From Collimonas sp. OK412 (GTDB lineage Bacteria; Pseudomonadota; Gammaproteobacteria; Burkholderiales; Burkholderiaceae_D), in contig NZ_FOLC01000012.1 in the NCBI RefSeq assembly GCF_900112135.1, positions 62,001 through 126,000 on the forward strand: DNA of 64,000 nt, written 5' to 3'. The stretch's first letter is position 1, and every line of letters begins with the position of its first letter. The position numbers were made by a program, and so were the translations under genes. The notes under the pieces are model-generated. The model searched no databases. It had not been told where the DNA came from and was given only the letters and a program-made list of their open reading frames with translations. Shown here in pieces: positions 1-64,000 of the stretch.

Positions 1-258
1 AAAACTGATCCAGTCGATCAGCGGCGCCAGCGCTTTCGGTTCGACGCTGTAATACGTCTCGCGTCCATCACGCCGGCCGCGCACCAGGCCGGCCAGCTTG
101 AGCGCCCCGAGGTGCTTCGAAATGGCGGGTTGCGATACCCCCGACGGATCGGTCAAGGCATGCACCGTCATTTCACCTCCCATGCTCAGGCGCTCGAAAA
201 TTGCACGCCGGGTTGGATCGGACAAGGTTTTCAGGACGGCTGTCGGTTCGGCGTGCAC
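1..258 (-). CDS. ArsR/SmtB-family regulator (partial, 3' end outside window)
   Basis: The first 86 residues of a small winged-helix repressor are visible and the gene runs off the left edge. The recognition-helix region reads GVSQPAISKHLGALK (about residues 39-53), followed by the wing RRDGRETYYSV, which is the ArsR-family pattern. The sequence lacks the CxC-type metal site near the recognition helix. It most resembles the ArsR subgroup that is paired with an SRPBCC (AHSA1) protein, but the partner would lie outside the window. I chose a GTG start at 258 because a GAGGAA ribosome site sits 6 bases upstream; an in-frame ATG at 285 is the alternative. A palindrome 67 bases upstream is a likely autoregulatory operator. 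Confidence 0.85.
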   Translation of the reverse strand, partial: MHAEPTAVLKTLSDPTRRAIFERLSMGGEMTVHALTDPSGVSQPAISKHLGALKLAGLVRGRRDGRETYYSVEPKALAPLIDWISF

Positions 259-324
259 TGCGATTCCTCTTCTATTGAATTGCATTTCTGTTTCCGCGAA
301 CACTGGCAGCTCGCATGAACTAAT

Positions 325-342
325 CATAACCAAACGGTTATG
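325..342. promoter_or_regulatory. Palindromic operator candidate for the ArsR-type regulator
   Basis: CATAACC-AAAC-GGTTATG is a perfect 7-bp inverted repeat with a 4-base centre, placed just upstream of the regulator gene. ArsR dimers bind such short dyads and usually repress their own promoter. The link to this regulator is inferred from position. Confidence 0.6.
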
Positions 343-443
343 GATGTCAAGGGCTATCTTGGATGAACTTGATTCGACGCCTCCATGCGCTTGTGCCTGG
401 AAAGACAACACGCGCATGCAGGAAGCGCCCGTCCAGGCAATCG

Positions 444-803
444 TTATTTCACAGCGGTCACGACATAGCCTGCGTCCTGCTTGGCGAAGTCGATGGACAC
501 CTTCTTGTCGACGGCGAGCCGGTCGAAGAACGTCTTGTCCTTCACAACGAAGGTCATTGTCATGGCCGGCCAGTTCAAACTTTTGACGGGTCCGTGGGCC
601 AGCGTCACAGTGCCTTTGGCGGTGTCGACGGCCTTCACCACGCCGGTGGCCTTGTGAGTGGCAGTCTTCGCCATGGCGCCGGAATTCATGCTGTCCATCG
701 GCATGTCCTTCATGTCCATGTTTTTCATGTTGCCAGCCTGCGCGAAGACCGCTCCGGATGCGGACAGCGCCAGGACCAGGGACAGGGTTGCGATCGATTT
801 CAT
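444..803 (-). CDS. cusF: CusF-like periplasmic copper-binding protein
   Basis: A 119-residue exported protein. A signal peptide (MKSIATLSLVLALSASGAVFAQA) is followed by a Met/Asp-rich linker (NMKNMDMKDMPMDSMNSGAM, about residues 25-44), then a CusF-type OB-fold domain (about residues 50-119). The domain holds HGPVKSLNWPAMTMTF, with the His, Trp and two Met residues that bind Cu(I)/Ag(I) in the family. It would hand copper to the CusB/CusA pump encoded just upstream in the same direction. The ATG at 803 is preceded by AAGGA at good spacing; a longer reading frame to 905 has no such support. The CusB protein of this operon also carries its own CusF-like tail, so the cell has two copies of this module. 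Confidence 0.9.
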   Translation of the reverse strand: MKSIATLSLVLALSASGAVFAQAGNMKNMDMKDMPMDSMNSGAMAKTATHKATGVVKAVDTAKGTVTLAHGPVKSLNWPAMTMTFVVKDKTFFDRLAVDKKVSIDFAKQDAGYVVTAVK

Positions 804-970
804 GCTTGTTTCCTTTTCAAGTTGAGAGAATGATTTGAATTTGAAACAGATTGCGCCCATCCGTTTGCCAGACATTGGAGGGATGGGCGCCGCGCCTGCT
901 TGCACACGCGTTTGCTGCGACTTCCTTGTGCTTCAATGGCGATTGCGATCTATGTCCTCGCCGGCCGCGC

Positions 971-1012
971 CTAGCCGGCCGCACCTAGCCGGCCGCACCT
1001 AGCCGGCCGCGC
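971..1012. repeat. Three tandem 14-bp repeats spanning the cusA stop codon
   Basis: CTAGCCGGCCGCAC occurs at 971-984 and 985-998, and with one changed base at 999-1012. On the minus strand each copy contains the last codons and stop of cusA (GCGGCCGGCTAG), so the stop codon region is repeated twice downstream. This is probably a slippage duplication of the gene end; the extra copies are untranslated. Confidence 0.85.
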
Positions 1013-4000
1013 GCACCTGGCGTCGGCGCAGCAGCAGGTACACCGCCGGCACCACAAACATCGACAGCAGCGGCGCCGTGATCATGCCGCCGACCATCGG
1101 CGCCGCAATGCGCTGCATGACTTCCGATCCGGTGCCGGCGCCAAGCATGATCGGCACCAGGCCGGCGATAATCACCGCCACCGTCATCGCCTTCGGACGC
1201 ACCCGCAGCACCGCGCCTTCGCGGATCGCGTCGAGCAGGTCGGCTTCGCTGTGCTTGCCGGCAGCCAGCCGTTCTTCCCAGGCATGCTTGAGATAGAGCA
1301 GCATGATCACGCCGAACTCCGCCGATACGCCCGCTAGCGCAATGAAACCGACGCCGCCGGCGACCGACAGGTGGTAATCGAGCAGCCACAGCAGCCAGAT
1401 GCCTCCGGCCAGCGCAAACGGCAGCGTGCCCATGATCAATGCCGCCTCGTCGAAACGCTTGAAGGTCAGGTAAAGCAGGACGAAGATGATCAGCAAGGTG
1501 GCCGGCACCACGATCTTGAGCTTGGCGGTGGCGCGTTCCAGATACTCGAACTGCCCTGACCAGGCAATCGAATAACCCGCCGGCAATTTGACTTCCTTCG
1601 CCACGGCTTGCTGCATGTCGTGCACGGCCGAGCTCAGGTCGCGATCGCGGATATCGACATAGACCCAGCCCGACAGGCGCGCGTTTTCGCTCTTCAGCAT
1701 CGGCGGGCCGTCGTTGATGCGGATCGCGGCGACATCGCCCAGCCGGATCTGGGCGCCGCGCTCGGTCAGCACCGGCAACTGGCGCAGCTTCTCGACCGAG
1801 TCGCGTACTTCGCGCGGGTAACGCACATTGATCGGGAAGCGCTGCAATCCCTCGACAGTTTCGCCAATGTTGTCGCCGCCGATGGCGGCCGACACCACGC
1901 TTTGCACGTCTGAGATATTCAAGCCGTAGCGGGCCGCCGCATCGCGGTCGATACGCACATCGATATAGCGGCCGCCATTCAAGCGCTCGGCCAAGGCCGA
2001 CGAGACGCCGGGAACCTGCTTGACGGCACGTTCTATGTCGCCGGTAATGCGGTCGATTTCCTGCAAGCTGACGCCGGCCACCTTGACGCCGACCGGGCTT
2101 TTGATGCCGGTGGCCAGCATGTCGATCCGGTTGCGTATCGGCGGCACCCAGATGTTCGACAGCCCGGGCACCTTGACGATGCGATCCAGCTCTTGCACCA
2201 GCTTGTCCGGCGTCATGCCGGGCCGCCATTGGCCGCGCGGCTTGAACTGGATCATGGTTTCAAACATTTCCAGCGGCGCCGGATCGGTGGCGCTCTCGGC
2301 GCGGCCGGCCTTGCCGAACACGCTTTCCACCTCCGGCACGGTCTTGATCAGGCGATCGGTCTGCTGCAGCAATTGCGACACCTTGCCCGCCGATAAACCA
2401 GGCAGCGCCGACGGCATGTACAGCAGGTCGCCTTCGTCCAGCGGCGGCATGAATTCACCGCCAAGCCGGGCCATGGGCCAGGCCGTCAGCATCGCCACCA
2501 ACGCTGCCGCCAGCAGGGTCATCCTGGGGAAGCGCAGCACGATATCAAGCAAGGGCCGGTACAGCGCGATCAGGAAGCGATTGAGCGGATTTCTCTGTTC
2601 ATCGGGAATCCGCCCCCGGATCAGGTAGCCCATCAAGACCGGGATCAGCGTCACCGCCAGGCCGGCGGCGGCCGCCATGGCATAGGTCTTGGTGAAGGCG
2701 AGGGGAGCAAACAGGCGTCCCTCCTGGGCCTCCAGCGTGAACACTGGAATGAACGAGAGCACGATGATCAGCAGCGAGAAGAACAAGGCCGGACCTACTT
2801 CGGCTGCGGCGTTGCCGATGACGCGCCAATGGTCATCCCCTGCGAGTTTTTCGCCAGGATGGGCGTGGTTCCAGGCTTCGATATGCTTGTGGGCGTTCTC
2901 GATCATCACCACGGCGGCGTCGACCATGGCGCCAACAGCGATGGCAATCCCGCCCAGCGACATGATATTGGCATTGACTCCCTGGTAGTACATGACGATG
3001 AAGGCAACCAGGATGCCGATCGGCAGCGTGATGATGGCAACCAGCGCCGAGCGCAGGTGGAACAGGAAGAGCGCGCAGACCACGGCGACAACGATGAATT
3101 CCTCGACCAGCTTTTCTTTCAGGTTTGCGACGGCGCGCTTGATCAGGCTTGAACGGTCGTAAGTGGTGACGATTTCCACCCCCGGCGGCAGGCTCGCCTT
3201 CAGTTTCTCCAGCTTGACCTTCACCGCATCGATGGTCTCCAGCGCGTTTTTGCCGGACCGCATGATGATCACGCCGCCGGCAACTTCGCCTTCGCCATTC
3301 AATTCGGCGATGCCGCGCCGCATTTCCGGGCCGACCTGGATGCGGGCGACGTCGCCCAGCCGCACCGAGACCCCGGCGTCGGTCGTCATCAGCGGAATCT
3401 TGCGGAAATCGTCCAGCGATTTCAGGTAGCCCGAGGCGCGCACCATGTATTCGGCTTCGCCGAGCTCCAGCACCGAACCGCCGGTCTCCTGGTTGGCTTT
3501 CCGCACGGCGTCGATGATCCTGCCTTGCGGAATGTTGTAGGCGCGCATGTTGTCCGGATCGAGCACGATCTGGTACTGCCGCACCATGCCGCCGATGCTG
3601 GCCACTTCCGATACATTCGGCACCGCTTTCAGCTCGTACTTGAGGAACCAGTCCTGCAGGGCGCGCAGCTGCGACAAATCCATCTTGCCGCTGCGGTCGA
3701 CCAGCGCATATTCGTAGACCCAGCCGACGCCGGTCGCGTCCGGACCGAGCGCGGTTTTCGCTTGCGGCGGCAGCCGCGATTGCACCTGGTTCAGGTATTC
3801 CAGCACCCGCGAGCGGGCCCAGTACGGATCGGTGCCGTCTTCAAACAGGATGTAGACGAAGGAATCGCCGAAAAACGAATAACCGCGCACTGTCTTTGCC
3901 CCCGGCACTGACAGCATGGTGGTGGTCAGCGGATAAGTGACCTGGTTTTCGACGATCTGCGGCGCCTGGCCGGGATAGCTGGTGCGGATGATGACTTGCA

Positions 4001-4133
4001 CATCCGATAAATCCGGAATCGCATCCAGCGGCGTGCGCGCCAGCGACCAGATGCCCCAGGAGGTCACCATCAGCGTCGCCAGCAGCACCAGGAAGCGGTT
4101 GGCGACGGACCAGCGGATCAGCTTGGCGATCAT
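999..4133 (-). CDS. cusA: CusA/CzcA-family RND heavy-metal efflux pump
   Basis: A 1044-residue inner-membrane proton antiporter of the HME-RND class, the usual length for CusA. It opens with the family start [18 protein letters not shown] (first membrane helix), followed by the [18 protein letters not shown] porter segment. The TM4 region [20 protein letters not shown] contains the Asp/Glu expected for proton relay in this class. Several Met residues lie in the porter domains, consistent with Cu(I)/Ag(I) export. With CusB and CusC it forms a tripartite pump across both membranes. Its ATG overlaps the cusB stop in an ATGA arrangement, so the two are translationally coupled. Longer reading frames upstream are inside cusB and are not used. 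Substrate (copper/silver rather than Co/Zn/Cd) is inferred from the CusF neighbours. Confidence 0.95.
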
Positions 4134-5680
4134 TGCGCGGCTCCCTTCGCAGCGCCTGCCGCCGGCGCAATCGTGGAGATCTCGAACGCGCCATCCTTGA
4201 CAGGATGAATCTCGAAGACGACGTTGCCGCCGACCGCAATGTTGCCTGGCAAGCCGGCGGCGGGCAGCTTGAAGCCCATCGTCATCGCCCCCCATTGCAG
4301 GCTGGGGATTGGTCCATGCGAGATGGTGATCTCGTCCCTGGTGATGCTTTCGACCCTGCCTTCGCCGCGGTGCGCCGGCCCGGCGGCCTTGTCGGGCGCC
4401 GGCGCGGCCATGCCCGCCATGCGTGTTTCCGTGCCCGTCAGGCTGGCTTCCGAATCGATCAGGAACTGGCCGGAGACGACCACCTTTTGTCCGGCATCCA
4501 GTCCTTTGCGGATTTCGGTCTGGCCGTTGGTTTCGCTGCCGGTTTCAACCTCGGCCGGGATGAACTTGCCGTTGCCTTGCGCCACCATGACGACACTGCG
4601 GGTGCCGGTCTGGATCACCGCTTCGGTCGGCACCAGCAAGACATCCTTGCGCGCCACCGACGAAAAATCAATCGTCGCAAACATGCCCGGCACCAGCCGG
4701 CCGGCCGGATTGGCCAGTTCGATGCGCGCCTTGAGCGTGCGGGTTGCGGGATCCACATCCGGCAGGATCGCGCTGACCCTGCCTTTGAATACCGTTCCTT
4801 GCAGCGCCGGCGTGCGCGCTTCGACCATGTTTCCGGGCCGTACCTGCGCCGCCAGGCTCTCCGGCACGTCGGCATTGACCCAGATCGTGCCGAGGCCGTT
4901 GATCTTGAACATTGGAGCGCCTGCCATCACGGTCATGCCTTCACGCACGGCCAGTTCCGAGACCACGCCGCCGATAGGCGCGAATATGGTCAGGCGCGCC
5001 TGCACCTTGCCGCTCGATTCCACCAGCCGGACCTGGTCGTCGGTCATGCCGGCCAGGCGCATGCGCTGGCGCGCGCCGCCAAGCAGGTTATCCATGCCGC
5101 TGCCCTGCATGCGCCGGACCGACAGGTACTCTTCCTGTGCCGCCACCCACTCCGGCACATACAGTTCGGCCAGCGGCTGTCCTTTGCGCACCGGATCGAG
5201 CGGCGCGCGTACATGCAGCCGCTCGACGAAGCCATTGCTGCGCGCCTGCACCAGGGCGACATCGCGTTCGTTGTATGCCACGCTGCCTACCGCTACGACT
5301 GCCGACGCCAGATTGCCCCTGATGACTTCGGCGGTACGGATGCCGAGATTCTGCTGTACGCGCGGGCTGATATTTACTTTGCCGTCGTCGCCGGCATCGC
5401 CGCCATCGTCGGCATATACCGGGACCAGCTGCATATCCATGAACGGCGATTTGCCAGGCTTGTCGAACTTCTGGCCCGGCGCCATCGGATCGTGCCAATA
5501 CAGCACTTTCTTGCCGGAGCCGTCGGCTTTTGCTGCGCCGATTACCGGAGACGGCGTCTCGTTCGACATCGGCGCCGCCATTTTTTTACCCTGGTTCATG
5601 CCGGCCCAATACAGGCCATAACCGGTTCCCGCAAGGAGAACGGCAATAACGGCAGCGAGTAATGGTTTCTTGTTTTTCAT
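4130..5680 (-). CDS. cusB: CusB periplasmic adaptor with C-terminal CusF-like domain
   Basis: A 516-residue membrane-fusion protein linking CusA to the outer-membrane channel. An N-terminal membrane anchor (residues 1-27) is followed by a heavy-metal-binding segment [20 protein letters not shown] then MDMQLVPVY (about residues 64-92), typical of CusB. The barrel-sandwich and hairpin regions follow, ending near the [20 protein letters not shown] motif. The last ~80 residues form a second, CusF-like domain ([16 protein letters not shown]) fused to the adaptor, so donor chaperone and adaptor are one chain. The ATG at 5680 overlaps the cusC stop (ATGA) and the stop overlaps the cusA start (ATGA). 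Confidence 0.95.
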
Positions 5681-7026
5681 TTGGTGTCCTTGTCCATCTC
5701 CGAATGCGCCATCTGCTCGCCGGTCGGAAACAGGAAATTGAGTTGTGCCCACAGGCGGTCGGTTTCGGTCGCCAGCTGCAGGGCCTGGATGCGGACGTCG
5801 ATCACGTTGCGGCGTGCCGCCAGCACGTCGGCCAGGGTCGCCTTGCCGCCGCGATAAGCCGTGATCGCGGCCAGCGTGCGCTGATTGGCCAGCGGGATCA
5901 GTTCGTCCTGGTAGCGGGCATAACGCTCGCGGCCGTTTTGCCATTCATCGAGCATGCTGCGGGTTTCCGCAACATGGGCGCGCAGCATGTCCTCGCGCTC
6001 GGCCTTGACTTGCTCCACCATCGCCAGCTTGGAGGAAAGCTCACGATCCTGGCGATTCTTCCGGTCCCACTGCAGCGGGATCGACAGGCCGACCGACACC
6101 ATGTTGGAGAACGCCGCACTGCGCTGCTGGAACGCCATTTCCACGGTCCAATCGGCTTTTTCATTGGCCTTCGCCAGTTTTGCGTCCGTCTCGGCCACCG
6201 CGACCTGCTTGCTCAGCACGGCAATTTGCGGATGATGGGCGATCGCGCTATCGAGCGTCGCCGGGTCCAGCCGGATGGTGTCGGTCGCAGGTTTTTCGGC
6301 CAGAGCGAGATCGGCTGCATTGCCGATCCAGCGCGCCAGCATGGTATTGGCGTTGCGCACGCGGCGCCGGATGTCGCTGGCGCGGTCGTCAAATGCCGCC
6401 AGCGCGCTTTGAGCGGCAAAAACATCCGCTTGGCTGCCGCGGCCGGCACGATAGGCGCCTTCGGCCGATTGCATTTCGAGCCTGGCTTGTTCACCCTGTT
6501 CGGCCACGACCGCCGCCATCGCGTCCGCGTAATAGCGGTCGAGCCAGGCCAGCGCGGTATCGCGTTCAATCGCGGCGGTTGCCATGGTCTTTTCGGCCAG
6601 GGTCTTTTGCGCTTCCAGCTCGAAGCGCTGGGAGCGCAGGCGGCGCTTGTCTGCGCTTGTGATTTCCTGCATGACGCCGACCCGGCGCATGGTCATGAAA
6701 TCGTTGCTGAGGCTGCCGCGGTCGCGGCCGGTGACCGGCAGGTTATCGATACCGACCTTCAATACCGGATCGGGCAGCTGGCCGGCGGCAACCGCCATGT
6801 CGCGCGACGCGGCAACCGAGAAATCCTGTGCGGCGAGTTGGCGCGAGCGCTCTACGGCGCGGCGCTGGGCTTCGGCCAGCGTCAATGGCGGCTCGGCCGC
6901 GTAGACGTTGGCGACAAGTACAAGCGACCCGGCCAGCGCGGCAAAAACGGTTCTTACGGAAAACCGAAGAACCGCATTGCGCACCGGATGGCGGGCGGCA
7001 AATGCAGAAAATGCAGGGGATGACAT
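5677..7026 (-). CDS. cusC: TolC/CusC-family outer-membrane efflux channel
   Basis: A 449-residue outer-membrane factor. After an N-terminal export signal ending near VYAAEPP come two homologous coiled-coil halves typical of TolC-family proteins: LTLAEAQRRAVERSRQLAAQ opens the first and ELEAQKTLAEKTMATAAIER / VEQVKAEREDMLRAHVAETR lie in the helical parts. It would provide the exit duct for CusBA. I chose ATG 7026 because a full GGAGG site is 5 bases upstream; a longer frame to 7065 lacks one. It lacks an obvious lipobox, unlike E. coli CusC. It is the second gene of the copper operon, with an ATGA overlap to cusB. Confidence 0.93.
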   Translation of the reverse strand: MSSPAFSAFAARHPVRNAVLRFSVRTVFAALAGSLVLVANVYAAEPPLTLAEAQRRAVERSRQLAAQDFSVAASRDMAVAAGQLPDPVLKVGIDNLPVTGRDRGSLSNDFMTMRRVGVMQEITSADKRRLRSQRFELEAQKTLAEKTMATAAIERDTALAWLDRYYADAMAAVVAEQGEQARLEMQSAEGAYRAGRGSQADVFAAQSALAAFDDRASDIRRRVRNANTMLARWIGNAADLALAEKPATDTIRLDPATLDSAIAHHPQIAVLSKQVAVAETDAKLAKANEKADWTVEMAFQQRSAAFSNMVSVGLSIPLQWDRKNRQDRELSSKLAMVEQVKAEREDMLRAHVAETRSMLDEWQNGRERYARYQDELIPLANQRTLAAITAYRGGKATLADVLAARRNVIDVRIQALQLATETDRLWAQLNFLFPTGEQMAHSEMDKDTK

Positions 7027-7101
7027 GAAACCTCCAGATAGCAAGAGACAGCATCGGGCGTGCACGCGGCACGGCGATGGCGGACTAGGCGATCTGGGGG
7101 A

Positions 7102-7506
7102 TTAAATGCGGAAACAGCAGTTGCGTATGGAGAGCGGCGGCGCGGTGGTCCGCGCCAGGAGAAGGGAGTTGGGCCGGGCATCGGCGGCATGGCCGGCAAC
7201 CTCGATATGCCGGAATACCAGCGTCAATGCGGCAGCCATGAAAGGCTGCACATGCGGCATGGACGGCTTGTCCAGCGACTGGTTGCCGGCCTGGTCATTG
7301 GCGTGGCAGAGGCTGGGCTGGACCTTGTCGGCGCCGGCGCATCCGGCCATCGCCTGGTCGCCATCCATCGGCATCGATACCTGCTCGCCGGCCTGTCCGA
7401 TGCTGAAACTCGGGCATGCGTATCCCGCTACGGCAAGCTGCATGAACAGCATGCTGGCCAGCACGATGAACGCGGCGATCAGGCGGGATGGGCGGGAGAG
7501 TTTCAT
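7102..7506 (-). CDS. Small exported protein at head of copper operon
   Basis: A 134-residue protein with a signal peptide or single membrane segment at residues 1-28 (RLIAAFIVLASMLFMQLAVAG). The rest contains Cys (YACP, AGCAG, SLCH), Met and His residues (SMPMDGDQAM, SMPHVQPFM) that could bind copper. I recall similar small leader genes in front of cusCBA in beta-proteobacteria, but the family has no function known to me. It is the first gene after the promoter at 7531-7560, so it is co-transcribed with the pump genes. A role in copper sensing or delivery is inference. Confidence 0.75.
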   Translation of the reverse strand: MKLSRPSRLIAAFIVLASMLFMQLAVAGYACPSFSIGQAGEQVSMPMDGDQAMAGCAGADKVQPSLCHANDQAGNQSLDKPSMPHVQPFMAAALTLVFRHIEVAGHAADARPNSLLLARTTAPPLSIRNCCFRI

Positions 7507-7530
7507 TGTCCTCGGGTTTTTGCTTTATTT

Positions 7531-7560
7531 ATAGTAAGCAGCGGCGATATTTGTTGTCAA
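7531..7560 (-). promoter_or_regulatory. Sigma-70-type promoter of the copper operon
   Basis: On the minus strand TTGACA (7560-7555) and TACTAT (7536-7531) are separated by 18 bases, 25 bases upstream of the first operon gene. No clear CueR or CopR box was recognised around it. Confidence 0.6.
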
Positions 7561-7738
7561 GCAATGGCAATGTTCCAGCGCCTGGCCGGTAAATCAATCT
7601 CGATGGTGCATTCTCAGCGTTCCCCCTGTGGGAAAGTCAAGGGATATTTGGAAGCGTTCACAAATTTGCTATGCTAGCGTCTTTCCGCCGGCCGGCGCCA
7701 CTGCCCGGGCCGGCAGTCTCATTTACGGAGCAGCACAT

Positions 7739-8275
7739 ATGGCCTCTTTGCAGGAGCAATTTTTGAAAGCCGGCCTGGTCGACAAGAATAAAGTCAAACT
7801 GGTCAACCAGGACAAGAACAAGCAGAAGAAGGCCGAGCGCCGGACCGGCACGGCCAGCGTCGATGAAACACGCCTGGCCGCACTCGAAGCGCAACGCAAG
7901 AATGCCGAGCGGGCCCGCGAACTGAATGCCCAGCGCGACGCCGCCGCCGCCGAAAAGGCGATCGCTGCGCAAATCGTCCAGATGGTGCAGAAAAATCGCC
8001 AAAGCAAGGGCGCCGGCGACATCGCCTACAATTTCACCTACAACAACAAGATCGAACGGCTGTATGTGTCGGCCGCGGTCCAGGCGCACCTGGTGGCAGG
8101 GCGCCTGGTGATCATCTGCCAGGGCGACGCCAGGGAACTGGTGCCGAGGATAATCGCCGACAAGATCGCGGAGCGCGATGCTTCGCTCGTCGTGCGGGTG
8201 AACAAGGCCAGCACGGAAATCGACGCCGACGATCCGTATGCAGCCTTCCAGATCCCCGACGACTTGATGTGGTAA
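7739..8275 (+). CDS. DUF2058 family nucleoid/RNA-associated-type protein
   Basis: A 178-residue soluble protein of the DUF2058 (YaiL) family. The N-terminal third (SLQEQFLKAGLVDKNKVKLV, then a Lys-rich stretch) and an Ala/Arg/Glu-rich helical stretch (about residues 45-85) precede the conserved core YNFTYNNKIERLYVSAAVQ. The basic, charged N-terminal half fits a nucleic-acid-bound protein, but no activity is established. ATG 7739 is chosen over the longer frame to 7628 because the family starts MASLQEQFLKAGL and GGAG lies 8 bases upstream. It stands alone and faces the AI-2E-family gene. Confidence 0.9.
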   Translation: MASLQEQFLKAGLVDKNKVKLVNQDKNKQKKAERRTGTASVDETRLAALEAQRKNAERARELNAQRDAAAAEKAIAAQIVQMVQKNRQSKGAGDIAYNFTYNNKIERLYVSAAVQAHLVAGRLVIICQGDARELVPRIIADKIAERDASLVVRVNKASTEIDADDPYAAFQIPDDLMW

Positions 8276-8330
8276 GCCTGGCGCTTGCACAAAAAACAGC
8301 GCGAGCCAGCCAGGCGACCGCTAATGACAT

Positions 8331-10214
8331 CTAATCCTTATCGCCGGCATGCAGTGTCCCCAGGCAGTCCTGGACGGCTTCTTCAAACGAATGCGTGACG
8401 TGGTGCGCGCCCTCGATTTCATTGTCTTGCAGCTGAGGCGGTTCGAATGGGTTGGCAATCAGCAGCACCAGCTGCTTGACGTGCGGCAGACGGGTCGTCA
8501 GGTGCGCCAGGGCGGATTCGATCTGTGCCTGTTCCTTGGTGGGTTCGAGGCTGACCAGGCAAAATGCCGAAACGATTTCCGGATTGGCGCCGGGAGGAGG
8601 AGCCTCTCTCAGCAACTCGTCAAGTGTCAGGTGGCGGCCGTCCACGCCTTGTTTGCGCAGGATCCGGACCAGGATTTCGGCCGCCAGCTCATCGCCAAGC
8701 GAACCGGCGCCGATGCCCAGGACGACGGTGCCGGCCGGTACATCGAAGGAGCCTTGCGTGCTGCCGATCACCGCCTCGCGCCGGCGCCGCAGCTGATGGC
8801 CGATGTTGATGTCGTCCAGCATGGAGACGCGGGTATATTGCCGCCACCATTTCGGATTTTCGCCTAGCGCTTCGATGACGGCGGCGATAGCGCTGGCCAC
8901 CTTCAGCTGCTCGCCTTTGCTGATGGCATCCGCATCCAGGTCGGCCCGCGCCAGGTGCAATGCAGGCACCAGCACGGAGTCGCAATAGGCGGCGAACGAT
9001 TTTCTTTTCAGTATCCGGCGCGCGCTGGCGATGATTTCCTGGGTATCGCCCGACAGTGCGCGCTGGTAGAAATTCTGCGGCAGCGTGAGCGCCGGTATCT
9101 CTCCCAGCAAGATCTCGAACATGTTCAGCGTCCTGAAATAGCGGCCGGCGACCACCAGGCACAAGGTCAGCGGCGTCGACAGCACCAGCCCGACAGGCCC
9201 CCAGATCCAGCTCCAGAAAATGGCAGCGATCACGACCGACAGCGGCGACAGCCCGGTCGTGTGGCCGTACAGTTTCGGTTCCACCACCTGGGCGAACACC
9301 ACCTCGATGACAAGAAACAGGATGAGCGTCATGACGGCCAGCGACCAGCCCGGCGAAATGGCCGCCGCCAGCAAAGTGGCGCAGAATGCGGCAATCCATA
9401 CACCGACATAGGGAATGAAACGCAGGATGGCCGCCATGGCGCCCCACAGCAGCGCCTGGGACAGGCCAAGGATGCTCAGTCCCAGCCAGATCAGCACGCC
9501 CACGCCGATGTTGACGGCGAACTGCGACACAAAAAAGCGCGACAGACGCTCGCCGGCGTCGTTGACCGCGACCGTCGTGGCGCGCAAATCGTTGCCGCCG
9601 GCCAGGCGGATAAAGCGGTCGCGCAATGCCTCGTGTTCCAGCAGCACAAAAATCAGCACGACGAAGACAATGCCCGCCGTCTCCAGCGGCGGCCATACGG
9701 AAGAGGCGATCCGCGTCAGCAATTGCAGCGGCTGTTGTGGCGGCTCATGGATTTCGACGGCAATCGGCGACTTGCTGCTGCCCGGCGCCGCCGCGTCAGG
9801 ACCGGCGCCTCGCTGCCGGTCGGACAGATGCTCGATCCAGCGCCCTGCCTCTCCGTTCAGTTCCCCCAGTTTGCCGAGGGTCAGCTGATCGAGCACGGCT
9901 ACCTTGCTGCGTATCGTGTCGGCGTATTGCGGCAGGCTTGCCCCGATCCGCACGACCTGCGATCCAATCACCAGTCCGACCGCCCCCAGTGCAAGCGCCA
10001 GCATCACGACCGCAACGCAGACCGAAATGGTCGGTCCTATGCCGATCTGCCGCAGGCGATGGATAAACGGCGTGATGAGCAGGCTCAGGATGATGGCGAG
10101 CGTGATCGGGATGAGGACATCGCGCCCGAAGTACAGCAACGCGAGCACGATTGCCGTTCCCAGGATGCCTGTAATACGGTCAGGCTGCCTCTGTAGGTTT
10201 TGCAGTTTCGACAA
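8331..10214 (-). CDS. AI-2E/PerM-family transporter with soluble C-terminal extension
   Basis: A 627-residue inner-membrane protein. Residues 1-360 carry the hydrophobic helices of the AI-2E exporter (PerM/YdiK) family, including DVLIPITLAIILSLLITPFI near the start and the conserved LWGAMAAILRFIPYVGVWIA segment. A central insertion (DRQRGAGPDAAAPGSSKSPIA) lies in the long loop. Residues 370-627 are a soluble extension absent from ordinary PerM proteins, with an alpha/beta pattern such as VLGIGAGSLGDELAAEILVRIL; I cannot name its fold. The start is TTG at 10214 with AGAGG upstream; no ATG is available before a stop codon. The transported substrate cannot be told from the sequence. Confidence 0.85.
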   Translation of the reverse strand: MSKLQNLQRQPDRITGILGTAIVLALLYFGRDVLIPITLAIILSLLITPFIHRLRQIGIGPTISVCVAVVMLALALGAVGLVIGSQVVRIGASLPQYADTIRSKVAVLDQLTLGKLGELNGEAGRWIEHLSDRQRGAGPDAAAPGSSKSPIAVEIHEPPQQPLQLLTRIASSVWPPLETAGIVFVVLIFVLLEHEALRDRFIRLAGGNDLRATTVAVNDAGERLSRFFVSQFAVNIGVGVLIWLGLSILGLSQALLWGAMAAILRFIPYVGVWIAAFCATLLAAAISPGWSLAVMTLILFLVIEVVFAQVVEPKLYGHTTGLSPLSVVIAAIFWSWIWGPVGLVLSTPLTLCLVVAGRYFRTLNMFEILLGEIPALTLPQNFYQRALSGDTQEIIASARRILKRKSFAAYCDSVLVPALHLARADLDADAISKGEQLKVASAIAAVIEALGENPKWWRQYTRVSMLDDINIGHQLRRRREAVIGSTQGSFDVPAGTVVLGIGAGSLGDELAAEILVRILRKQGVDGRHLTLDELLREAPPPGANPEIVSAFCLVSLEPTKEQAQIESALAHLTTRLPHVKQLVLLIANPFEPPQLQDNEIEGAHHVTHSFEEAVQDCLGTLHAGDKD

Positions 10215-10828
10215 TGGACGCCTCTGAGGTGGTTAAACTTTACATGAGCGGATTGCGCGCCGTTCCTGACCGATGCTGCTTATCCTCACGCAATGCGGCA
10301 GGCAAGATCGTGTCTTGGGCGCGGGCCGGCTCCGCGTGCCGATTATGCGGCAAAGCGGGGCATTTCGGATTTCGGCATGGTGTCTGGCGATCATGCCGGT
10401 TTCTCTCTTCATCTTCTGCCTGCAAAATCGCCGCTGTTCCGTGCAGTTAAAGCCTCAGACAAATTTCGCCGGAAATTTCCAAAAAACGGCACTTTCCGGC
10501 AATGAAATGTCTGAGGCAATCCGCCCGGTCTTGCACATTCCTTTTGCAAAAATTTCCAATCCTTGACACCGGAAAGCGCGAACCTGCCGTCGCGCCGGCA
10601 TGGTGCCTCTGCCCGCAATGCGGCTCGGCAAGCGGTTTTTCGGCTCTTCGACTTTTTATGCCGAGCCGAATTTCCTCGGAATCCGGGCAGGCCAGATGTC
10701 ATGGTTTTCACGCGCGATGGATTTCTTGGCATGAAAAATGCTATTAAAAGACGCTGCTGTCAGGCACTTGTATTCAATAACTGCAATCGTTCCACAGGCG
10801 CGGCAACACCTGCGCGGAGAATATTTAC
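10215..10828. other. Intergenic region with long imperfect hairpin
   Basis: No gene is supported here. The region separates two divergent genes and must hold both promoters. A two-part palindrome at 10452-10517 is the only clear structure: outer arms GCCTCAGACA / TGTCTGAGGC and inner arms GCCGGAAA (10468) / TTTCCGGC (10493), with a short internal loop between them. Confidence 0.6.
10452..10517. repeat. 66-nt two-part hairpin
   Basis: A perfect 10-bp outer stem (10452-10461 with 10508-10517) and a perfect 8-bp inner stem (10468-10475 with 10493-10500) are stacked with a small asymmetric internal loop. It lacks a T-run, so it is not a standard terminator. It could be an operator pair, a REP-like unit or the core of a small RNA. 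Confidence 0.6.
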
Positions 10829-13288
10829 ATGTTTAGCGCTCGTTTGAATTTGCTAGGTACGCTCGAATTCTACAGCGCTGAAACCAGCCAGAAAATAAAA
10901 CTGGCCTACACCAAGCTTGCCTTGCTGCTGGCATATCTTGCACTGGAACCCCGAGCCCATACGCGCGAATCACTTGCCGATTTGTTGTGGCCGGAATTGG
11001 GCGAGCATGATGCCAAGGCTAATCTGCGCCGGGCGCTGTTCAATCTGCAACAAGCGTTTGCGCGGGCCGGACTGGACAAATCGCTGCTCTATGCGGATCG
11101 CAGCATTGTCCGTCTTTCAACAGAGCGCTTTTGGATCGATGCGGACGAATTCGAGAATTGGGAAAGGATCGACTGCATAAAATTAACCGATCAGCAACTT
11201 GCGCTTTACAGGGGACCGTTGCTGGACGGGATTTTTCCTGCCGGCGAAAGGCTTGCCAACTGGTTGCAGCTCAGGCGGTCCCGGTGCGAACAAAAAAATG
11301 TTTCGCTGCTTGAGCACGCCGTCGTTTTGCATTCAAATGCAGGCGAATTCGATGTCATGGAACGGCGCTGCCGACAGCTCATCTCGGCAGATTTCTTGAA
11401 TGAATTGGCGCACTCCCGCCTCATGCACATGCACCTTGAGATGGGCAACCAGGTTGCGGCGCGACATATATACGATGCCTATTGCAGCATGACCCAGCAG
11501 CACTTGGGGACTTCTCCTCCCAAGGAGATCAGCGCGCTCTTCGACAAACCGGCATCTCAACCGCCGGCAGCAATGCAGGCAGCAAGATCAAATCCTGTTT
11601 CGGGAAAATTTTCCGTACCCGGCGTCAGGCGAGAGTACCGATTGGTGTCCACCCTCTATGTTGAGCTGTTCCCCCTTGTCCACTGCGATCGGGAGGCATG
11701 GCTGCGCATGAGCACTGCAGCCATCGTGCGGCTGCGTGAATTGCTGTCGAAATATTGCGGCACCTTCCGGCAGCAATCGAATTCTGTCGTCATTGCCTAT
11801 TTCGGTTATCCGGTTTCAAACGAATTCATAACCGAATGGTCCCTGGCCGCCGGGCTGTCCATCCGCCGATGCATCGCGGAAGAGTTCCATCATGTCGGGA
11901 TCCGAAGCGCGGTCCATGCCGACATCATGATGACAGGCCCGGGATATACCTTGCCTGACATACTGGGGGAATGCACCACGATTGCGCGCAACCTGGCGGA
12001 GTCGGCGCCGGTGGGGGTGCTGATTGCATCAGAGGAGACCCGGCATGGAATTGCGTCGCTGTTTGACTTGAAATCCCTTGATGGCGCTCCGCATAAGGTA
12101 GTCGAGGTGCATGCGCTGCGCGAGCCTTGCAACGAAATGCGCGATGTCGCGTCATCGCATCACTGTACTTTCGTGGGACGCGTGGACGAACTCAAGGCGC
12201 TGGACCTGGCGTGGACAAAGGCTACCGTCGACGGCGGGATATGTGTGCAGCTGAGCGGCGAAGCGGGAGTTGGCAAGTCTCGTTTGATATGGGAATTCCT
12301 TGCTGCAAAAAGAATACAGTTCGCAAATGTGCATTGCGCTTGTTTTCATATCGAAAACCTGCTGTCGCCGTTACATCCCATCCTTGCATTGGTCCGCTCG
12401 CTTGGGGGAGCCTTGGGAAACACCGGGTCCGGCGAGAGTATCGGGCAGGCATCGGCCAATGTGCTTCCGGGGGCCGTCTCCGTGGATGACAATGGATCAA
12501 GCCTGCTATCCAATCTCCTGAATGCGCATGAAAACAATATTCACGGATACCCGGTCTTTGAACGGGAAAAGCTGTTTTCTTCGCTCGTCGGCAGCCTGAA
12601 AAAAAATCACGAAGGGTCTCTTGCCGTACTGGTGTTTGAAGATATCCAATGGGCGGATAAAGTTTCGCTCGACTTCATCGCCTGGCTCAGGGAGAGGGAA
12701 AGGTCGCTGGGCATATTCCTGGTGGTTACGTGCAGGAAGCATCCCAAAATACCTGGGCCAGTCCTGAGACCCGGCATCCTGATGGAGATACAGCCGCTTG
12801 GCATGGCCGAGGCGACCAGCATGGCGCTGCAGTTTCCCCAGTTTCTCGAAGCCTCGCCGACATGGCAGTCGCACCTGCTTAAAATGGCCGACGGCATTCC
12901 GCTATTCCTTGAAAAGCTGCTGCAGAACGCCAATCCTGAATTTCACTTCACATGTCCCAAGTCGTTGCGCAACCTCTTGATGGAGAGGATAGACATGCTT
13001 GGGGAGATGCGCCAGGTGCTGTGCCATGCTGCGTGCATCGGTTTCCAGTTCGGGCTGAATGTCTTGGCCGACATCGAATCGGTCAGTATCCGCAAATGCC
13101 AGCAATTGATCCAGACGCTGGTCGCTTCAGGCTTGGTTGAGAAGAAGCCGGAATCGGGCCATTTCCAGTTTCGCTACAGGCTTGTACGAGAGGTAGCGTA
13201 TAGCATGTTAACGTTTGAAGAACGGCAACAGATACTTGCAAAGATCGCTCAGCCAAATGCGTTGCAAGCCGCGGCTGGCTATCGATGA
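10829..13288 (+). CDS. SARP/BTAD regulator with cyclase-like and AAA ATPase domains
   Basis: An 819-residue multidomain signal protein. Residues 1-95 are an OmpR-like winged helix of SARP type (KLALLLAYLALEPRAHTRES, then LADLLWPELGEHDAKANLRR). Residues 100-240 are a BTAD helical-repeat domain. Residues ~265-430 match the class III nucleotide-cyclase homology domain in layout (YRLVSTLYVELFPLV, then VVIAYFGYP, VGIRSAVHADIMMTG), but the metal-binding Asp residues of active cyclases are not evident, so it is probably a degenerate sensor. From ~455 an AAA/NACHT-like ATPase follows with Walker A GEAGVGKSRL and Walker B LAVLVFEDIQWAD. The protein ends soon after the ATPase, without the TPR tail of many relatives. 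It lies upstream of, and points toward, the giant adhesin gene, which it may regulate (inference). Confidence 0.85.
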   Translation: MFSARLNLLGTLEFYSAETSQKIKLAYTKLALLLAYLALEPRAHTRESLADLLWPELGEHDAKANLRRALFNLQQAFARAGLDKSLLYADRSIVRLSTERFWIDADEFENWERIDCIKLTDQQLALYRGPLLDGIFPAGERLANWLQLRRSRCEQKNVSLLEHAVVLHSNAGEFDVMERRCRQLISADFLNELAHSRLMHMHLEMGNQVAARHIYDAYCSMTQQHLGTSPPKEISALFDKPASQPPAAMQAARSNPVSGKFSVPGVRREYRLVSTLYVELFPLVHCDREAWLRMSTAAIVRLRELLSKYCGTFRQQSNSVVIAYFGYPVSNEFITEWSLAAGLSIRRCIAEEFHHVGIRSAVHADIMMTGPGYTLPDILGECTTIARNLAESAPVGVLIASEETRHGIASLFDLKSLDGAPHKVVEVHALREPCNEMRDVASSHHCTFVGRVDELKALDLAWTKATVDGGICVQLSGEAGVGKSRLIWEFLAAKRIQFANVHCACFHIENLLSPLHPILALVRSLGGALGNTGSGESIGQASANVLPGAVSVDDNGSSLLSNLLNAHENNIHGYPVFEREKLFSSLVGSLKKNHEGSLAVLVFEDIQWADKVSLDFIAWLRERERSLGIFLVVTCRKHPKIPGPVLRPGILMEIQPLGMAEATSMALQFPQFLEASPTWQSHLLKMADGIPLFLEKLLQNANPEFHFTCPKSLRNLLMERIDMLGEMRQVLCHAACIGFQFGLNVLADIESVSIRKCQQLIQTLVASGLVEKKPESGHFQFRYRLVREVAYSMLTFEERQQILAKIAQPNALQAAAGYR

Positions 13289-14074
13289 CGGCTTGCGTCA
13301 TGTACGCGTCATATACGTCTCAATTAATCCCTCCTGGTGAAAAACCGATAGCAGCTGCAAAAAACGGCCACGCTGTTATCGATGAAAAATAGAGTTTCCA
13401 TCAAGCTCATCCTGCATGACCCTCGTTCAAATGTTGTTTCCTGGCTGCAATTGCGACACAAATTGTTAAGCATTGTTAAAAATATTAAAACGCCATCTGA
13501 ATTTCCGTATTTTTCTCGGGTTATGGACGTTTTATGGATGATGGGTGGAGACACTGAAGGTAACAATTCGCAACAACTAAAACATTTCGGTTTCGTCCGG
13601 CGGCAGCGTTAAAACATCATCGTCAGTGAAATTCTTGCAACCCGATTGACGTATCGAAATCGGGATAACTAGGAGGGAACGATCAATGTATTTCTTTAAT
13701 CACTGTTTCAAAAAAACGCATTCTTTTGCGTTTAATCGCTGCTCTGACGACAGATTTTTCTCCCCACCAGGCGCTGGTTGAATCGCCCTCGCGTGGTTCT
13801 AAGCCGCTTATCTCATCGTCGCAGCGATAGCTAGCCGGCCCCATTTTCAGACAGATTGTTCAGTTTTTCCGTGAGCCCCTGCTGGTTTTCAGCAGAGGAA
13901 GGGGACGGCTGTCGAAAAAAAAACATCGGTGCTTCACCACGATAAGCAAGCCGATGCAAGACAAGTTTTTGTAAAAAATGTGCTCAATATACCGATCTCC
14001 GCGCCCAGAGCTTTTGCGCGCCAGCATGTCGAGCCCGTTGCTATTTCCCATATTCCCTAAACCAAGGAGATGTT
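13289..14074. other. Long structured leader upstream of the adhesin gene
   Basis: The 786 bases contain no large gene. Visible structure: a hairpin CCCGATT/AATCGGG at 13641-13664, an SD-led 31-codon frame at 13686-13781 with an internal hairpin AAACGCA/TGCGTTT (13714-13733), and a CTGCTG/CAGCAG hairpin at 13879-13895. The adhesin SD (AGGAG) is at its right end. The arrangement resembles a regulated 5' leader, but no known riboswitch was recognised. Confidence 0.5.
13686..13781 (+). CDS. Possible 31-residue leader peptide
   Basis: ATG at 13686 is preceded by AGGAGGG 9 bases upstream, one of the strongest ribosome sites in this stretch. The 31-residue product begins MYFFNHCFKKTHSFAFNRCS and has four Phe in the first 16 residues and two Cys. 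A perfect hairpin lies upstream of the SD and another within the frame. It may be a leader peptide controlling the adhesin, or chance. No homolog is recognised. Confidence 0.35.
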   Translation: MYFFNHCFKKTHSFAFNRCSDDRFFSPPGAG

Positions 14075-17000
14075 ATGAACAAGATTCACAGCAAGGTCTG
14101 GAGTCCCGCGCGGAACCAGTTCGTGGTCGCTTCGGAGATTGCCGCTTGCCCTCGTGGCGGCGCACCGGGACAAGGCGGCCGTCGCGCATTGTTGCGCAGC
14201 CGGAGCCCGGCAGTGTTCGCCGCGCTGGTGGCGTCCGGCTGGCTCGGATGGGCTTCGCTGGCACAGGCGCAAGCGGTGGATTGCTCCGTGGCGCCTTACA
14301 ACGTCTATAACAGCACCGCGTCGTGCATGGGTTTTCAGTCCGCGGCCAGCGGTACTGGAGCCACCGCGCTGGGATCGCTTGCGCACGCCAACGTGCTGGG
14401 CGCGCTGGCCGTGGGCTACAACTCTCTTTCCACCGGCCAGAACGGCATAGCCATGGGTTTCCAAGCCTATACCAACTCTATCAATGCCATTTATCTGGGG
14501 GCGCGTAGCGCTGCCGGCACCGGTGCGACCGCGGGTGGCGCGATTGGCATTGGCACCGATGTCACGGCTTCCGGTGCCAATGCCCTTGCCATGGGATCTC
14601 TTTCGGTCAGTGCCAGCACCAATAGCGTTGCTTTTGCCAACAGCAGCTCGGTGGATGCGAACTCGGTCAACAGCATCGCCATGGGTTATGTGACCAAGGT
14701 CGTCAACTCCAACAATGCCGTTGCTCTCGGCTCGGGCTCGCTTGTGAGTGGAGGAACCCACGGGACGGCCGTCGGCTGGCAAGCCTATGCGTCGGCCCTC
14801 AACGCAGTCTACCTGGGCGCCCGCACTGCCGGGACTGGTGCGTCGGCCGAGTCGGCCGTCGGCATCGGTACGGACGTAAGCGCATCGGGCATCTATTCCA
14901 TCGGCATGGGTTTGGGAGCCAATGCGTCGGCTGCCGACGCCATAGCGATCGGTCGTGCATCGAAGGCGCAAGCGGCTTCTACCATCGCCTTTGGCAGCAG
15001 TACCGTCGCCGCAGCAGCCGGCACAGGCTCCATCGCCGGCGGCCATAATTCGCAGGTAACCGGCGGCACCGGCGCGGTAGCGTTGGGTGAAGGGCAGGTC
15101 GCCAATGGCAATGGCGCAGTGGCAATCGGCGATCCGAATGTGTCTTTTGGTACGGGCGCCGTCACGATGGGAGCGAACAACATCGCGGCAGGCAATGCGG
15201 CCGGGACTGTTGCGGCCAATGGCGCCGTCGCGATCGGCAACAGCAACAGCGCGATTGGACAGGGTTCTGTCGCCTTGGGCAACGCATCGACCGCCGCGGT
15301 TGCCGGCGGCATTGCACTCGGAGATACGGCGAATGCGGTGCTGGGCAACGGCGTGGCAGTCGGCGCCAATTCAAAAGCTAACAACGCCAATGATGTGGCG
15401 CTCGGTGCGGGTTCGACTACTGCGGCGCCGCACACGGGCGTCACCGCCCGGTTTGGCGGTGCGGCAGCAGGCATTGCCAATGCCGCCAGTGGCGTGGTGT
15501 CGGTCGGTGCTGCGGGTACCGAGCGTCAAATCCAGAACGTCGCGGCAGGCGTGATTTCAGCAACCAGCACCGATGCGATTAACGGTTCGCAGTTGAATAC
15601 GGTCGTCACCGGCATCAATAACTTGGGGGCGACCACAGCCAGCACCCTGGGCGGCGGGGCTGCCTATAATCCGGCAACCGGCAATATTGCCGGCTTCAGC
15701 CAGCCGATCAATAGTGTTAGCGCTACCGGTGCAATCACCGGGCCGACGGCACAGACCACGGTCGCAGGGGCGTTGACGGCATTGAACACCAATGTCGACA
15801 ACACGGCCAATATCGCGGTCAAGTACGATGCAGTGGGCGGCACCAAGATTACCCTGGGTGCGACCGGCGGCGCCGGCGCCGGTGCGCCGGTAACCATCAC
15901 CAACCTGGCGCCGGCGGCGTTGAACGCGACCAGCACGGATGCGGTGAACGGTTCGCAACTGTTCGGCACCAACCAGAATGTAGCGAACATCACCAACGGC
16001 AAGGCTGGCCCGTTCGTCTCGGACAACAGCGTGACAGCGGTGCAGCCGGTATCGAGCGGCGCCAACGCCAGCGCCGGCGGCTTCGGAGCGACGGCGACGG
16101 GGGCGGCATCGACGGTGCTGGGCAACCAGGCCACCGATAACGGCAACGCCAATGCGACGGTATTGGGCCAGGGCGCCAGTATTGCTGCCGGCACCACCGG
16201 CAGCAATGTCGCGCTAGGCCAGGGCAGCACGGTGGCGACTGCAGCGGTGCCGACCACCGGTGCGACCATCGGCGGCACAGCCTATACCTTTGCCGGCGGA
16301 GCGCCGGCAGGCGTGGTATCGGTAGGCAGCGCAGGCAACGACCGTCAGATCACCAACGTGGCGGCCGGTCAGTTGAGCGGCACCAGTACGGATGCGGTGA
16401 ACGGCAGCCAGCTGTTTGCGACCGACCAGCAGGTGACGGCGAACAGCACGGCGATCACCAACATCAACAACGGTGGCGGCATCAAGTATTTCCATGCCAA
16501 TTCGACGTTGGTCGACAGTAACGCAGTTGGCACCGACAGCATTGCCGTCGGGCCGGTCGCGAACGCCTACGGCAACAGTTCGATAGCGCAAGGCTTGAAC
16601 GCGGTAGCTGGCGTGAGCGGTACGCCAGCGACGGCGAACGACATTGCCTTGGGCAACGCCGCCAAGGCGACGGGCGGCAACTCTATCGCCCAGGGTACAG
16701 GAGCGACTGCCAATTCAGCGGGGGCGATCGCCATTGGGCAAACGGCTACGGCAACCGGCGGCAAGGCGGTATCGATTGGCGTTGGCAATACCGCCAGCGG
16801 CGACGGTGCAGTGGCGATTGGCGACCCGAATTCGGCCATCGGCACCGGTGCGATAGCGATGGGCGCCAACAATACCTCCAACGGTCAAGGCGCTGTGGCG
16901 CTCGGCAACTCCAATACGGCAACCGGCCAGGGTTCGGTAGCGTTGGGCAATGCCAGCAATGCGGCGGCGGCAGGTACAGTGGCGCTGGGCGATACCGCTG

Positions 17001-20000
17001 TAGCCAACAACACCAACGATGTCGCCTTGGGTTCGCATTCGACTACCGCGGCGCCGCACACAGGCACCACAGCGCAATTTGGCGGTACCGCCGCCGGTGT
17101 AGAAGCGGCAGCTTCGACCAACGGCGTTGTTTCTGTGGGTGCCGTAGGTACTGAGCGTCAGATCCAGAACGTGGCGGCAGGCGTGATTTCAGCAACCAGC
17201 ACCGATGCGATTAACGGTTCCCAGCTGAATTCGGTCGTCACCGGCGTCAATAACTTGGGCACGACCACGGCGAGCACCCTGGGCGGCGGCGCTGTCTATG
17301 ATCCGGCGACCGGCAACATCGCCGGCTTCAGCCAGCCGATCAGCGCTGTTAGCGCTACCGGTGCAGTGACCGGGCCGACGGCGCAGACCACGGTCGCGGG
17401 GGCGTTGACGGCGCTCAATACCAATGTCGACAACACGGCCAATATCGCGGTCAAGTACGATGCAGTGGGCGGCACCAAGATTACCCTGGGTGCGACCGGC
17501 GGCGCCGGCGCCGGTGCTCCGGTAACCATCACCAACCTGGCGCCGGCGGCATTGAATGCCACCAGCACCGATGCCGTCAACGGCTCGCAGCTATACGCTC
17601 TTACCAGCGGCAAGACCGGTCCATTCGTGTCAGACAACAGCGTGACAGCGGTGCAACCGGTATCGAGCGGCGCTAACGCCAGCGCCGGCGGTTTCGGAGC
17701 GACGGCGACAGGCGCTGCCTCGACGGTGCTGGGCAACCAAGCCACCGATAACGGCAACGCCAATGCGACGGTATTGGGCCAGGGCGCCAGCATTGCAGCC
17801 GGCACCACCGGCAGCAACGTGGCGCTGGGCCAGGGCAGCACGGTGACGACGGCAGCAGTGCCGACCACTGGTGCGACAATCGGCGGCACGGCTTATACCT
17901 TCGCCGGTGGCGCGCCGGCGGGCGTGGTATCGGTAGGCAGCGCTGGCAACGAACGTCAGATCACCAATGTGGCGGCTGGTCAACTGAGCGGCGCAAGCAC
18001 GGATGCGGTGAACGGCTCGCAGCTGTTCGCGACCAACCAGCAAGTGACGGCCAACACCACCGCGATCACCAATATCAACAATGGCGGCGGCATCAAGTAT
18101 TTCCACGCTAACTCCACCTTGGCCGATTCGGCGGCGAACGGCACCGACAGTGTAGCGATCGGTCCGGTGTCCACCGCGGGCACCACCAATGCCGTGTCGA
18201 TCGGCAACGGCGCTACCGCCGGCGCGAACGCGGGCGATGTGGCGTTGGGCGCGGGCAGCACGACGGCAGTGGCAGTGGGCACGCCCAGTACGACTATCGC
18301 CGGCACCACCTACAACTTTGTCGGTACCACACCGACCAGCACGGTGAGCGTGGGCGCGGCGGGTGCCGAGCGCACCATCACCAATGTGGCGGCGGGCCGC
18401 ATCAGTGGCAGCAGCACGGATGCGATCAACGGCTCGCAGTTGTTCGCCACCAACCAGGCAGTGGACAACCTCAGCAGCACGGTCACCGCCAACGCGACGC
18501 ACTACTACAGTGTGAACGACAACGGCACACACGGCGGCAACTACACCAACAACGGAGCTACCGGCATCAACGCGCTGGCGGCGGGCGTGGGTGCTGTAGC
18601 GTCGGCGGACAACAGCACGTCGCTTGGTCTGAACACGAACGTCTCGATACTGGGCGGCGTGGCGCTAGGTTCTGGCGCAGTGTCCGATCGCGCGATTGCG
18701 CCGTCCTCGGGTTCGATCCTCGTCGGTACCAATGTCATTCCGTACAACACCACCGATCGCATTCTGCGCGGTGCGGTATCTGTGGGCAACGCCACCGACT
18801 TCCGCCAGATCACCAATATGGCGGACGGCACGACGGATCAGGACGCGGTGACATTGCGTCAGTTGAAGGGGGCGATGAGTTCGTTCTCGGTCACGCCGAT
18901 CAAGTATTTCCACGCTAATTCCACCGCCACCGACTCGGCGGCGATTGGTGCGGAGTCCGTCGCCATCGGTCCCAAGACCACGGTAAACGGCGACAACGGC
19001 ATCGGCATGGGCAATGGCGCGATCGTGCAGCAGACAGCGCCGGGCGGCACGGCGATCGGCCAGAACGCCACGGTGAATCTTGCCGATGGCGTGGCGCTTG
19101 GCACCAACGCCACGTCCAACGGCATCCAGGCGATGGCATTGGGTGCTGGGACGCAGGCAGCCTTTGCAGGCAGCGTGGCGCTAGGTGCGGGATCGAAGAC
19201 GGACGCGGCAGTAGGCACGGCCAGCGCCATCATCGCCGGCACCACCTACAACTTCGCCGGCACGACACCGGGCTCAACCGTGAGCGTGGGCGCGACGGGT
19301 GCGGAACGCACCATTACCAATGTGGCGGCCGGACAGTTGAACGCGAACAGCACAGATGCGGTGAACGGCAGCCAGCTGAACGCAACCAACCTGGCGATTG
19401 CTGCGAACAAAAGCCACTACTACAGCGTCAACGACGGCGGCACCCAAGGCGGAAACTACGATAACAACGGCGCCACCGGAGTGGATGCCCTGGCGGCCGG
19501 CGTCGGGTCCTCGGCTTCGGCGGCGAGCGATGTCGCCATCGGTAATTCCGCCGCAGCCTCGGGTGGATCATCGATTGCTATCGGCCAGGGCGCGCAGGCA
19601 TCCGGCGCCAACAGCATCAGCATAGGCACCGGCAATGTAGTCAGCGGCGCCAGCAGCGTGGCGATCGGCGATCCGACCATTATTACCGGGACCGGCAGCT
19701 TTTCCGTGGGCAATAACAATAACATCGCTTCCAACAATACCTTCGTGTTCGGCAGCAACGTGACAGTACCCGCGGGGCTGGACGGTTCCGTGGTGCTGGG
19801 TAACGGCAGTGCGGCAGCGGCTGCGAATCCCACTTCCAGCGCCACGGTCAACGGCACCACCTATGGCGGCTTTGCCGGGACCACGCCGACTTCCACCGTA
19901 TCGGTGGGGGCGGTAGGAGCGGAACGCCAGATCACCAACGTCGCGGCGGGGCAGGTCACGGCAAGCTCAACCGACGCCATCAACGGCTCCCAGCTCTATT

Positions 20001-21364
20001 CGGTAGCAAACGGCCTGGGCACTGCAATCAATAACCTGACCACCGTTGTCAACGCCAACCAGTTCCCGATTGCTTCCAGCGAAGGCAAGGCGTTTACCGG
20101 TTCTATCGGCGCGGCCGGCAGCAATTCGCTGGGCATGGGCACCAATGCCGTGGCAACCGGCCAAAATTCGACCGCCGCCGGCCAAGGATCGGTGGCCAGC
20201 CAGGCTAACACCACCGCACTCGGCCAAGGCGCCCAGGCAACCGCCGCCAACAGCACCGCGCTGGGCCAGGGCGCGGTAGCCGGCACCGGCAACAGCGTGG
20301 CGATCGGCAGTGCTTCGGCCACCACCGCAGCCGTGGCAACGGCCGGCACCACCATCCGCGGAACCAGCTATTCCTTTGCCGGCGGCGCACCGGTGGGGAC
20401 GGTGAGTGTCGGTTCGGCAGGAAACGAGCGGCAGATCCAGAACGTCGCGGCGGGACAGCTGAGCGCGACCAGTACTGACGCCATCAACGGCAGCCAGCTG
20501 TACGCGACCAACAGCGCCATCAACAACCTGTCTAACGTGGTGGCGTCTACCCAGACCAAGTATTACAGCGTCAATTCCAGTGGCGGCGGCAATGTCAACA
20601 ATGACGGAGCGACCGGAGCCGATGCCATTGCCTCGGGCAAAAACACCACCGCCTCCGGCGCGAATGCAGTCGCCATGGGTGCGGGTGCGAGCGCAACGGC
20701 GAACAACGGCGTGGCAATCGGCGCCGGTTCGACGGCTGATCGCGCTGGCCTGGGCGGCGCCAAGGAGTCGTTCTCCAACACGGTGGTGTCGTCGACGCAA
20801 GGCGCGGTCTCGGTCGGCAGCGCCGGCAACGAACGCCAGATCACCAATGTCGCAGGCGGAACGCAGGCGACGGACGCTGTCAACGTGCGTCAATTGCAGG
20901 CCGTGCAGGCGGGGGGCGTGCATTACGACACCAACACCGACGGTTCAACCAACTACAGCAGCGTCACGATGGGCAACGGCGGCAGCGGACCGGTAGCGAT
21001 ACATAACGTCGAAGCCGGCACCGCCGCCACCGACGCGGTCAACGTTTCCCAGCTCAACACCGGCCTGCAGCAAGCCAACCAATACGCTAGCGGGCTGGCC
21101 ATGCAGCTGCAGAACAATATCAACGACGTTGCCAAGAAGGCTTATGCAGGTGTCGCGGCGGCCATGTCGATGGAGAGTGCTCCGTATGTGGCGGGCAAGA
21201 TCACCTACTCGGCAGGATATGGGTACTACCAGAACCAGAATGCGATTGGCGTGTCGTTGCGCCGTACTGCGGATAACGGCCGCTGGAGCCTTAGCGGCGG
21301 CGTCTCCGGTACGACCACTGGTGGCGTAGCTGCCCGGCTTGCCGTGTCTGGGGTTCTCAATTGA
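14075..21364 (+). CDS. Giant trimeric autotransporter adhesin (YadA/Hia type)
   Basis: A 2429-residue type Vc secreted surface adhesin. It begins with the extended signal-peptide region MNKIHSKVWSPARNQFVVAS, a hallmark of large autotransporters, with cleavage near LAQAQA. The passenger is built from YadA-head (Hep_Hag) repeats of the type AVAIGxxAxAxGxxSVALG, alternating with neck/stalk units containing AAGxxSxxSTDAxNGSQL and KYFHANS insertions. The last ~75 residues (from NDVAKKAYAGVAAAMSM) form the YadA membrane anchor, ending GGVAARLAVSGVLN with a hydrophobic final strand pattern. Three chains would form one 12-strand barrel and a fibrous stalk. SD AGGAG lies 6 bases before the ATG. Two near-identical ~1-kb segments (15500-16500 and 17130-18110) show internal duplication. 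An OmpA/BamE-like gene follows 53 bases downstream. Confidence 0.97.
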   Translation: MNKIHSKVWSPARNQFVVASEIAACPRGGAPGQGGRRALLRSRSPAVFAALVASGWLGWASLAQAQAVDCSVAPYNVYNSTASCMGFQSAASGTGATALGSLAHANVLGALAVGYNSLSTGQNGIAMGFQAYTNSINAIYLGARSAAGTGATAGGAIGIGTDVTASGANALAMGSLSVSASTNSVAFANSSSVDANSVNSIAMGYVTKVVNSNNAVALGSGSLVSGGTHGTAVGWQAYASALNAVYLGARTAGTGASAESAVGIGTDVSASGIYSIGMGLGANASAADAIAIGRASKAQAASTIAFGSSTVAAAAGTGSIAGGHNSQVTGGTGAVALGEGQVANGNGAVAIGDPNVSFGTGAVTMGANNIAAGNAAGTVAANGAVAIGNSNSAIGQGSVALGNASTAAVAGGIALGDTANAVLGNGVAVGANSKANNANDVALGAGSTTAAPHTGVTARFGGAAAGIANAASGVVSVGAAGTERQIQNVAAGVISATSTDAINGSQLNTVVTGINNLGATTASTLGGGAAYNPATGNIAGFSQPINSVSATGAITGPTAQTTVAGALTALNTNVDNTANIAVKYDAVGGTKITLGATGGAGAGAPVTITNLAPAALNATSTDAVNGSQLFGTNQNVANITNGKAGPFVSDNSVTAVQPVSSGANASAGGFGATATGAASTVLGNQATDNGNANATVLGQGASIAAGTTGSNVALGQGSTVATAAVPTTGATIGGTAYTFAGGAPAGVVSVGSAGNDRQITNVAAGQLSGTSTDAVNGSQLFATDQQVTANSTAITNINNGGGIKYFHANSTLVDSNAVGTDSIAVGPVANAYGNSSIAQGLNAVAGVSGTPATANDIALGNAAKATGGNSIAQGTGATANSAGAIAIGQTATATGGKAVSIGVGNTASGDGAVAIGDPNSAIGTGAIAMGANNTSNGQGAVALGNSNTATGQGSVALGNASNAAAAGTVALGDTAVANNTNDVALGSHSTTAAPHTGTTAQFGGTAAGVEAAASTNGVVSVGAVGTERQIQNVAAGVISATSTDAINGSQLNSVVTGVNNLGTTTASTLGGGAVYDPATGNIAGFSQPISAVSATGAVTGPTAQTTVAGALTALNTNVDNTANIAVKYDAVGGTKITLGATGGAGAGAPVTITNLAPAALNATSTDAVNGSQLYALTSGKTGPFVSDNSVTAVQPVSSGANASAGGFGATATGAASTVLGNQATDNGNANATVLGQGASIAAGTTGSNVALGQGSTVTTAAVPTTGATIGGTAYTFAGGAPAGVVSVGSAGNERQITNVAAGQLSGASTDAVNGSQLFATNQQVTANTTAITNINNGGGIKYFHANSTLADSAANGTDSVAIGPVSTAGTTNAVSIGNGATAGANAGDVALGAGSTTAVAVGTPSTTIAGTTYNFVGTTPTSTVSVGAAGAERTITNVAAGRISGSSTDAINGSQLFATNQAVDNLSSTVTANATHYYSVNDNGTHGGNYTNNGATGINALAAGVGAVASADNSTSLGLNTNVSILGGVALGSGAVSDRAIAPSSGSILVGTNVIPYNTTDRILRGAVSVGNATDFRQITNMADGTTDQDAVTLRQLKGAMSSFSVTPIKYFHANSTATDSAAIGAESVAIGPKTTVNGDNGIGMGNGAIVQQTAPGGTAIGQNATVNLADGVALGTNATSNGIQAMALGAGTQAAFAGSVALGAGSKTDAAVGTASAIIAGTTYNFAGTTPGSTVSVGATGAERTITNVAAGQLNANSTDAVNGSQLNATNLAIAANKSHYYSVNDGGTQGGNYDNNGATGVDALAAGVGSSASAASDVAIGNSAAASGGSSIAIGQGAQASGANSISIGTGNVVSGASSVAIGDPTIITGTGSFSVGNNNNIASNNTFVFGSNVTVPAGLDGSVVLGNGSAAAAANPTSSATVNGTTYGGFAGTTPTSTVSVGAVGAERQITNVAAGQVTASSTDAINGSQLYSVANGLGTAINNLTTVVNANQFPIASSEGKAFTGSIGAAGSNSLGMGTNAVATGQNSTAAGQGSVASQANTTALGQGAQATAANSTALGQGAVAGTGNSVAIGSASATTAAVATAGTTIRGTSYSFAGGAPVGTVSVGSAGNERQIQNVAAGQLSATSTDAINGSQLYATNSAINNLSNVVASTQTKYYSVNSSGGGNVNNDGATGADAIASGKNTTASGANAVAMGAGASATANNGVAIGAGSTADRAGLGGAKESFSNTVVSSTQGAVSVGSAGNERQITNVAGGTQATDAVNVRQLQAVQAGGVHYDTNTDGSTNYSSVTMGNGGSGPVAIHNVEAGTAATDAVNVSQLNTGLQQANQYASGLAMQLQNNINDVAKKAYAGVAAAMSMESAPYVAGKITYSAGYGYYQNQNAIGVSLRRTADNGRWSLSGGVSGTTTGGVAARLAVSGVLN
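15500..16500 (+). repeat. Internal adhesin duplication, copy A
   Basis: About 1 kb encoding neck, stalk and head units (from ERQIQNVAAGVISATSTDAI to IKYFHANSTL) is repeated almost unchanged about 1.6 kb downstream. Ends are approximate because identity fades gradually. Confidence 0.8.
17130..18110 (+). repeat. Internal adhesin duplication, copy B
   Basis: Near-identical to copy A at 15500-16500, except for a ~24-base shortening after the NGSQL motif (YALTSGKTGPF here, FGTNQNVANITNGKAGPF in copy A). High nucleotide identity suggests recent duplication or ongoing gene conversion. Confidence 0.8.
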
Positions 21365-21417
21365 ACGCCAGGGCACAAAGAAAATCCTCCGATTCACATC
21401 TTTTCCAGGACTAATGT

Positions 21418-22230
21418 ATGCGACATTCTTCCAGCATCTTCCGTCGGGTTTTATGCATCAGCATGCTGTATTGCATGAGCTTTTCCGCCACCGCGGCCGA
21501 CTCCGGCGAAGTACATTTTCCGGCGCTTGACAGTTCCTACCTGAAGACCGGGGATTTTGTCGGCCCGGACCATGTAAAACGCGTGACGCCGGGCCAGAAC
21601 AAAGACCAGGTGCGCCGCGAGCTCGGCAACCCGCATTTCAGCGAAGGCATCTTCAACGTACGCGAGTGGGATTACGCGTTCAATTTTTATACCGGCAAAG
21701 GCAACGAGTATGTCACCTGCCAGTTCAAGGTGAAATTCGACTCGGACAACCGGGCTACGTCTACCCATTGGAAGGACCCGGACTGCGAAAAGTACATCAA
21801 TCCGCCCTCAGCCAAAGATGCGCCGATGATAGAGAAAGTCTTGCCGCGCCGCGTGGAGCTGGGTGCAGACGGCCTGTTTGCATTTGGCAAATCGGACCTC
21901 GGCAACCTTGATCAGGCCGGGCGCGGCAAACTCGACGATCTGGCAAACCGTCTCAAACAGGACGGCGTCAAATTGTCGTCGGTAGTTGTGACCGGGCACA
22001 CGGACCGGATTGGCTCTGAAGAGGCAAACCTCGCATTGTCGCAGGCAAGAGCCGATACGATCCGCGATTATTTGATACAGAAAGGTGTGGACGGCCGTCT
22101 GGTGCGGGCATATGGCGCCGGCAAAGCCAAGCCGGTGGTTCAATGCCCTGGCCAGAAACTGACGCCGCAGCTGGTGCAATGCCTGCAACCGAACCGGCGC
22201 ATCGAGATCGAAATCGTCGGCGAGCAATAA
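21418..22230 (+). CDS. OmpA-family protein with BamE/SmpA-like N-terminal domain
   Basis: A 270-residue exported protein. The signal peptide ends near FSATAADS. Residues ~45-120 resemble the SmpA/OmlA (BamE) fold: DHVKRVTPGQNKDQVRRELG, NPHFSEGIFNVREWDYAFNF. Residues ~150-270 form an OmpA C-terminal peptidoglycan-binding domain, with VVVTGHTDRIGSEEANLALS and RADTIRDYLI, and PNRRIEIEI at the end. This two-domain architecture is commonly encoded directly after trimeric autotransporter genes, and here the gap to the adhesin stop is 53 bases. A role in adhesin assembly or cell-wall anchoring is inference. Confidence 0.9.
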   Translation: MRHSSSIFRRVLCISMLYCMSFSATAADSGEVHFPALDSSYLKTGDFVGPDHVKRVTPGQNKDQVRRELGNPHFSEGIFNVREWDYAFNFYTGKGNEYVTCQFKVKFDSDNRATSTHWKDPDCEKYINPPSAKDAPMIEKVLPRRVELGADGLFAFGKSDLGNLDQAGRGKLDDLANRLKQDGVKLSSVVVTGHTDRIGSEEANLALSQARADTIRDYLIQKGVDGRLVRAYGAGKAKPVVQCPGQKLTPQLVQCLQPNRRIEIEIVGEQ

Positions 22231-22241
22231 GCCTGACCGGC

Positions 22242-23147
22242 CTACTCTTGCGGCGAGAGATGGTTTTTCTTGCAACAGGCGGACGCGATTTGCCTGCCTG
22301 TCTGCAAGGCGCCGGCAAAATCCGCGTCGGACATGTGCGTGCCGGCATTGCGCCTGAGCTGGTCTTCCGACAAGGCGCTGTTTCTCGCATCTGCTTCGGC
22401 GACCTTGTAGGCGAGCGATAATTTTGCATCGCGCGGCAGCAGTTCGCCGGCGTCATACACTTGCGCCAGCAATGCCAGGGCAAATGGCTCTCCCTGTCCG
22501 GCGGCGGATTTCAGTTCGGCGACGGCTTCGGTTTTCCACTGCTGTACGACCGGATCGTCCGCGTTTTTTGCCAGGTCGGTATCGTGGCCGTATGGCCCTT
22601 CCATGAAGTAATCGATTTGCGCCTCCACTTTTCCTGCGCGCGCGGCCAAGGCCAGGAAGGAGAGACGCTCCTGGAGCTGCGCCGGATTGACGCCTTCGCA
22701 CAATGCCAGCAATTTCTTTCGTTGATCCAGGAAGCGGTCAAGCTCGGCGGCGCTGTTGTATGCGGGAGCAGGCTCGTCATTGCTGGCGCAAACCGCTGCC
22801 GCCTGGTAAACATTGTAGGCTGCGTCTTTGTCGCCGCTTCTTGCCAGGCTATTCCATTTGGCGATGTACTCCTGCGCGGTAAGCCCGCCCAGGTCGACCT
22901 GGCGGCCGTTTCGCGCATACACGGCGGTGGAGGGAGGAGGGGCCGTGGCGAAGCTGTTTTCCTGGTATGCCGTTCCTGGCGCAAACGGCGAAATCAGTTC
23001 GCGGCTGCGAGGAGACGGACTGGAAACAGGAGCCGGGCCTGCTTTTACGCTCAGCCTTTCTCCGGAACTCCCTGTCGTCGACAGATACATTCCAAGGCAG
23101 GCACCGGCCGCTGCGAGCAGCAGTGAATAACGGATAGTCAGGTTCAC
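22242..23147 (-). CDS. Exported protein of unknown function, Sel1-like helical
   Basis: A 301-residue protein with an N-terminal membrane or signal segment (IRYSLLLAAAGACLGMYLS), a Pro/Ser-rich linker, and a helical remainder. Short stretches such as DKDAAYNVYQAAAVCA, ALAARAGKVEAQIDYF and GQGEPFALALLAQVYDAG look like degenerate Sel1/TPR repeats, which mediate protein contacts. The start is a GTG with a weak ribosome site, so an internal start is possible. It lies 45 bases after the secreted protein gene upstream and probably shares its transcript. It is convergent with the OmpA-like gene, with 11 bases between stops. I do not recognise the family. Confidence 0.7.
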   Translation of the reverse strand: MNLTIRYSLLLAAAGACLGMYLSTTGSSGERLSVKAGPAPVSSPSPRSRELISPFAPGTAYQENSFATAPPPSTAVYARNGRQVDLGGLTAQEYIAKWNSLARSGDKDAAYNVYQAAAVCASNDEPAPAYNSAAELDRFLDQRKKLLALCEGVNPAQLQERLSFLALAARAGKVEAQIDYFMEGPYGHDTDLAKNADDPVVQQWKTEAVAELKSAAGQGEPFALALLAQVYDAGELLPRDAKLSLAYKVAEADARNSALSEDQLRRNAGTHMSDADFAGALQTGRQIASACCKKNHLSPQE

Positions 23148-23192
23148 GGCATCGGGAAACCTAGCGAAATAACTGAGCAGGAACGACGGCGC

Positions 23193-23672
23193 TCAGTTCC
23201 ACAAATAGCAATAAGTCTCGCTGGCTTCCAGGTTGGCGCCTTCGCTGCCATTCGCCAGCACTTTCTTGATGAATCCGTTTGGATGCGCCTGGTCCGGCGT
23301 GACGTTGCAGTTATCGTGGACCCAATGGATGCCATAGCCGCTGGTATACAGCTGGCCGCACATTTCCACCTTGTCGCCTATGCCGAACGCCGCCAGCGAT
23401 TTCGGTATCGAAGTAGAATTTTTTTGATAATCCTTCGCGTAGACGTTGTCCATGGCAACGTCATACGTCCTGCCATCCTTGTCCGCCTTTACGCTGATAT
23501 GCGTATGCGAGAGCTTGACGCCCTTGAGCGCCTTGCCATCCGCAAATGTCGGTTTGGCGTTGACGGTGCCCGTGAGATAACTGCCTGCAGCGGCGTCGCA
23601 ATCGGTTTGGCCGTCGGCCATGGCGTACATTGCCTGGGTCATCAGGCAAAGGGAAACCAGGAATTTTTTCAT
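23193..23672 (-). CDS. Secreted protein of unknown function
   Basis: A 159-residue protein with a clean signal peptide (MKKFLVSLCLMTQAMYAMA, cleavage before DGQTDC). The mature part has four Cys (TDCDAAAG, VEMCGQLY, HDNCNVTP, ETYCYLWN), which could form two disulfides, and a conserved-looking core GVKLSHTHISVKADKDGRTY plus GIHWVHDNCN. Homologs with the GIHWVH...NC pattern exist in beta-proteobacteria as far as I recall, without known function. An SD-like AAAGG lies 5 bases before the ATG. It heads a two-gene unit with the Sel1-like protein. Confidence 0.75.
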   Translation of the reverse strand: MKKFLVSLCLMTQAMYAMADGQTDCDAAAGSYLTGTVNAKPTFADGKALKGVKLSHTHISVKADKDGRTYDVAMDNVYAKDYQKNSTSIPKSLAAFGIGDKVEMCGQLYTSGYGIHWVHDNCNVTPDQAHPNGFIKKVLANGSEGANLEASETYCYLWN

Positions 23673-24022
23673 TTACCTTTTCTCCTTCATGTTTCTATCA
23701 GGTCCATCGGTTTATAAAACAGGGGATGACTGTTGCTTTCACCGTCACGCGGCACGGACTTTCTCCGGCCTGCGCCATGCAAGCCAGGATATCGTCCTGG
23801 CAGCTTGCAAAAAATAACAGTTACTTATTACGCAATGATGACTTTAGGAAATATTATTCCGTTGCGCTGTGGAAATAATTAATATTGCCTGTTAATCAAC
23901 CCGGAGTAAAGGACGCCGCCCAGGCTCCGCTGGCTATAAAAATGCCGAGAACCATGCAAAAGGCCGCTGGGTAGGTCATCTACCCAGCGGCCTGCACCTC
24001 ATGCAAAACAATCCTTTAGCAA
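23673..24022. other. Intergenic region with terminator
   Basis: No gene is seen. It contains the promoter region of the leftward secreted protein gene (left part, A+T-rich) and the intrinsic terminator of the leftward di-haem lipoprotein gene at 23961-23993. Confidence 0.6.
23961..23993 (-). terminator. Intrinsic terminator of the di-haem lipoprotein gene
   Basis: A perfect 14-bp stem (AGGCCGCTGGGTAG / CTACCCAGCGGCCT) with a 5-base loop lies 29 bases after the stop codon. On the minus strand it runs into TTTT, as expected for a rho-independent terminator. Confidence 0.85.
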
Positions 24023-27000
24023 CTACAGCGACTTGAGGAACGCCAGCAGGGCGTCGCGGTCCGTCGCGGACAACGCCTGGAAGCGCTGGCGCGCACGATC
24101 CGCCTCGCCGCCATGCCAGAGGATGGCCTCGGTCAGGTTACGGGCGCGGCCATCGTGCAAATAACCGACTTTGGCGCTGTTGCCCATGACCTTGTCGGTG
24201 TAGCCGATGCCCCACAAAGGCGCGGTACGCCACATGCTGCCTTTGGCCTGGCCCTCGACAAACTTGTCGGCAAGGTCCGCACCCATGTCATGCAGCAGCA
24301 AGTCGGTATAAGGATGGATCGTCTGGTTGCGCAATTCGGCAAACAGATGGCCCGGCCCGGTCTTCATCTCGACCGCGTGGCAGGCCGTGCATCGTATGCC
24401 CTGGAAGACCTTGGAACCGCTACTTACCTGTGCCGGATCGACGCGATGTTCATCCAGCGGCGCCACGCCTTTGGGGAAACCGCTGGCGATACTGCGCTGG
24501 GCCGGCACGCCTACCAGCGAAAGGTAGTTGGAGATCGATTGCAGGTCGGACTCCGAGATGCCCTTCTGGGCCCCGGCGGAAGCGCAGCCGGCAGGGTCGG
24601 TGTTGCAGGCGCGGTTGGGGTAGACGGGGGAGGTCACAGCCATGTCCAGCAGCAGCGCGGAAGCGGCCTGCTGGCGCAGCGTCGCCTTGGATGCCTTCCA
24701 GCCGAAGCGGCCCAGGCGGACGGCGCCTGTCTCAGGATCGAAGACGAAGTTAGGCAGTCCCTTGACGCCATCGGCGTCCGCTGTCGTGCGGGCGCGCGCA
24801 AGGATGTCCGCTTCCGGTACGGCTTCCAGCAAGCCGGCGCCAATCATGGGCTGGGCGGCGCGCAGCGAGACGGCATCCGGCACCGGCCCCTCGAACGCCA
24901 GCGTCGGCTTGCGCAATTCGACTGCGGTGCCGTCGGCAAGCTTCACCGAACGGGTCTCGAAGCCGCCGACACTGACGCTGTTGCCCCAGTTCTGCGAGGT
25001 TCCGGTGGTCGATGCGCCATTCATCTGGACTGCGGTGCCATACTGCGGATGCGGCAGCTGCTGCCCCGTGGCATCGATCATCGCCACCCGCACCGACATG
25101 CTGTCAAGCCGCTGGTTCAATCCGCCCGGCGCTATGCTGCGGCCGTTGTTGACGTGGCAGGCGATGCAGGCGGACTGGTTGAAGCGTTGACCCTGCAGCC
25201 CGACTGCCGGCGCGTAGCGGTCGTTGCCCGGTTCGTTGTGGTCGCCGGTGGTGAAGTTGGTATGCACCAGCCGCCGGCCTTCGACGAAGCGCTGGATGTT
25301 CTGCATGCCGACATTGTTTTGCGGCTGCTGGAACATGAACAAGCCATTGTCCGAGTAGTTGTAGGATACCGAGCCGACGCCGCCCGACAAGGTCTCGGCC
25401 GGCAGCGGCACAGAATTCAGGCGCGGCTGCACGCCGTACCAAGGCCTGAGGCCGGTTCCCACCACGTATATCCATTCGGAAGAGTAGTAGCGGATGCCGC
25501 CGTCGTCGCCTTTGGCGAGCATGGCGTCCTTGGTCGAGAAGAACGACGGCGAGACTTCGATGACATCGCCCACCACCAGCGGACGTCCGGGAACGTCTTT
25601 GCCGTTGGGGAAGCCGTCGGGGCCAAGGTCAGCATGTCCCGGGTAACCATTGACGGTCAGGCTGCAGCCGTTGTTGTACATGCCGGCGTTGGCCAGCTTG
25701 CCGTTCGGCGGGTACGGTACAGGAGGGCAGATGGCGAGGTTGCGATCCACCAGTTCGCCGGGGTTCATCCAGCCATATCCGGTAACGCCAGGCCGGTCGA
25801 AAGCGCGGAACCAGGCGACGCCGCCGGGCAGCTGGGCTTGCTGGAAGTACTCGTTGACTTTCAGCGTCGGCTTGGTCACGCCTGCCACGCGGCTATTGTC
25901 GATGACCTCGAAACCCCAGGTGCGGTTCTTGAAGTACTGCGGCACGAACGTCAGGTAATTGCCTGGCCCTTTGTCCACCGGCAAGCCGGTGGCCTGGTCG
26001 ACGGTATCGTTCGGGCCATAACCGATCTCATTCCATTCCTCGCCGCGCTCGCGGCCGTGGCGCGCCAGGCCGCGCGCACCGAAGCGGGTGACCAGCGTGC
26101 CGTCGGGCAGCGTGAACTGCAGCGTTTCCAGCGGTTCGGCCGATGTCGGCAATGGCGTCCAGCCGTTGCCGCTGGCGGGGAATTTCAGGGCCGACGTGGT
26201 GTTGTTGGGCAGCGTGTTGTCGCTGCCCGGTGTCTTGAACTGCGCCTCGAATAGCGAGTAGCCATACTGCGTGGCTCGGGCTATGCCTTGCAACCGGATG
26301 TAGCGGGCATTGACGCCGAGATTGAAAAATTCCTCGGTGCCGCCCTGGCCATTGCTCACGTAGCGCAGCTGCGACCAGGTCTGGCCGTCATCCGACACGC
26401 GCAACGCGTATTGCTTGCCGTAGGAGTTTTCCCAAAGCAGTTTCATATAGCCGACCTGCGTCTTGGCGCCAAAGTCGAATTGAATCCAGGCGCCGTCCTC
26501 GGACGCGCTGGACCAGCGCGTAGTCATCTTGCCGTCGATTGCCATGGCTGCCGACAAGCCCGGGTTTTCCAGGGCTGACGAGGTTGCCGCGACCGGCGTG
26601 ATGGTCACGCCCGGCTTGCTGGTATCGACCGGCACAGGCACCGGATTAGATACGGGCGGCGCAACCGGGGTGCCTGAGAAGGCCTGGATCTCGAAGATCG
26701 AATAGCCGTACTGCGTCGAGCGTTTGATGCCCTTCATGCGCAGATAGCGGCCCTGGCCTGAGAGCCCGGTCCAGTCCTCGGAGCCGCCCTGGCTATTGTC
26801 CACGGTCTTGATCGTGGTCCAGTTGGCGTTGTCGTCGGAGACCTGCAGCAGGTATTGGAGAGCGTGCGCGTTTTCCCAGTCGATGTGTACGCGATTGATG
26901 ACTTGGGATGTGCCGAAATCCAGCGTCAGGTATTCATCGTCGGAGAAACCGCTGCCCCAGCGCGTGCTCTCGTTGTGGTCGATGGCGGCAGCGGCAGACA

Positions 27001-27241
27001 GGTCGCCGCGTTCCGCCGAACTGGCGCTGGCGCTCACGGGCGTCAGTACGGTTTCCGCAGCCGCGCTTGCCGCCGCCAGGGCCTTGGAGGATTTGGCCGC
27101 GGCATCCTGGGCTGCCGGATCGTCGCTGCCTCCGCCGCCGCAGGCGGCAAGCAGCAATGCCAAGGCGAGAGGCAGTACTTGTGTCGACAGATGGCGCAAT
27201 GGGTCCAATTTCAGCCGACGTCGATATGGCACTTTATTCAT
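24023..27241 (-). CDS. Lipoprotein: two discoidin domains fused to di-haem oxidoreductase (DUF1111)
   Basis: A 1072-residue exported lipoprotein. The signal ends in a lipobox LLLAACGGGG. Two F5/8-type C (discoidin) carbohydrate-binding-like modules follow at about residues 60-190 and 205-340; each has the LTLDFGTSQVINRVHIDWEN-type strand pattern and an RWGSG/RWSSA motif. The remaining ~700 residues match the DUF1111 family (putative thiol oxidoreductases with two c-type haems, MauG-related), with haem motifs CIACH and CTACH and the C-terminal YLHDGRARNLTEAILWHGGE. It would act at the cell surface or periplasm as a redox enzyme tethered to a glycan. ATG 27241 has AAGGA 8 bases upstream. The substrate is unknown. 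Confidence 0.88.
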   Translation of the reverse strand: MNKVPYRRRLKLDPLRHLSTQVLPLALALLLAACGGGGSDDPAAQDAAAKSSKALAAASAAAETVLTPVSASASSAERGDLSAAAAIDHNESTRWGSGFSDDEYLTLDFGTSQVINRVHIDWENAHALQYLLQVSDDNANWTTIKTVDNSQGGSEDWTGLSGQGRYLRMKGIKRSTQYGYSIFEIQAFSGTPVAPPVSNPVPVPVDTSKPGVTITPVAATSSALENPGLSAAMAIDGKMTTRWSSASEDGAWIQFDFGAKTQVGYMKLLWENSYGKQYALRVSDDGQTWSQLRYVSNGQGGTEEFFNLGVNARYIRLQGIARATQYGYSLFEAQFKTPGSDNTLPNNTTSALKFPASGNGWTPLPTSAEPLETLQFTLPDGTLVTRFGARGLARHGRERGEEWNEIGYGPNDTVDQATGLPVDKGPGNYLTFVPQYFKNRTWGFEVIDNSRVAGVTKPTLKVNEYFQQAQLPGGVAWFRAFDRPGVTGYGWMNPGELVDRNLAICPPVPYPPNGKLANAGMYNNGCSLTVNGYPGHADLGPDGFPNGKDVPGRPLVVGDVIEVSPSFFSTKDAMLAKGDDGGIRYYSSEWIYVVGTGLRPWYGVQPRLNSVPLPAETLSGGVGSVSYNYSDNGLFMFQQPQNNVGMQNIQRFVEGRRLVHTNFTTGDHNEPGNDRYAPAVGLQGQRFNQSACIACHVNNGRSIAPGGLNQRLDSMSVRVAMIDATGQQLPHPQYGTAVQMNGASTTGTSQNWGNSVSVGGFETRSVKLADGTAVELRKPTLAFEGPVPDAVSLRAAQPMIGAGLLEAVPEADILARARTTADADGVKGLPNFVFDPETGAVRLGRFGWKASKATLRQQAASALLLDMAVTSPVYPNRACNTDPAGCASAGAQKGISESDLQSISNYLSLVGVPAQRSIASGFPKGVAPLDEHRVDPAQVSSGSKVFQGIRCTACHAVEMKTGPGHLFAELRNQTIHPYTDLLLHDMGADLADKFVEGQAKGSMWRTAPLWGIGYTDKVMGNSAKVGYLHDGRARNLTEAILWHGGEADRARQRFQALSATDRDALLAFLKSL

Positions 27242-27907
27242 GGTGCGTTCCTTTGTTTTTGTTATTGCGTTCAGGTCAAAAAAAGTTGGTTCGGTTGGTT
27301 TATAAGCGGTCAAAATAAGCGGTCAAAACGTTGCCATGCGTTGTTTCCATGTGAGGCATTGGAACGTTGAATCCGGTGTTCATGTGAAGCTTGCTTGCTG
27401 ATTCTGGCCAGGCTCGATGCCTGTGCAAATTATTTGCATTTGCCAATTCGTGTGTTGCGGCATGCGCCCAATGCTGCATCCCGTGGACTACGGGTTCGTA
27501 TGAAATGTTCGATGACTGAATCGCCCGCGTGAGCTGTGCGGGAACTTGCTTAGGAGCAAGTGTTGTACCAGCAGGATTGTGGGTATTTTTTTTGACGTTT
27601 AGCGGCAATGAAGAATTTATTGCCCGTCATTTGTCAGAGACTGACATTTTTTGTCGGCGGGACTGATGCCTGCGGCGAGCAGGTGCCCTGCTTGTTTAGC
27701 GTGCCTGCAATTTGTTTAGTGCATCTTCGGTGTCGGCATTGTCTCGGACACGCAAAGAAGATATCGGGCCGCGCAGGAATGCGCCGCTCCTGCCGATCAT
27801 CGAGGCCTTGTTTTTGCCGCCGCCCAAGAGTGGCATGTCATGCTTTGCTTATGCAGCAGCGGCATCCGGATCATCCAATCGCATCTTGGTCCCGAACTTC
27901 GAGCAAT
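27242..27907. other. Upstream region of the di-haem lipoprotein gene
   Basis: No gene is supported in these 666 bases. A 15-bp palindrome TGTCAG-AGA-CTGACA at 27632-27646 followed by six T is a candidate operator or small hairpin. TTGTTTAG occurs twice about 20 bases apart near 27693-27720. The promoter of the leftward lipoprotein gene should lie here. Confidence 0.5.
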
Positions 27908-29092
27908 TCATCGCAACGTATAAGTCAACGTGCCATAGCCGAGTTGATCGAAGCCACCACTGTTTGGACCGTAGTTGCCCCCACCGCCTTCGGGACGCAC
28001 TTTCTCTGCGAACGCCTTTGTATACGGTGCGTCCTGTCCCTTGAGAACCACGTAGTGGTTGTAGAACAATTCCCAGACCGGACGGCTATCACCGCGACCG
28101 GCGCTGGAAATGACTTCCTGGGTCACATCGCTGTTGCGGTACGGTGTGTAAGGGACATCCTGTCCCAGATTGTATTTGGCGATGTATTCGACCCCCTTCA
28201 GGACGCGATTGTCGTCATAACCGAACATGTCGTCGTGCTGGTTCCACGCCATCTGGCAAAACGCACCAAGCAATGCAACGTTCAGCGTATTGTGGCCTTG
28301 GTCGCGCCCGCTCTCCTGCGTCTGCCCTAGTCCGTCCGGATATATTTTCCATACCAGGTGATTGATAGCGCCATTGCCCCCGCCATGCTTGAAGTATTCG
28401 ATCGCCTCGTCATAGATGTCTCGACGGTCAGCGAGTATGCCGATAGCAATCAAGGAATCTATGTTGGCGAGGTCCCAGTTGGCCCAGTAGTGGTCTATTT
28501 TTGCGCCGTTATGCCGCGTCAGGAAATCATGGTTCATCGGATAGAAAACGTTGAGCATCATCGTTTTGAAGCGATTGAAATTACCCTCAGGCCATTTCTT
28601 GTATGTGCGCAGGATCTCTGCCGCATTGGCGAGCTGATAACCATAGATTCCGGACGCCAGGAATTTATCCGAACTCCCGCTTATCCCGGTCAGCGTTGCC
28701 GACCAGGCGTCCAGGATGGAAGCAGCCTTGTCGGCATAGGCATCGTCGCCACTTATCTTCCAGCGCAAGGCAAGCGCATAGGCTGCCGCAGCATCGTTGA
28801 ACAGCGCGCTGTAATTCTCTGGATGACCGGCACCGTCTTTGCCCCGGTAAACCACAACAACGGGACGCGGCGCCCAGTTCAACGATGCATGAGGATTCTT
28901 GACAAGAATATTCCATCCATCAAGCCAAGGCTGTGCACTTTGCGCGACTTTGGTTTTCATCCGCTCCAGGTCGGCTTGGGTATGCAAGGCGCCAGGATGT
29001 GTAAAGGAATCTGCCCTTGCGGACGCAGCACCCAACGTGGTTATCATGGCTGCACAAACAAGGCTACATATTCTGCGTAATGAAAAAGTCAT
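27908..29092 (-). CDS. Secreted alginate-lyase-like polysaccharide lyase
   Basis: A 394-residue exported protein of the alginate lyase-type (alpha/alpha)6-toroid superfamily. The signal peptide ends near GAASARA. The mature chain starts with FTHPGALHTQADLERMK, the usual opening of bacterial and fungal alginate-lyase-domain proteins. Candidate catalytic elements are NHDFLTRHNGAKIDHYWANW (Asn, His, Arg, Tyr) and ESGRDQGHNTL. It would cleave uronic-acid-containing or similar polysaccharide in the periplasm or outside. ATG 29092 is preferred (GGAG 9 bases upstream); the longer frame overlaps the previous gene's end. Only 29 bases separate it from the autotransporter gene, so they form one transcript. 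Actual substrate is not determinable. Confidence 0.82.
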   Translation of the reverse strand: MTFSLRRICSLVCAAMITTLGAASARADSFTHPGALHTQADLERMKTKVAQSAQPWLDGWNILVKNPHASLNWAPRPVVVVYRGKDGAGHPENYSALFNDAAAAYALALRWKISGDDAYADKAASILDAWSATLTGISGSSDKFLASGIYGYQLANAAEILRTYKKWPEGNFNRFKTMMLNVFYPMNHDFLTRHNGAKIDHYWANWDLANIDSLIAIGILADRRDIYDEAIEYFKHGGGNGAINHLVWKIYPDGLGQTQESGRDQGHNTLNVALLGAFCQMAWNQHDDMFGYDDNRVLKGVEYIAKYNLGQDVPYTPYRNSDVTQEVISSAGRGDSRPVWELFYNHYVVLKGQDAPYTKAFAEKVRPEGGGGNYGPNSGGFDQLGYGTLTYTLR

Positions 29093-29121
29093 TTCTTCCA
29101 ACTCCGTGAGAGTAAATCGGC

Positions 29122-31884
29122 TTACCAACTCCACCGCATGCCGGCATCCACCATCGCCATGCGCTGTTGCGCTCCGCCGAGGTTGGTCGTGTAAGTTGCG
29201 GTCACAAACGCACTGGCCGACTTGTTGATCGTGGCAACCAGACCCGCGTTCAGCTGGCCCGCTGTCTGATTCGTACCACTGGAAATCACGGTAGTACCGT
29301 CAAAAGTGGTGGTGTCATGGGAGCCGGAACTGCGCAGCAGGTTCAGCCGCAGATATGGCTGCCAGATCGCGGCAGCTGTGTCAAAACGGCTTTGCAACCG
29401 TACTCCGAGGCGAGCGAGGAAGGTATTGCCGTTGTTGAAGCTCACAGTCGAGACACCGTCATTCAAGTTATTGAAGGATTGATTCTGCCAGATCACTTGC
29501 GCCTGAGGTTCGATGGTCACATCCGCGCCGAGTGGAATGGGAAGGCCGCCCTCGATCGATCCGATGAGTGCGCTGCCGTGGGTATGCGCGCCCACGCCAT
29601 CATGTGAACGCGGATCCGCCGACAGTGAACTTCCCATCAGGACTGCATCCGTGTACCAGCCGCTTGGGCCGACGTGAGTCCAGTAGCCGCCAAGACTATA
29701 TGCGTCGATAGCAAGATTGCCGACATCAAGATTCTGCACGGCCATCGCAAAACCGTTGACGTTGCCGGTGGCATGCGCATAGCCAAGAAACAGACCGTAA
29801 TGATTACGTCGGCCACTGGCGCTAGTGTCGGCGTAGATGTCGTGACCGACCTGCATTCCCGTCATTGAGCCATCGAACTGGGGCGAGACAGTACCATCCT
29901 GACGTTGCTTGGTATGGCTGCCCCAGACACGCCCCCAAGCCGCCGGCAGTTCGCCGTTCTCGGTCAACAGCGATTGCTCTCCTTGCCTATCATGGAAATT
30001 ATCGAGTTGCTGGATATTGACCTGCCGAGCGATGCTGGCAACTTCCGCATAGATAGGTACTTCAGGGCGATACAGCGGGATTGCTACGGAGCTTGTCGAT
30101 GGCGTAGCTGGAGGTGCACCTAAGGTCGTGGTTGGAGGCACAACTACGGGCGGTGCTGGAGTTTGCGTCACGGTGTTGCGCAGATACCAGTTTTCAGATG
30201 TGCCGCTGGTCACCCCGCCTTTGGCAAGGTAGTAGGCATAAGCGCCGGCCTTGACCGGTGCCGCAAGTGCAAATGCACTTGCGGTAGTCGTCGCGCCATT
30301 CACGCTCTGCACCACCTCAATGCCATCGGCGACGATGGCCGCCCCAGGGCCGCCTACATTCGTGATGCGTAAGCTGGACGATCCGCTAGCGGTGCCACCG
30401 CTGATCACTAACCGGTCCGACGCCGCGCCGTCACCTGCGAGGTAGGTGTTCAGGGCGATGCTGCCATTTTGGCCAACATAGTTGCCGACAACATTGAGCC
30501 GGTTGCCAACTCCTTGACCGCCGATTTGCACCACGCCGGCATTCACCAATGTGCCGTTGATCGTAAAGGCGCCGTTGCCCGAATTGGCAAACGCGGACAA
30601 GGCATTGGCTACCGCGACGGTGCCGCCGTTGGTCACCGGTCCCGTGACGCTGCCATAGCCGGCTAACGTGGCGCCGGATGAGATGACCGTGCTGCCGCCG
30701 CCGGACAATGCTGCATTCGCGTGGGAGGCGTCGCCCACCGCGAGTATTCCGGCGGCGATGATCGTGCCGCCGGAATAGGTATTGCCGCCAGCAGCTGCCG
30801 GCGCCAGCACTAACGTGCCGCCCAGGGTCTTTTCGAGCGCACCGGCGCCGGAAATGAAACCGGTATAGGTTCCGTTGTCGGGCTGCGCGAAGCGCACCAG
30901 ACCATTGTTCACAACGGCAAGCGGCAGGGTTTGTGCGCGTGCTTCAAGCGTGCCGGCCGCATCGACGGTCATCTTTCCGGCATACGCGCTGTTGTTAGCC
31001 GTCAATGCCAGCGTGCCTTGCTGAACTTCGGCAATCCTGACTCCGGTGATAGGGGTGGTCAGCGTCCAGGTTCCCGCATCGTTTTTGATGAATGACGAGA
31101 AATTGATCATATCGCCGGAAAGGGATGCGCTTCCGGTCCCACTCAGGAAAAGGGTGTTATTGCCTTTGCCGCCATCGAATTTTCCCGTAATGACCGATCC
31201 CGTATAGAGTCGCAGTGTGTCATCGCCCCCGGAAAAAACCAGGTCGCCGATGATCCGTCCCTTGTTGGTAAAGTCGACCGCACCGTTGCCGGATGCGCCG
31301 ATCACGTTGCCTGGCGCCTGGATGACGCCTGTTTCATTGTTGATAATCGTGTTCAGTCCGCTCGTATTCTGAAACCAGACGGCAACGGCATGATCTGCCC
31401 TGATCGTGCCATTGTTGATAATGAAGTTGCCGCTGCCCTGCGGATTGACAGCTTCGGCAGTGATTTCGGTGCCGGTCGCCAGGACCTGGCCTCCTTGATC
31501 GACAGTCAATGTGCTGTTATTGCGAAACTCGATCGTATTGGCGCCGTTCTTATATAGTCCAGCATTGCGGACCCCGTTGGCGCTTACCGTGCCGCCGTTC
31601 TGGAGCGTTATGTCTGCATTGTCGCGCAGGCTGATGGCATTCGTATCGCCGACCGCGATCCGGCTTCCCGCGCCGACCGTGACTGTCCTGCCGTCTTCGG
31701 CAGCCAGATTGCCTCTGCCAACCGATGTTGTCCAGGGATTCGCCGCGCTGGCATCGCAGATTGTTGATTGTCCAGAGGTGCTGCAGGCGGCATAGGCAGT
31801 CCCGGGTTTCATGCTCAGCACGGGTATCAGCAAAAGGGATGATGCGGCAGAAAGTGCAAAGCGATAGCGGACGGGATGGGACAT
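29122..31884 (-). CDS. Classical autotransporter (type Va) with beta-barrel
   Basis: A 920-residue protein. A signal peptide (residues 1-33, ending GTAYAA) precedes a beta-helical passenger with many short G/N/T-rich strands and an autotransporter-associated repeat (GNTYSGGTIIAAGILAVGDA, about residue 370). The last ~280 residues from PAAWGRVWGSHTKQRQDG form the autotransporter beta-domain, ending in the outer-membrane signature GMRWSW with a C-terminal aromatic residue. A Pro/Val/Thr linker (PAPPVVVPPTTTLGAPPATP) links the two parts. No protease motif was seen in the passenger. The alginate-lyase-like gene follows in the same transcript. Confidence 0.92.
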   Translation of the reverse strand: MSHPVRYRFALSAASSLLLIPVLSMKPGTAYAACSTSGQSTICDASAANPWTTSVGRGNLAAEDGRTVTVGAGSRIAVGDTNAISLRDNADITLQNGGTVSANGVRNAGLYKNGANTIEFRNNSTLTVDQGGQVLATGTEITAEAVNPQGSGNFIINNGTIRADHAVAVWFQNTSGLNTIINNETGVIQAPGNVIGASGNGAVDFTNKGRIIGDLVFSGGDDTLRLYTGSVITGKFDGGKGNNTLFLSGTGSASLSGDMINFSSFIKNDAGTWTLTTPITGVRIAEVQQGTLALTANNSAYAGKMTVDAAGTLEARAQTLPLAVVNNGLVRFAQPDNGTYTGFISGAGALEKTLGGTLVLAPAAAGGNTYSGGTIIAAGILAVGDASHANAALSGGGSTVISSGATLAGYGSVTGPVTNGGTVAVANALSAFANSGNGAFTINGTLVNAGVVQIGGQGVGNRLNVVGNYVGQNGSIALNTYLAGDGAASDRLVISGGTASGSSSLRITNVGGPGAAIVADGIEVVQSVNGATTTASAFALAAPVKAGAYAYYLAKGGVTSGTSENWYLRNTVTQTPAPPVVVPPTTTLGAPPATPSTSSVAIPLYRPEVPIYAEVASIARQVNIQQLDNFHDRQGEQSLLTENGELPAAWGRVWGSHTKQRQDGTVSPQFDGSMTGMQVGHDIYADTSASGRRNHYGLFLGYAHATGNVNGFAMAVQNLDVGNLAIDAYSLGGYWTHVGPSGWYTDAVLMGSSLSADPRSHDGVGAHTHGSALIGSIEGGLPIPLGADVTIEPQAQVIWQNQSFNNLNDGVSTVSFNNGNTFLARLGVRLQSRFDTAAAIWQPYLRLNLLRSSGSHDTTTFDGTTVISSGTNQTAGQLNAGLVATINKSASAFVTATYTTNLGGAQQRMAMVDAGMRWSW

Positions 31885-32003
31885 GGTTGTTTTAATTTAT
31901 GCCTTCAGTGTGCTCCAAGACTAGTCAGCGGAAAGGAAGCGAGGTATCAGGAAGCCTTGATTCTTCTACGGGATTCAGGCATTTCATCGTAGGGATTTCC
32001 CTA

Positions 32004-32266
32004 GGGCCTGTTAACACTTAATTTGGGAGATGCGTTCAAGCCAAAACGTGTGGTGGCAAGGCGCGTGGCGCAGCTGGGGCTGGTGCCCCAGCAAGCCATG
32101 CAACGCCGCCAGCGCACGTTTTGGCTTGAACCCTCCGGGAACGGCTGCAGGCGTCGCATGCCGTTGTTGCGGCTCCTTGCCGTAGCACCGCTACGTCGCG
32201 TCGCCGCGCCTAGGCCTGCAACGCCTGCCGCGCGTTCGCACTCCCAAATTAAGTGTTAACAGGCCC
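32004..32266. mobile_element. 263-bp MITE-like inverted-repeat element
   Basis: Perfect 26-bp terminal inverted repeats (starting GGGCCTGTTAACACTTAATT, 32004-32029 and 32241-32266) are flanked by TA on both sides, consistent with a TA target duplication. Inside are further perfect palindromes: 16-bp arms at 32035-32050 and 32115-32130, an 8-bp hairpin GCTGGGGC/GCCCCAGC at 32073-32092, and GCAGGCGT/ACGCCTGC at 32147 and 32221. It encodes no protein. It has the form of a non-autonomous transposon derivative; the parent transposase family is not identified. Confidence 0.8.
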
Positions 32267-32316
32267 TAAGAGGCGAGCTGCGCTGACGGCAGCCCGCGTC
32301 TTTCTTCATTGCGCCA

Positions 32317-34434
32317 TCATTGCACCGTCACGTAGTAACTCGTAGCGTCCTGCCCGCCTACCAAAGAAACGCCGTTGCCGCTGACGCTGGTGAACGCGCC
32401 GCTGACGCCGCCCGCAGCTTGCACTACCACGAACCTGCTCCCCGGCGCCGGCGCCGAGGCGAAGTTGAGGACCAGGCTGCCGGCCAGAAGCGCCTGTCCG
32501 CCGGCCTTGAGCTGATCGGACACGCTGCCGATCGATAATGCAAGACTGCCGCCCGCTGTCTGTGTGTAGTTGCCGCTGACGTTGATCGCATGCTGGCTGC
32601 CAGCGGTTGCCAAGGTCGCGCTGTTGATGGTGCTGCCGCTACCCAATGCGGTGTCGCTAGCCACGCTCAGCGTGCCGCCGCTGATCGTGGTGCCGCCACT
32701 GTAGCTGCTGGCGCCCGACAGGGTCGTGGTTGCGGCTCCGGCCTGCTTGATCGTACCGCTGCCGCTGATGTTGGACAGGGTGATGGCGGTCGATGTGTTG
32801 GCGATAATCAGCGTGCCGTTGTCGACGATGGCATTGCTGAGGCTGCCGTTGGCCGATTCGGCTGTAAGCAGGCTGCTGTCTCCGGTGTAGGTAGCCACGG
32901 TGGTCTGGCGTGTGATAGCGCCATACGGCGCAGCCGCGGTCGGCGCACCCACCGTCGCCTGCACCGCGCGGACCGGCGCGCCGTTGCCGATCTGCAGCGT
33001 GGCGCCGGCGCCGATGGTGGTGATGCCGTTGTAGTTTTGCGGCATGGTCAGTATCGCGTAGTTGCCGGCGGTGGCGGCGATGGTGAGATTGCCGGTTCCG
33101 GTCGAACCGTCGGCATCCGGTCCGCCGCCGCCCCCTGTAATGCCTACGTTGCAGCTGTACTTGCCGTTGTAGTCGAACACCAGGGTCGCGCCTCTGTGCA
33201 GATTGATATAGGCATTTTTAACCGCGGAATTAGGCGCAGCGGGCGACGGCGCCGAAGGCAGGAAGAACTGATTGGTTGTGCCATCGCCCCACTGGGTCGT
33301 GCCGCCTTCGATGTTGATGCCGCGGAAGCTGGAGTGATCGCCGCCGGTGAGGCTGCCGGAGACATTTTGCACCAGCATGGTATTCAAGCTGGGATCGCTT
33401 AAGGCCGGCTTAAGCTGGTCGCCGCTGTTGCTATAGCTGTAGATGCCCGAAAAAATCACCAGGCCGGAGTTGGTGTTGATATCGTCGCCGTAATGGCTTT
33501 CCCAAATGGTTTTCGGATACTTCAGCTGGTGGAGTGCGGTATCGCCGAACAAGCCTTCCGGGGCCGCCGTGATGAAAGACTCGTTGCTGAAAATGGTCGC
33601 ATTCGGCATCGAAAAAATGACATGGTCGACGCCGAAATAACCACCGTAGAGCTGAGAGTAGACACCGCTGAATGGATTGTCGCCGACGAAACGGACGGTG
33701 CCGCCGGTAGTGCCGATGGGCGGACGCCGGATGACGCCGCTGCCGCTCAGGATGCCCATGTTGAGTGGCGGACCGGATTCCAGGACCAGGGTGCCGTCGA
33801 TCTGGAAATTGTCGAGATTGATCGTGGTGCCGGCCGTGTTGGGAATATAACTGCCAATGCTGCCGCCGGTGGATGAAGGCGTGCCCAGCTGCAATGTGGC
33901 GTCTGCATTGACGATCACCGCCGGCGGATTGGGATTGTGGATGACCCAGTAATGCACATGGTTGGGATCGGTGGGGCTCTTGGTCTGCGTGGCGGTCTCG
34001 GTTTGTTGCGAGGCCGGCAGCGTGAAGTTGCTGTCGGCGGTGAGCACCAGGGTGCCCGACCCGCTCGGCGCGCGGACCGTGAGCGTACCGCTTCCGGAAA
34101 TGATTCCGCCGTAAGTTGTCGTCCCGGAGGGGACATCGACGACGGAATCGCCATTGAGGACGACGTTCTGGTTTGCCAGGATCGCGGCGCTGATGTCGAT
34201 CAGCGCCACCGTTGTCGCTGGCGTGGTAGTCGATCCGGTGGTCGTGGTATTGGTGCTGGTGCTGCCAGTGGCAGTCGTTGAGCTGTTGCCGTTTACGGTA
34301 CCGGTCGTGGCCGGCGTCGCCGGACTGGCGGTGTTCGCAGCGCTGTTGCTGGCGCCGTCACCGCCCCCGCAGGCGGCGAGCGTCGAGAGCAAGGCAGCGA
34401 CGATGGCCAGCGGAACGTGGTTTTTTATTCTCAT
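32317..34434 (-). CDS. Lipoprotein built of autotransporter-type beta-strand repeats, no barrel
   Basis: A 705-residue exported lipoprotein. The signal ends in TLAACGGGDG (lipobox LAAC). A long Thr/Ser/Asn low-complexity linker (residues 25-75) follows. The body is Gly/Ser/Thr-rich beta-helix with autotransporter-associated repeats (IKQAGAATTTLSGASSYSGG, then TTISGGTLSVA) and a terminal segment GSRFVVVQAAGGVSGAFTSV typical of passenger C-caps. There is no C-terminal beta-barrel; the protein ends YYVTVQ. It therefore looks like an autotransporter passenger re-anchored by a lipid. The middle contains an unusual domain (residues ~130-430) with NHVHYWVIHNPNPPAVIVNA that I do not recognise. Confidence 0.8.
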   Translation of the reverse strand: MRIKNHVPLAIVAALLSTLAACGGGDGASNSAANTASPATPATTGTVNGNSSTTATGSTSTNTTTTGSTTTPATTVALIDISAAILANQNVVLNGDSVVDVPSGTTTYGGIISGSGTLTVRAPSGSGTLVLTADSNFTLPASQQTETATQTKSPTDPNHVHYWVIHNPNPPAVIVNADATLQLGTPSSTGGSIGSYIPNTAGTTINLDNFQIDGTLVLESGPPLNMGILSGSGVIRRPPIGTTGGTVRFVGDNPFSGVYSQLYGGYFGVDHVIFSMPNATIFSNESFITAAPEGLFGDTALHQLKYPKTIWESHYGDDINTNSGLVIFSGIYSYSNSGDQLKPALSDPSLNTMLVQNVSGSLTGGDHSSFRGINIEGGTTQWGDGTTNQFFLPSAPSPAAPNSAVKNAYINLHRGATLVFDYNGKYSCNVGITGGGGGPDADGSTGTGNLTIAATAGNYAILTMPQNYNGITTIGAGATLQIGNGAPVRAVQATVGAPTAAAPYGAITRQTTVATYTGDSSLLTAESANGSLSNAIVDNGTLIIANTSTAITLSNISGSGTIKQAGAATTTLSGASSYSGGTTISGGTLSVASDTALGSGSTINSATLATAGSQHAINVSGNYTQTAGGSLALSIGSVSDQLKAGGQALLAGSLVLNFASAPAPGSRFVVVQAAGGVSGAFTSVSGNGVSLVGGQDATSYYVTVQ

Positions 34435-34613
34435 GACTTAGAGTGGGAAAGTAAACAATACCTCGCTCTAAGCATGGATTGTGCCTGACAAAAAATGACA
34501 TGCATCCCGATGAGCGCCATTGCCGTTCAAATGCGGGTTGCAACGTCATGCTGCCGTAGCATTTGGCAACTATCATCCCTTCGTTTTGTTTCCGATAAAT
34601 GAAGGCATAGAAA

Positions 34614-36587
34614 ATGCGACTACGACAATCCTTCCTGCGCCGCCCGCTGGCGCTCGCCATCAGTGCATCCATGGCATTGACAGCTTGCGGTGGAGGATCA
34701 GATCAACTTGAGACTCCGCAATCGACGCCATCAGCATTGGTCATTCCGCCGGCGCCGGCGGATCCGGGCTATGTCGACACCGCGCCAGTTGCCGCATCGA
34801 TCCCTGCTTTTGTCGATAATGTGGCGAGCAACCAGCGCGGTGATGCACGCTATGCGACTCTGGAAACGAATGCTGGCGTACGTGTTTTAGCGGGCTTCAA
34901 GGAAATATGGCAACCGCTCACCGATATTGTCGACGCTGGCGTCACCGCGCCTGCCGTCGGCAATTTCCCCGCCATTTCTCCGTCGGCCTGGACAGGTATT
35001 CCGAACGATGGCACCCCGGGCGGCACGATACTCAACGCAGCCGTGCACAACGCGAACATCCAGTATGTCGTCGCAGCGACGTCCAATCGCACTTCAGCTC
35101 AGGCAGCGGCCGCTTATCTGGACGATCGTCGCGGCAAAGGATATAGCGTCACTGATGGCATGGGTCCGCTGACGGCCGCATGGCGCCAAGCGGCGCAACA
35201 GGCTACCAGCATTACGACGGTCCCGGCCGACGCCACCACTGTTTTATACAATGACAGCGGTAACAATACCGGTGTCGGCGGCAGCGCCAATCCGGCATTT
35301 GGTGGAGTGGTCGATTTTATCAACGCCATGGGCAACAACGGATCAACAGAACCAGCCAAACGTTTTTACAAGTATGCTCGGCCATTTCGCTGGAGCAGCA
35401 GCGTGGTTGTGGTGCCTGCCCTGGTGCCGGCGAAGAGCCCGACACCCGCAACGGATGGCGGTTTTACCAGCGGTCATTCGGCGGAGGCTACCCGCGACGC
35501 AGTGGCGATGGCCTATGCCGTTCCTGAACGGTTCCAAGAGATTATCAGCCGCGGCCTGGAATTGGGAGAAAACCGGATTTTGGCTGGCATGCACTCGCCA
35601 TTGGATGTGATGAGCGGACGCGTACTTGGTCAAGCCGTGGTTGCCGCCAATCTGGCCGATCCGGCTAATGCGGCTGCAAAAGCTGCTGCTGTTGCACAGG
35701 CCCATGCCGCGCTTATGGCGCAAACCAATACAACTCCCGACACCTTTAATGCTTTTTCTCACTCTGCTAACGCTACCACAGACCGGTTTGCAGATTATGC
35801 GAGCAACAAGGCAAATTATTCGCGCCGCACGACTTATGGTTTTGCACAAATAGGCGCAACTGCCGCGCCCGCCAACGTACCCAAAGGCGCCGAGGTGCTA
35901 TTGGAGACACGCTTGCCTTACCTCAGCGATGTCCAGCGCCGGGTAGTGTTGAAAACCACGGCGATTGCCTCCGGATATCCGGTTCTGGATGACGCCGAAG
36001 GCTGGGGACGCCTCAATCTTTTCGCCGCGGCAGACGGATATGCGGCCTTCAATGGCAATGTCGTGGTATCGATGGACGCCAGCAAGGGAGGCTTTTACGC
36101 CGTTGATAACTGGCGTAACGATATATCAGGTGCGGGGAAGTTAACCAAGCAGGGTAGCGGTGTCCTCAAGTTAAGTGGCAACAATACCTGGAGCGGCGGC
36201 GCGCAGCTGGAGGCGGGGACGCTGGAAGGGGATTCCGTGTCAGCCTTTGGTGCGAGCGATGTGTACGTCAGCGGCGGTACGCTGGCAAGCAATGCACCTG
36301 GCGCACTGACAATTCAGGGGAAATATACGCAACTGGCGAACAGCACATTGGAACTGAATTTAGGGACCGGTCAGCAGGGAACACTTGCCGTCGCAGGAAA
36401 CATGACCATTGCCGGCGGCACTCTTCATATCAAGTTCCAGGGAGGCTATAAACCTGCCGTTGGCGACACGATCAGCATCATTGCCGCGACGAGTCTTAAA
36501 GGGAAATTCGACACGATTTCCGTGGACGGTTTTTCTGCGACGCCGTTATACAGCAATACGGGATTGCAATTGCGTATTGGCGCCTAA
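34614..36587 (+). CDS. PAP2-type acid phosphatase fused to autotransporter-type beta repeats
   Basis: A 657-residue exported protein with a lipobox-like MALTACGGGS. The PAP2/class A acid phosphatase signature is spread over residues ~245-340: KRFYKYARP (K...RP), GGFTSGHSAEATR (xSGH) and NRILAGMHSPLDV (R-x5-H-x3-D). These His/Arg/Asp residues form the phosphotransfer site in the family. From ~505 the chain changes to autotransporter-associated repeats (LTKQGSGVLKLSGNNTWSGG, AQLEAGTLEGDS) with the C-cap GDTISIIAATSLKGKFDTIS, and no barrel. It shares this tail type with the divergent lipoprotein gene 179 bases to its left. Likely a surface- or periplasm-exposed phosphomonoesterase; substrate unknown. 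The ribosome site is weak. Confidence 0.85.
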   Translation: MRLRQSFLRRPLALAISASMALTACGGGSDQLETPQSTPSALVIPPAPADPGYVDTAPVAASIPAFVDNVASNQRGDARYATLETNAGVRVLAGFKEIWQPLTDIVDAGVTAPAVGNFPAISPSAWTGIPNDGTPGGTILNAAVHNANIQYVVAATSNRTSAQAAAAYLDDRRGKGYSVTDGMGPLTAAWRQAAQQATSITTVPADATTVLYNDSGNNTGVGGSANPAFGGVVDFINAMGNNGSTEPAKRFYKYARPFRWSSSVVVVPALVPAKSPTPATDGGFTSGHSAEATRDAVAMAYAVPERFQEIISRGLELGENRILAGMHSPLDVMSGRVLGQAVVAANLADPANAAAKAAAVAQAHAALMAQTNTTPDTFNAFSHSANATTDRFADYASNKANYSRRTTYGFAQIGATAAPANVPKGAEVLLETRLPYLSDVQRRVVLKTTAIASGYPVLDDAEGWGRLNLFAAADGYAAFNGNVVVSMDASKGGFYAVDNWRNDISGAGKLTKQGSGVLKLSGNNTWSGGAQLEAGTLEGDSVSAFGASDVYVSGGTLASNAPGALTIQGKYTQLANSTLELNLGTGQQGTLAVAGNMTIAGGTLHIKFQGGYKPAVGDTISIIAATSLKGKFDTISVDGFSATPLYSNTGLQLRIGA

Positions 36588-36755
36588 AGTGCTCTTATTG
36601 ATTTCGGATGCGCATTGCTTGGTTCCTCTCTCTGTCCCGTTCCGCAAAGGAGGTCTTCGTCGGTGTCAAAGAAAGAAGAAAACATCTGGATCAAGCTTTT
36701 TCTTTCTTGCATCGTCATTTTCCAATTCGTGAAGCTCAAAAATTGCACGAGCAAT

Positions 36756-38291
36756 TCAGGAAATACGCGCTGCAAGAGCTGATGGCGATATGCACGGCGT
36801 GGTCTTTCTCATCGACACAATGATTGCAGCAAGGATCCGCACTGCTGTCTCCATCTGCTCGTTGCTGTATCCGCCCAAACCCAGGACGAGCCCTGGGCGG
36901 CCATTGCCCTCCGAATACATTGGGGACACTGCACGCACGGCGACTCCAGCCTCAACGGCGCGCGACGCCAGCAGGACGTCATCGATGCCGCGCGCTAGCC
37001 AGAGTACCAGGTGCATGCCCTGATCGCTTGGCTGCAGCCATCCATGATCCTTCGGAATCCATCGCTCGAGCATGCCTGCCAGCTGGCTTCGGCGCTCAGC
37101 GTATACGCCGCGGATGCGTCGGATATGCCGGTCCAGATGACCTTCGGTGATGAACGCGGCGAGGACGTGCTGGTCGGCGCTTGGCGTATGCCGGTCCATC
37201 AGCACACGCGCACCGCAGAAGGCGGGCACCAAAGCTTCGGGAACGATGGCGTAGCCAAGGCGCAGCGACGGAAACAGGATCTTGCTGAAGGTGCCCAGGT
37301 AGACGACGCGATCCGGCGCAAGCCCCTGCAGTGACGGAAACGGATGGCCGGCATAGCGCAGTTCACTGTCGTAGTCGTCCTCTACGATCCACGCGCCGCT
37401 CTTCCTTGCCCAAGCCAGCAATGCATTCCTGCGCCCCATGCTCATCGGCATTCCCAGCGGATATTGGTGCGAAGGGGTGACGAATGCAGCACGCGCATCC
37501 TTTGCCATTGCCATGCCGGCGTCAACGTCGATGCCGGCATCGTCAACTGGAACGCGCACCATGCGATCCTGCCGCCCTGTGCTTTCGAGAATTCCCGTAA
37601 TGCCCCGATAGGCGGGGTCTTCCACCCACGCGATGTCGGTGGCGCCCAGCAGCACCTGGCAGGCAAGGTACAACCCTTGCTGGGTTCCCGCCGTGATGAT
37701 GACTTGTTCAGCACGGCACTGTACCGAGCGCGACCTCCGCACATACTCTGCCACGGCTTCCCGCAGGGCCTTGACACCCTGAGGATCGTCATAGCCTGAG
37801 GGCGCGCCTGGTCCTTGGGCGCGGATGCGGTTGCCGAGCCGTCGCCACGCTGCATCGGGTGCTGCCGGGCCGATGGGAACGGAAACGGCAAAGGGCACCG
37901 GCGGGAGCGGCTTAAATTGCTCCGCGACTTTGGCGAAGGCGGCTGCAGGCGCCGGAAGTGAAGTGGGCGTCGTGCTTGCCGCCGGCTTTTGCGAACCGCT
38001 GGCAGCTGGCCGCGATTGGGCCAGCGCGGAAGCGACTCGCGTGCCCGCCCTTGGTTGTGCATCGAGAAATCCCTCGGCGATCAGTTGTTCATACGCTTCC
38101 ATGACGGTGCCGCGAGCAATATCGAGCGCGGCGGCTAGCTGGCGGGTCGAAGGAAGAAGATCGCCAGGTTTCAAGTTGCCGGTGCGTATTGCCTCGCGCA
38201 GAGCGTGCGTCAATTGGCGGCCAAGATGGCCGCTTGTCCGGTCCAAGCCGCTGATGGGCGGCAAATCAACAGCTTGGGGACGTCGCGGCAT
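36756..38291 (-). CDS. MocR/PdxR-type GntR regulator with aminotransferase-like domain
   Basis: A 511-residue regulator. Residues ~20-90 form the GntR winged helix (LTHALREAIRTGNLKPGDLL, then PSTRQLAAALDIARGTVMEA). A Pro/Ala/Ser linker leads to a fold-type I aminotransferase-like domain (~150-490) with the PLP-Lys motif LGTFSKILFPSLRLGY and VEDDYDSELRY. Such proteins sense PLP or amino compounds and control a neighbouring divergent gene. Here the divergent gene is the PaiB-like protein, 142 bases away with repeated TAATCCAG boxes between them. Confidence 0.92.
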   Translation of the reverse strand: MPRRPQAVDLPPISGLDRTSGHLGRQLTHALREAIRTGNLKPGDLLPSTRQLAAALDIARGTVMEAYEQLIAEGFLDAQPRAGTRVASALAQSRPAASGSQKPAASTTPTSLPAPAAAFAKVAEQFKPLPPVPFAVSVPIGPAAPDAAWRRLGNRIRAQGPGAPSGYDDPQGVKALREAVAEYVRRSRSVQCRAEQVIITAGTQQGLYLACQVLLGATDIAWVEDPAYRGITGILESTGRQDRMVRVPVDDAGIDVDAGMAMAKDARAAFVTPSHQYPLGMPMSMGRRNALLAWARKSGAWIVEDDYDSELRYAGHPFPSLQGLAPDRVVYLGTFSKILFPSLRLGYAIVPEALVPAFCGARVLMDRHTPSADQHVLAAFITEGHLDRHIRRIRGVYAERRSQLAGMLERWIPKDHGWLQPSDQGMHLVLWLARGIDDVLLASRAVEAGVAVRAVSPMYSEGNGRPGLVLGLGGYSNEQMETAVRILAAIIVSMRKTTPCISPSALAARIS

Positions 38292-38335
38292 ACGATTCTG
38301 GCCTGCTGGAATTGATCAATTGTGGATCTATATAG

Positions 38336-38361
38336 TAATCCAGAAAATAGCCATAATCCAG
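38336..38361. promoter_or_regulatory. Direct-repeat operator candidate for the MocR regulator
   Basis: TAATCCAG occurs at 38336-38343 and again at 38354-38361, 18 bases apart, in the space between the divergent MocR and PaiB genes. MocR-type regulators usually bind direct repeats in such positions. Assignment is from position only. Confidence 0.5.
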
Positions 38362-38433
38362 GTTGGATAACCAGCCATTACTGCCTGCAAAGGCATGAGC
38401 GTTTCAATCAGGGTTAAAACCGGGAGAACTGAC

Positions 38434-39072
38434 ATGTATGTACCCACCCATTTCGATGAGCCTCGCATAGAAGTGCTGCATGACCTCATCAAGCAACATC
38501 CCTTTGGAATACTGTTCACGCATGGCGCGAGTGGACTGGATGCCAACCATATTCCTTTTGAACTCGATCCCCAGCGGGGCGGTATGGGCGTATTGAATGC
38601 CCATGTGGCGCGCGCCAATCCGGTATGGAAGGACGTATCCGACGGCGACGAGGTACTGGTGGTGTTTCGGGTCGCCGATGCGTATGTTTCGCCCACTTGG
38701 TATCCGTCCAAACATGAGTTCCACAAGCAGGTACCCACCTGGAATTACGTGGTGGCCCATGCCTACGGACGCATCACCATCCGCGACGATGAGCGCTTCG
38801 TGCGCGGCCTGGTTGCCCGCCTGACCCGAACCCATGAAGCGTCACAGCCGGCGCCGTGGAAGATGACGGACAGCCCCCAGGAGTACATTGACACGATGCT
38901 CAAGGCCATCGTGGGCCTGGAGATTGAAATCACGCGTCTTGTCGGCAAGTCAAAACTGAGCCAGAACAAGGAAGTGCGTGACATCCGCGGCGCCGGCGAG
39001 ACGCTCAAGGCCCAAGGTGATCGCATGATTGGCGACGCCATGCTGGCTTGTGCTGACGCCAAGCCGGCATGA
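38434..39072 (+). CDS. PaiB-family FMN-binding protein
   Basis: A 212-residue protein of the PaiB (FMN-binding split-barrel, 'negative transcriptional regulator') family. It begins MYVPTHFDEPRIEVLHDLIK and contains SPTWYPSKHEFHKQVPTWNY, the most conserved block of the family, and WKMTDSPQEYIDTMLKAIVG. Members affect protease and sporulation genes in Bacillus, but in proteobacteria they are usually thought to be flavin-dependent enzymes controlled by a divergent MocR regulator, as here. ATG 38434 has GGGAG 9 bases upstream; the longer frame to 38395 does not. Confidence 0.92.
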   Translation: MYVPTHFDEPRIEVLHDLIKQHPFGILFTHGASGLDANHIPFELDPQRGGMGVLNAHVARANPVWKDVSDGDEVLVVFRVADAYVSPTWYPSKHEFHKQVPTWNYVVAHAYGRITIRDDERFVRGLVARLTRTHEASQPAPWKMTDSPQEYIDTMLKAIVGLEIEITRLVGKSKLSQNKEVRDIRGAGETLKAQGDRMIGDAMLACADAKPA

Positions 39073-39207
39073 ATTTTCTACCTGTTTGTAATTAGTGCTC
39101 ACGGTTCGGTCGACGCCGGCTCTCACCTGAAAGACATCAATGCCATGTCATTCCTTGAAAACGAGGACTCGAAGGAATTCGTCGTACTGGTCATAGTCAG
39201 TGATACG

Positions 39208-39867
39208 TCAATCCGGCGCCATGACAGAAAATGCATTGTCTCGAATGGCGTCTACTGGGCCGATACCATTTATCTTTCGATATTTTGCGGCCCCGGATTG
39301 TCCGGATTGGGCCCATTGAGCGTAATAGGCAATAAGCGTTTTCGTTTGACCGTGATAAATCTTTAAACGTTTTTTAACCGTATCTTCTCTATCGTCCTCG
39401 CGCAGAATCAGGTCCTCGCCGGTGATATCGTCCGTTCCTTCGACCTTTGGCGGATTGAATTTCACATGATAGGTGCGACCGGATGGCGAGTGAACCCGGC
39501 GCCCGCTCATGCGTTCCAGAATGACCTCATCCGGCACATCGATCTCCAGCACGAAATCAATTGCGATGCCGGCTTCCTTCATCATCTCCGCCTGTGGAAG
39601 CGTGCGCGGAAAACCATCGAACAGATAACCGTTGGCGCAATCGGCTTGCTTCAAGCGATCTTTAACAAGACGAATAATGATTTCATCGGATACCAGGCCG
39701 CCCGCATCCATTATCTTTTTCACTTCCGTCCCCAGAGGCGTCTTGTCTTTTACTGCAGCCCGCAGCATGTCTCCGGTGGAGATATGCGGGATATTGAAAC
39801 GTTCCTTAATAAAATTGGCTTGTGTGCCTTTTCCGGCGCCGGGTGGTCCTAAGAGTATGAGACGCAT
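39208..39867 (-). CDS. adk: Adenylate kinase
   Basis: A 219-residue nucleoside monophosphate kinase converting ATP + AMP to 2 ADP in the cytoplasm. The P-loop GPPGAGKGT is at residues 7-15. The AMP-binding STGDMLRAA, the [11 protein letters not shown] motif and the LID region [20 protein letters not shown] (no zinc cysteines) are all present, and [14 protein letters not shown] follows. It is full-length for the beta-proteobacterial type, although the C-terminal tail ([14 protein letters not shown]) looks divergent. It stands between unrelated genes, so it may be a second copy; the window cannot show this. Confidence 0.93.
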
Positions 39868-39951
39868 GATATTTCCGTAAAGTGAGATTCAATTCTCGGG
39901 CGATGACAATTCCCTGCTGCTTCCATGCAGGGCATGTCTTCATTTCATTGA

Positions 39952-41934
39952 TTAAACCGGCTGCTTGAGCTGTTCCAGGATCGCCGGATTTTCCAAAGTG
40001 GAAACATCCTGGGTGATTTCCTCGCCTTTTGCCAGCACCCGCAGCAAACGCCGCATGATCTTGCCGGAACGGGTTTTCGGCAGATTGTCGCCGAAGCGGA
40101 TTTCGCGCGGCTTGGCGATCGGGCCGATTTCCTTGGCGACCCAGTCGCGCAGTTCCTTGGCGATCTGCTTGGCTTCTTCTCCGGTCGGACGGCTACGTTT
40201 GAGGACCACAAAAGCGCAGATCGCTTCGCCGGTGGTTTCATCCGGCTTGCCCACCACGGCGGCTTCGGCCACCATCGGATTGGCCACCAGCGCCGATTCG
40301 ATTTCCATGGTGCCCATGCGGTGGCCGGAGACGTTCAGCACGTCGTCGATGCGGCCGGTGATGGTGAAATAGCCGGTGTCCTTGTTGCGGATCGCGCCGT
40401 CGCCGGCGAGGTAGAGCTTGCCGCCGAACTCAGGCGGGAAGTAGGCGCTCTTGAAACGCTCGGGATTGTTCCAGATGGCGCGGATCATCGACGGCCACGG
40501 GCGCTTGACGACCAGGATGCCGCCGTTGCCGTCCGGCAGTTCATGCCCGGCTTCGTCGACGATCACCGCCTGGATGCCCGGCAGCGGCAAGGTGCAGGAA
40601 CCCGGCACCAGCGGCGTGGCGCCCGGCAGCGGCGAGATCATGTGGCCGCCGGTTTCGGTTTGCCAGAAGGTATCGACAATCGGGCAGCGCTCGCGGCCGA
40701 TGTTCTTGTGGTACCACATCCAGGCTTCCGGATTGATCGGCTCGCCGACCGTGCCCAGCAGGCGCAGCGACGACAGGTCGTATCTGGAAGGATGGATGTT
40801 CGGGTCGGCGTCGGCGGCCTTGATCAAGGAACGGATCGCCGTCGGCGCAGTGTAGAAAATGGTGGCCTTGTGCCTTTGCACCATATCCCAGAAACGGCCG
40901 GCGTTGGGGAAGGTCGGCACGCCTTCGAAAATGATCTGGGTGGCGCCGACCGCGGTCGGGCCGTAGGCGATGTAGGTGTGGCCGGTGATCCAGCCGATGT
41001 CGGCGGTGCACCAGTAGACATCGTCCGGCTTGATGTCGAACACCCATTTCATGGTCAGCGCCGCCCACAGCAGGTAGCCGCCGGATGCGTGCTGCACGCC
41101 CTTCGGCGTGCCGGTGGAGCCGGAGGTGTACAAGATGAACAGCGGATGCTCGGCATCGACCCATTCCGGTTCGCAGGTGTCGGCCTGCGCCGCGACCAGT
41201 TCATGCAGCCAGAGATCGCGGCCCGCCACGAAATTGATGTCGCCGCCGGTGCGCTTGTAGACCACCACGTTCTTGATGCTGTCGCAGCCGCCCAGCGCCA
41301 GCGCTTCGTCGACGATGGACTTGAGCGGCAGGCGCTTGCCGCCGCGCGCTTGCTCATCGGCGGTCAGCACGGCGACGGCGCCGGCGTCGATGATGCGTTC
41401 CTGCAGCGACTTGGCGGAAAAGCCGCCGAACACCACCGAATGGGTGGCGCCGATACGGGCGCAAGCCTGCATCGCGACCACGCCTTCAACCGACATCGGC
41501 ATATAGATGACGACGCGGTCGCCCTTCTTGATGCCCAGCGATTTCAAGCCATTGGCGAACTGGCAGACTTTCTTGTGCAGCTCGCGGTAGGTGATCTTGC
41601 TGACATCGCCGCTGTCGGTTTCAAAGATGACCGCGACCTTGTCGGCATTGCCATTCTGCAAATGCACGTCGAGGCAGTTGTAGGAGACGTTCAGCTTGCC
41701 GTCGTCGAACCATTTGTAGAACGGCGCATCGGATTCGTCCAGCACCTTGGTGAAGGGCTTGTGCCATTGCAGGTTCTCGCGGGCCAGGCGGCCCCAGAAT
41801 CCTTCGTAATCCTGTTCGGCTTCGGCAACCAGGGCGCGGTAGGCGTCCATGCCGGAAATCGCTGCCGTCTTCACGAAGCTGGCCGCCGGCTCGAAAATCC
41901 GGTCTTCTTGCTTGAAGGTCTCTATGTCTGCCAT
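39952..41934 (-). CDS. acs: Acetyl-CoA synthetase (AMP-forming)
   Basis: A 660-residue cytoplasmic ligase making acetyl-CoA from acetate, ATP and CoA via acetyl-AMP. The adenylate-forming signature [14 protein letters not shown], the acetate-pocket region [16 protein letters not shown], and the C-terminal [11 protein letters not shown] with the catalytic, acetylatable Lys are all present. Length matches the family. ATG 41934 (MADIETFK) is chosen; an in-frame ATG five codons earlier is possible. It lies about 370 bases downstream of the malonate operon, separated by REP-like palindromes. Acetate released by malonate decarboxylation could be fed through it, although the Mdc cycle itself recycles the acetyl group on the carrier protein. 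Confidence 0.96.
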
Positions 41935-42032
41935 GGTTTTGTATTCCAATATGATGTGATTAATGATTTGTTGAGATTTTCATAAAACATGACAATGCCC
42001 TTGCCCGGACGCGCTTAACAAACGCAGCTAAC

Positions 42033-42088
42033 TGGGGTCAGAGTGAACTTTCTGCGCGCTTTTTGCAGAAACTTCACTCTGACCCCAC
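42033..42088. repeat. REP-like palindrome 1
   Basis: Arms of 24 bases (starting TGGGGTCAGAGTGAA and its complement ending TTCACTCTGACCCCA) match at 23 positions around a short centre. The GGGGTCAGAGT core recurs in REP-type repeats of beta-proteobacteria. The region 41935-42310 between acs and mdcH holds this and a second palindrome and no gene. Confidence 0.75.
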
Positions 42089-42167
42089 TTAGCGGGCCAC
42101 GGAGTAGCTGCCTCATCGCTAACAAGAACAAAACCACCTGGTGCGCCCTGTCTTTCTCCGAATCCGT

Positions 42168-42230
42168 CATGTGGGGTCAGAGTCAAGTTTCGCGATGAAG
42201 CTCTGCGAAAGTTGACTCTGACCCCACATG
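42168..42230. repeat. REP-like palindrome 2
   Basis: Arms of 26 bases (starting CATGTGGGGTCAGAGTCAAG) match at 25 positions around an 11-base centre. It shares the GGGGTCAGAGT core with palindrome 1. A 20-base direct repeat (CTGTCTTTCTCCGAATCCGT at 42148, one base different at 42266) flanks it, as in a mobile or duplicated unit. Confidence 0.75.
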
Positions 42231-42310
42231 ACTCCGACCCCAGGTGACTCCTACTCCACATGACTCTGTCTTTCTCCGAATCTGTGGCGATGTCATGAAT
42301 TACGAAACTC

Positions 42311-43240
42311 TCATAGTTGCGCCTGCTCGCGTGATAGCAAAGCGAGCAGCGTATCGATTCGGTTGTTGTCGCAGCAGAGCGCCTGGCCATCGGTGAATAT
42401 CGACGCTGTCAGATTGGTCAATACCGAACCGCTCGGCATTTCCAGCGCCAGGCGTGCACCGCGTTCCCAGGCAAGACGAGCGGTATCAAACCAATGCACC
42501 TGTCGCGCCATATTATTGGCGAGGTCATCGCGAATGCTCCTCGGTTCGAAAACAGCGCGTGCGATGCTGCTGCTCAGGTAAGTCAACTGCGGACGCTGTA
42601 TTGCCACTCTCGAAAAAGCCGCTCTCATTTCCACTGCCGCCGCATCGAACAGTTCGCAATGGGACGGCACGCCGACAGCCAGGCGTTCCACCTTGACCGC
42701 GCCATGTCCAAGCGCGAGTCGCATGACCAGGAGCATCGCGTCGTCAGCCCCGGCAATCACCAGTTGCCTGTCCGCGTTCAAGTTGGCCAGGTAGACCGGT
42801 GCGGCAGGAGTATGAATGCGTGCTATCAGCGGTTCCAGCTGATAGCGGTCGAGGCCGACTATAGCTGTCATGCCGTAACCGCGCGGATACGCACTCTCCA
42901 TCAGTTTCCCTCGCTGCGCCACCAGCCGTACCGCATCGGAATACCCAAGGGCGCCGGCGATCACCGCGGCCGGGTAGGCTCCTATGGACAGGCCTGCAAC
43001 CATATGCGGGCCGGCATTGTGTGCCAGGAAGAACCTGGCCATGGCGACGCCAGCTATCAGCAGGCACAGTTGCACGGCAACAGTGGATTCCAGTGCTTTG
43101 GCGGTATCCAGAGTGAAAGGGTCATCGTGGAGTGCGTCGCAGGTCTGCTCGAGCGTACGCGTAACCGCGGGATGGTCCGGAAGCGAGTGCAGCATGCCTG
43201 GCCGCTGCGCGCCTTGGCCTGGAAAGGTAAACAGGATCAT
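42311..43240 (-). CDS. mdcH: MdcH, malonyl-CoA:ACP transacylase (epsilon subunit)
   Basis: A 309-residue acyltransferase that primes the malonate decarboxylase by loading malonyl from malonyl-CoA onto the MdcC carrier. The FabD-like oxyanion motif FTFPGQGAQRPGM is at the N-terminus and the nucleophile motif GLSIGAYPAAV (Ser in GLSxG) near residue 85. The family His is in VGVPSHCELFD. The ATG at 43240 overlaps the mdcG stop (ATGA). It is the last gene of the mdc operon; REP-like palindromes follow. Confidence 0.92.
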   Translation of the reverse strand: MILFTFPGQGAQRPGMLHSLPDHPAVTRTLEQTCDALHDDPFTLDTAKALESTVAVQLCLLIAGVAMARFFLAHNAGPHMVAGLSIGAYPAAVIAGALGYSDAVRLVAQRGKLMESAYPRGYGMTAIVGLDRYQLEPLIARIHTPAAPVYLANLNADRQLVIAGADDAMLLVMRLALGHGAVKVERLAVGVPSHCELFDAAAVEMRAAFSRVAIQRPQLTYLSSSIARAVFEPRSIRDDLANNMARQVHWFDTARLAWERGARLALEMPSGSVLTNLTASIFTDGQALCCDNNRIDTLLALLSREQAQL

Positions 43241-43995
43241 GGCGCCTTCACGCTTTCTGCGTTTTGCCAGTTGTTCTGGCGCCACGGATCGGCAGTCAAA
43301 ACCGGGCCGGCGTCAGTTTTTAGCAGCACTCGCCCGTTTTGGCGGTTGGCCCATTGCGCATTGATGCTGGCCCATTCGGAAAATGAAAATGCACCATTGC
43401 CGGTGTCTATCTGCATATCAATACGGCATATTCGAGATGACGATATCATCCTGAGCGCCAGCATCTGCGCAGCACTGAGAGGTGCGCGCGCGCGCAGCAG
43501 GATATCGAGATCGCTGTCTTCACGGACCACCGGCAGCCGCGATGCGAGCTGAAACCCGACGCCGCCGGTTGGCCCCCAGGCCAAGCCGGTTGCATCAAGC
43601 GACGGCGCCAGGACCGCAAGTGCTTCGAAAGCCGGCAGCCGGCCTCGATGCTCTTCGATGTAAGCCGATGCGCAGCCAGTCAGCATCTCCGGTTTGATGC
43701 AACGCGCCACTGCAGCGCGCTCCAGGTAACCGGCACAGCGCTCGCTCCGCGTCTCGCCGCGCAGACCAACGGGGACCAAACAGGGATCGCCTACTTTCTC
43801 GCGCCGCACGACGACCGGGGCGCGCAAGAATTGCCCAGCGCCCGCCCAAGGCGGAAGCGGCGTGACCGTCGTCAGTGCTCTGGTGTCTTTGATCCAGAGC
43901 AAGTCGTGCGGGCAAAGAATGCCTGCGCCGGCGCTCTCAGGCGTGGATGTGCCCAGGGTTTCGTCCTCTGGTGTCTTGAGCGATACGGCTTCCAT
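43237..43995 (-). CDS. mdcG: MdcG, phosphoribosyl-dephospho-CoA transferase
   Basis: A 252-residue transferase that attaches the 2'-(5''-triphosphoribosyl)-3'-dephospho-CoA prosthetic group to the Ser of MdcC, giving holo-carrier protein. Recognisable parts are CPHDLLWI near the start, WGPTGGVGFQLAS, and the nucleotidyltransferase-like SDLDILLRA with its paired Asp residues. The gene opens at ATG 43995, two bases after the madM stop, rather than in the much longer upstream frame that lies in madM. It overlaps mdcH by four bases. Confidence 0.9.
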   Translation of the reverse strand: MEAVSLKTPEDETLGTSTPESAGAGILCPHDLLWIKDTRALTTVTPLPPWAGAGQFLRAPVVVRREKVGDPCLVPVGLRGETRSERCAGYLERAAVARCIKPEMLTGCASAYIEEHRGRLPAFEALAVLAPSLDATGLAWGPTGGVGFQLASRLPVVREDSDLDILLRARAPLSAAQMLALRMISSSRICRIDMQIDTGNGAFSFSEWASINAQWANRQNGRVLLKTDAGPVLTADPWRQNNWQNAESVKAP

Positions 43996-43997
43996 GA

Positions 43998-44762
43998 TCA
44001 ACCCACGATTGCTTTCGTGGCAAAGAAGAGCAGGGATGGCCCTAGCAGGCAACCGATACCGGTATGGAATGTCGCCACCAATGCGCCGTACGGCACCAGT
44101 TTGCGGTCGGTCGCGGCGAGGCCGGCCGAAACGCCGCTGACGGTGCCCGCGAGACCACCGAACACCATTGCGGAGCGAGGTGTTTTCAGGCCGAGAAAGC
44201 GCGCCGCGATGGGAGTGCCGACCATGACGATAATCGCCTTTACCAGGCCGGTGGCGATGCTCAGCGCCATCACATCGGAGCTGGCGCCAATCGCTGCGCC
44301 GGTGACCGGGCCGACGATATAGGTGATCGCGCCGGCGCCGATGGTGGTCATGCTGACCGCATCGGAATAGCCAAAGGCCCGGGCGATGCTGGCGCCGACA
44401 ATGAACGGCAATACCGTCCCCAGCAGCAACGATACGACGCCGATCAGTCCAGCTTTGCGCGCCTCGGTCGCTTGCACCTCGAAAGCAGTGGCGACGATGG
44501 CAAAATCGCGCAGCATGGCGCCACCCATCAGGCCAATCCCGCTGAACAGCGAAACGTCGGCCAGTCCCTTGGTCCCGCCGCTCACTATGCCGCCCCAATA
44601 TGCCAGCGCCAGGCCGATCACGATGGCGATTGCGGAGCCATGGACGCGGCCGAAGGTGAGTTTGCGCGAGATGACTCCCGACAGCAAGATAATGATCCCG
44701 ATCACAGCAAAGGCGGTGACAAGTCCATTCTGATGAACCGCTTTTTGAAATATTTCTGACAT
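43998..44762 (-). CDS. madM: MadM, malonate transporter subunit
   Basis: A 254-residue integral membrane protein, the larger part of the two-component MadLM malonate:sodium symporter. About eight hydrophobic helices are visible, including TAFAVIGIIILLSGVIS near the N-terminus, and conserved Gly-rich loops TIGAGAITYIVGPVTGAAIG and VFGGLAGTVSGVSAGLA. It follows madL by 8 bases and precedes mdcG by 2, inside the malonate operon. Confidence 0.94.
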   Translation of the reverse strand: MSEIFQKAVHQNGLVTAFAVIGIIILLSGVISRKLTFGRVHGSAIAIVIGLALAYWGGIVSGGTKGLADVSLFSGIGLMGGAMLRDFAIVATAFEVQATEARKAGLIGVVSLLLGTVLPFIVGASIARAFGYSDAVSMTTIGAGAITYIVGPVTGAAIGASSDVMALSIATGLVKAIIVMVGTPIAARFLGLKTPRSAMVFGGLAGTVSGVSAGLAATDRKLVPYGALVATFHTGIGCLLGPSLLFFATKAIVG

Positions 44763-44770
44763 GATGTCTC

Positions 44771-45172
44771 CTACTCGGCCAAAGGCGCAAGATCGGCCAC
44801 GGCTGCGTCAATCTCAGCCTGGCTTTCCGTGCGATTGATCAACGCGATGCAGCAGGCGCAGACGGCAACCGCCCCCAATGCCGACAGCAACGCCACAGGT
44901 CCGCCGCGCAGCGCCGCAACCACGTCCTGCTGGGCCGCCATGGCAACCACCACCGGGATATACATCGCAGCCCAGAAGCCGACGCCTGCTTCGGTCGGTT
45001 TGGGCAAGAATCCTCTCGGCTGCATGTACAGGCGGGCGAAAATCAATAGCAGCATGGCGATGCCGACACCGCCGACGTTGGTCTTGACGCCGATCAGCTG
45101 GCCGAGAAGGTCGCCAAGGAAAATCCCTAGCAGGTGGCAGCAGGCGAGTAAGGCGGTTCCGTAAATAATCAT
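44771..45172 (-). CDS. madL: MadL, malonate transporter subunit
   Basis: A 133-residue membrane protein, the small partner of MadM. It begins MIIYGTALLACCHLLGIFLG, with about four hydrophobic segments and the motif GVKTNVGGVGIAMLLLIFAR. It would work with MadM to import malonate for the decarboxylase encoded around it. An 88-base gap separates it from mdcE. Confidence 0.93.
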   Translation of the reverse strand: MIIYGTALLACCHLLGIFLGDLLGQLIGVKTNVGGVGIAMLLLIFARLYMQPRGFLPKPTEAGVGFWAAMYIPVVVAMAAQQDVVAALRGGPVALLSALGAVAVCACCIALINRTESQAEIDAAVADLAPLAE

Positions 45173-45260
45173 GGTTTTGTCTCCTATATTGATGACATCA
45201 GCGGCTTGTCAGATTTTGTTTTTATGCACTACAGAAAAATAATGACTGCTCCTTCCTGGG

Positions 45261-46100
45261 TTAGGGTTGGCTGGCGCTCCATTGGACGCGCAGCATGTCC
45301 CGTACCCTGCTTGACGCGCGACGGTGTTCTGCCCCCAGCCGATTACCCAGGCCGCGGCTGCTGTCTGCCAGGATGTCTGCGAGCGCGGCTTGCAGGCTGC
45401 TTTCTACGGTATCGATGTCGGCGGCGGATGGCGCATCCGGGTGCGCCACTTGCAGGCATCGCCATAACAGGCCCAGCGATGCATAACTTTCAATGTCGTA
45501 GGCCATCGGCGGCACAGTCGAAGCAAGGGATTCCAGCGCCTCGACCGAACGCATCGTGATACGCGCCGCGGACGCCTTTCCCATTGCATGCACCATGACC
45601 CCAGGATCGCTGATTGCTATCAGGCGGTTGGCCTGGTAGCCGTGGGCAAGGAAAGCGCCGGACATGGCTTTGCCGACGATCAGCCCGATCACGGGATGGC
45701 CCGCCAGCCGCGCCTCTGCATAGGCGCCGGCGGCGCCGGCCAGCGCCAGGTGGATGCCAAAACCTTCCTCGCGCCGGCCATAAGCCTGGCTGGTGACATC
45801 GATCACCGCGACGATCGGCGTCTTGGTTTTGCTGTCGCGGTCGGCGGCCACCAGCTCTTGTACCGCGCGCGCAAGCTGCCAGCCTTCTACCAGGCCGACC
45901 TCGCCGTTGCGGACGCGCGGGAAGCGGTTGCCTGGATCCGGCGCCACTGCAATGTAGCGCGCCATTTTTCCGGCAAGGTCGGCGTCGGCTACCAGCACCG
46001 AAGCGGGATATCCGGCAGCCGGCGCGGCTCCACCGGTCAGCCTGGAGAACCAGGCCGCGCCACGGCTTTGCTGATCAGCTGAATTCATGGTTATGCTCAT
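45261..46100 (-). CDS. mdcE: MdcE, malonate decarboxylase gamma subunit
   Basis: A 279-residue crotonase-fold (carboxyltransferase-like) protein that together with MdcD decarboxylates malonyl-S-ACP to acetyl-S-ACP plus CO2. Typical segments: FPRVRNGEVGLVEGWQLARA, TPIVAVIDVTSQAYGRREEG, and GLIVGKAMSGAFLAHGYQAN. ATG 46100 overlaps the mdcD stop (ATGA), so the two subunits are translationally coupled. No biotin-carrier gene is present, as expected for the soluble biotin-independent type. Confidence 0.93.
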   Translation of the reverse strand: MSITMNSADQQSRGAAWFSRLTGGAAPAAGYPASVLVADADLAGKMARYIAVAPDPGNRFPRVRNGEVGLVEGWQLARAVQELVAADRDSKTKTPIVAVIDVTSQAYGRREEGFGIHLALAGAAGAYAEARLAGHPVIGLIVGKAMSGAFLAHGYQANRLIAISDPGVMVHAMGKASAARITMRSVEALESLASTVPPMAYDIESYASLGLLWRCLQVAHPDAPSAADIDTVESSLQAALADILADSSRGLGNRLGAEHRRASSRVRDMLRVQWSASQP

Positions 46101-46948
46101 GATGCGAATCCTTTCTGATAAATCGCGCGAACCAGTTCAGGCGTTGCCTGTACGCTGGCGTCCACTTCGGCCAGGCGCTCCAGAAAACCCTGGGCCATAT
46201 CGCTGCGGTGCTGTCCAGGCAAGCCGCGCTGGAGCAGGTCGCGGACCACGCTTCTGATCTGAGCGGCGTCGTCCTCGACGTAAGCATCAGCCAGTCCGCA
46301 GCGGTAACGCTGCTCGCCGCCGGTAAAGCTCCAGATGAACGGCTTGTCGCGCGAATCGTATTCGGCGATGCCGGCTTCCTGTTCAATCACCGCCGGACCG
46401 TTCAAGCCGAGCCGCGCTTCGCGGGTCACGATCAGATAGCTGCACAGGGCCGCCGCGATCGACATCCCGCCAAAACAGCCCACAGTGCCGGCGATAATGC
46501 CGATCACCGGCTGGTAGCGGCGCAGGTCGACGATGGCAGAATGGATCTCGGCAATCGCAGCTAATCCTAGATTGGCTTCCTGCAGCCGCACGCCGCCGGT
46601 TTCAAACAAGATGATCGCCCGGGTTGGAATGCCGTTGCGATTGTCTTGCGCCGCCAGCTCCAGCGCGCCGGCAATCTTGGCGCCGCCGACCTCTCCCAGG
46701 CTGCCGCCTTGAAATGCGCCTTCGATGGCAAGGATCACGGCCGGCTGGCCGTCGCATGTGCCCTTGGCGACGACCACGCCGTCGTCCGATTGCGTGATCA
46801 CGCCCTGCTGCGCCAGCCAGGGTGATGTCACGCGGTCGAAGGGGCCGATCAGTTCGCGCATGGACCCGGCGTCGAGCAAGGCACCGGCCCGGCTGCGCGC
46901 ATTGAGTTCGATAAAGCTGTCGCGTTGCAGCAGTTGTTCGGTATTCAT
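46097..46948 (-). CDS. mdcD: MdcD, malonate decarboxylase beta subunit
   Basis: A 283-residue carboxyltransferase-like subunit, partner of MdcE. Conserved blocks include ELNARSRAGALLDAGSMREL, TRAIILFETGGVRLQEANLG (oxyanion region), and GTVGCFGGMSIAAALCSYLI. The start MNTEQLLQRDSFIELNARSR at 46948 matches the family; longer frames run into mdcC. It begins 7 bases after the mdcC stop. Confidence 0.94.
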   Translation of the reverse strand: MNTEQLLQRDSFIELNARSRAGALLDAGSMRELIGPFDRVTSPWLAQQGVITQSDDGVVVAKGTCDGQPAVILAIEGAFQGGSLGEVGGAKIAGALELAAQDNRNGIPTRAIILFETGGVRLQEANLGLAAIAEIHSAIVDLRRYQPVIGIIAGTVGCFGGMSIAAALCSYLIVTREARLGLNGPAVIEQEAGIAEYDSRDKPFIWSFTGGEQRYRCGLADAYVEDDAAQIRSVVRDLLQRGLPGQHRSDMAQGFLERLAEVDASVQATPELVRAIYQKGFAS

Positions 46949-46955
46949 GGCTTCC

Positions 46956-47264
46956 TTACTTTGTGCTTGCATACTGCAATTCTTCGAACGCCTGCTCGAT
47001 CCGCATGCGCACCACGCCCGGCGTTGCGCCGAAATCATTGATCTCGATTTTTGCGGCCGGCAGCGACGGCGCGGCAAAGATGCGCGTCAACAGCGCTTCC
47101 CACACGTGGCGCATGCCATCGACCGAGGTGTTGATGGCGATGCTGGTGACGCCGGCGGCATGCGGCTCAAGCAATACTTCCAGATCGCCGGAGCCGACCA
47201 CGCCGGTCAACACGCGTGCTTTGGCAGGCGAACCCGCCGGATATTCATAGAAAATCTTTTCCAT
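46956..47264 (-). CDS. mdcC: MdcC, malonate decarboxylase acyl carrier protein (delta subunit)
   Basis: A 102-residue carrier protein that shuttles acetyl and malonyl groups between the Mdc subunits. The prosthetic-group Ser is Ser25 in VVGSGDLEVLL, the same position as in the Klebsiella protein as I recall it. MEKIFYEYPAG at 47264 is preceded by a strong AGGAGGG. It is modified by MdcB and MdcG products encoded in the same operon. Confidence 0.93.
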   Translation of the reverse strand: MEKIFYEYPAGSPAKARVLTGVVGSGDLEVLLEPHAAGVTSIAINTSVDGMRHVWEALLTRIFAAPSLPAAKIEINDFGATPGVVRMRIEQAFEELQYASTK

Positions 47265-47281
47265 GGTTTCCCTCCTTCGAT

Positions 47282-48139
47282 TCAAGTCTTGATCCTGTCC
47301 AGGAACAACGCCGCAGCCAGCAGATCCGCGGCGCCGCCCGGTGAGACGTGCAGCGCCAGCAGCTCCTGTTCGAATTGTTGCAATGCGCTCCTGCCATGGC
47401 TGCTAGCGGCACCGCCGGCGATGAGCACTCGCAGTGCGCCGGATTGCACAGCCGTCAATGCCGCCTGGCCGCCTCGCGACAGGACGCAGGTGTCATCGAG
47501 ATTGGCGATCACCGCAAGCAGCGCGTTGAGCCGCGCGTCATTTTCATCGTCGCCGCGGGTGCGGCAGTATTCCAGCCAAGGGAGCGCGACCCAGATTACA
47601 TGCGGGAATCCAGCTCGCGCCTGTGCCCGTGCTCCGCCGACGCTGTATTGCTGGCAGGCGAGCTCGCCTTTGTTGCCGGTCATGGCTGGCGCAAGGCGGT
47701 CGTGACGGCATGCCAGTGCGGCGGCGCGCGCAGCCACCGCTGCCGGAGTCGATGCGTTGCGGTCTTGCGCTGCAGCCGTGACCAGCAAACCGAGCGCCCA
47801 GATCGCGCCGCGGTGGGTGTTGATGCCGCCGGTGGCGGCCATCATGGCGGCTTCACCCTGGCGGCCGATGAGTCCGATCTGTTCGCGCAATTGCTGCGGA
47901 TCGGCGATGTGTTGCCCGGCAACCGCCATGGCATGGAAAGTCGGATGCAAGGCCCAGGCCGAATGACACATCAAATCCCAGCTCAAATCCCGATGAGCGC
48001 CGCGACCGCGCATATCGACCAGGCCCGGCTTGGGCGTCAGCGTGACCTCATCGATCAGTGCTGCCACGACGACATCGGCCAGATAGCCGGCGAATGCGGC
48101 GGACGCAAGCGGTTGGCGTTGCTCAAGAACGGCTGCCAT
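47282..48139 (-). CDS. mdcB: MdcB, triphosphoribosyl-dephospho-CoA synthase
   Basis: A 285-residue enzyme making the MdcC prosthetic-group precursor from dephospho-CoA and ATP. It has the CitG/MdcB motif LIDEVTLTPKPGLVDMRGRG followed by AHRDLSWDLMCHSAWALHPTF, and GGINTHRGAIWALGLL. The ATG at 48139 shares a base with the mdcA stop (TGATG); a GTG one codon earlier is an alternative. Confidence 0.93.
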   Translation of the reverse strand: MAAVLEQRQPLASAAFAGYLADVVVAALIDEVTLTPKPGLVDMRGRGAHRDLSWDLMCHSAWALHPTFHAMAVAGQHIADPQQLREQIGLIGRQGEAAMMAATGGINTHRGAIWALGLLVTAAAQDRNASTPAAVAARAAALACRHDRLAPAMTGNKGELACQQYSVGGARAQARAGFPHVIWVALPWLEYCRTRGDDENDARLNALLAVIANLDDTCVLSRGGQAALTAVQSGALRVLIAGGAASSHGRSALQQFEQELLALHVSPGGAADLLAAALFLDRIKT

Positions 48140-49800
48140 CACCAGCTCCGGAACTTGGCAGGCGGCTCATACAGGCCATCGGACCAGGTCACCAGGTCGG
48201 CGACACTCTTGGCTGCCAGCAGCGAACGGGTCGCTTCGCTGCGATTGACGCCCATGTCCTCGGGCAGTGCAATCAGGCCTTCTTGCCGCAAGTGCGCGGT
48301 GTTCACCGGATCATGGGTCATGCCGATTGGCGTGACGCCCGCGACGGCAGCCAGCATGGCTTTGCGCTCCTCCAACGAGCGCGCTTTGTAGAGATAGGCA
48401 ATGCCTTCCTCGGTAAGGACATGCGTCACGTCATCGCCATAAATCATCACCGGAGCGATGGGCATGCCGGATTCGCGCCCGACCTCCACTGCGTCGAGGG
48501 TTTCGACGATGGTCGGCTGGCCACCGCCTTGAAAGGTTTCCACCATCTGCACCACCAGTTTTTTGCCGCGCGCCAGCGGATCGTCGGTCTCGATCAAGTC
48601 AAGCCAGGCTGGACTGGCGTGACGGCGTCCGCGCGGATCGTGTCCCATATTGGGCGCGCCGCCAAAACCTGCCAGGCGCCCGCGCGTCACCGTGGATGAA
48701 TTGCCGAGCCCGTCCATTTGCAACGTGGATCCGATGAACAGGTCAACCGCGTACTGCCCCGCCAATTGGCAAAAAGCGCGATTGGAACGCATGGAGCCGT
48801 CTTTGCCGGTGAAGAACACATCGGGGCGTGCGGCAACGTAATTCTCCATACCCAGTTCGCCGCCGAAACAGTGGACGCTTTCGACCCAGCCGGTCTCGAT
48901 TGCCGGAATCAATGTCGGATGCGGATTGAGCGTCCAGTTCTTGCAGATCTTGCCCTTGAGCCCCAGCTTTTCGCCATAGGTCGGCAGGATAAGTTCTATC
49001 GCCGCGGTATTGAAGCCGATGCCGTGATTGAGCGACTGCACCTGATGGCGTTCGTACACGCCACGGATCGCCATCATCGCCATCAGCACATGTACCGGCT
49101 TGATCAGCCGTGGATCGCGGGTAAACAGCGGTTCAAGGAAAAACGGCTTGTCGGCCTGCACCACAAAGTCGATCCACGAGCCGGGAATGTCTACCCGCGG
49201 CAGATCGGCCGGATCGTCAACGATCTCATTGACCTGGGCAATCACGATACCGTCGCGGAAAGCCGCAGCCTCCACCAGCGCCGGCGTATCTTCGGTGCTG
49301 GAGCCGGTATACAGGTTACCTTGGCGATCTGCCTTGAAACCGGCCACCAGCACCACGTTCGGCGTCAGGTCGACGTAAAGCCGGGCATACAGTTCGATGT
49401 AGGTGTGAATCGCACCGACTTCCAGCAGGCCGTCTTTCAGAAACTGGGAAATACGCAGGCTTTGGGCGCCGGCATACGCAAAATCGAGCTTGCGGGCGAT
49501 GCCGCGCTCAAACAGGTCGAGATGCTCAGGCCGGCTGACGCTCGGCATGATCAGGTGCAGCTGGTTCACCTTGGCAGGATTGACCTGCGCCAGCGAACGG
49601 GACAGAAAATCGGCCTGCTTCTGGTTATTGCCTTCAAGTACGACACGGTCGCCAGGCGCGATCAGCGCTTCCAGCACGGCGACGATATCACCGGTAGGCA
49701 GTACCGCGCCATGGGCCATGTGGCGGACAAGATCCAGGCGGCGGTTTTTTTCCGTCCGGCGTTTGCTCCATTGCGCGTCAAGTTGAGGTCTGGCTTGCAT
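48139..49800 (-). CDS. mdcA: MdcA, acetyl-S-ACP:malonate ACP transferase (alpha subunit)
   Basis: A 553-residue CoA-transferase-like enzyme that exchanges the acetyl group on MdcC for malonate, releasing acetate. Conserved parts: NRRLDLVRHMAHGAVLPTGD, VVLEGNNQKQADFLSRSLAQ, and GGAPNMGHDPRGRRHASPAW. It is the first gene of the leftward mdc operon, with GGAG 5 to 6 bases before the ATG. Full family length. The 400-base upstream region carries a dyad likely bound by the divergent LysR regulator. Confidence 0.95.
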   Translation of the reverse strand: MQARPQLDAQWSKRRTEKNRRLDLVRHMAHGAVLPTGDIVAVLEALIAPGDRVVLEGNNQKQADFLSRSLAQVNPAKVNQLHLIMPSVSRPEHLDLFERGIARKLDFAYAGAQSLRISQFLKDGLLEVGAIHTYIELYARLYVDLTPNVVLVAGFKADRQGNLYTGSSTEDTPALVEAAAFRDGIVIAQVNEIVDDPADLPRVDIPGSWIDFVVQADKPFFLEPLFTRDPRLIKPVHVLMAMMAIRGVYERHQVQSLNHGIGFNTAAIELILPTYGEKLGLKGKICKNWTLNPHPTLIPAIETGWVESVHCFGGELGMENYVAARPDVFFTGKDGSMRSNRAFCQLAGQYAVDLFIGSTLQMDGLGNSSTVTRGRLAGFGGAPNMGHDPRGRRHASPAWLDLIETDDPLARGKKLVVQMVETFQGGGQPTIVETLDAVEVGRESGMPIAPVMIYGDDVTHVLTEEGIAYLYKARSLEERKAMLAAVAGVTPIGMTHDPVNTAHLRQEGLIALPEDMGVNRSEATRSLLAAKSVADLVTWSDGLYEPPAKFRSW

Positions 49801-50201
49801 CGTTACTCCGGAAATCGATCGTCACGGAGCCACAATAGAATTTTAAAAAACCATCTTCAATCAACCTTATGCATAGTTCATTACTGTAAGGTTAATGAAT
49901 TTGGCGTAATACGCTACGAATCGCCGCCGGTTCCCTTGACGCCTGCCGGCTGTTGACGATGCCGCCAAAGATGCCGTGTCGGGTACGGATCCGGATACAG
50001 GGCATGCCGGCGCCACACGCGATTTGGGCCGGCCGGTGCAAACTGCCTTTGCAAATGATCCGGCGCATGGATCGAAACCGGTCCGCTGTATGCGCGGCTG
50101 GGGATGGCGGGGATATCCACTGCATGCTTTATGCTGATGCGTTTGTGGCAGACTACTACGTGAATTGCAATTTTGTATTCGAATGATTTTCCGGAGGTAA
50201 A
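49801..50201. promoter_or_regulatory. Divergent mdcA-mdcR control region
   Basis: No gene is seen. At 49863-49893 the inverted repeat AACCTTA-N17-TAAGGTT straddles a TGCATA core, about 65 bases upstream of mdcA, the usual place and shape of a LysR activator site. A promoter for mdcR should lie to the right but no clear -35/-10 pair stands out. Confidence 0.55.
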
Positions 50202-51131
50202 GTGGCAATTGACGATGCAATCACGTTGAAAAAAATGGAAGTCTTTCTGGCCTTCATGACGCTTAACAATATGGCGCGGGTATCGGAAAGCCTTGGGCAA
50301 AGCACGGTGAGCGTACACCGTTCCTTGCATTCGCTTGAAGAGGCGCTGGGCTGTCCGCTTTTCAAGCACGAAGGACGCAACCTGATTCCTCTCCAGACAG
50401 CCTATACGTTCGCCGAATACGCGAAGCGGGTAATCAATGAGTGCGAGGAAGGTGTGCGCAAGGTACGTGATGCAGGCGGATTTAATGCCCCCAGGCTCAA
50501 GATAGGCACTCTCTATTCCTTAACGTTGAGGTGCATCCCGCAACTGGTGATCGGGCTGAAGTTACGCAAGCCTGAACTCGATATCGACCTGACCATGGGC
50601 TCAAATCGGGAGTTGCTGAAAAGCCTGGTGGATGGGCAGCTTGACGCCATTGTCATCGGCCTGCATGGAGACAATGAAAATACCGGACTGATTTCTGTGC
50701 CGCTATTTTATGACGATATTTTTTTGGCGGCCCCGACCGGTTCTCCATATGCCGGCAACAAGCACATTGACCTCCAGGATTTTCGCGCAGAAAAATTTGT
50801 CACGCTGAGTGACGGCTTTGCAACTACCAAAGACTTTCAGCATTGCTTTGAACTAGCGGGTTTTCTTCCGGATATTGCCATGCGGGTGCAAGACATTTTT
50901 TCGTTGATTAACCTGATTAGCGGAGGAATCGGATACAGCCTGCTGCCTGGACGTGTCGGCGAATTCAGTCCTCGCATTGAGTTAATGCCGCTTCAAGAAA
51001 AATATGCGTCTCGACAACAGATTACTCTGCTGCTGCCGAAGAACCGGGAACGAGATCCTAACCTGTTGGCGCTGGCTGCAGAATGCCGGATGTATGGCCG
51101 GCGCGATTACAGACATGAACCCGTCCGGTAG
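50202..51131 (+). CDS. mdcR: LysR-family regulator of malonate use, MdcR-like
   Basis: A 309-residue LysR-type regulator. The HTH is at about residues 12-65 (KKMEVFLAFMTLNNMARVSE, then STVSVHRSLHSLEEALGCPL), and an effector-binding domain follows (~95-300). It is encoded divergently from mdcA, as mdcR is in Klebsiella-type clusters, and so probably activates the operon in response to malonate. The start is GTG 50202, with GGAGG 5 bases upstream. Confidence 0.88.
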   Translation: MAIDDAITLKKMEVFLAFMTLNNMARVSESLGQSTVSVHRSLHSLEEALGCPLFKHEGRNLIPLQTAYTFAEYAKRVINECEEGVRKVRDAGGFNAPRLKIGTLYSLTLRCIPQLVIGLKLRKPELDIDLTMGSNRELLKSLVDGQLDAIVIGLHGDNENTGLISVPLFYDDIFLAAPTGSPYAGNKHIDLQDFRAEKFVTLSDGFATTKDFQHCFELAGFLPDIAMRVQDIFSLINLISGGIGYSLLPGRVGEFSPRIELMPLQEKYASRQQITLLLPKNRERDPNLLALAAECRMYGRRDYRHEPVR

Positions 51132-51462
51132 GAAACCGTTGTTACTATGCATATCGATATTTTCAACTGAAAGCGAACAATAAAGTCTGTCGGGGCAACC
51201 TCGATTTTTAAATTGTCAGTCAGAACGGACAACATAGTCTGTCGAGTCCTTTGTAGGCGCGGCATTGCTAGGGTAAGCCGGCGAGGTGACAAGACAGGTG
51301 CCTCCCTGCGTTTCACTCCTGGCCGGCAAAAATTCTCTATGCTGGGGGGAGCAGGCAAGCATATCTGGCAAAAAAATCATGGACACGGATCAGAGCATGA
51401 TCCATGTCCCTTCGTATTTGCGGGCCCGCGTTGAACAGGTCCGTAGTCCGGTTGCGCAGTTG
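51132..51462. other. Intergenic region between mdcR and doxX
   Basis: No gene is supported. AGTCTGTCG occurs twice about 51 bases apart (near 51184 and 51235); its meaning is unclear. Confidence 0.4.
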
Positions 51463-51885
51463 TCAGGCGTGTTTCCCCTGCGGCCCCAAGGCTTGCCTGC
51501 CCGCCGCGCTGTCGAGACTGACCGGGCCGGCGCCGAAGTAGGCGATGTTGAGCAAGCCTCCCACCAGCATGATGTTCTTGAGGAAGTGGATCATCTGGTT
51601 CTGATCCGCAAAATTGTGGTGGAAGAAAATCGCTGTCGCCAGCGTGAACAAGGCCATCAAGGGGGCAACCAGGCGCGTGCGGTATCCCAGCAGGAGCAGG
51701 GCGCCGCCGCCGGCTTCCATCAGCACCGCGATGGCCGCACCCAATCCTGCCAGCGGCAAGCCGACGCTGGCGATGTAGCCGACGGTAGCGCCATAGGAAG
51801 TCAGTTTTCCGAGGCCGCTCATGATGAAGGGGGCGCCGATGAGGATACGGCCAATCAAAGGCAGGTATTTGTTAGGTGTGGACAC
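51463..51885 (-). CDS. DoxX-family membrane protein
   Basis: A 140-residue protein with four hydrophobic helices of the DoxX family: YLPLIGRILIGAPFIMSGLG, a central helix, and ALFTLATAIFFHHNFADQNQ, followed by FLKNIMLVGGLLNIAYFGAG. It lies 42 bases downstream of a pirin gene in the same direction. DoxX/pirin pairs under a divergent LysR regulator are common in proteobacteria and are often tied to electrophile or oxidative stress; that role is inferred. Confidence 0.92.
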   Translation of the reverse strand: MSTPNKYLPLIGRILIGAPFIMSGLGKLTSYGATVGYIASVGLPLAGLGAAIAVLMEAGGGALLLLGYRTRLVAPLMALFTLATAIFFHHNFADQNQMIHFLKNIMLVGGLLNIAYFGAGPVSLDSAAGRQALGPQGKHA

Positions 51886-51927
51886 GATGTGCTCCTTGAA
51901 GAAAATTAAAAATAAAAAATGGAAAAA

Positions 51928-52626
51928 TCAAGCTGCATCGACAAGAACAACTTCCGCATCGTCGATTGCTGCGACGACGATCTTTGAAACATCCTTGGCC
52001 GCGATGCCGTCGCGTGCATCGAGGCGCAATCCGTTGACCGAAACCGCGCCGCGCGCGACCACCAGGTAGCCGTAGCGGGAAGCGCCGATTTCATACCCGA
52101 TGGACTGGCCGCGTGTGAGCGTCGCGCCAAGCACGCGTGCGTCCGCTTCGATAGCAATCGCGTCCTTGTCGCCGGGCAGGCCGCTCGCCAGCACTACCCA
52201 GCGATTGGCCCGTTCGGCCTTGGGAAACGGTTTGGTCGACCAGCGCGGCGCGATGCCGAGGCGGCGCGGACGCAGCCAGATCTGGAAAAGCTTCAGCGGC
52301 CCGCTGCCGGGATTGGTTTCCGAGTGGCGGATGCCGCTGCCCGCGGAAAATGCCTGGACATTGCCCGCGGCAATCTGGCCGCGTCCGCCGGTCGTGTCTG
52401 TGTGTTCGAGCAGACCCTCCCTGACATAGGTCACGATTTCCATGTCGCGATGGCCATGCATGGGAAATCCTGTGCCGGGCGCGACTTCGTCGTCGTTCAA
52501 GACCACCAGGCTCCCCAACGGCTCGTGAGCCGCATTGTCGTACCCGTGCAGCGCGAAATGGTGTTTGGCCTTCAGCCAGGTGAAGTCGCTGCCGGCGAGT
52601 GAATCCAGATTTCGAATTTGCAGCAT
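51928..52626 (-). CDS. Pirin-family cupin protein
   Basis: A 232-residue bicupin. The metal-binding cupin motif is in FPMHGHRDMEIVTYVREGLL (His-x-His and Glu), followed by HSETNPGSGPLKLFQIWLRP. Family members are iron-containing proteins, some with quercetinase activity. ATG 52626 (MLQIRNLDSL) with GAGAG upstream is chosen over a frame four residues longer. It is probably co-transcribed with doxX and controlled by the divergent LysR regulator. Confidence 0.93.
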   Translation of the reverse strand: MLQIRNLDSLAGSDFTWLKAKHHFALHGYDNAAHEPLGSLVVLNDDEVAPGTGFPMHGHRDMEIVTYVREGLLEHTDTTGGRGQIAAGNVQAFSAGSGIRHSETNPGSGPLKLFQIWLRPRRLGIAPRWSTKPFPKAERANRWVVLASGLPGDKDAIAIEADARVLGATLTRGQSIGYEIGASRYGYLVVARGAVSVNGLRLDARDGIAAKDVSKIVVAAIDDAEVVLVDAA

Positions 52627-52802
52627 GTTGCTCTCCAAGAATCGCCAAGTAGGTGTGCTCTTATTGCCAAGTGCCGTTGCACCTTGCCTTGCGAGTTGAT
52701 GAAGCCATCATAGTCCAGCAACAAACCGGGATTAATGGGTTGAAATAGAATGGATATTTGTCGAAAATAGAAAAATAAATGGCATCAACCAATGGGGTGG
52801 GT

Positions 52803-53744
52803 ATGACACCGATCAATGACCTGAATAACCTTGTCTTTTTCGCTAAAGTCGTCGATGCCGGCAGCTATTCCGCCGCAGCCGAGGCGCTCGGCATGCAGAC
52901 CTCCAAGCTGAGCCGGCGCGTCAGCGCGCTGGAAGCGGAGCTGGGGGTGCGCTTGCTCAACCGCACCACGCGCAAGCTTTCCCTGACCGAGATCGGCAAG
53001 ACTTTTTATGGCCATTGCGTAGCCTTGATCGCGGAAGCGCAGTCGGCAAAAGACGCCGTGCACCAGACGCTATCGTCGCCGCAGGGATTAATACGCATGA
53101 GCTGCCCGGTCGGCTTGCTTCAGGGCGGCCTGGCCGACATCCTCGCCAAGTTCCTGGCTGCCGAACCGCAGGTACGCATCGCGCTCGACGCCACCAATCG
53201 CCGCGTCGATGTCGTCGACGAAGGAATCGACATCGCCATTCGTGTCAGGGTGCCGCCGCTGGAAGATTCGGAGCTCGCCATGCGCGCCTTCGGCCCATCG
53301 AAAATGATCCTGGTCGCCAGCCCCAAGCTGGTGCTCCGGTATGGCATGCCTGCGCAACTGGCGGACCTGGCAAAAATGCCTATCGTCGCCATGGGCTATG
53401 CCGGCGACAAGGTCACCTGGCGTTCTCAAGACAAGGATGGCAATTCCGAAGAACTCGTGCATACGCCGCGCCTGCATACCGACGACCTGCTCACGCTACG
53501 CGCCGCTGCATTGCAAGGCATAGGCGTCGCCTATATGCCTGCGCTAGCGGTGATGGAAGAAATGGAAACCGGTACGCTGATCAGGCTGCTGCCGCAATTA
53601 AGCGCGCGCTCGGGCATCATCCACGCCGTATTTCCGTCACGGCGCGGGATGATTCCAGCTGTCAGGACCTTGCTCGATTTCCTTGCTGCGGAGCTGGCGG
53701 AGGATTCCTGGCATCCTTTGGCGCGGGAGGGCAAGGAAACGTAA
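52803..53744 (+). CDS. LysR-family regulator, divergent to pirin-doxX
   Basis: A 313-residue LysR-type regulator. The N-terminal HTH reads LNNLVFFAKVVDAGSYSAAA, then MQTSKLSRRVSALEAELGVR; the effector domain has DEGIDIAIRVRVPPLEDSEL. It belongs to the CrgA/DsdC-like group that often controls an adjacent oxidoreductase or pirin operon. The start is uncertain: ATG 52803 (MTPINDLNNL) fits homologs better, while ATG 52779 would add eight residues. The effector is unknown. Confidence 0.9.
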   Translation: MTPINDLNNLVFFAKVVDAGSYSAAAEALGMQTSKLSRRVSALEAELGVRLLNRTTRKLSLTEIGKTFYGHCVALIAEAQSAKDAVHQTLSSPQGLIRMSCPVGLLQGGLADILAKFLAAEPQVRIALDATNRRVDVVDEGIDIAIRVRVPPLEDSELAMRAFGPSKMILVASPKLVLRYGMPAQLADLAKMPIVAMGYAGDKVTWRSQDKDGNSEELVHTPRLHTDDLLTLRAAALQGIGVAYMPALAVMEEMETGTLIRLLPQLSARSGIIHAVFPSRRGMIPAVRTLLDFLAAELAEDSWHPLAREGKET

Positions 53745-53882
53745 TGTGAATTGATAGTCGCTGCCGTGGGGGCTGGCTCGATCCGCGCAACGGCTCGGAT
53801 TGGTACCCGATCGAGCGCCTGTTTCACAATGCTTAAACGCTTCTTGAGCGCAGCTCCTTCTTTAGAATGAAAGCTGCCTAGC

Positions 53883-54095
53883 CGTCCTATCCTGCTGTTC
53901 AACCCGACTGATCTCAAATCGGCTACATACAATCCACTGCTGGAAGTCCGACGCGGCGCGCACGAAGTGTGCGACGTGCAGAACTTCGCTGATATCCTGG
54001 TCGATCCCGAAGGCGTGCTGGAGCGGCGCAACCACTGGGAAAAGACTTCGCACGCTCTGTTGGTCGGCGCGATCTCGCATGCCCGCTCGAGGTAG
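53883..54095 (+). pseudogene. TraG-type conjugation coupling protein remnant
   Basis: A 70-residue reading without start codon matches the middle of TraG/VirD4-like coupling proteins: LLFNPTDLKSATYNPLLEVR, DVQNFADILVDPEGVLERRN and HWEKTSHALLVGAI. It is followed at once by a stop and unrelated sequence. Coupling proteins are encoded by conjugative plasmids and integrative elements, so this is a scar of one. The rest of 53745-54297 (upstream scraps reading GGWLDPRNGSDWYPIERLFH, then the promoter of the peptide locus) holds no intact gene. Confidence 0.75.
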
Positions 54096-54235
54096 CCGTC
54101 CTCGCTGGAGGGCTCCTATTGGATTGATGGTGATAGCCAAGCGACGAGGCAGATTCCGGACTATTTCAAGGGAGCAGATCAATCCCTACCTGTCAAAACT
54201 GTCAGTTCTTATTTCCCGAAACCGACATATAGTGA

Positions 54236-54266
54236 ATTTGCTAGGTATTTGCTAAATATTTGTTGT
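54236..54266. repeat. Three 11-bp-spaced ATTTG repeats before the peptide locus
   Basis: ATTTGCTAGGT (54236), ATTTGCTAAAT (54247) and ATTTGTTGT (54258) follow each other with an 11-base period, one helical turn, ending 31 bases before the precursor ATG. This spacing suits a regulator binding on one DNA face, but no regulator is encoded in the locus. Confidence 0.55.
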
Positions 54267-54297
54267 CATCCCTCCATTAAAACTAAAGGAAGCAGCC

Positions 54298-54486
54298 ATG
54301 ACTAAATCAAATAGCAATCACGAGCAAGGATTGAAATTGCATCTTTCCGATGCACAACGCGAAGAATTGGTACGGTTCATTACTGAAAACGGTCACGCAA
54401 AACTGGACATTGATCTTTTATTTGAAGGCAATGTTTCGGCTAAAACAATTGCCCCAGTCGCTGTATTGGTAGGCAATGCCATCTAA
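54298..54486 (+). CDS. Putative RiPP precursor peptide (62 residues)
   Basis: A 62-residue peptide gene with AAGGA 8 bases upstream. The first two thirds are charged and helical (LHLSDAQREELVRFITENGH, residues 14-33), like a leader bound by a recognition element. Then comes KLDIDLLFEGN (35-45), then a small hydrophobic tail VSAKTIAPVAVLVGNAI (46-62), poor in charge and free of Cys, Ser-rich or Trp/Tyr residues. The stop lies inside the next gene: 11 bases overlap with the radical-SAM gene, so translation is coupled. Short peptide plus SPASM maturase is the classic RiPP layout. That this is a substrate is inference. It could instead be a small accessory protein. Confidence 0.7.
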   Translation: MTKSNSNHEQGLKLHLSDAQREELVRFITENGHAKLDIDLLFEGNVSAKTIAPVAVLVGNAI

Positions 54487-55735
54487 TTCCGTACCGGTTA
54501 GTCGAGGCGTGCCGGATGTGCGTATTCGACGAGAAGAATTCGGGTACGTATTAGCATTTGGCACAGGAGAAATCGGTTTTTATAATGACGAAGTCGCCTC
54601 TCGCTTGCTGCGCGGCGCGGCGCGGGAAGAGCTTGAACCCTATAGATTGCATTCCATTCCGGTACGTGACGAATTTCACTTGAGCGCCCCGTTGATCGTA
54701 TGGTTCGAAATCACCCGTTCGTGCAACTTGTCATGCCGGCACTGTTATATTGAAGCTGGGAAGCCCAGGAAAAATGAGTTATCGACGCCTCAGATTTTCA
54801 ATGCGTTGGATCAGTTAAAAGCAGCAGGTGTCTTTGCATTGGTGCTGGTCGGCGGTGAGCCGATGCAACACCCTGATTTTTTACAAATACTCAATTACGC
54901 GCATGCGCTGGGTTTTGTCATCTCGATAGCGACAAATGGCGCCTATATCACCCAAGAATTAATCGATGTTCTGCCGCGAGAAGAATGTGTGGTCAGCGTC
55001 AGCATCGACGGCACGGCATTTCACAAGGAAATGCGCATTCGCTCTACCTGGGAAGATTTGCGCGAACGCATACTTTTGCTTCGCAAGAACAATATTCCAA
55101 CCGCCATCATGTCGACGCAAGCGGATCGCAATGTCGAGGAATTGCACTCGATTTTAGCGTTTGCGCGTGAGAACCTGTGTTTCTTCGGATCGACACCATT
55201 TAGTCCAATTGGACGCGGACGATTCTTTGCCGAATACCAGCCAAAACCCGATATCGTCGAGCAAGCCGCCCAGCTTTATATCGCCGACAAGCGTCACGAC
55301 CAAATCATGAACGATACCGTGGGATTGTGCGTAGCCAAGTTCCTCGACGAATGCCACCGCATCGCGCAAGCGACCGGGCGTGAATTTTGCGGCGTCGCGA
55401 TGGCATATCTGTTAAGCGATGGCTCGCTTTATCCATGCTCGATTTGCGCCTCGAATGAAAAATTCGGCGCCGGCAACATACGCGATAAATCATTCAAACA
55501 TATTTGGGAAAACTCGTTCGGCGGAATTCGTCAATTTACCTACGACAAATTCAAGGAATGTCCGAATTGCGAACTGTCCCGCGACCCATACTATTGCACC
55601 TCGCGCTGCCCTGTGATGGCAGAAGTGCATACTGGCGATGAATTGGGTTGCGGCGCCACGCCATTTATCAAAGCAAGCTTAAAGAGACGAACGCAGTTAT
55701 TGCAAACAGAGTTTCCGGAACCAGCTGGCGATTAG
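54476..55735 (+). CDS. Radical SAM/SPASM peptide maturase with N-terminal RRE-like region
   Basis: A 419-residue enzyme. Residues ~12-50 (VPDVRIRREEFGYVLAFGTG, EIGFYNDEVASRLL) resemble the PqqD/MftB-type peptide-recognition element. The radical-SAM cluster motif is C83-x3-C87-x2-C90 in ITRSCNLSCRHCYIEA, with the SAM-binding VGGEPM at 125-130. The C-terminal third has eight Cys (305, 321, 324, 362, 365, 374, 378, 392), consistent with a SPASM domain holding two auxiliary 4Fe-4S clusters. It looks like the PqqE/MftC group, which modify ribosomal peptides by radical chemistry. It overlaps the precursor gene by 11 bases and is followed 10 bases later by a pyruvoyl decarboxylase-like gene. Reaction type is unknown. 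Confidence 0.85.
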   Translation: MPSNSVPVSRGVPDVRIRREEFGYVLAFGTGEIGFYNDEVASRLLRGAAREELEPYRLHSIPVRDEFHLSAPLIVWFEITRSCNLSCRHCYIEAGKPRKNELSTPQIFNALDQLKAAGVFALVLVGGEPMQHPDFLQILNYAHALGFVISIATNGAYITQELIDVLPREECVVSVSIDGTAFHKEMRIRSTWEDLRERILLLRKNNIPTAIMSTQADRNVEELHSILAFARENLCFFGSTPFSPIGRGRFFAEYQPKPDIVEQAAQLYIADKRHDQIMNDTVGLCVAKFLDECHRIAQATGREFCGVAMAYLLSDGSLYPCSICASNEKFGAGNIRDKSFKHIWENSFGGIRQFTYDKFKECPNCELSRDPYYCTSRCPVMAEVHTGDELGCGATPFIKASLKRRTQLLQTEFPEPAGD

Positions 55736-55745
55736 CGCCGATAGC

Positions 55746-56234
55746 ATGAGTCGAACGATACCCGTCATTTCCAGCATCGGCACTGGACAGACTGAGTTGT
55801 CCGCATACGATGACGCCTTGTGGAAGGCGGGGATTGGCAACTGCAACCTGATCCCGCTCTCCAGCGTCATCCCACCGGCGTGGGCGCCGCAAAGCAATGC
55901 CCGACTCGATTTTATTCCTCGCTGGGGCAACCGTTTATATGTAGTGCAAGCAATGTGCACAGCGGGCGACAATGCACGTATTGGGCTTGCCGCCGGCATC
56001 GGGTGGGCAATATTCGATCATGGAGGCGGAGTATTCGTGGAACATCACGCGGTTGCGTCCGATGCAGATCATGCGTTACGGGATATCGAACGACAAATTG
56101 GGCTTTCAATCGATGATCTTTGCCATCGGCGCGATGCGCTTCCTGTGATTCAGGGACAAATGACCACATCGACCACTGCGCACGTTCCTAGCTGCGCATT
56201 GGTGGTCGCCGTGTTCAAGGAAGAGGATTGGTGA
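55746..56234 (+). CDS. Pyruvoyl-dependent arginine decarboxylase-like protein
   Basis: A 162-residue protein matching the PvlArgDC family in length and layout. The self-cleavage site is in GIGNCNLIPLSSVIPP: cleavage between Ser39 and Ser40 would give a beta chain and an alpha chain with an N-terminal pyruvoyl group. The later catalytic Glu seems to be Glu99 in GGGVFVEHHAV (EYHG in archaeal enzymes as I recall). Family members decarboxylate arginine to agmatine. Here the gene lies between two radical-SAM genes and overlaps the second one, so it may act on a modified peptide or a product derived from it. Substrate specificity cannot be read from the sequence. Confidence 0.82.
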   Translation: MSRTIPVISSIGTGQTELSAYDDALWKAGIGNCNLIPLSSVIPPAWAPQSNARLDFIPRWGNRLYVVQAMCTAGDNARIGLAAGIGWAIFDHGGGVFVEHHAVASDADHALRDIERQIGLSIDDLCHRRDALPVIQGQMTTSTTAHVPSCALVVAVFKEEDW

Positions 56235-57472
56235 GAAATCCGATCATGGATATTCGCAATAAGATCGACACAATAGGCAACGAACCCATTTCCTATGACG
56301 AACATGGCGACATCCCGTTCGAGGTGCCATTCCGCCAAATCGAAGCAAAAGATATTAGCCTTTATCTACAACTTGATACCACAGTCGGCAAGAAAACCTG
56401 CCGGCAAGCGTGCGCCCATTGCTTCTACATCAACCAACCCGAAGCAGCCAATCGCTCAATTGACTTGCTAGAAGGAAGACGCATCATGGACGACCTTGGC
56501 AATCAAGGTTATCGCGTCTTTCCCATGATCTCGGACAGTTTCAGTGCCAACGGTGCATTTTTGCGACTATTCGGTAATACGCATAACCGCGACTTTCATC
56601 AAGAGCACGATTGCAAACCGACTAAAACCATGCAGAGGGGCGATATGTGGACCAGTGGCGCCCCGCTGCTGGACGCTAACTGGAAAGATTATTTGTGGAC
56701 CGGCATCGAAAACGGCTTTGGCAATGTCACCATCACCTTTCATGGCGTCCTGGATGAAAATTTGACGCTCATGCCGGCCCACACTTATCCAATCAAAGGG
56801 GTATTTCACGGACAGGATTGCGAACGGGTCATGTCGCGCATCCACGAATTCAACGCCGAACTGGATGCCGCCAGTCAGCAACCGCTAAACATCAATCTTG
56901 GCGTAACAATCGGCAAGCATAATCACGGCCGCGAGCACTTGATCCGATATGTGAAATATTTTTCAAAGTGGCGCATTTCAGTATTGCGCTTTAATACATT
57001 CCACGATCATGGATGGCGATTGCCGCATCTGCCGCTAACGAGAGATGAAATTGTGCAGTGGTATCGAGATTTGAAGTGGGTACATGAGAATCTGCCTCTC
57101 GATTTCCAACTTGGCGTCGACGAGGATTTCGGCAGCAATGGCATTGGCGTGATGGATTTTCCTCCGCATGTCGGCTGGTGCCGCGCCGGACGGCAGCTAT
57201 TCGCCATCGTTCCCGACACGCCGGAGGAAATTGGCGTGAGCGAATTCAATCGCAAAGAAAAGATCGGATCGATAGCGGCATGCGTCGATGCATTCAAACC
57301 AATCGTCGGCAAGTTGGTGCGCGAAACGCCATTGCGATTTGGCGCACCCCGCTATCATCTGGAGTTTTTTTATGACGTCATTGACGAACTGACCTGCAAA
57401 CGACTGAATGGAAGCTACCGCGATGGCTGTTTTGCGGCGGAAATGCTCCAGGAACAAAAGGACAAGCTGTAA
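56231..57472 (+). CDS. Second radical SAM protein of the peptide locus
   Basis: A 413-residue protein with the cluster motif C57-x3-C61-x2-C64 in TCRQACAHCFYINQ. No SPASM-type Cys cluster follows, so it differs in class from the first maturase. Notable conserved-looking blocks are NVTITFHGVLDENLTLMPAH, INLGVTIGKHNHGREHLIRY and LRFNTFHDHGWRLPHLPLTR, which are His-rich. The GTG start overlaps the stop of the decarboxylase-like gene (GTGA); TTG 56228 and ATG 56246 are alternatives. I do not recognise a named family. It is the last gene of the unit. Confidence 0.8.
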   Translation: MRNPIMDIRNKIDTIGNEPISYDEHGDIPFEVPFRQIEAKDISLYLQLDTTVGKKTCRQACAHCFYINQPEAANRSIDLLEGRRIMDDLGNQGYRVFPMISDSFSANGAFLRLFGNTHNRDFHQEHDCKPTKTMQRGDMWTSGAPLLDANWKDYLWTGIENGFGNVTITFHGVLDENLTLMPAHTYPIKGVFHGQDCERVMSRIHEFNAELDAASQQPLNINLGVTIGKHNHGREHLIRYVKYFSKWRISVLRFNTFHDHGWRLPHLPLTRDEIVQWYRDLKWVHENLPLDFQLGVDEDFGSNGIGVMDFPPHVGWCRAGRQLFAIVPDTPEEIGVSEFNRKEKIGSIAACVDAFKPIVGKLVRETPLRFGAPRYHLEFFYDVIDELTCKRLNGSYRDGCFAAEMLQEQKDKL

Positions 57473-57596
57473 ATGGTGCTATTCGCCAGGGCCAGTTAAT
57501 ATTTGAAAAAAAGTGTTTGCATCTGATCACGGACATCATTTCAATTTTCTTAGAGCCAGTTCGATTCGCGGCAACTTCTTCCCAAAGCAAAGCTTT

Positions 57597-57668
57597 GTCT
57601 CCAAGTTCAGCAGCAAGATTGCGCAGGCCGATCTTGTGCTTGACGACATTCCGAGGAACACCACGCAT
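57597..57668 (-). pseudogene. Transposase N-terminal remnant (IS481-like)
   Basis: Twenty-four residues from an ATG at 57668 (RNVVKHKIGLRNLAAELGD) resemble the N-terminal start of IS481-type transposases (VVxHKxGLLNLAAELGN). The continuation does not. A TGGGGTTAC/GTAACCCCA inverted repeat (57669 and 57729) lies next to it. Short match, so tentative. Confidence 0.45.
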
Positions 57669-57738
57669 GGGGTTACTCCTTGGCGCTTAGGCGCTGGTTT
57701 AATAAAGATTCGCACCTCTATCAAACCGGGTAACCCCA

Positions 57739-57843
57739 CCGTTTGGCAAGCAGTGACCGAGCATGTACCGGATCTCCTTGGTCATCTCTGACTTCGCCGA
57801 GAGCTTGCCCAAGGATCTGTGCCACCAGGCATACAGTGGTTGC
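57739..57843 (-). pseudogene. IS66-type transposase remnant
   Basis: Thirty-five codons read QPLYAWWHRSLGKLSAKSEM then TKEIRYMLGHCLPNG, similar to the segment of IS66 transposases before the catalytic Glu (xLHxWLxxxLxxLPxKSxxAKAIRYxLN). No intact frame surrounds it. Together with the fragment at 57597 it marks the right side of the peptide-locus island. The remainder of 57473-57974 holds no gene I can support. Confidence 0.6.
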
Positions 57844-57974
57844 TCAGAACAAAGATGCTAACTGCCCCTTAGCATCCACGCTGGTTCGCAAGCCATATTC
57901 CTTCTCACCCGCACCTCCTAAAGATGCTAGGTACTGCTGACAACGCTCCCGAATCGCCTATCCGCGCTTGCAAG

Positions 57975-58277
57975 TTATTGACCGTAGTAGTTTCTTACGC
58001 TACGGGCATAACTGCCGTCGGCCTTAGCCTGCCGCAGTTCTTGAATCACTTCGGCACGCGTCTTGTTTGACGCTACTAGTACGGAAGGATATTTTTCCCC
58101 TTCCGTCGCAACAAAGCTGCCATCAGCTTCGGCCTGAGTCAGTTCAGAGATGACCTCTGCACGCGCTTTGGTCGACGCGAATTTGGGGAAGTCGTCCGTA
58201 TTGCTCGTCGCATCAGCAAAAGCAGAACCAGCGGCAACCAATGCAATAACAGTGGCAATCATATGTTTCACGTTCAT
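57975..58277 (-). CDS. DUF4148 exported protein
   Basis: A 100-residue protein with a signal peptide (MNVKHMIATVIALVAAGSAFA). The mature part has two copies of the DUF4148 motif: KARAEVISELTQAEADGSFV and KTRAEVIQELRQAKADGSYA. These small periplasmic proteins are abundant in Burkholderiales and have no known function. ATG 58277 is preferred because GGAG is 7 bases upstream; an ATG two codons earlier is too close to it. The adjacent 58278-58705 has no supported gene. Confidence 0.9.
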   Translation of the reverse strand: MNVKHMIATVIALVAAGSAFADATSNTDDFPKFASTKARAEVISELTQAEADGSFVATEGEKYPSVLVASNKTRAEVIQELRQAKADGSYARSVRNYYGQ

Positions 58278-58705
58278 TTTCATTCTCCAGATTAAGTTGA
58301 GGGTAACGCCGTGGCAAAAGTCCGGACACAATGTCCGTCCGCCTGGAAGCGCCGTCGATGAAGGGTGTTGCCAAGGTTGTTCGCTCATCGACGAAACAAA
58401 GTTTATCGATCATGACGACACAGAAAAATAGGGATGTGCGTAATGCACAATTCGCGATTCGTGGACAATGGATTGCCTTGAGGTTCGACGTCAATTGGGC
58501 GTCAATACATATGTGTACGAAAATCTGCGTAGAACTAATTACACAAAAAAAATTTCAGTCGCGCGCCCGCGCCGCGGGATACCACGCTGACAGCGTGCCG
58601 GCGAAATGGAAGCATCGGGCTGAGTATGAGTATGAGTACGATGCAGAAACCGCTGAACCGGCAATCGGTGGCGCGGGGCATGTACAAGACTGCGACGCAA
58701 TTAAT

Positions 58706-58840
58706 TTACTTCAGATTGCTGCGGAAAAACTCGGTCAACTTGTCGCTCTTGTAAAAGTTATCGGCACCATTTGACATGTCAGCTCCTATTGATGAGAGAG
58801 AGGTAATAAGCAATCTTAGGGCAAGCAAAATTCTTTTCAT
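58706..58840 (-). pseudogene. Truncated alpha/beta-hydrolase start (44 codons)
   Basis: An ATG at 58840 with AAGGA upstream opens a 44-residue frame: a signal peptide (MKRILLALRLLITSLSSIGA) and DMSNGADNFYKSDKLT. The MSNGADNFYKSDKVT stretch is the mature start of an exported alpha/beta-hydrolase family of Burkholderiales and pseudomonads, as I recall it. The frame then ends after EFFRSNLK and the hydrolase body is missing. It lies 55 bases downstream of the alcohol dehydrogenase gene in the same direction. Confidence 0.6.
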
Positions 58841-58895
58841 TTGATATCCTTTTCTGTTGAGCAATTGGTCGCAGGCATCCTTGACTTTCGGACGC

Positions 58896-59945
58896 TTAGC
58901 CAGCCAGCGTGGCGTTGTCGATCACGAAGCGATACTTGACATCACCCTTAAGCATGCGCTCGTAGGATTCGTTGATCTGGTCGGCGCGAACCATCTCAAT
59001 GTCGGCTACGATGCCGTGCTGTGCGCAGAAATCCAGCATCTCCTGTGTCTCAGGAATGCCACCGATCATCGAGCCTGCGAGGGAGCGACGCTTCATGATC
59101 AAATTGAATACGTTAGGCGACGGATGCGGGGTCGCGGGGGCACCTACCAAGGTCATCGTGCCGTCGCGCTTGAGCAGTACGAGGAACGCATCAAGATCGT
59201 GCGGGGCTGCGACCGTGTTCAGGATGAAGTCAAAGCTCTTAGCGTGCGCGACCATTTCCTCTGCATTACGCGATACCACGACTTCATCGGCCCCCAACTC
59301 CTTTGCCGCTTCGCGTTTGGACTCGGAGGTAGTGAATGCCACGACATGAGCGCCCATCGCATGGGCCAGCTTGATGCCCATGTGACCAAGGCCACCGATG
59401 CCAACAACACCAACTTTCTTGCCCGGTCCAGCATTCCAATGACGCAGTGGCGAATAAGTTGTGATGCCCGCGCATAGCAGGGGAGCGACAGAAGCCAATT
59501 GCTCCACTGGATGACGGATTCGCAGCACATAGCGCTCGTGCACAGTAATTGTTTGCGAGTAACCACCCAGCGTCCAACCAGGTTCATCAGGTGTTGGGAA
59601 GTTGTAGGTTCCTACCATTCCGTCGCAGTAATTTTCCATGCCAACGTCGCAGTCATCGCAGTGCTTGCAGCTATCAACGATGCAGCCGATCCCGACCAGA
59701 TCACCAACACTGAAACTCGACACATGTGCGCCTAGCGCCGATATCCGACCGACGATTTCATGGCCAGGGACACAGGGAAATTGCGTGCCTGCCCACTCCC
59801 CGCGGACTTGATGCAAGTCCGAGTGGCAAATACCGCAGAAGGCGATGTCGATCTGAATGTCGTGCGCTCCAGTCTCGCGACGATTTATTTGCAGTGGTTC
59901 AAGGGGTTGATCACCCGCGTGAGCACCATAGGCTTGTACAAGCAT
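58896..59945 (-). CDS. Zinc-dependent NAD(P) alcohol dehydrogenase (YahK/CAD-like)
   Basis: A 349-residue medium-chain dehydrogenase. The catalytic zinc site is CGICHSDLHQVRGEW with the GHEIVGRI block; the structural zinc Cys cluster is CKHCDDCDVGMENYC. The Rossmann motif GVVGIGGLGHMGIKLAHAMG and the following ESKREAAKELGADEVV are present. It would reduce aldehydes with NADPH, like YahK, but the substrate is open. ATG 59945 has a perfect GGAGG 7 bases upstream; the longer frame is not needed. It is divergent from a decayed AraC regulator gene, the usual partner of such a dehydrogenase. Confidence 0.94.
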   Translation of the reverse strand: MLVQAYGAHAGDQPLEPLQINRRETGAHDIQIDIAFCGICHSDLHQVRGEWAGTQFPCVPGHEIVGRISALGAHVSSFSVGDLVGIGCIVDSCKHCDDCDVGMENYCDGMVGTYNFPTPDEPGWTLGGYSQTITVHERYVLRIRHPVEQLASVAPLLCAGITTYSPLRHWNAGPGKKVGVVGIGGLGHMGIKLAHAMGAHVVAFTTSESKREAAKELGADEVVVSRNAEEMVAHAKSFDFILNTVAAPHDLDAFLVLLKRDGTMTLVGAPATPHPSPNVFNLIMKRRSLAGSMIGGIPETQEMLDFCAQHGIVADIEMVRADQINESYERMLKGDVKYRFVIDNATLAG

Positions 59946-60112
59946 GTGAAACCTCCTTTGTACGTTACGTTGAATATGCATTTTCCGGCTTCACTCGATG
60001 ATTTGGTAGAGCATTCCACTGCATTTCTTGCCCAATCCTATGAGTGTTTATGGTTTTTGTAGAAAAATTGGGGGGGGGCGGGTAGAGTTCTGTACGAAGC
60101 CTAGGAGTAAAC

Positions 60113-60601
60113 ATGGCACTCAGACATAACACTGCAACTCTGGACGGATCGCCGCAGGAGGCGCTAGCACGAACTATCTGCGGACGGACCACAGGAACAG
60201 GCGACTTTGAAACCCCAATAGCCGGCCTCAGCTTCTTTCGACGAGAGGGCCTTGCGCCTCCTGCAGTGTGTGTGGTCGAACCGAGCATTGTCCTCGTCGC
60301 GCAGGGCGCAAAACAATTGTGGGTTGGTGGCGAGGCTTATCGGTATGACACCTCACGGTTTCTCGTCACGTCGCTTGACCTGCCGGCCAATTCGGAGGTG
60401 ATGGCGGCGAGCCCGGAACGCCCCTGTGTTGGTCTAACGCTGAAACTCGAGCCGATTTCTACCCATTGGCGATCAAGGTGCTTGGCCGCATCTCGCAAAT
60501 CGTCGTCAAATTTCACCGGCACTGTCCCTGGTCATAGAGGCGTTGCGACATCGCTCCTAAGCGCGGATTCAGGACGCATTCAGGCTACCAGGAGTCATTA
60601 G
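60113..60601 (+). pseudogene. AraC-family regulator, N-terminal domain only (decayed)
   Basis: A 162-residue frame whose first ~115 residues match the AraC_N ligand domain: FETPIAGLSFFRREGLAPPA, VVEPSIVLVAQGAKQLWVGG and RFLVTSLDLPANSEVMAASP. Homology stops after GLTLKLEP and the tail (STHWRSRCLAASRKSSSNFT) is unrelated. The C-terminal DNA-binding helices are missing, so it is probably a non-functional remnant of the dehydrogenase's regulator. Confidence 0.75.
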
Positions 60602-60672
60602 ACAGCCACTTTCGTGGGCTTGTAGCAATCAGTCCTGCGGCATATCGAAAACGTTTTTCTGGAAATTTGTGA
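60583..60672 (+). pseudogene. AraC-type C-terminal remnant in another frame
   Basis: Twenty-nine codons end in HFRGLVAISPAAYRKRFSGN, the usual C-terminal recognition end of GlxA/FtrA-type AraC regulators. It overlaps the end of the AraC_N remnant in a different frame, and an in-frame stop lies upstream. It looks like the end of a different AraC gene joined to the first remnant by deletion. Confidence 0.5.
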
Positions 60673-61228
60673 GTGGTACATCAGCGGTGATTGGCGCTTT
60701 TCGTCATGCGAAACGCCCAAGCTAGCAACTATTAAAGCTTTGATCTCGACGAAAGGAGCTTACGAAACTGTAAGCCTCTTTCGATGATTCATTAGCTCAT
60801 CTTATATCCCTAATAAGCATTAATCAGCTAATCAGCCTAGGCGCGATGCGAGATCATATTTCACATGAAAAAGTCGATATCACTCGCGTTCCCTCCGGCT
60901 GCAGCGAAGCGCCATAACCTTGTCTTTTCCTGCCGATTCGGTCTGACAATTTGCGGCCACACTGTTTCGATGCCGCCCTTTTAAATAAAGTTTTATCAAT
61001 TGCTCCGCGCGGAGTGTCGGCACGCAGGCGACAAGGCGATATGGAACCGTGGTGCCTCAAGGGGCGGCGTAACATTTCAATACGGAGAGGCCGGTCCGAC
61101 ACATCCAGCTGACCGCTCCAGATCTGCACAATCGCTTGGGATCTCAGCGTAATCGACGCGATAGTAATTTTCGATATGTCTCTTGGTAACCAACAGCAGG
61201 CAAATCTCAAACAAGTGGCTTGAGAACA
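60673..61228. other. Intergenic region before the molybdenum hydroxylase genes
   Basis: No gene is supported in these 556 bases. The left part is A+T-rich (60740-60840) and the start of the next operon should have its promoter here, but I see no convincing -35/-10 pair. A leftward frame across 60854-61501 overlaps iorA and shows no known domain. Confidence 0.5.
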
Positions 61229-61840
61229 ATGAAACTTCAAATTAACGACAAGGCCTATGAGGTTCAGGCAGATGCCGATACTCCTCTTTTGTGGGTAATC
61301 CGCGATGAACTCGGCCTGACGGGCACTAAATATGGCTGTGGCTTGGCACAGTGCGGAGCCTGCTCTGTCATGGTGGATGGCGCAGTGGTGCGCTCCTGCG
61401 TCACGCCCATCGAAGGGATGGCCGGACGCAAGATCACTACAATTGAGGCGATCACGGAAGATGACGTCGGTAAGAAGGTAGTCGATGCCTGGGTCAAGCA
61501 TCAGGTCCCCCAGTGTGGCTATTGCCAGTCCGGCCAGGTCATGGCAGCGACAGCGCTACTTAAGCAAGTCAAGCAGCCCACAAACGAACAGATTGCGGCC
61601 GCTATGGTGAACCTTTGCCGCTGCGGAACATATAACGCAATCAGCGCCGCAGTTCATGACTTGGCAGGCATCGCCGTGGCCCACTCTAGTGCCGTGGCAA
61701 GTCAAACTGTAAAGCCTACGGAGCATACGCTGAACAAGACGGTCGCAGCCGCTACTGTGGCTGTCGCTGGTATTGGTACCGTGGCCGCTATCCACTGGAA
61801 AAAATCGCAGAAGTCGAAAGCCGAGGGAGATGAATCGTGA
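61229..61840 (+). CDS. 2Fe-2S subunit of molybdenum hydroxylase (IorA-like)
   Basis: A 203-residue electron-transfer subunit. The plant-ferredoxin-type cluster is CGLAQCGACSVMVDGAVVRSC (four Cys) and the second cluster is in CGYCQSGQ and NLCRCGTY. This is the small subunit of the xanthine-oxidase superfamily, isoquinoline 1-oxidoreductase type. Residues ~168-203 form an extra tail with a hydrophobic segment TVAAATVAVAGIGTVAAIHW followed by Lys-rich KKSQKSK, which could anchor the protein to the membrane. The TGA stop overlaps the next GTG start (GTGA). An upstream TTG would add three residues. Confidence 0.92.
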   Translation: MKLQINDKAYEVQADADTPLLWVIRDELGLTGTKYGCGLAQCGACSVMVDGAVVRSCVTPIEGMAGRKITTIEAITEDDVGKKVVDAWVKHQVPQCGYCQSGQVMAATALLKQVKQPTNEQIAAAMVNLCRCGTYNAISAAVHDLAGIAVAHSSAVASQTVKPTEHTLNKTVAAATVAVAGIGTVAAIHWKKSQKSKAEGDES

Positions 61841-64000
61841 CGAGGATCATCGACAAATCTAACGATACCGATAACTTTCCGACCGGCGAGCCGACCAATA
61901 TTTCGAGACGCCGCTTTTTACTGGCTTCGACCGGCGCTGCAGCGGGGGCGCTCGTGCTTGGATTTGGTCTCCCGTTGGGCGCGGCACGAGCACAGGCGAT
62001 GAATGCGAATACTCCAGGAACGCGGGTTCCTGCCTTCCTCGAAATTCGCCCAGATAACAGCATTCGTCTGCAAAGCCCCTTCATGGAAGGCGGACAAGGT
62101 ATCTTTACTGCAATGGCGCAGATCGTTGGTGAAGAACTTGATGCCGACCCGGCAAGCTTCACGGTGCAAAACGCCCCAGCCGGTGCCGAGTACAAGGTCA
62201 TGGATAGCGGTATGCGCATCACCGGCGGTAGCCAATCCGTACGCACGAGTTATTCTACGATGCGACGTCTCGGTGCTTTAGCGCGACAAATGTTGCTACA
62301 GGCTGCATCGAACCAGCTCAGTGTGCCAATCAATACCCTTATTACAGAGCCCGGCCGTGTTGTTCATGTGGCGTCCGGTCGCTCGCTGACCTATGGACAG
62401 CTCGCGCCTGAGGCATTGGATCTGGCAGTGCCAGCGGTAGATAGCGTGAAGCTCAAAGATCCATCCCAGTTCCGCTGGATCGGCAAGCCGCTTCCCCGCC
62501 TGGACGTCTACGAGAAATCCACCGGTAAGGCAATGTACGCCATTGATAGTAAGGTAGAAGGAATGCTGCAGGCGGCCGTACAACATCCGCCCAGGTTAGG
62601 ACTGTCGGTGGGGAATATCCGTAACGAAGAACAAGTTAAAAAGATGAAGGGGGTGCACTCGATTCATCGCTTACCGGGAGCCATCGCGGTAGTCGCCGAG
62701 CGTTGGTGGGACGCCAAGCGCGCCGCTGAGGCTATCCAAGTCGATTGGCAAGATTTTGGCCCCGACTCCAATCCACGCTACATCCCTGCGGATTTCTCGA
62801 CCGTGGCCTTCGCTGAGCAGCTGGCCAGGGGGCAAAGCGCCATCGAAGATGCAGAAGTCTCGGGTAATGTAGCCGATGTTTTATCGAAATCGAAAACGGT
62901 TGTCAGTGCGACCTATCACAGCCAGTATCTCAAGCACGCTCAGTTGGAGCCGCCTTCGGCGCTTGCCAGGTTTAACTCCGATGGCTCACTTGAACTCTGG
63001 ATCCCTAACCAGGCGCCAGAACTGTTTCAGGCCTCCATTGCGAAGCTGACCGGCTTGTCCGCTGAGAAGATCATTATTCATTCTCCGCTACTGGGTGGCT
63101 TCTTCGGGCGTCATTTTCTGTACGAAACGGCGGTTGTGTATCCGCAAGCGATCCAGTTGGCCAAGGAGCTAGGCCGTCCGGTCAAGGTTATCTGGAGCCG
63201 AGAGGAAGAGTTCTTGCGCGACACGCTGCGTCCGATGGCCGCAGTCCGGTTCCGCGCTGGGCTCGACGATAAGGGCTTGCCTATCGCGTTCGAAGCAGTA
63301 AGTGCAACAGAAGGTCCCACCGAATCAATCAGCAACAAACGCGGCGAAAAACTTGACCCCACGGCACTTGAAGGGCTGACCAACAAAGCCTATGCAATTG
63401 CGGACCGCCGCATCGCCCAGCGTTTCGTCAAGAGCCCGCTTGCGCTCGGCTATTGGCGTTCGGTCGGTAATTCCATGAACGACTTCTTCTACGAAGCCTT
63501 CCTTGATGAAGTGGCGGATAAGGGAGAGCAAGATCCGTTCGAATTACGGATGCGGCTGCTTGCCGGAAATCAGCGGCTGGCCAACTTGCTGCATGCGGTC
63601 GCTGACTTATCAGGCGGCTGGAAACGTGGACCGTTCACCGCGGCGGACGGTACGCGGCGTGCACGCGGCGTGGCGATGGCAAATGCGTTTGGTACCGAAA
63701 CCGCTGCCATCGCTGAAGTATCGATCGAAAATGGTCTGGTCAGGGTGTACGATATCTGGGAGGCCATTGATCCCGGGAGCATCGTCAATCCTGCTATCGT
63801 CGAGGCACAAGTTAACGGCGCCGTTGCGCTCGGGCTGTCGCAAGTGTTGGTCGAAGAGGCCGTCTACCAGAACGGTATGCCGACTGCACGTAACTATGAC
63901 ATGTACCAGATTTTGCCACCTAGCCGCATGGCACGGGTGCACGTCAAGATCATTGAGAGCGGCGCGAAGATGGGTGGTATCGGCGAGCCCCCGCTACCAG
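61837..64000 (+). CDS. Molybdopterin-binding subunit (IorB-like aldehyde/isoquinoline oxidoreductase), partial
   Basis: At least 721 residues are visible and the gene continues past the right edge. A GTG start overlaps the previous stop and has GGGAG nearby. A twin-arginine signal (ISRRRFLLASTGAAAGALVL, ending ARAQA) shows folded export with cofactor. Recognisable parts: SPFMEGGQGIFTAMAQIVGE, GGSQSVRTSYSTM, LGGFFGRHF (molybdopterin/Mo region) and ESGAKMGGIGEPPLP at the edge. With the 2Fe-2S partner it would hydroxylate an aldehyde or N-heterocycle in the periplasm. A cytochrome subunit may follow outside the window. Confidence 0.92.
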   Translation, partial: MTRIIDKSNDTDNFPTGEPTNISRRRFLLASTGAAAGALVLGFGLPLGAARAQAMNANTPGTRVPAFLEIRPDNSIRLQSPFMEGGQGIFTAMAQIVGEELDADPASFTVQNAPAGAEYKVMDSGMRITGGSQSVRTSYSTMRRLGALARQMLLQAASNQLSVPINTLITEPGRVVHVASGRSLTYGQLAPEALDLAVPAVDSVKLKDPSQFRWIGKPLPRLDVYEKSTGKAMYAIDSKVEGMLQAAVQHPPRLGLSVGNIRNEEQVKKMKGVHSIHRLPGAIAVVAERWWDAKRAAEAIQVDWQDFGPDSNPRYIPADFSTVAFAEQLARGQSAIEDAEVSGNVADVLSKSKTVVSATYHSQYLKHAQLEPPSALARFNSDGSLELWIPNQAPELFQASIAKLTGLSAEKIIIHSPLLGGFFGRHFLYETAVVYPQAIQLAKELGRPVKVIWSREEEFLRDTLRPMAAVRFRAGLDDKGLPIAFEAVSATEGPTESISNKRGEKLDPTALEGLTNKAYAIADRRIAQRFVKSPLALGYWRSVGNSMNDFFYEAFLDEVADKGEQDPFELRMRLLAGNQRLANLLHAVADLSGGWKRGPFTAADGTRRARGVAMANAFGTETAAIAEVSIENGLVRVYDIWEAIDPGSIVNPAIVEAQVNGAVALGLSQVLVEEAVYQNGMPTARNYDMYQILPPSRMARVHVKIIESGAKMGGIGEPPLP

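Follow-up and report, generated by a model that had tools for sequence, protein, structure and literature searches.

A four-gene cassette in Collimonas with a short peptide gene, two radical-SAM-type enzymes and a pyruvoyl-decarboxylase family protein

Gene content and layout of the cassette

The window analysed here is a 64,000-nt stretch of Collimonas sp. OK412 (NZ_FOLC01000012.1), and all coordinates are positions within it. At 54298-57472 there are four open reading frames, all on the plus strand and all confirmed where the original prediction had placed them. The first (P0001, 54298..54486, +) encodes a presumed precursor peptide of 62 amino acids. It is followed by P0002 (54476..55735, +), a radical-SAM/SPASM enzyme resembling MftC; P0003 (55746..56234, +), a PvlArgDC-family protein; and P0004 (56231..57472, +), a second radical-SAM-like enzyme. 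The sequence AAAGGAAG lies upstream of the P0001 gene. The P0001 and P0002 genes overlap by 11 bases and a 10-base gap separates P0002 from P0003, as had been predicted. The predicted 4-base overlap (GTGA) of P0003 and P0004 holds only if P0004 starts from the GTG at 56231; a TTG start at 56228 gives 7 bases, and an ATG at 56246 is also possible. In the three relatives carrying P0001 orthologues (L002, L003 and L023) the 11-base overlap has no clear counterpart; there, the ATG aligned with the P0002 N-terminus sits a few bases past the peptide stop codon. Scans for promoters (3 matches, against a shuffle mean of 3.8) and terminators (1 match, against a shuffle mean of 5.0) gave nothing above shuffled sequence. 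Transporter, protease and immunity genes are absent from the cassette, in agreement with the prediction, as is any peptidase gene.

Distribution and insertion site

We searched 392 genomes of the host bacterium's family, to which Duganella also belongs, using a P0004 profile only. Matches were found in four genomes (4/392) from two genera, and all four genes are present in the same order in 4/4 of these. A conserved gene order, with the short gene kept beside the enzymes, is what the original prediction had proposed to look for.

In three carriers the cassette is bounded by rimO and metC, and the flanks in L002, L003 and L023 comprise metC, hisC, rimO and a LacI-type gene. Six genomes were searched for rimO and the site was read in four; in two of these four non-carriers, the rimO-metC interval spans only ~80-150 bases. 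The cassette in carriers and the near-empty site in non-carriers together define the unit as these four genes, which entered the rimO-metC site together in the three carriers. In the Collimonas stretch the cassette is GC-poor and adjoins a remnant of a TraG/T4SS coupling protein (53895..54092, +; PF02534, 1.1e-06, profile positions 100-161 of 468), which we regard as context outside the pathway. The low GC content and the adjoining conjugation-gene remnant suggest that the cassette is mobile. In viral contigs, 45 stretches fitted a search pattern and none encodes a P0004 relative; bases 1152-4800 of L004 had no match in E. coli genomes, and the peptides P0001 and P0013 had none in plasmids. 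A PvlArgDC match in G519 is partial (profile 59-161) and lies near a contig end.

The peptide P0001

P0001 matches no family in Pfam or NCBIfam. The Collimonas peptide shares 60-61% identity with its three relatives at a dN of 0.25-0.27 (dS was not computable and is read as saturated), so the frame is more than a chance ORF. Among the three relatives dN/dS is 0.09-0.15, and the frame is under purifying selection. The C-terminal tail APVAVLVGNAI (54451..54483, +), the presumed core, is identical in 4/4 carriers. Conserved C-terminal residues had been anticipated and are seen; the anticipated variation with genus is not, the last 11 residues being the same in two genera. The stretch that follows K49 is TIAPVAVLVGNAI. 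There is neither Tyr nor Glu in the tail, and P0001 has a single Val-Gly instead of the TVGG core repeats by which cyclopropylglycine RiPPs are recognised. The pairing of peptide and SPASM maturase, which the original prediction had identified as a RiPP layout, is kept together in 4/4 carriers; we thus see a short presumed precursor gene conserved alongside a modifying enzyme, as is typical of RiPPs.

The radical-SAM/SPASM enzyme P0002

P0002 combines Pfam Radical_SAM (PF04055, 7.9e-21) and SPASM (PF13186, 9.9e-08) domains with a CX3CX2C motif (C83, C87 and C90; 54722..54745, +) that does not vary across alignment A2 (five sequences), and it is classed as a radical SAM enzyme on these features. 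Its best NCBIfam model is MftC (TIGR03962), at 114.7 bits against a cut-off of 265, and it falls below the cut-off of each of the best 25 of the 87 NCBIfam models matched. Identity to four MftC proteins is 27-29% over 290-302 residues. An RRE-like N-terminus had been proposed for this enzyme, and we find it unproven: similarity to MftB is confined to 26 columns (hhalign P 0.036 locally and 0.27 globally), and Pfam gives no PqqD-domain match.

Relatives of P0002 occur on rhizobial plasmids, with 33-38% identity over 97-100% of the length for the best 5 of 260 records. The neighbourhoods of four of these five were read (CP006583.2 was left out), and a sixth plasmid relative, from Agrobacterium (25%), was set aside. 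The rhizobial relatives adjoin a gene for a B12-binding radical-SAM enzyme, which is ApyD-like in Sinorhizobium (L011; 9e-71, below cut-off) and annotated as B12-binding radical-SAM in Mesorhizobium (L014). The loci of both genera also hold a homologue of PLP-type decarboxylases. Its PLP-binding Lys is replaced by Met in both rhizobial lineages (FATMAN versus FAVKAN), so a decarboxylation step shared across P0002 systems is unsupported and the idea of a common decarboxylase was dropped.

Candidate precursors near P0002 relatives were also considered. The SnoaL-like proteins of the rhizobial loci have C-termini slightly similar to the P0001 tail (ending IATISAVLGVAQ in L011 and L012, and VATAAAAVGTPK in L029); they were rejected, since equally high scores were reached by 30 and 50 of 1255 C-termini taken as background and by 266 and 370 of 2000 shuffled sequences, and the likeness is no more than a lead. 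Downstream of a more distant P0002 relative (L027) lies an ORF of 78 aa that contains the 13-residue repeat DGV(T/S)LAMVGAASA twice. Homology of this peptide to P0001 was likewise rejected: of 5000 shuffles, 4156 reach the score obtained with the 27-residue tail region and 2699 that of the full peptide. A Val-Gly is common to the P0001 tail and both L027 repeats, a short match that is not significant and is retained as a lead only.

The pyruvoyl-type protein P0003

P0003 matches PF01862 (PvlArgDC) at 2e-21 and 77 bits, above the gathering score of 22.7; against the arginine decarboxylase equivalog TIGR00286 it scores 41.8 bits, below the cut-off of 106.95. Residues D22, L25, N34, S39, S40 and E99 are invariant in the six sequences of alignment A3, and the retained residues are ones that we take to be catalytic in pyruvoyl-dependent arginine decarboxylase. 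The pair Ser39-Ser40 (55860..55865, +) aligns with residues 52-53 of the M. jannaschii enzyme and is the presumed self-cleavage site. Judged by alignment, P0003 keeps the predicted self-cleavage and catalytic residues, and it retains the Asp that aligns with D35 of the arginine enzyme, presumably a substrate contact.

Pyruvoyl enzymes form a Schiff base with the amine of their substrate. This chemistry is described for phosphatidylserine decarboxylase in PMC7952604. It follows that the substrate of a pyruvoyl enzyme would have to be an amino acid in free form, carrying an alpha-carboxylate of its own, and the original proposal that P0003 decarboxylates an exposed unit on the intact peptide is therefore chemically unlikely. 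Searches of an open-access library yielded no pathway to a RiPP or cofactor that includes a pyruvoyl decarboxylase.

The second radical-SAM-like enzyme P0004

P0004 represents a radical-SAM-like family so far lacking a Pfam or NCBIfam model, and by sequence it has no credible match among solved structures. It has a CX3CX2C motif (C58, C62 and C65; 56399..56422, +), and these three Cys, along with C318, C352 and C401, are invariant in the four sequences of alignment A1. In a low-confidence structural model (pLDDT 50), the motif follows the first strand. The best solved fold found with Foldseek using this low-confidence model is PqqE (7.5e-04); SuiB and SkfB are among the first six matches at values above 0.001, with unrelated KaiC and RAD51 chains ranking between. 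The motif, the order of strands and helices and the weak fold matches support P0004 as a putative radical SAM enzyme, but its earlier designation as a second radical-SAM gene is less secure than first proposed, given the lack of any family match and the low model confidence.

Relatives of P0004 lie in gene clusters of small-molecule type on two enterobacterial plasmids. On the Providencia plasmid the relative is accompanied by an MFS gene and by genes for an ATP-grasp protein and a PLP enzyme; a peptide gene is not seen beside it, which suggests a small-molecule substrate.

Proposed pathway and alternatives

We propose that the cassette encodes a complete RiPP-type pathway that moves horizontally and makes a peptide-derived compound, a reading to which we assign a probability of about one half. 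What is observed is the content and order of the genes, their co-occurrence and insertion as a unit, the selection acting on the peptide and the residues that the enzymes retain; the reactions are proposed. P0001 would be the precursor, with its conserved DIDLLFEG region as the recognition part and APVAVLVGNAI as the modified part, in which P0002 would make a radical change. P0003 would cleave itself between Ser39 and Ser40 to give a pyruvoyl group, as its retained residues suggest, and would then act as a decarboxylase on a free amino acid that either comes off the modified tail or is a basic amino acid in free form. P0004 may act on the same small molecule, be it the amino acid or the amine. 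The end product, a small amine or cofactor derived from the peptide, would probably be used inside the cell because no exporter travels with the cassette. Counting against this pathway, only four cassettes from two genera are seen, and they include no peptidase or exporter. The sub-cut-off scores of P0002 and P0003, the unproven RRE, the failure of P0001 to align with the L027 peptide better than shuffles and the Lys-to-Met change in the rhizobial decarboxylase homologues also weigh against it.

A rather unlikely alternative is that two modules are present, P0001 and P0002 giving a modified peptide, and P0003 and P0004 an independent radical-modified amine (for example from arginine or agmatine) that is later joined to the peptide or has a use of its own. 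The Providencia P0004 cluster, with neither peptide nor SPASM gene, the overlap of the P0003 and P0004 genes in Collimonas and the Asp aligned with D35 all fit such a division. It is, however, at odds with the presence of all four genes in 4/4 carriers and their joint insertion between rimO and metC in three, with the lack of a ligase in the cassette and with the score of P0003 below the arginine decarboxylase cut-off.

We consider it improbable that P0002 converts the Val of Val-Gly to cyclopropylglycine, with the other enzymes tailoring the product. TvgB, which does so in TVGG repeats (PMC9062424), is a precedent, and a Val-Gly occurs in the P0001 tail and both L027 repeats, but the TVGG repeat is absent, the shared Val-Gly is short and not significant, and TvgB is likened to P0002 by description, not by sequence.

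Still less probable is a redox cofactor like PQQ or mycofactocin, for which the tail would be crosslinked and cut out to serve a dehydrogenase encoded elsewhere. The MftC-like character of P0002, the PqqE fold match of the P0004 model and the lack of an exporter or immunity gene are in line with this, as is a zinc alcohol dehydrogenase gene (58896-59981, opposite strand) 1.4 kb downstream of the cassette; yet Tyr and Glu do not occur in the tail, MftD/E/F or Pqq-type partners are missing from the cassette, the flanks in L002, L003 and L023 hold no dehydrogenase, and a distribution of 4/392 genomes is sparse for a cofactor. The least credible option, that P0001 is a small accessory or regulatory protein and not a substrate, fits its length of just 62 aa and the lack of a family match or peptidase neighbour, but not its invariant extreme C-terminus or its position ahead of an MftC-like gene, as mftA precedes mftB and mftC in four records.

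Returning to the RiPP-type pathway, we tentatively suggest that a pyruvoyl decarboxylase may have been recruited into a ribosomal-peptide pathway, in which the tail is rewritten and a unit is freed, made into an amine and finished by P0004, a radical enzyme of an undescribed family. Four genes alone would then suffice for amines or cofactors of a new, peptide-derived class. Searches of an open-access library gave no description of the four-gene cassette. Its small size, its definition by an empty site and its recognisable precursor make it suitable for reconstruction in E. coli and direct testing.

Comparison with known systems

Mycofactocin biosynthesis (MftA/MftB/MftC) resembles the cassette in having a short peptide gene ahead of a radical-SAM/SPASM maturase, and MftC is the nearest curated model. 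However, the four MftA peptides compared all end in IDGMCGVY, whereas P0001 ends in VLVGNAI, and the cassette lacks a separate MftB and MftD/E/F and carries P0003 and P0004. Membership of the mycofactocin or PQQ pathways was rejected on the cut-offs, the tail and the missing partners. The TvgA/TvgB system (PMC9062424) likewise pairs a radical-SAM/SPASM enzyme with a Val-Gly peptide, but there the core consists of TVGG repeats and the pathway includes a dioxygenase and transporters, none of which are found in the cassette.

The aminopyruvatide pathway, with its B12 radical SAM enzyme ApyD (PMC10635010), is linked to the cassette through the Sinorhizobium P0002 relative that adjoins an ApyD-like enzyme. 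It differs in that Pfam finds neither a B12-binding nor any other domain in P0004, and in that the cassette has no MNIO or P450. The likeness of P0004 to the maturases PqqE, SuiB and SkfB is one of fold, from the model of low confidence (pLDDT 50). P0003, finally, is homologous by profile to the pyruvoyl-dependent arginine decarboxylase of Methanocaldococcus jannaschii (1n2m, 2qqd) across most of its length and retains the Ser-Ser pair and the aligned Asp, Asn and Glu, but differs from that enzyme in scoring below the equivalog cut-off and in being encoded within a peptide-gene cassette.

A recurrent four-gene cassette with a peptide gene under selection

The four open reading frames at 54298–57472 are real in the window sequence and lie in the order given in the original prediction: a 62-residue presumed precursor peptide (P0001), a radical-SAM/SPASM enzyme (P0002), a PvlArgDC-family protein (P0003) and a second radical-SAM-like protein (P0004). 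The same order was sought in relatives, and all four genes were found, in order, in each of the 4/4 family genomes matched by a P0004 profile. That profile matched 4 of the 392 family genomes searched, 3/60 relatives of one carrier, and 1/398 genomes across the phylum, this being the window genome itself; when the single P0004 sequence was run against 60 genomes related to the window genome, it likewise matched only that genome. The three other carriers, which include Rugamonas aquatica and Duganella sp. BJB480, encode proteins with 60–61% (peptide), 78–79% (P0002), 61–64% (P0003) and 71–73% (P0004) identity to those of the window.

The short peptide ORF is a true gene. Its dN/dS is 0.09–0.15 among the three relatives, and comparison of the window with these gives a dN of 0.25–0.27, with dS saturated and not computable. 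The tail APVAVLVGNAI is identical in all four carriers. Within the window genome, we found no second copy of the peptide beyond a chance match (E 0.09), and no second P0002.

In three carriers the cassette sits between metC/hisC and rimO. Four non-carriers were read at this site, and in two of them the metC–rimO interval is only about 80 and 150 bases, showing that nothing beyond the four genes arrived there. The other two hold a different insert, comprising a creatininase-family gene and a YVTN beta-propeller gene (L040 1505–3621 and L041 1483–3593; families scanned in L040, where the creatininase-family gene is MftE-like, below cut-off). The window cassette lies elsewhere, just downstream of a TraG/T4SS coupling-protein remnant (53895–54092), and has a GC content of 50.7%, compared to 59.4% for the rest of the window; in the three relatives, cassette and flanks differ by no more than about 2.5 points. 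Overall, the analysis establishes which genes the cassette contains, their linkage, selection, and insertion as one unit. Our best reading is that it constitutes a mobile RiPP-type pathway of minimal size, one half of which would tailor a small molecule; all of its chemical steps are ones that we infer. Searches of an open-access library found no account of this gene combination.

P0003 and the proposed decarboxylation step

P0003 belongs to the PvlArgDC family (Pfam) and aligns to the M. jannaschii enzyme across most of its length. It retains the residues aligned with D35, L38, N47, S52, S53 and E109 of that enzyme, which we take to be catalytic; in 1n2m and 2qqd, the sequences of solved structures, Ala occupies positions 53 and 47. 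It falls short of the arginine-decarboxylase equivalog cut-off. The family is rare, with PF01862 detected in 4/398 phylum genomes and in 1/215 family genomes, namely the window genome; the other three carriers, which bear the gene, were evidently outside that sample. A relative with 34% identity to P0003 follows a class-V-aminotransferase/cysteine-desulfurase-like ORF (L019, about 3500–5420, genome G659; the aminotransferase call made by eye), giving this subgroup a different gene context. Pyruvoyl enzymes bind a free amine, so P0003 is not expected to use the last residue of an uncleaved peptide as a substrate. In this respect above all, the original prediction, which had proposed decarboxylation of an exposed amino-acid unit, needs correcting.

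P0004 is likely a radical-SAM enzyme

No Pfam or NCBIfam model matches P0004, and no credible match was found among solved-structure sequences (best E 0.16 and 0.95). It has a CX3CX2C motif at residues 58–65, and C318, C352 (as GX4C) and C401 are also invariant among four aligned sequences. An AlphaFold model from a three-sequence input is weak (pLDDT 50, pTM 0.47), and at this low confidence has the first strand leading into the cluster loop, and six strands with five helices between them. PqqE was the only Foldseek match below 0.001 for this weak model; SuiB and SkfB were within the first six, interspersed with unrelated KaiC and RAD51 chains. Taken together, the motif, the invariant cysteines, the modelled strand order and the Foldseek matches indicate that P0004 is likely a radical-SAM enzyme whose family lacks a model.

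Plasmid-borne relatives point to a small-molecule substrate for P0004, judging by gene context. On Providencia sp. R33 plasmid pR33-1, the gene for a P0004-like enzyme (40% identity) opens a four-gene cluster (L004 1152–6042) that continues with an ATP-grasp gene, an MFS gene and a PLP gene of the MalY/PatB family; no peptide gene was seen in this cluster. For the ATP-grasp protein, the NCBIfam models PRK02186 and PRK07206 rank first, ahead of those for the dipeptide ligases BacD and DdaF, and none of the four reaches its cut-off; the Pfam LAL_C2 score of 29.2 is just under the cut-off of 29.4. The four-gene cluster looks like one for a small-peptide natural product. Another relative of P0004 is present as a fragment on a plasmid of Enterobacter cloacae, where it adjoins a transposase gene and is accompanied by rhodanese and MFS genes.

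P0002 and its relatives

A P0002 profile at 1e-40 is passed by 2/398 phylum genomes, the window genome and G662. In the latter, an MftC-like SPASM gene precedes a 78-residue ORF (L027 9860–10096) with two near-identical 13-residue repeats, DGV(T/S)LAMVGAASA, which suggest peptide substrates for P0002-type enzymes. TrmO-like, HutW-like radical-SAM and methyltransferase genes lie downstream. The ORF occurs in 1/58 genomes of its genus, and its alignment with P0001 is not significant.

Rhizobial plasmids carry P0002 relatives with 33–38% identity over 97–100% of its length (five best of 260 records), adjoined by a B12-binding radical-SAM gene and a PLP-type decarboxylase homologue. The latter, related to diaminopimelate decarboxylase (L011 10329–11435; L014 10233–11489), has Met at the PLP-lysine position in both rhizobial lineages and so is probably not a decarboxylase, which counts against the idea that a decarboxylation step is common to P0002 systems.

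SnoaL-like proteins are encoded upstream of rhizobial SPASM genes (L011 5127–5618; L012; L029 10095–10556). Their tails (IATISAVLGVAQ; VATAAAAVGTPK) bear a faint resemblance to the window peptide tail that is short and not significant; such proteins might themselves serve as precursors, with a leader that resembles an enzyme. In the plasmid cluster of Sinorhizobium meliloti GR4, a QueA-like (queuosine synthesis) gene (L011 5672–6697) accompanies those for PqqD-like, SPASM and ApyD-like proteins.

Among known systems, the closest curated model to P0002, a radical-SAM/SPASM enzyme by Pfam, is MftC, with a score far under cut-off and 27–29% identity to the four MftC proteins compared. The B12-binding radical-SAM neighbour in Mesorhizobium (L014) is assigned by annotation, and that in Sinorhizobium (L011), where the similarity was tested, is ApyD-like by NCBIfam.
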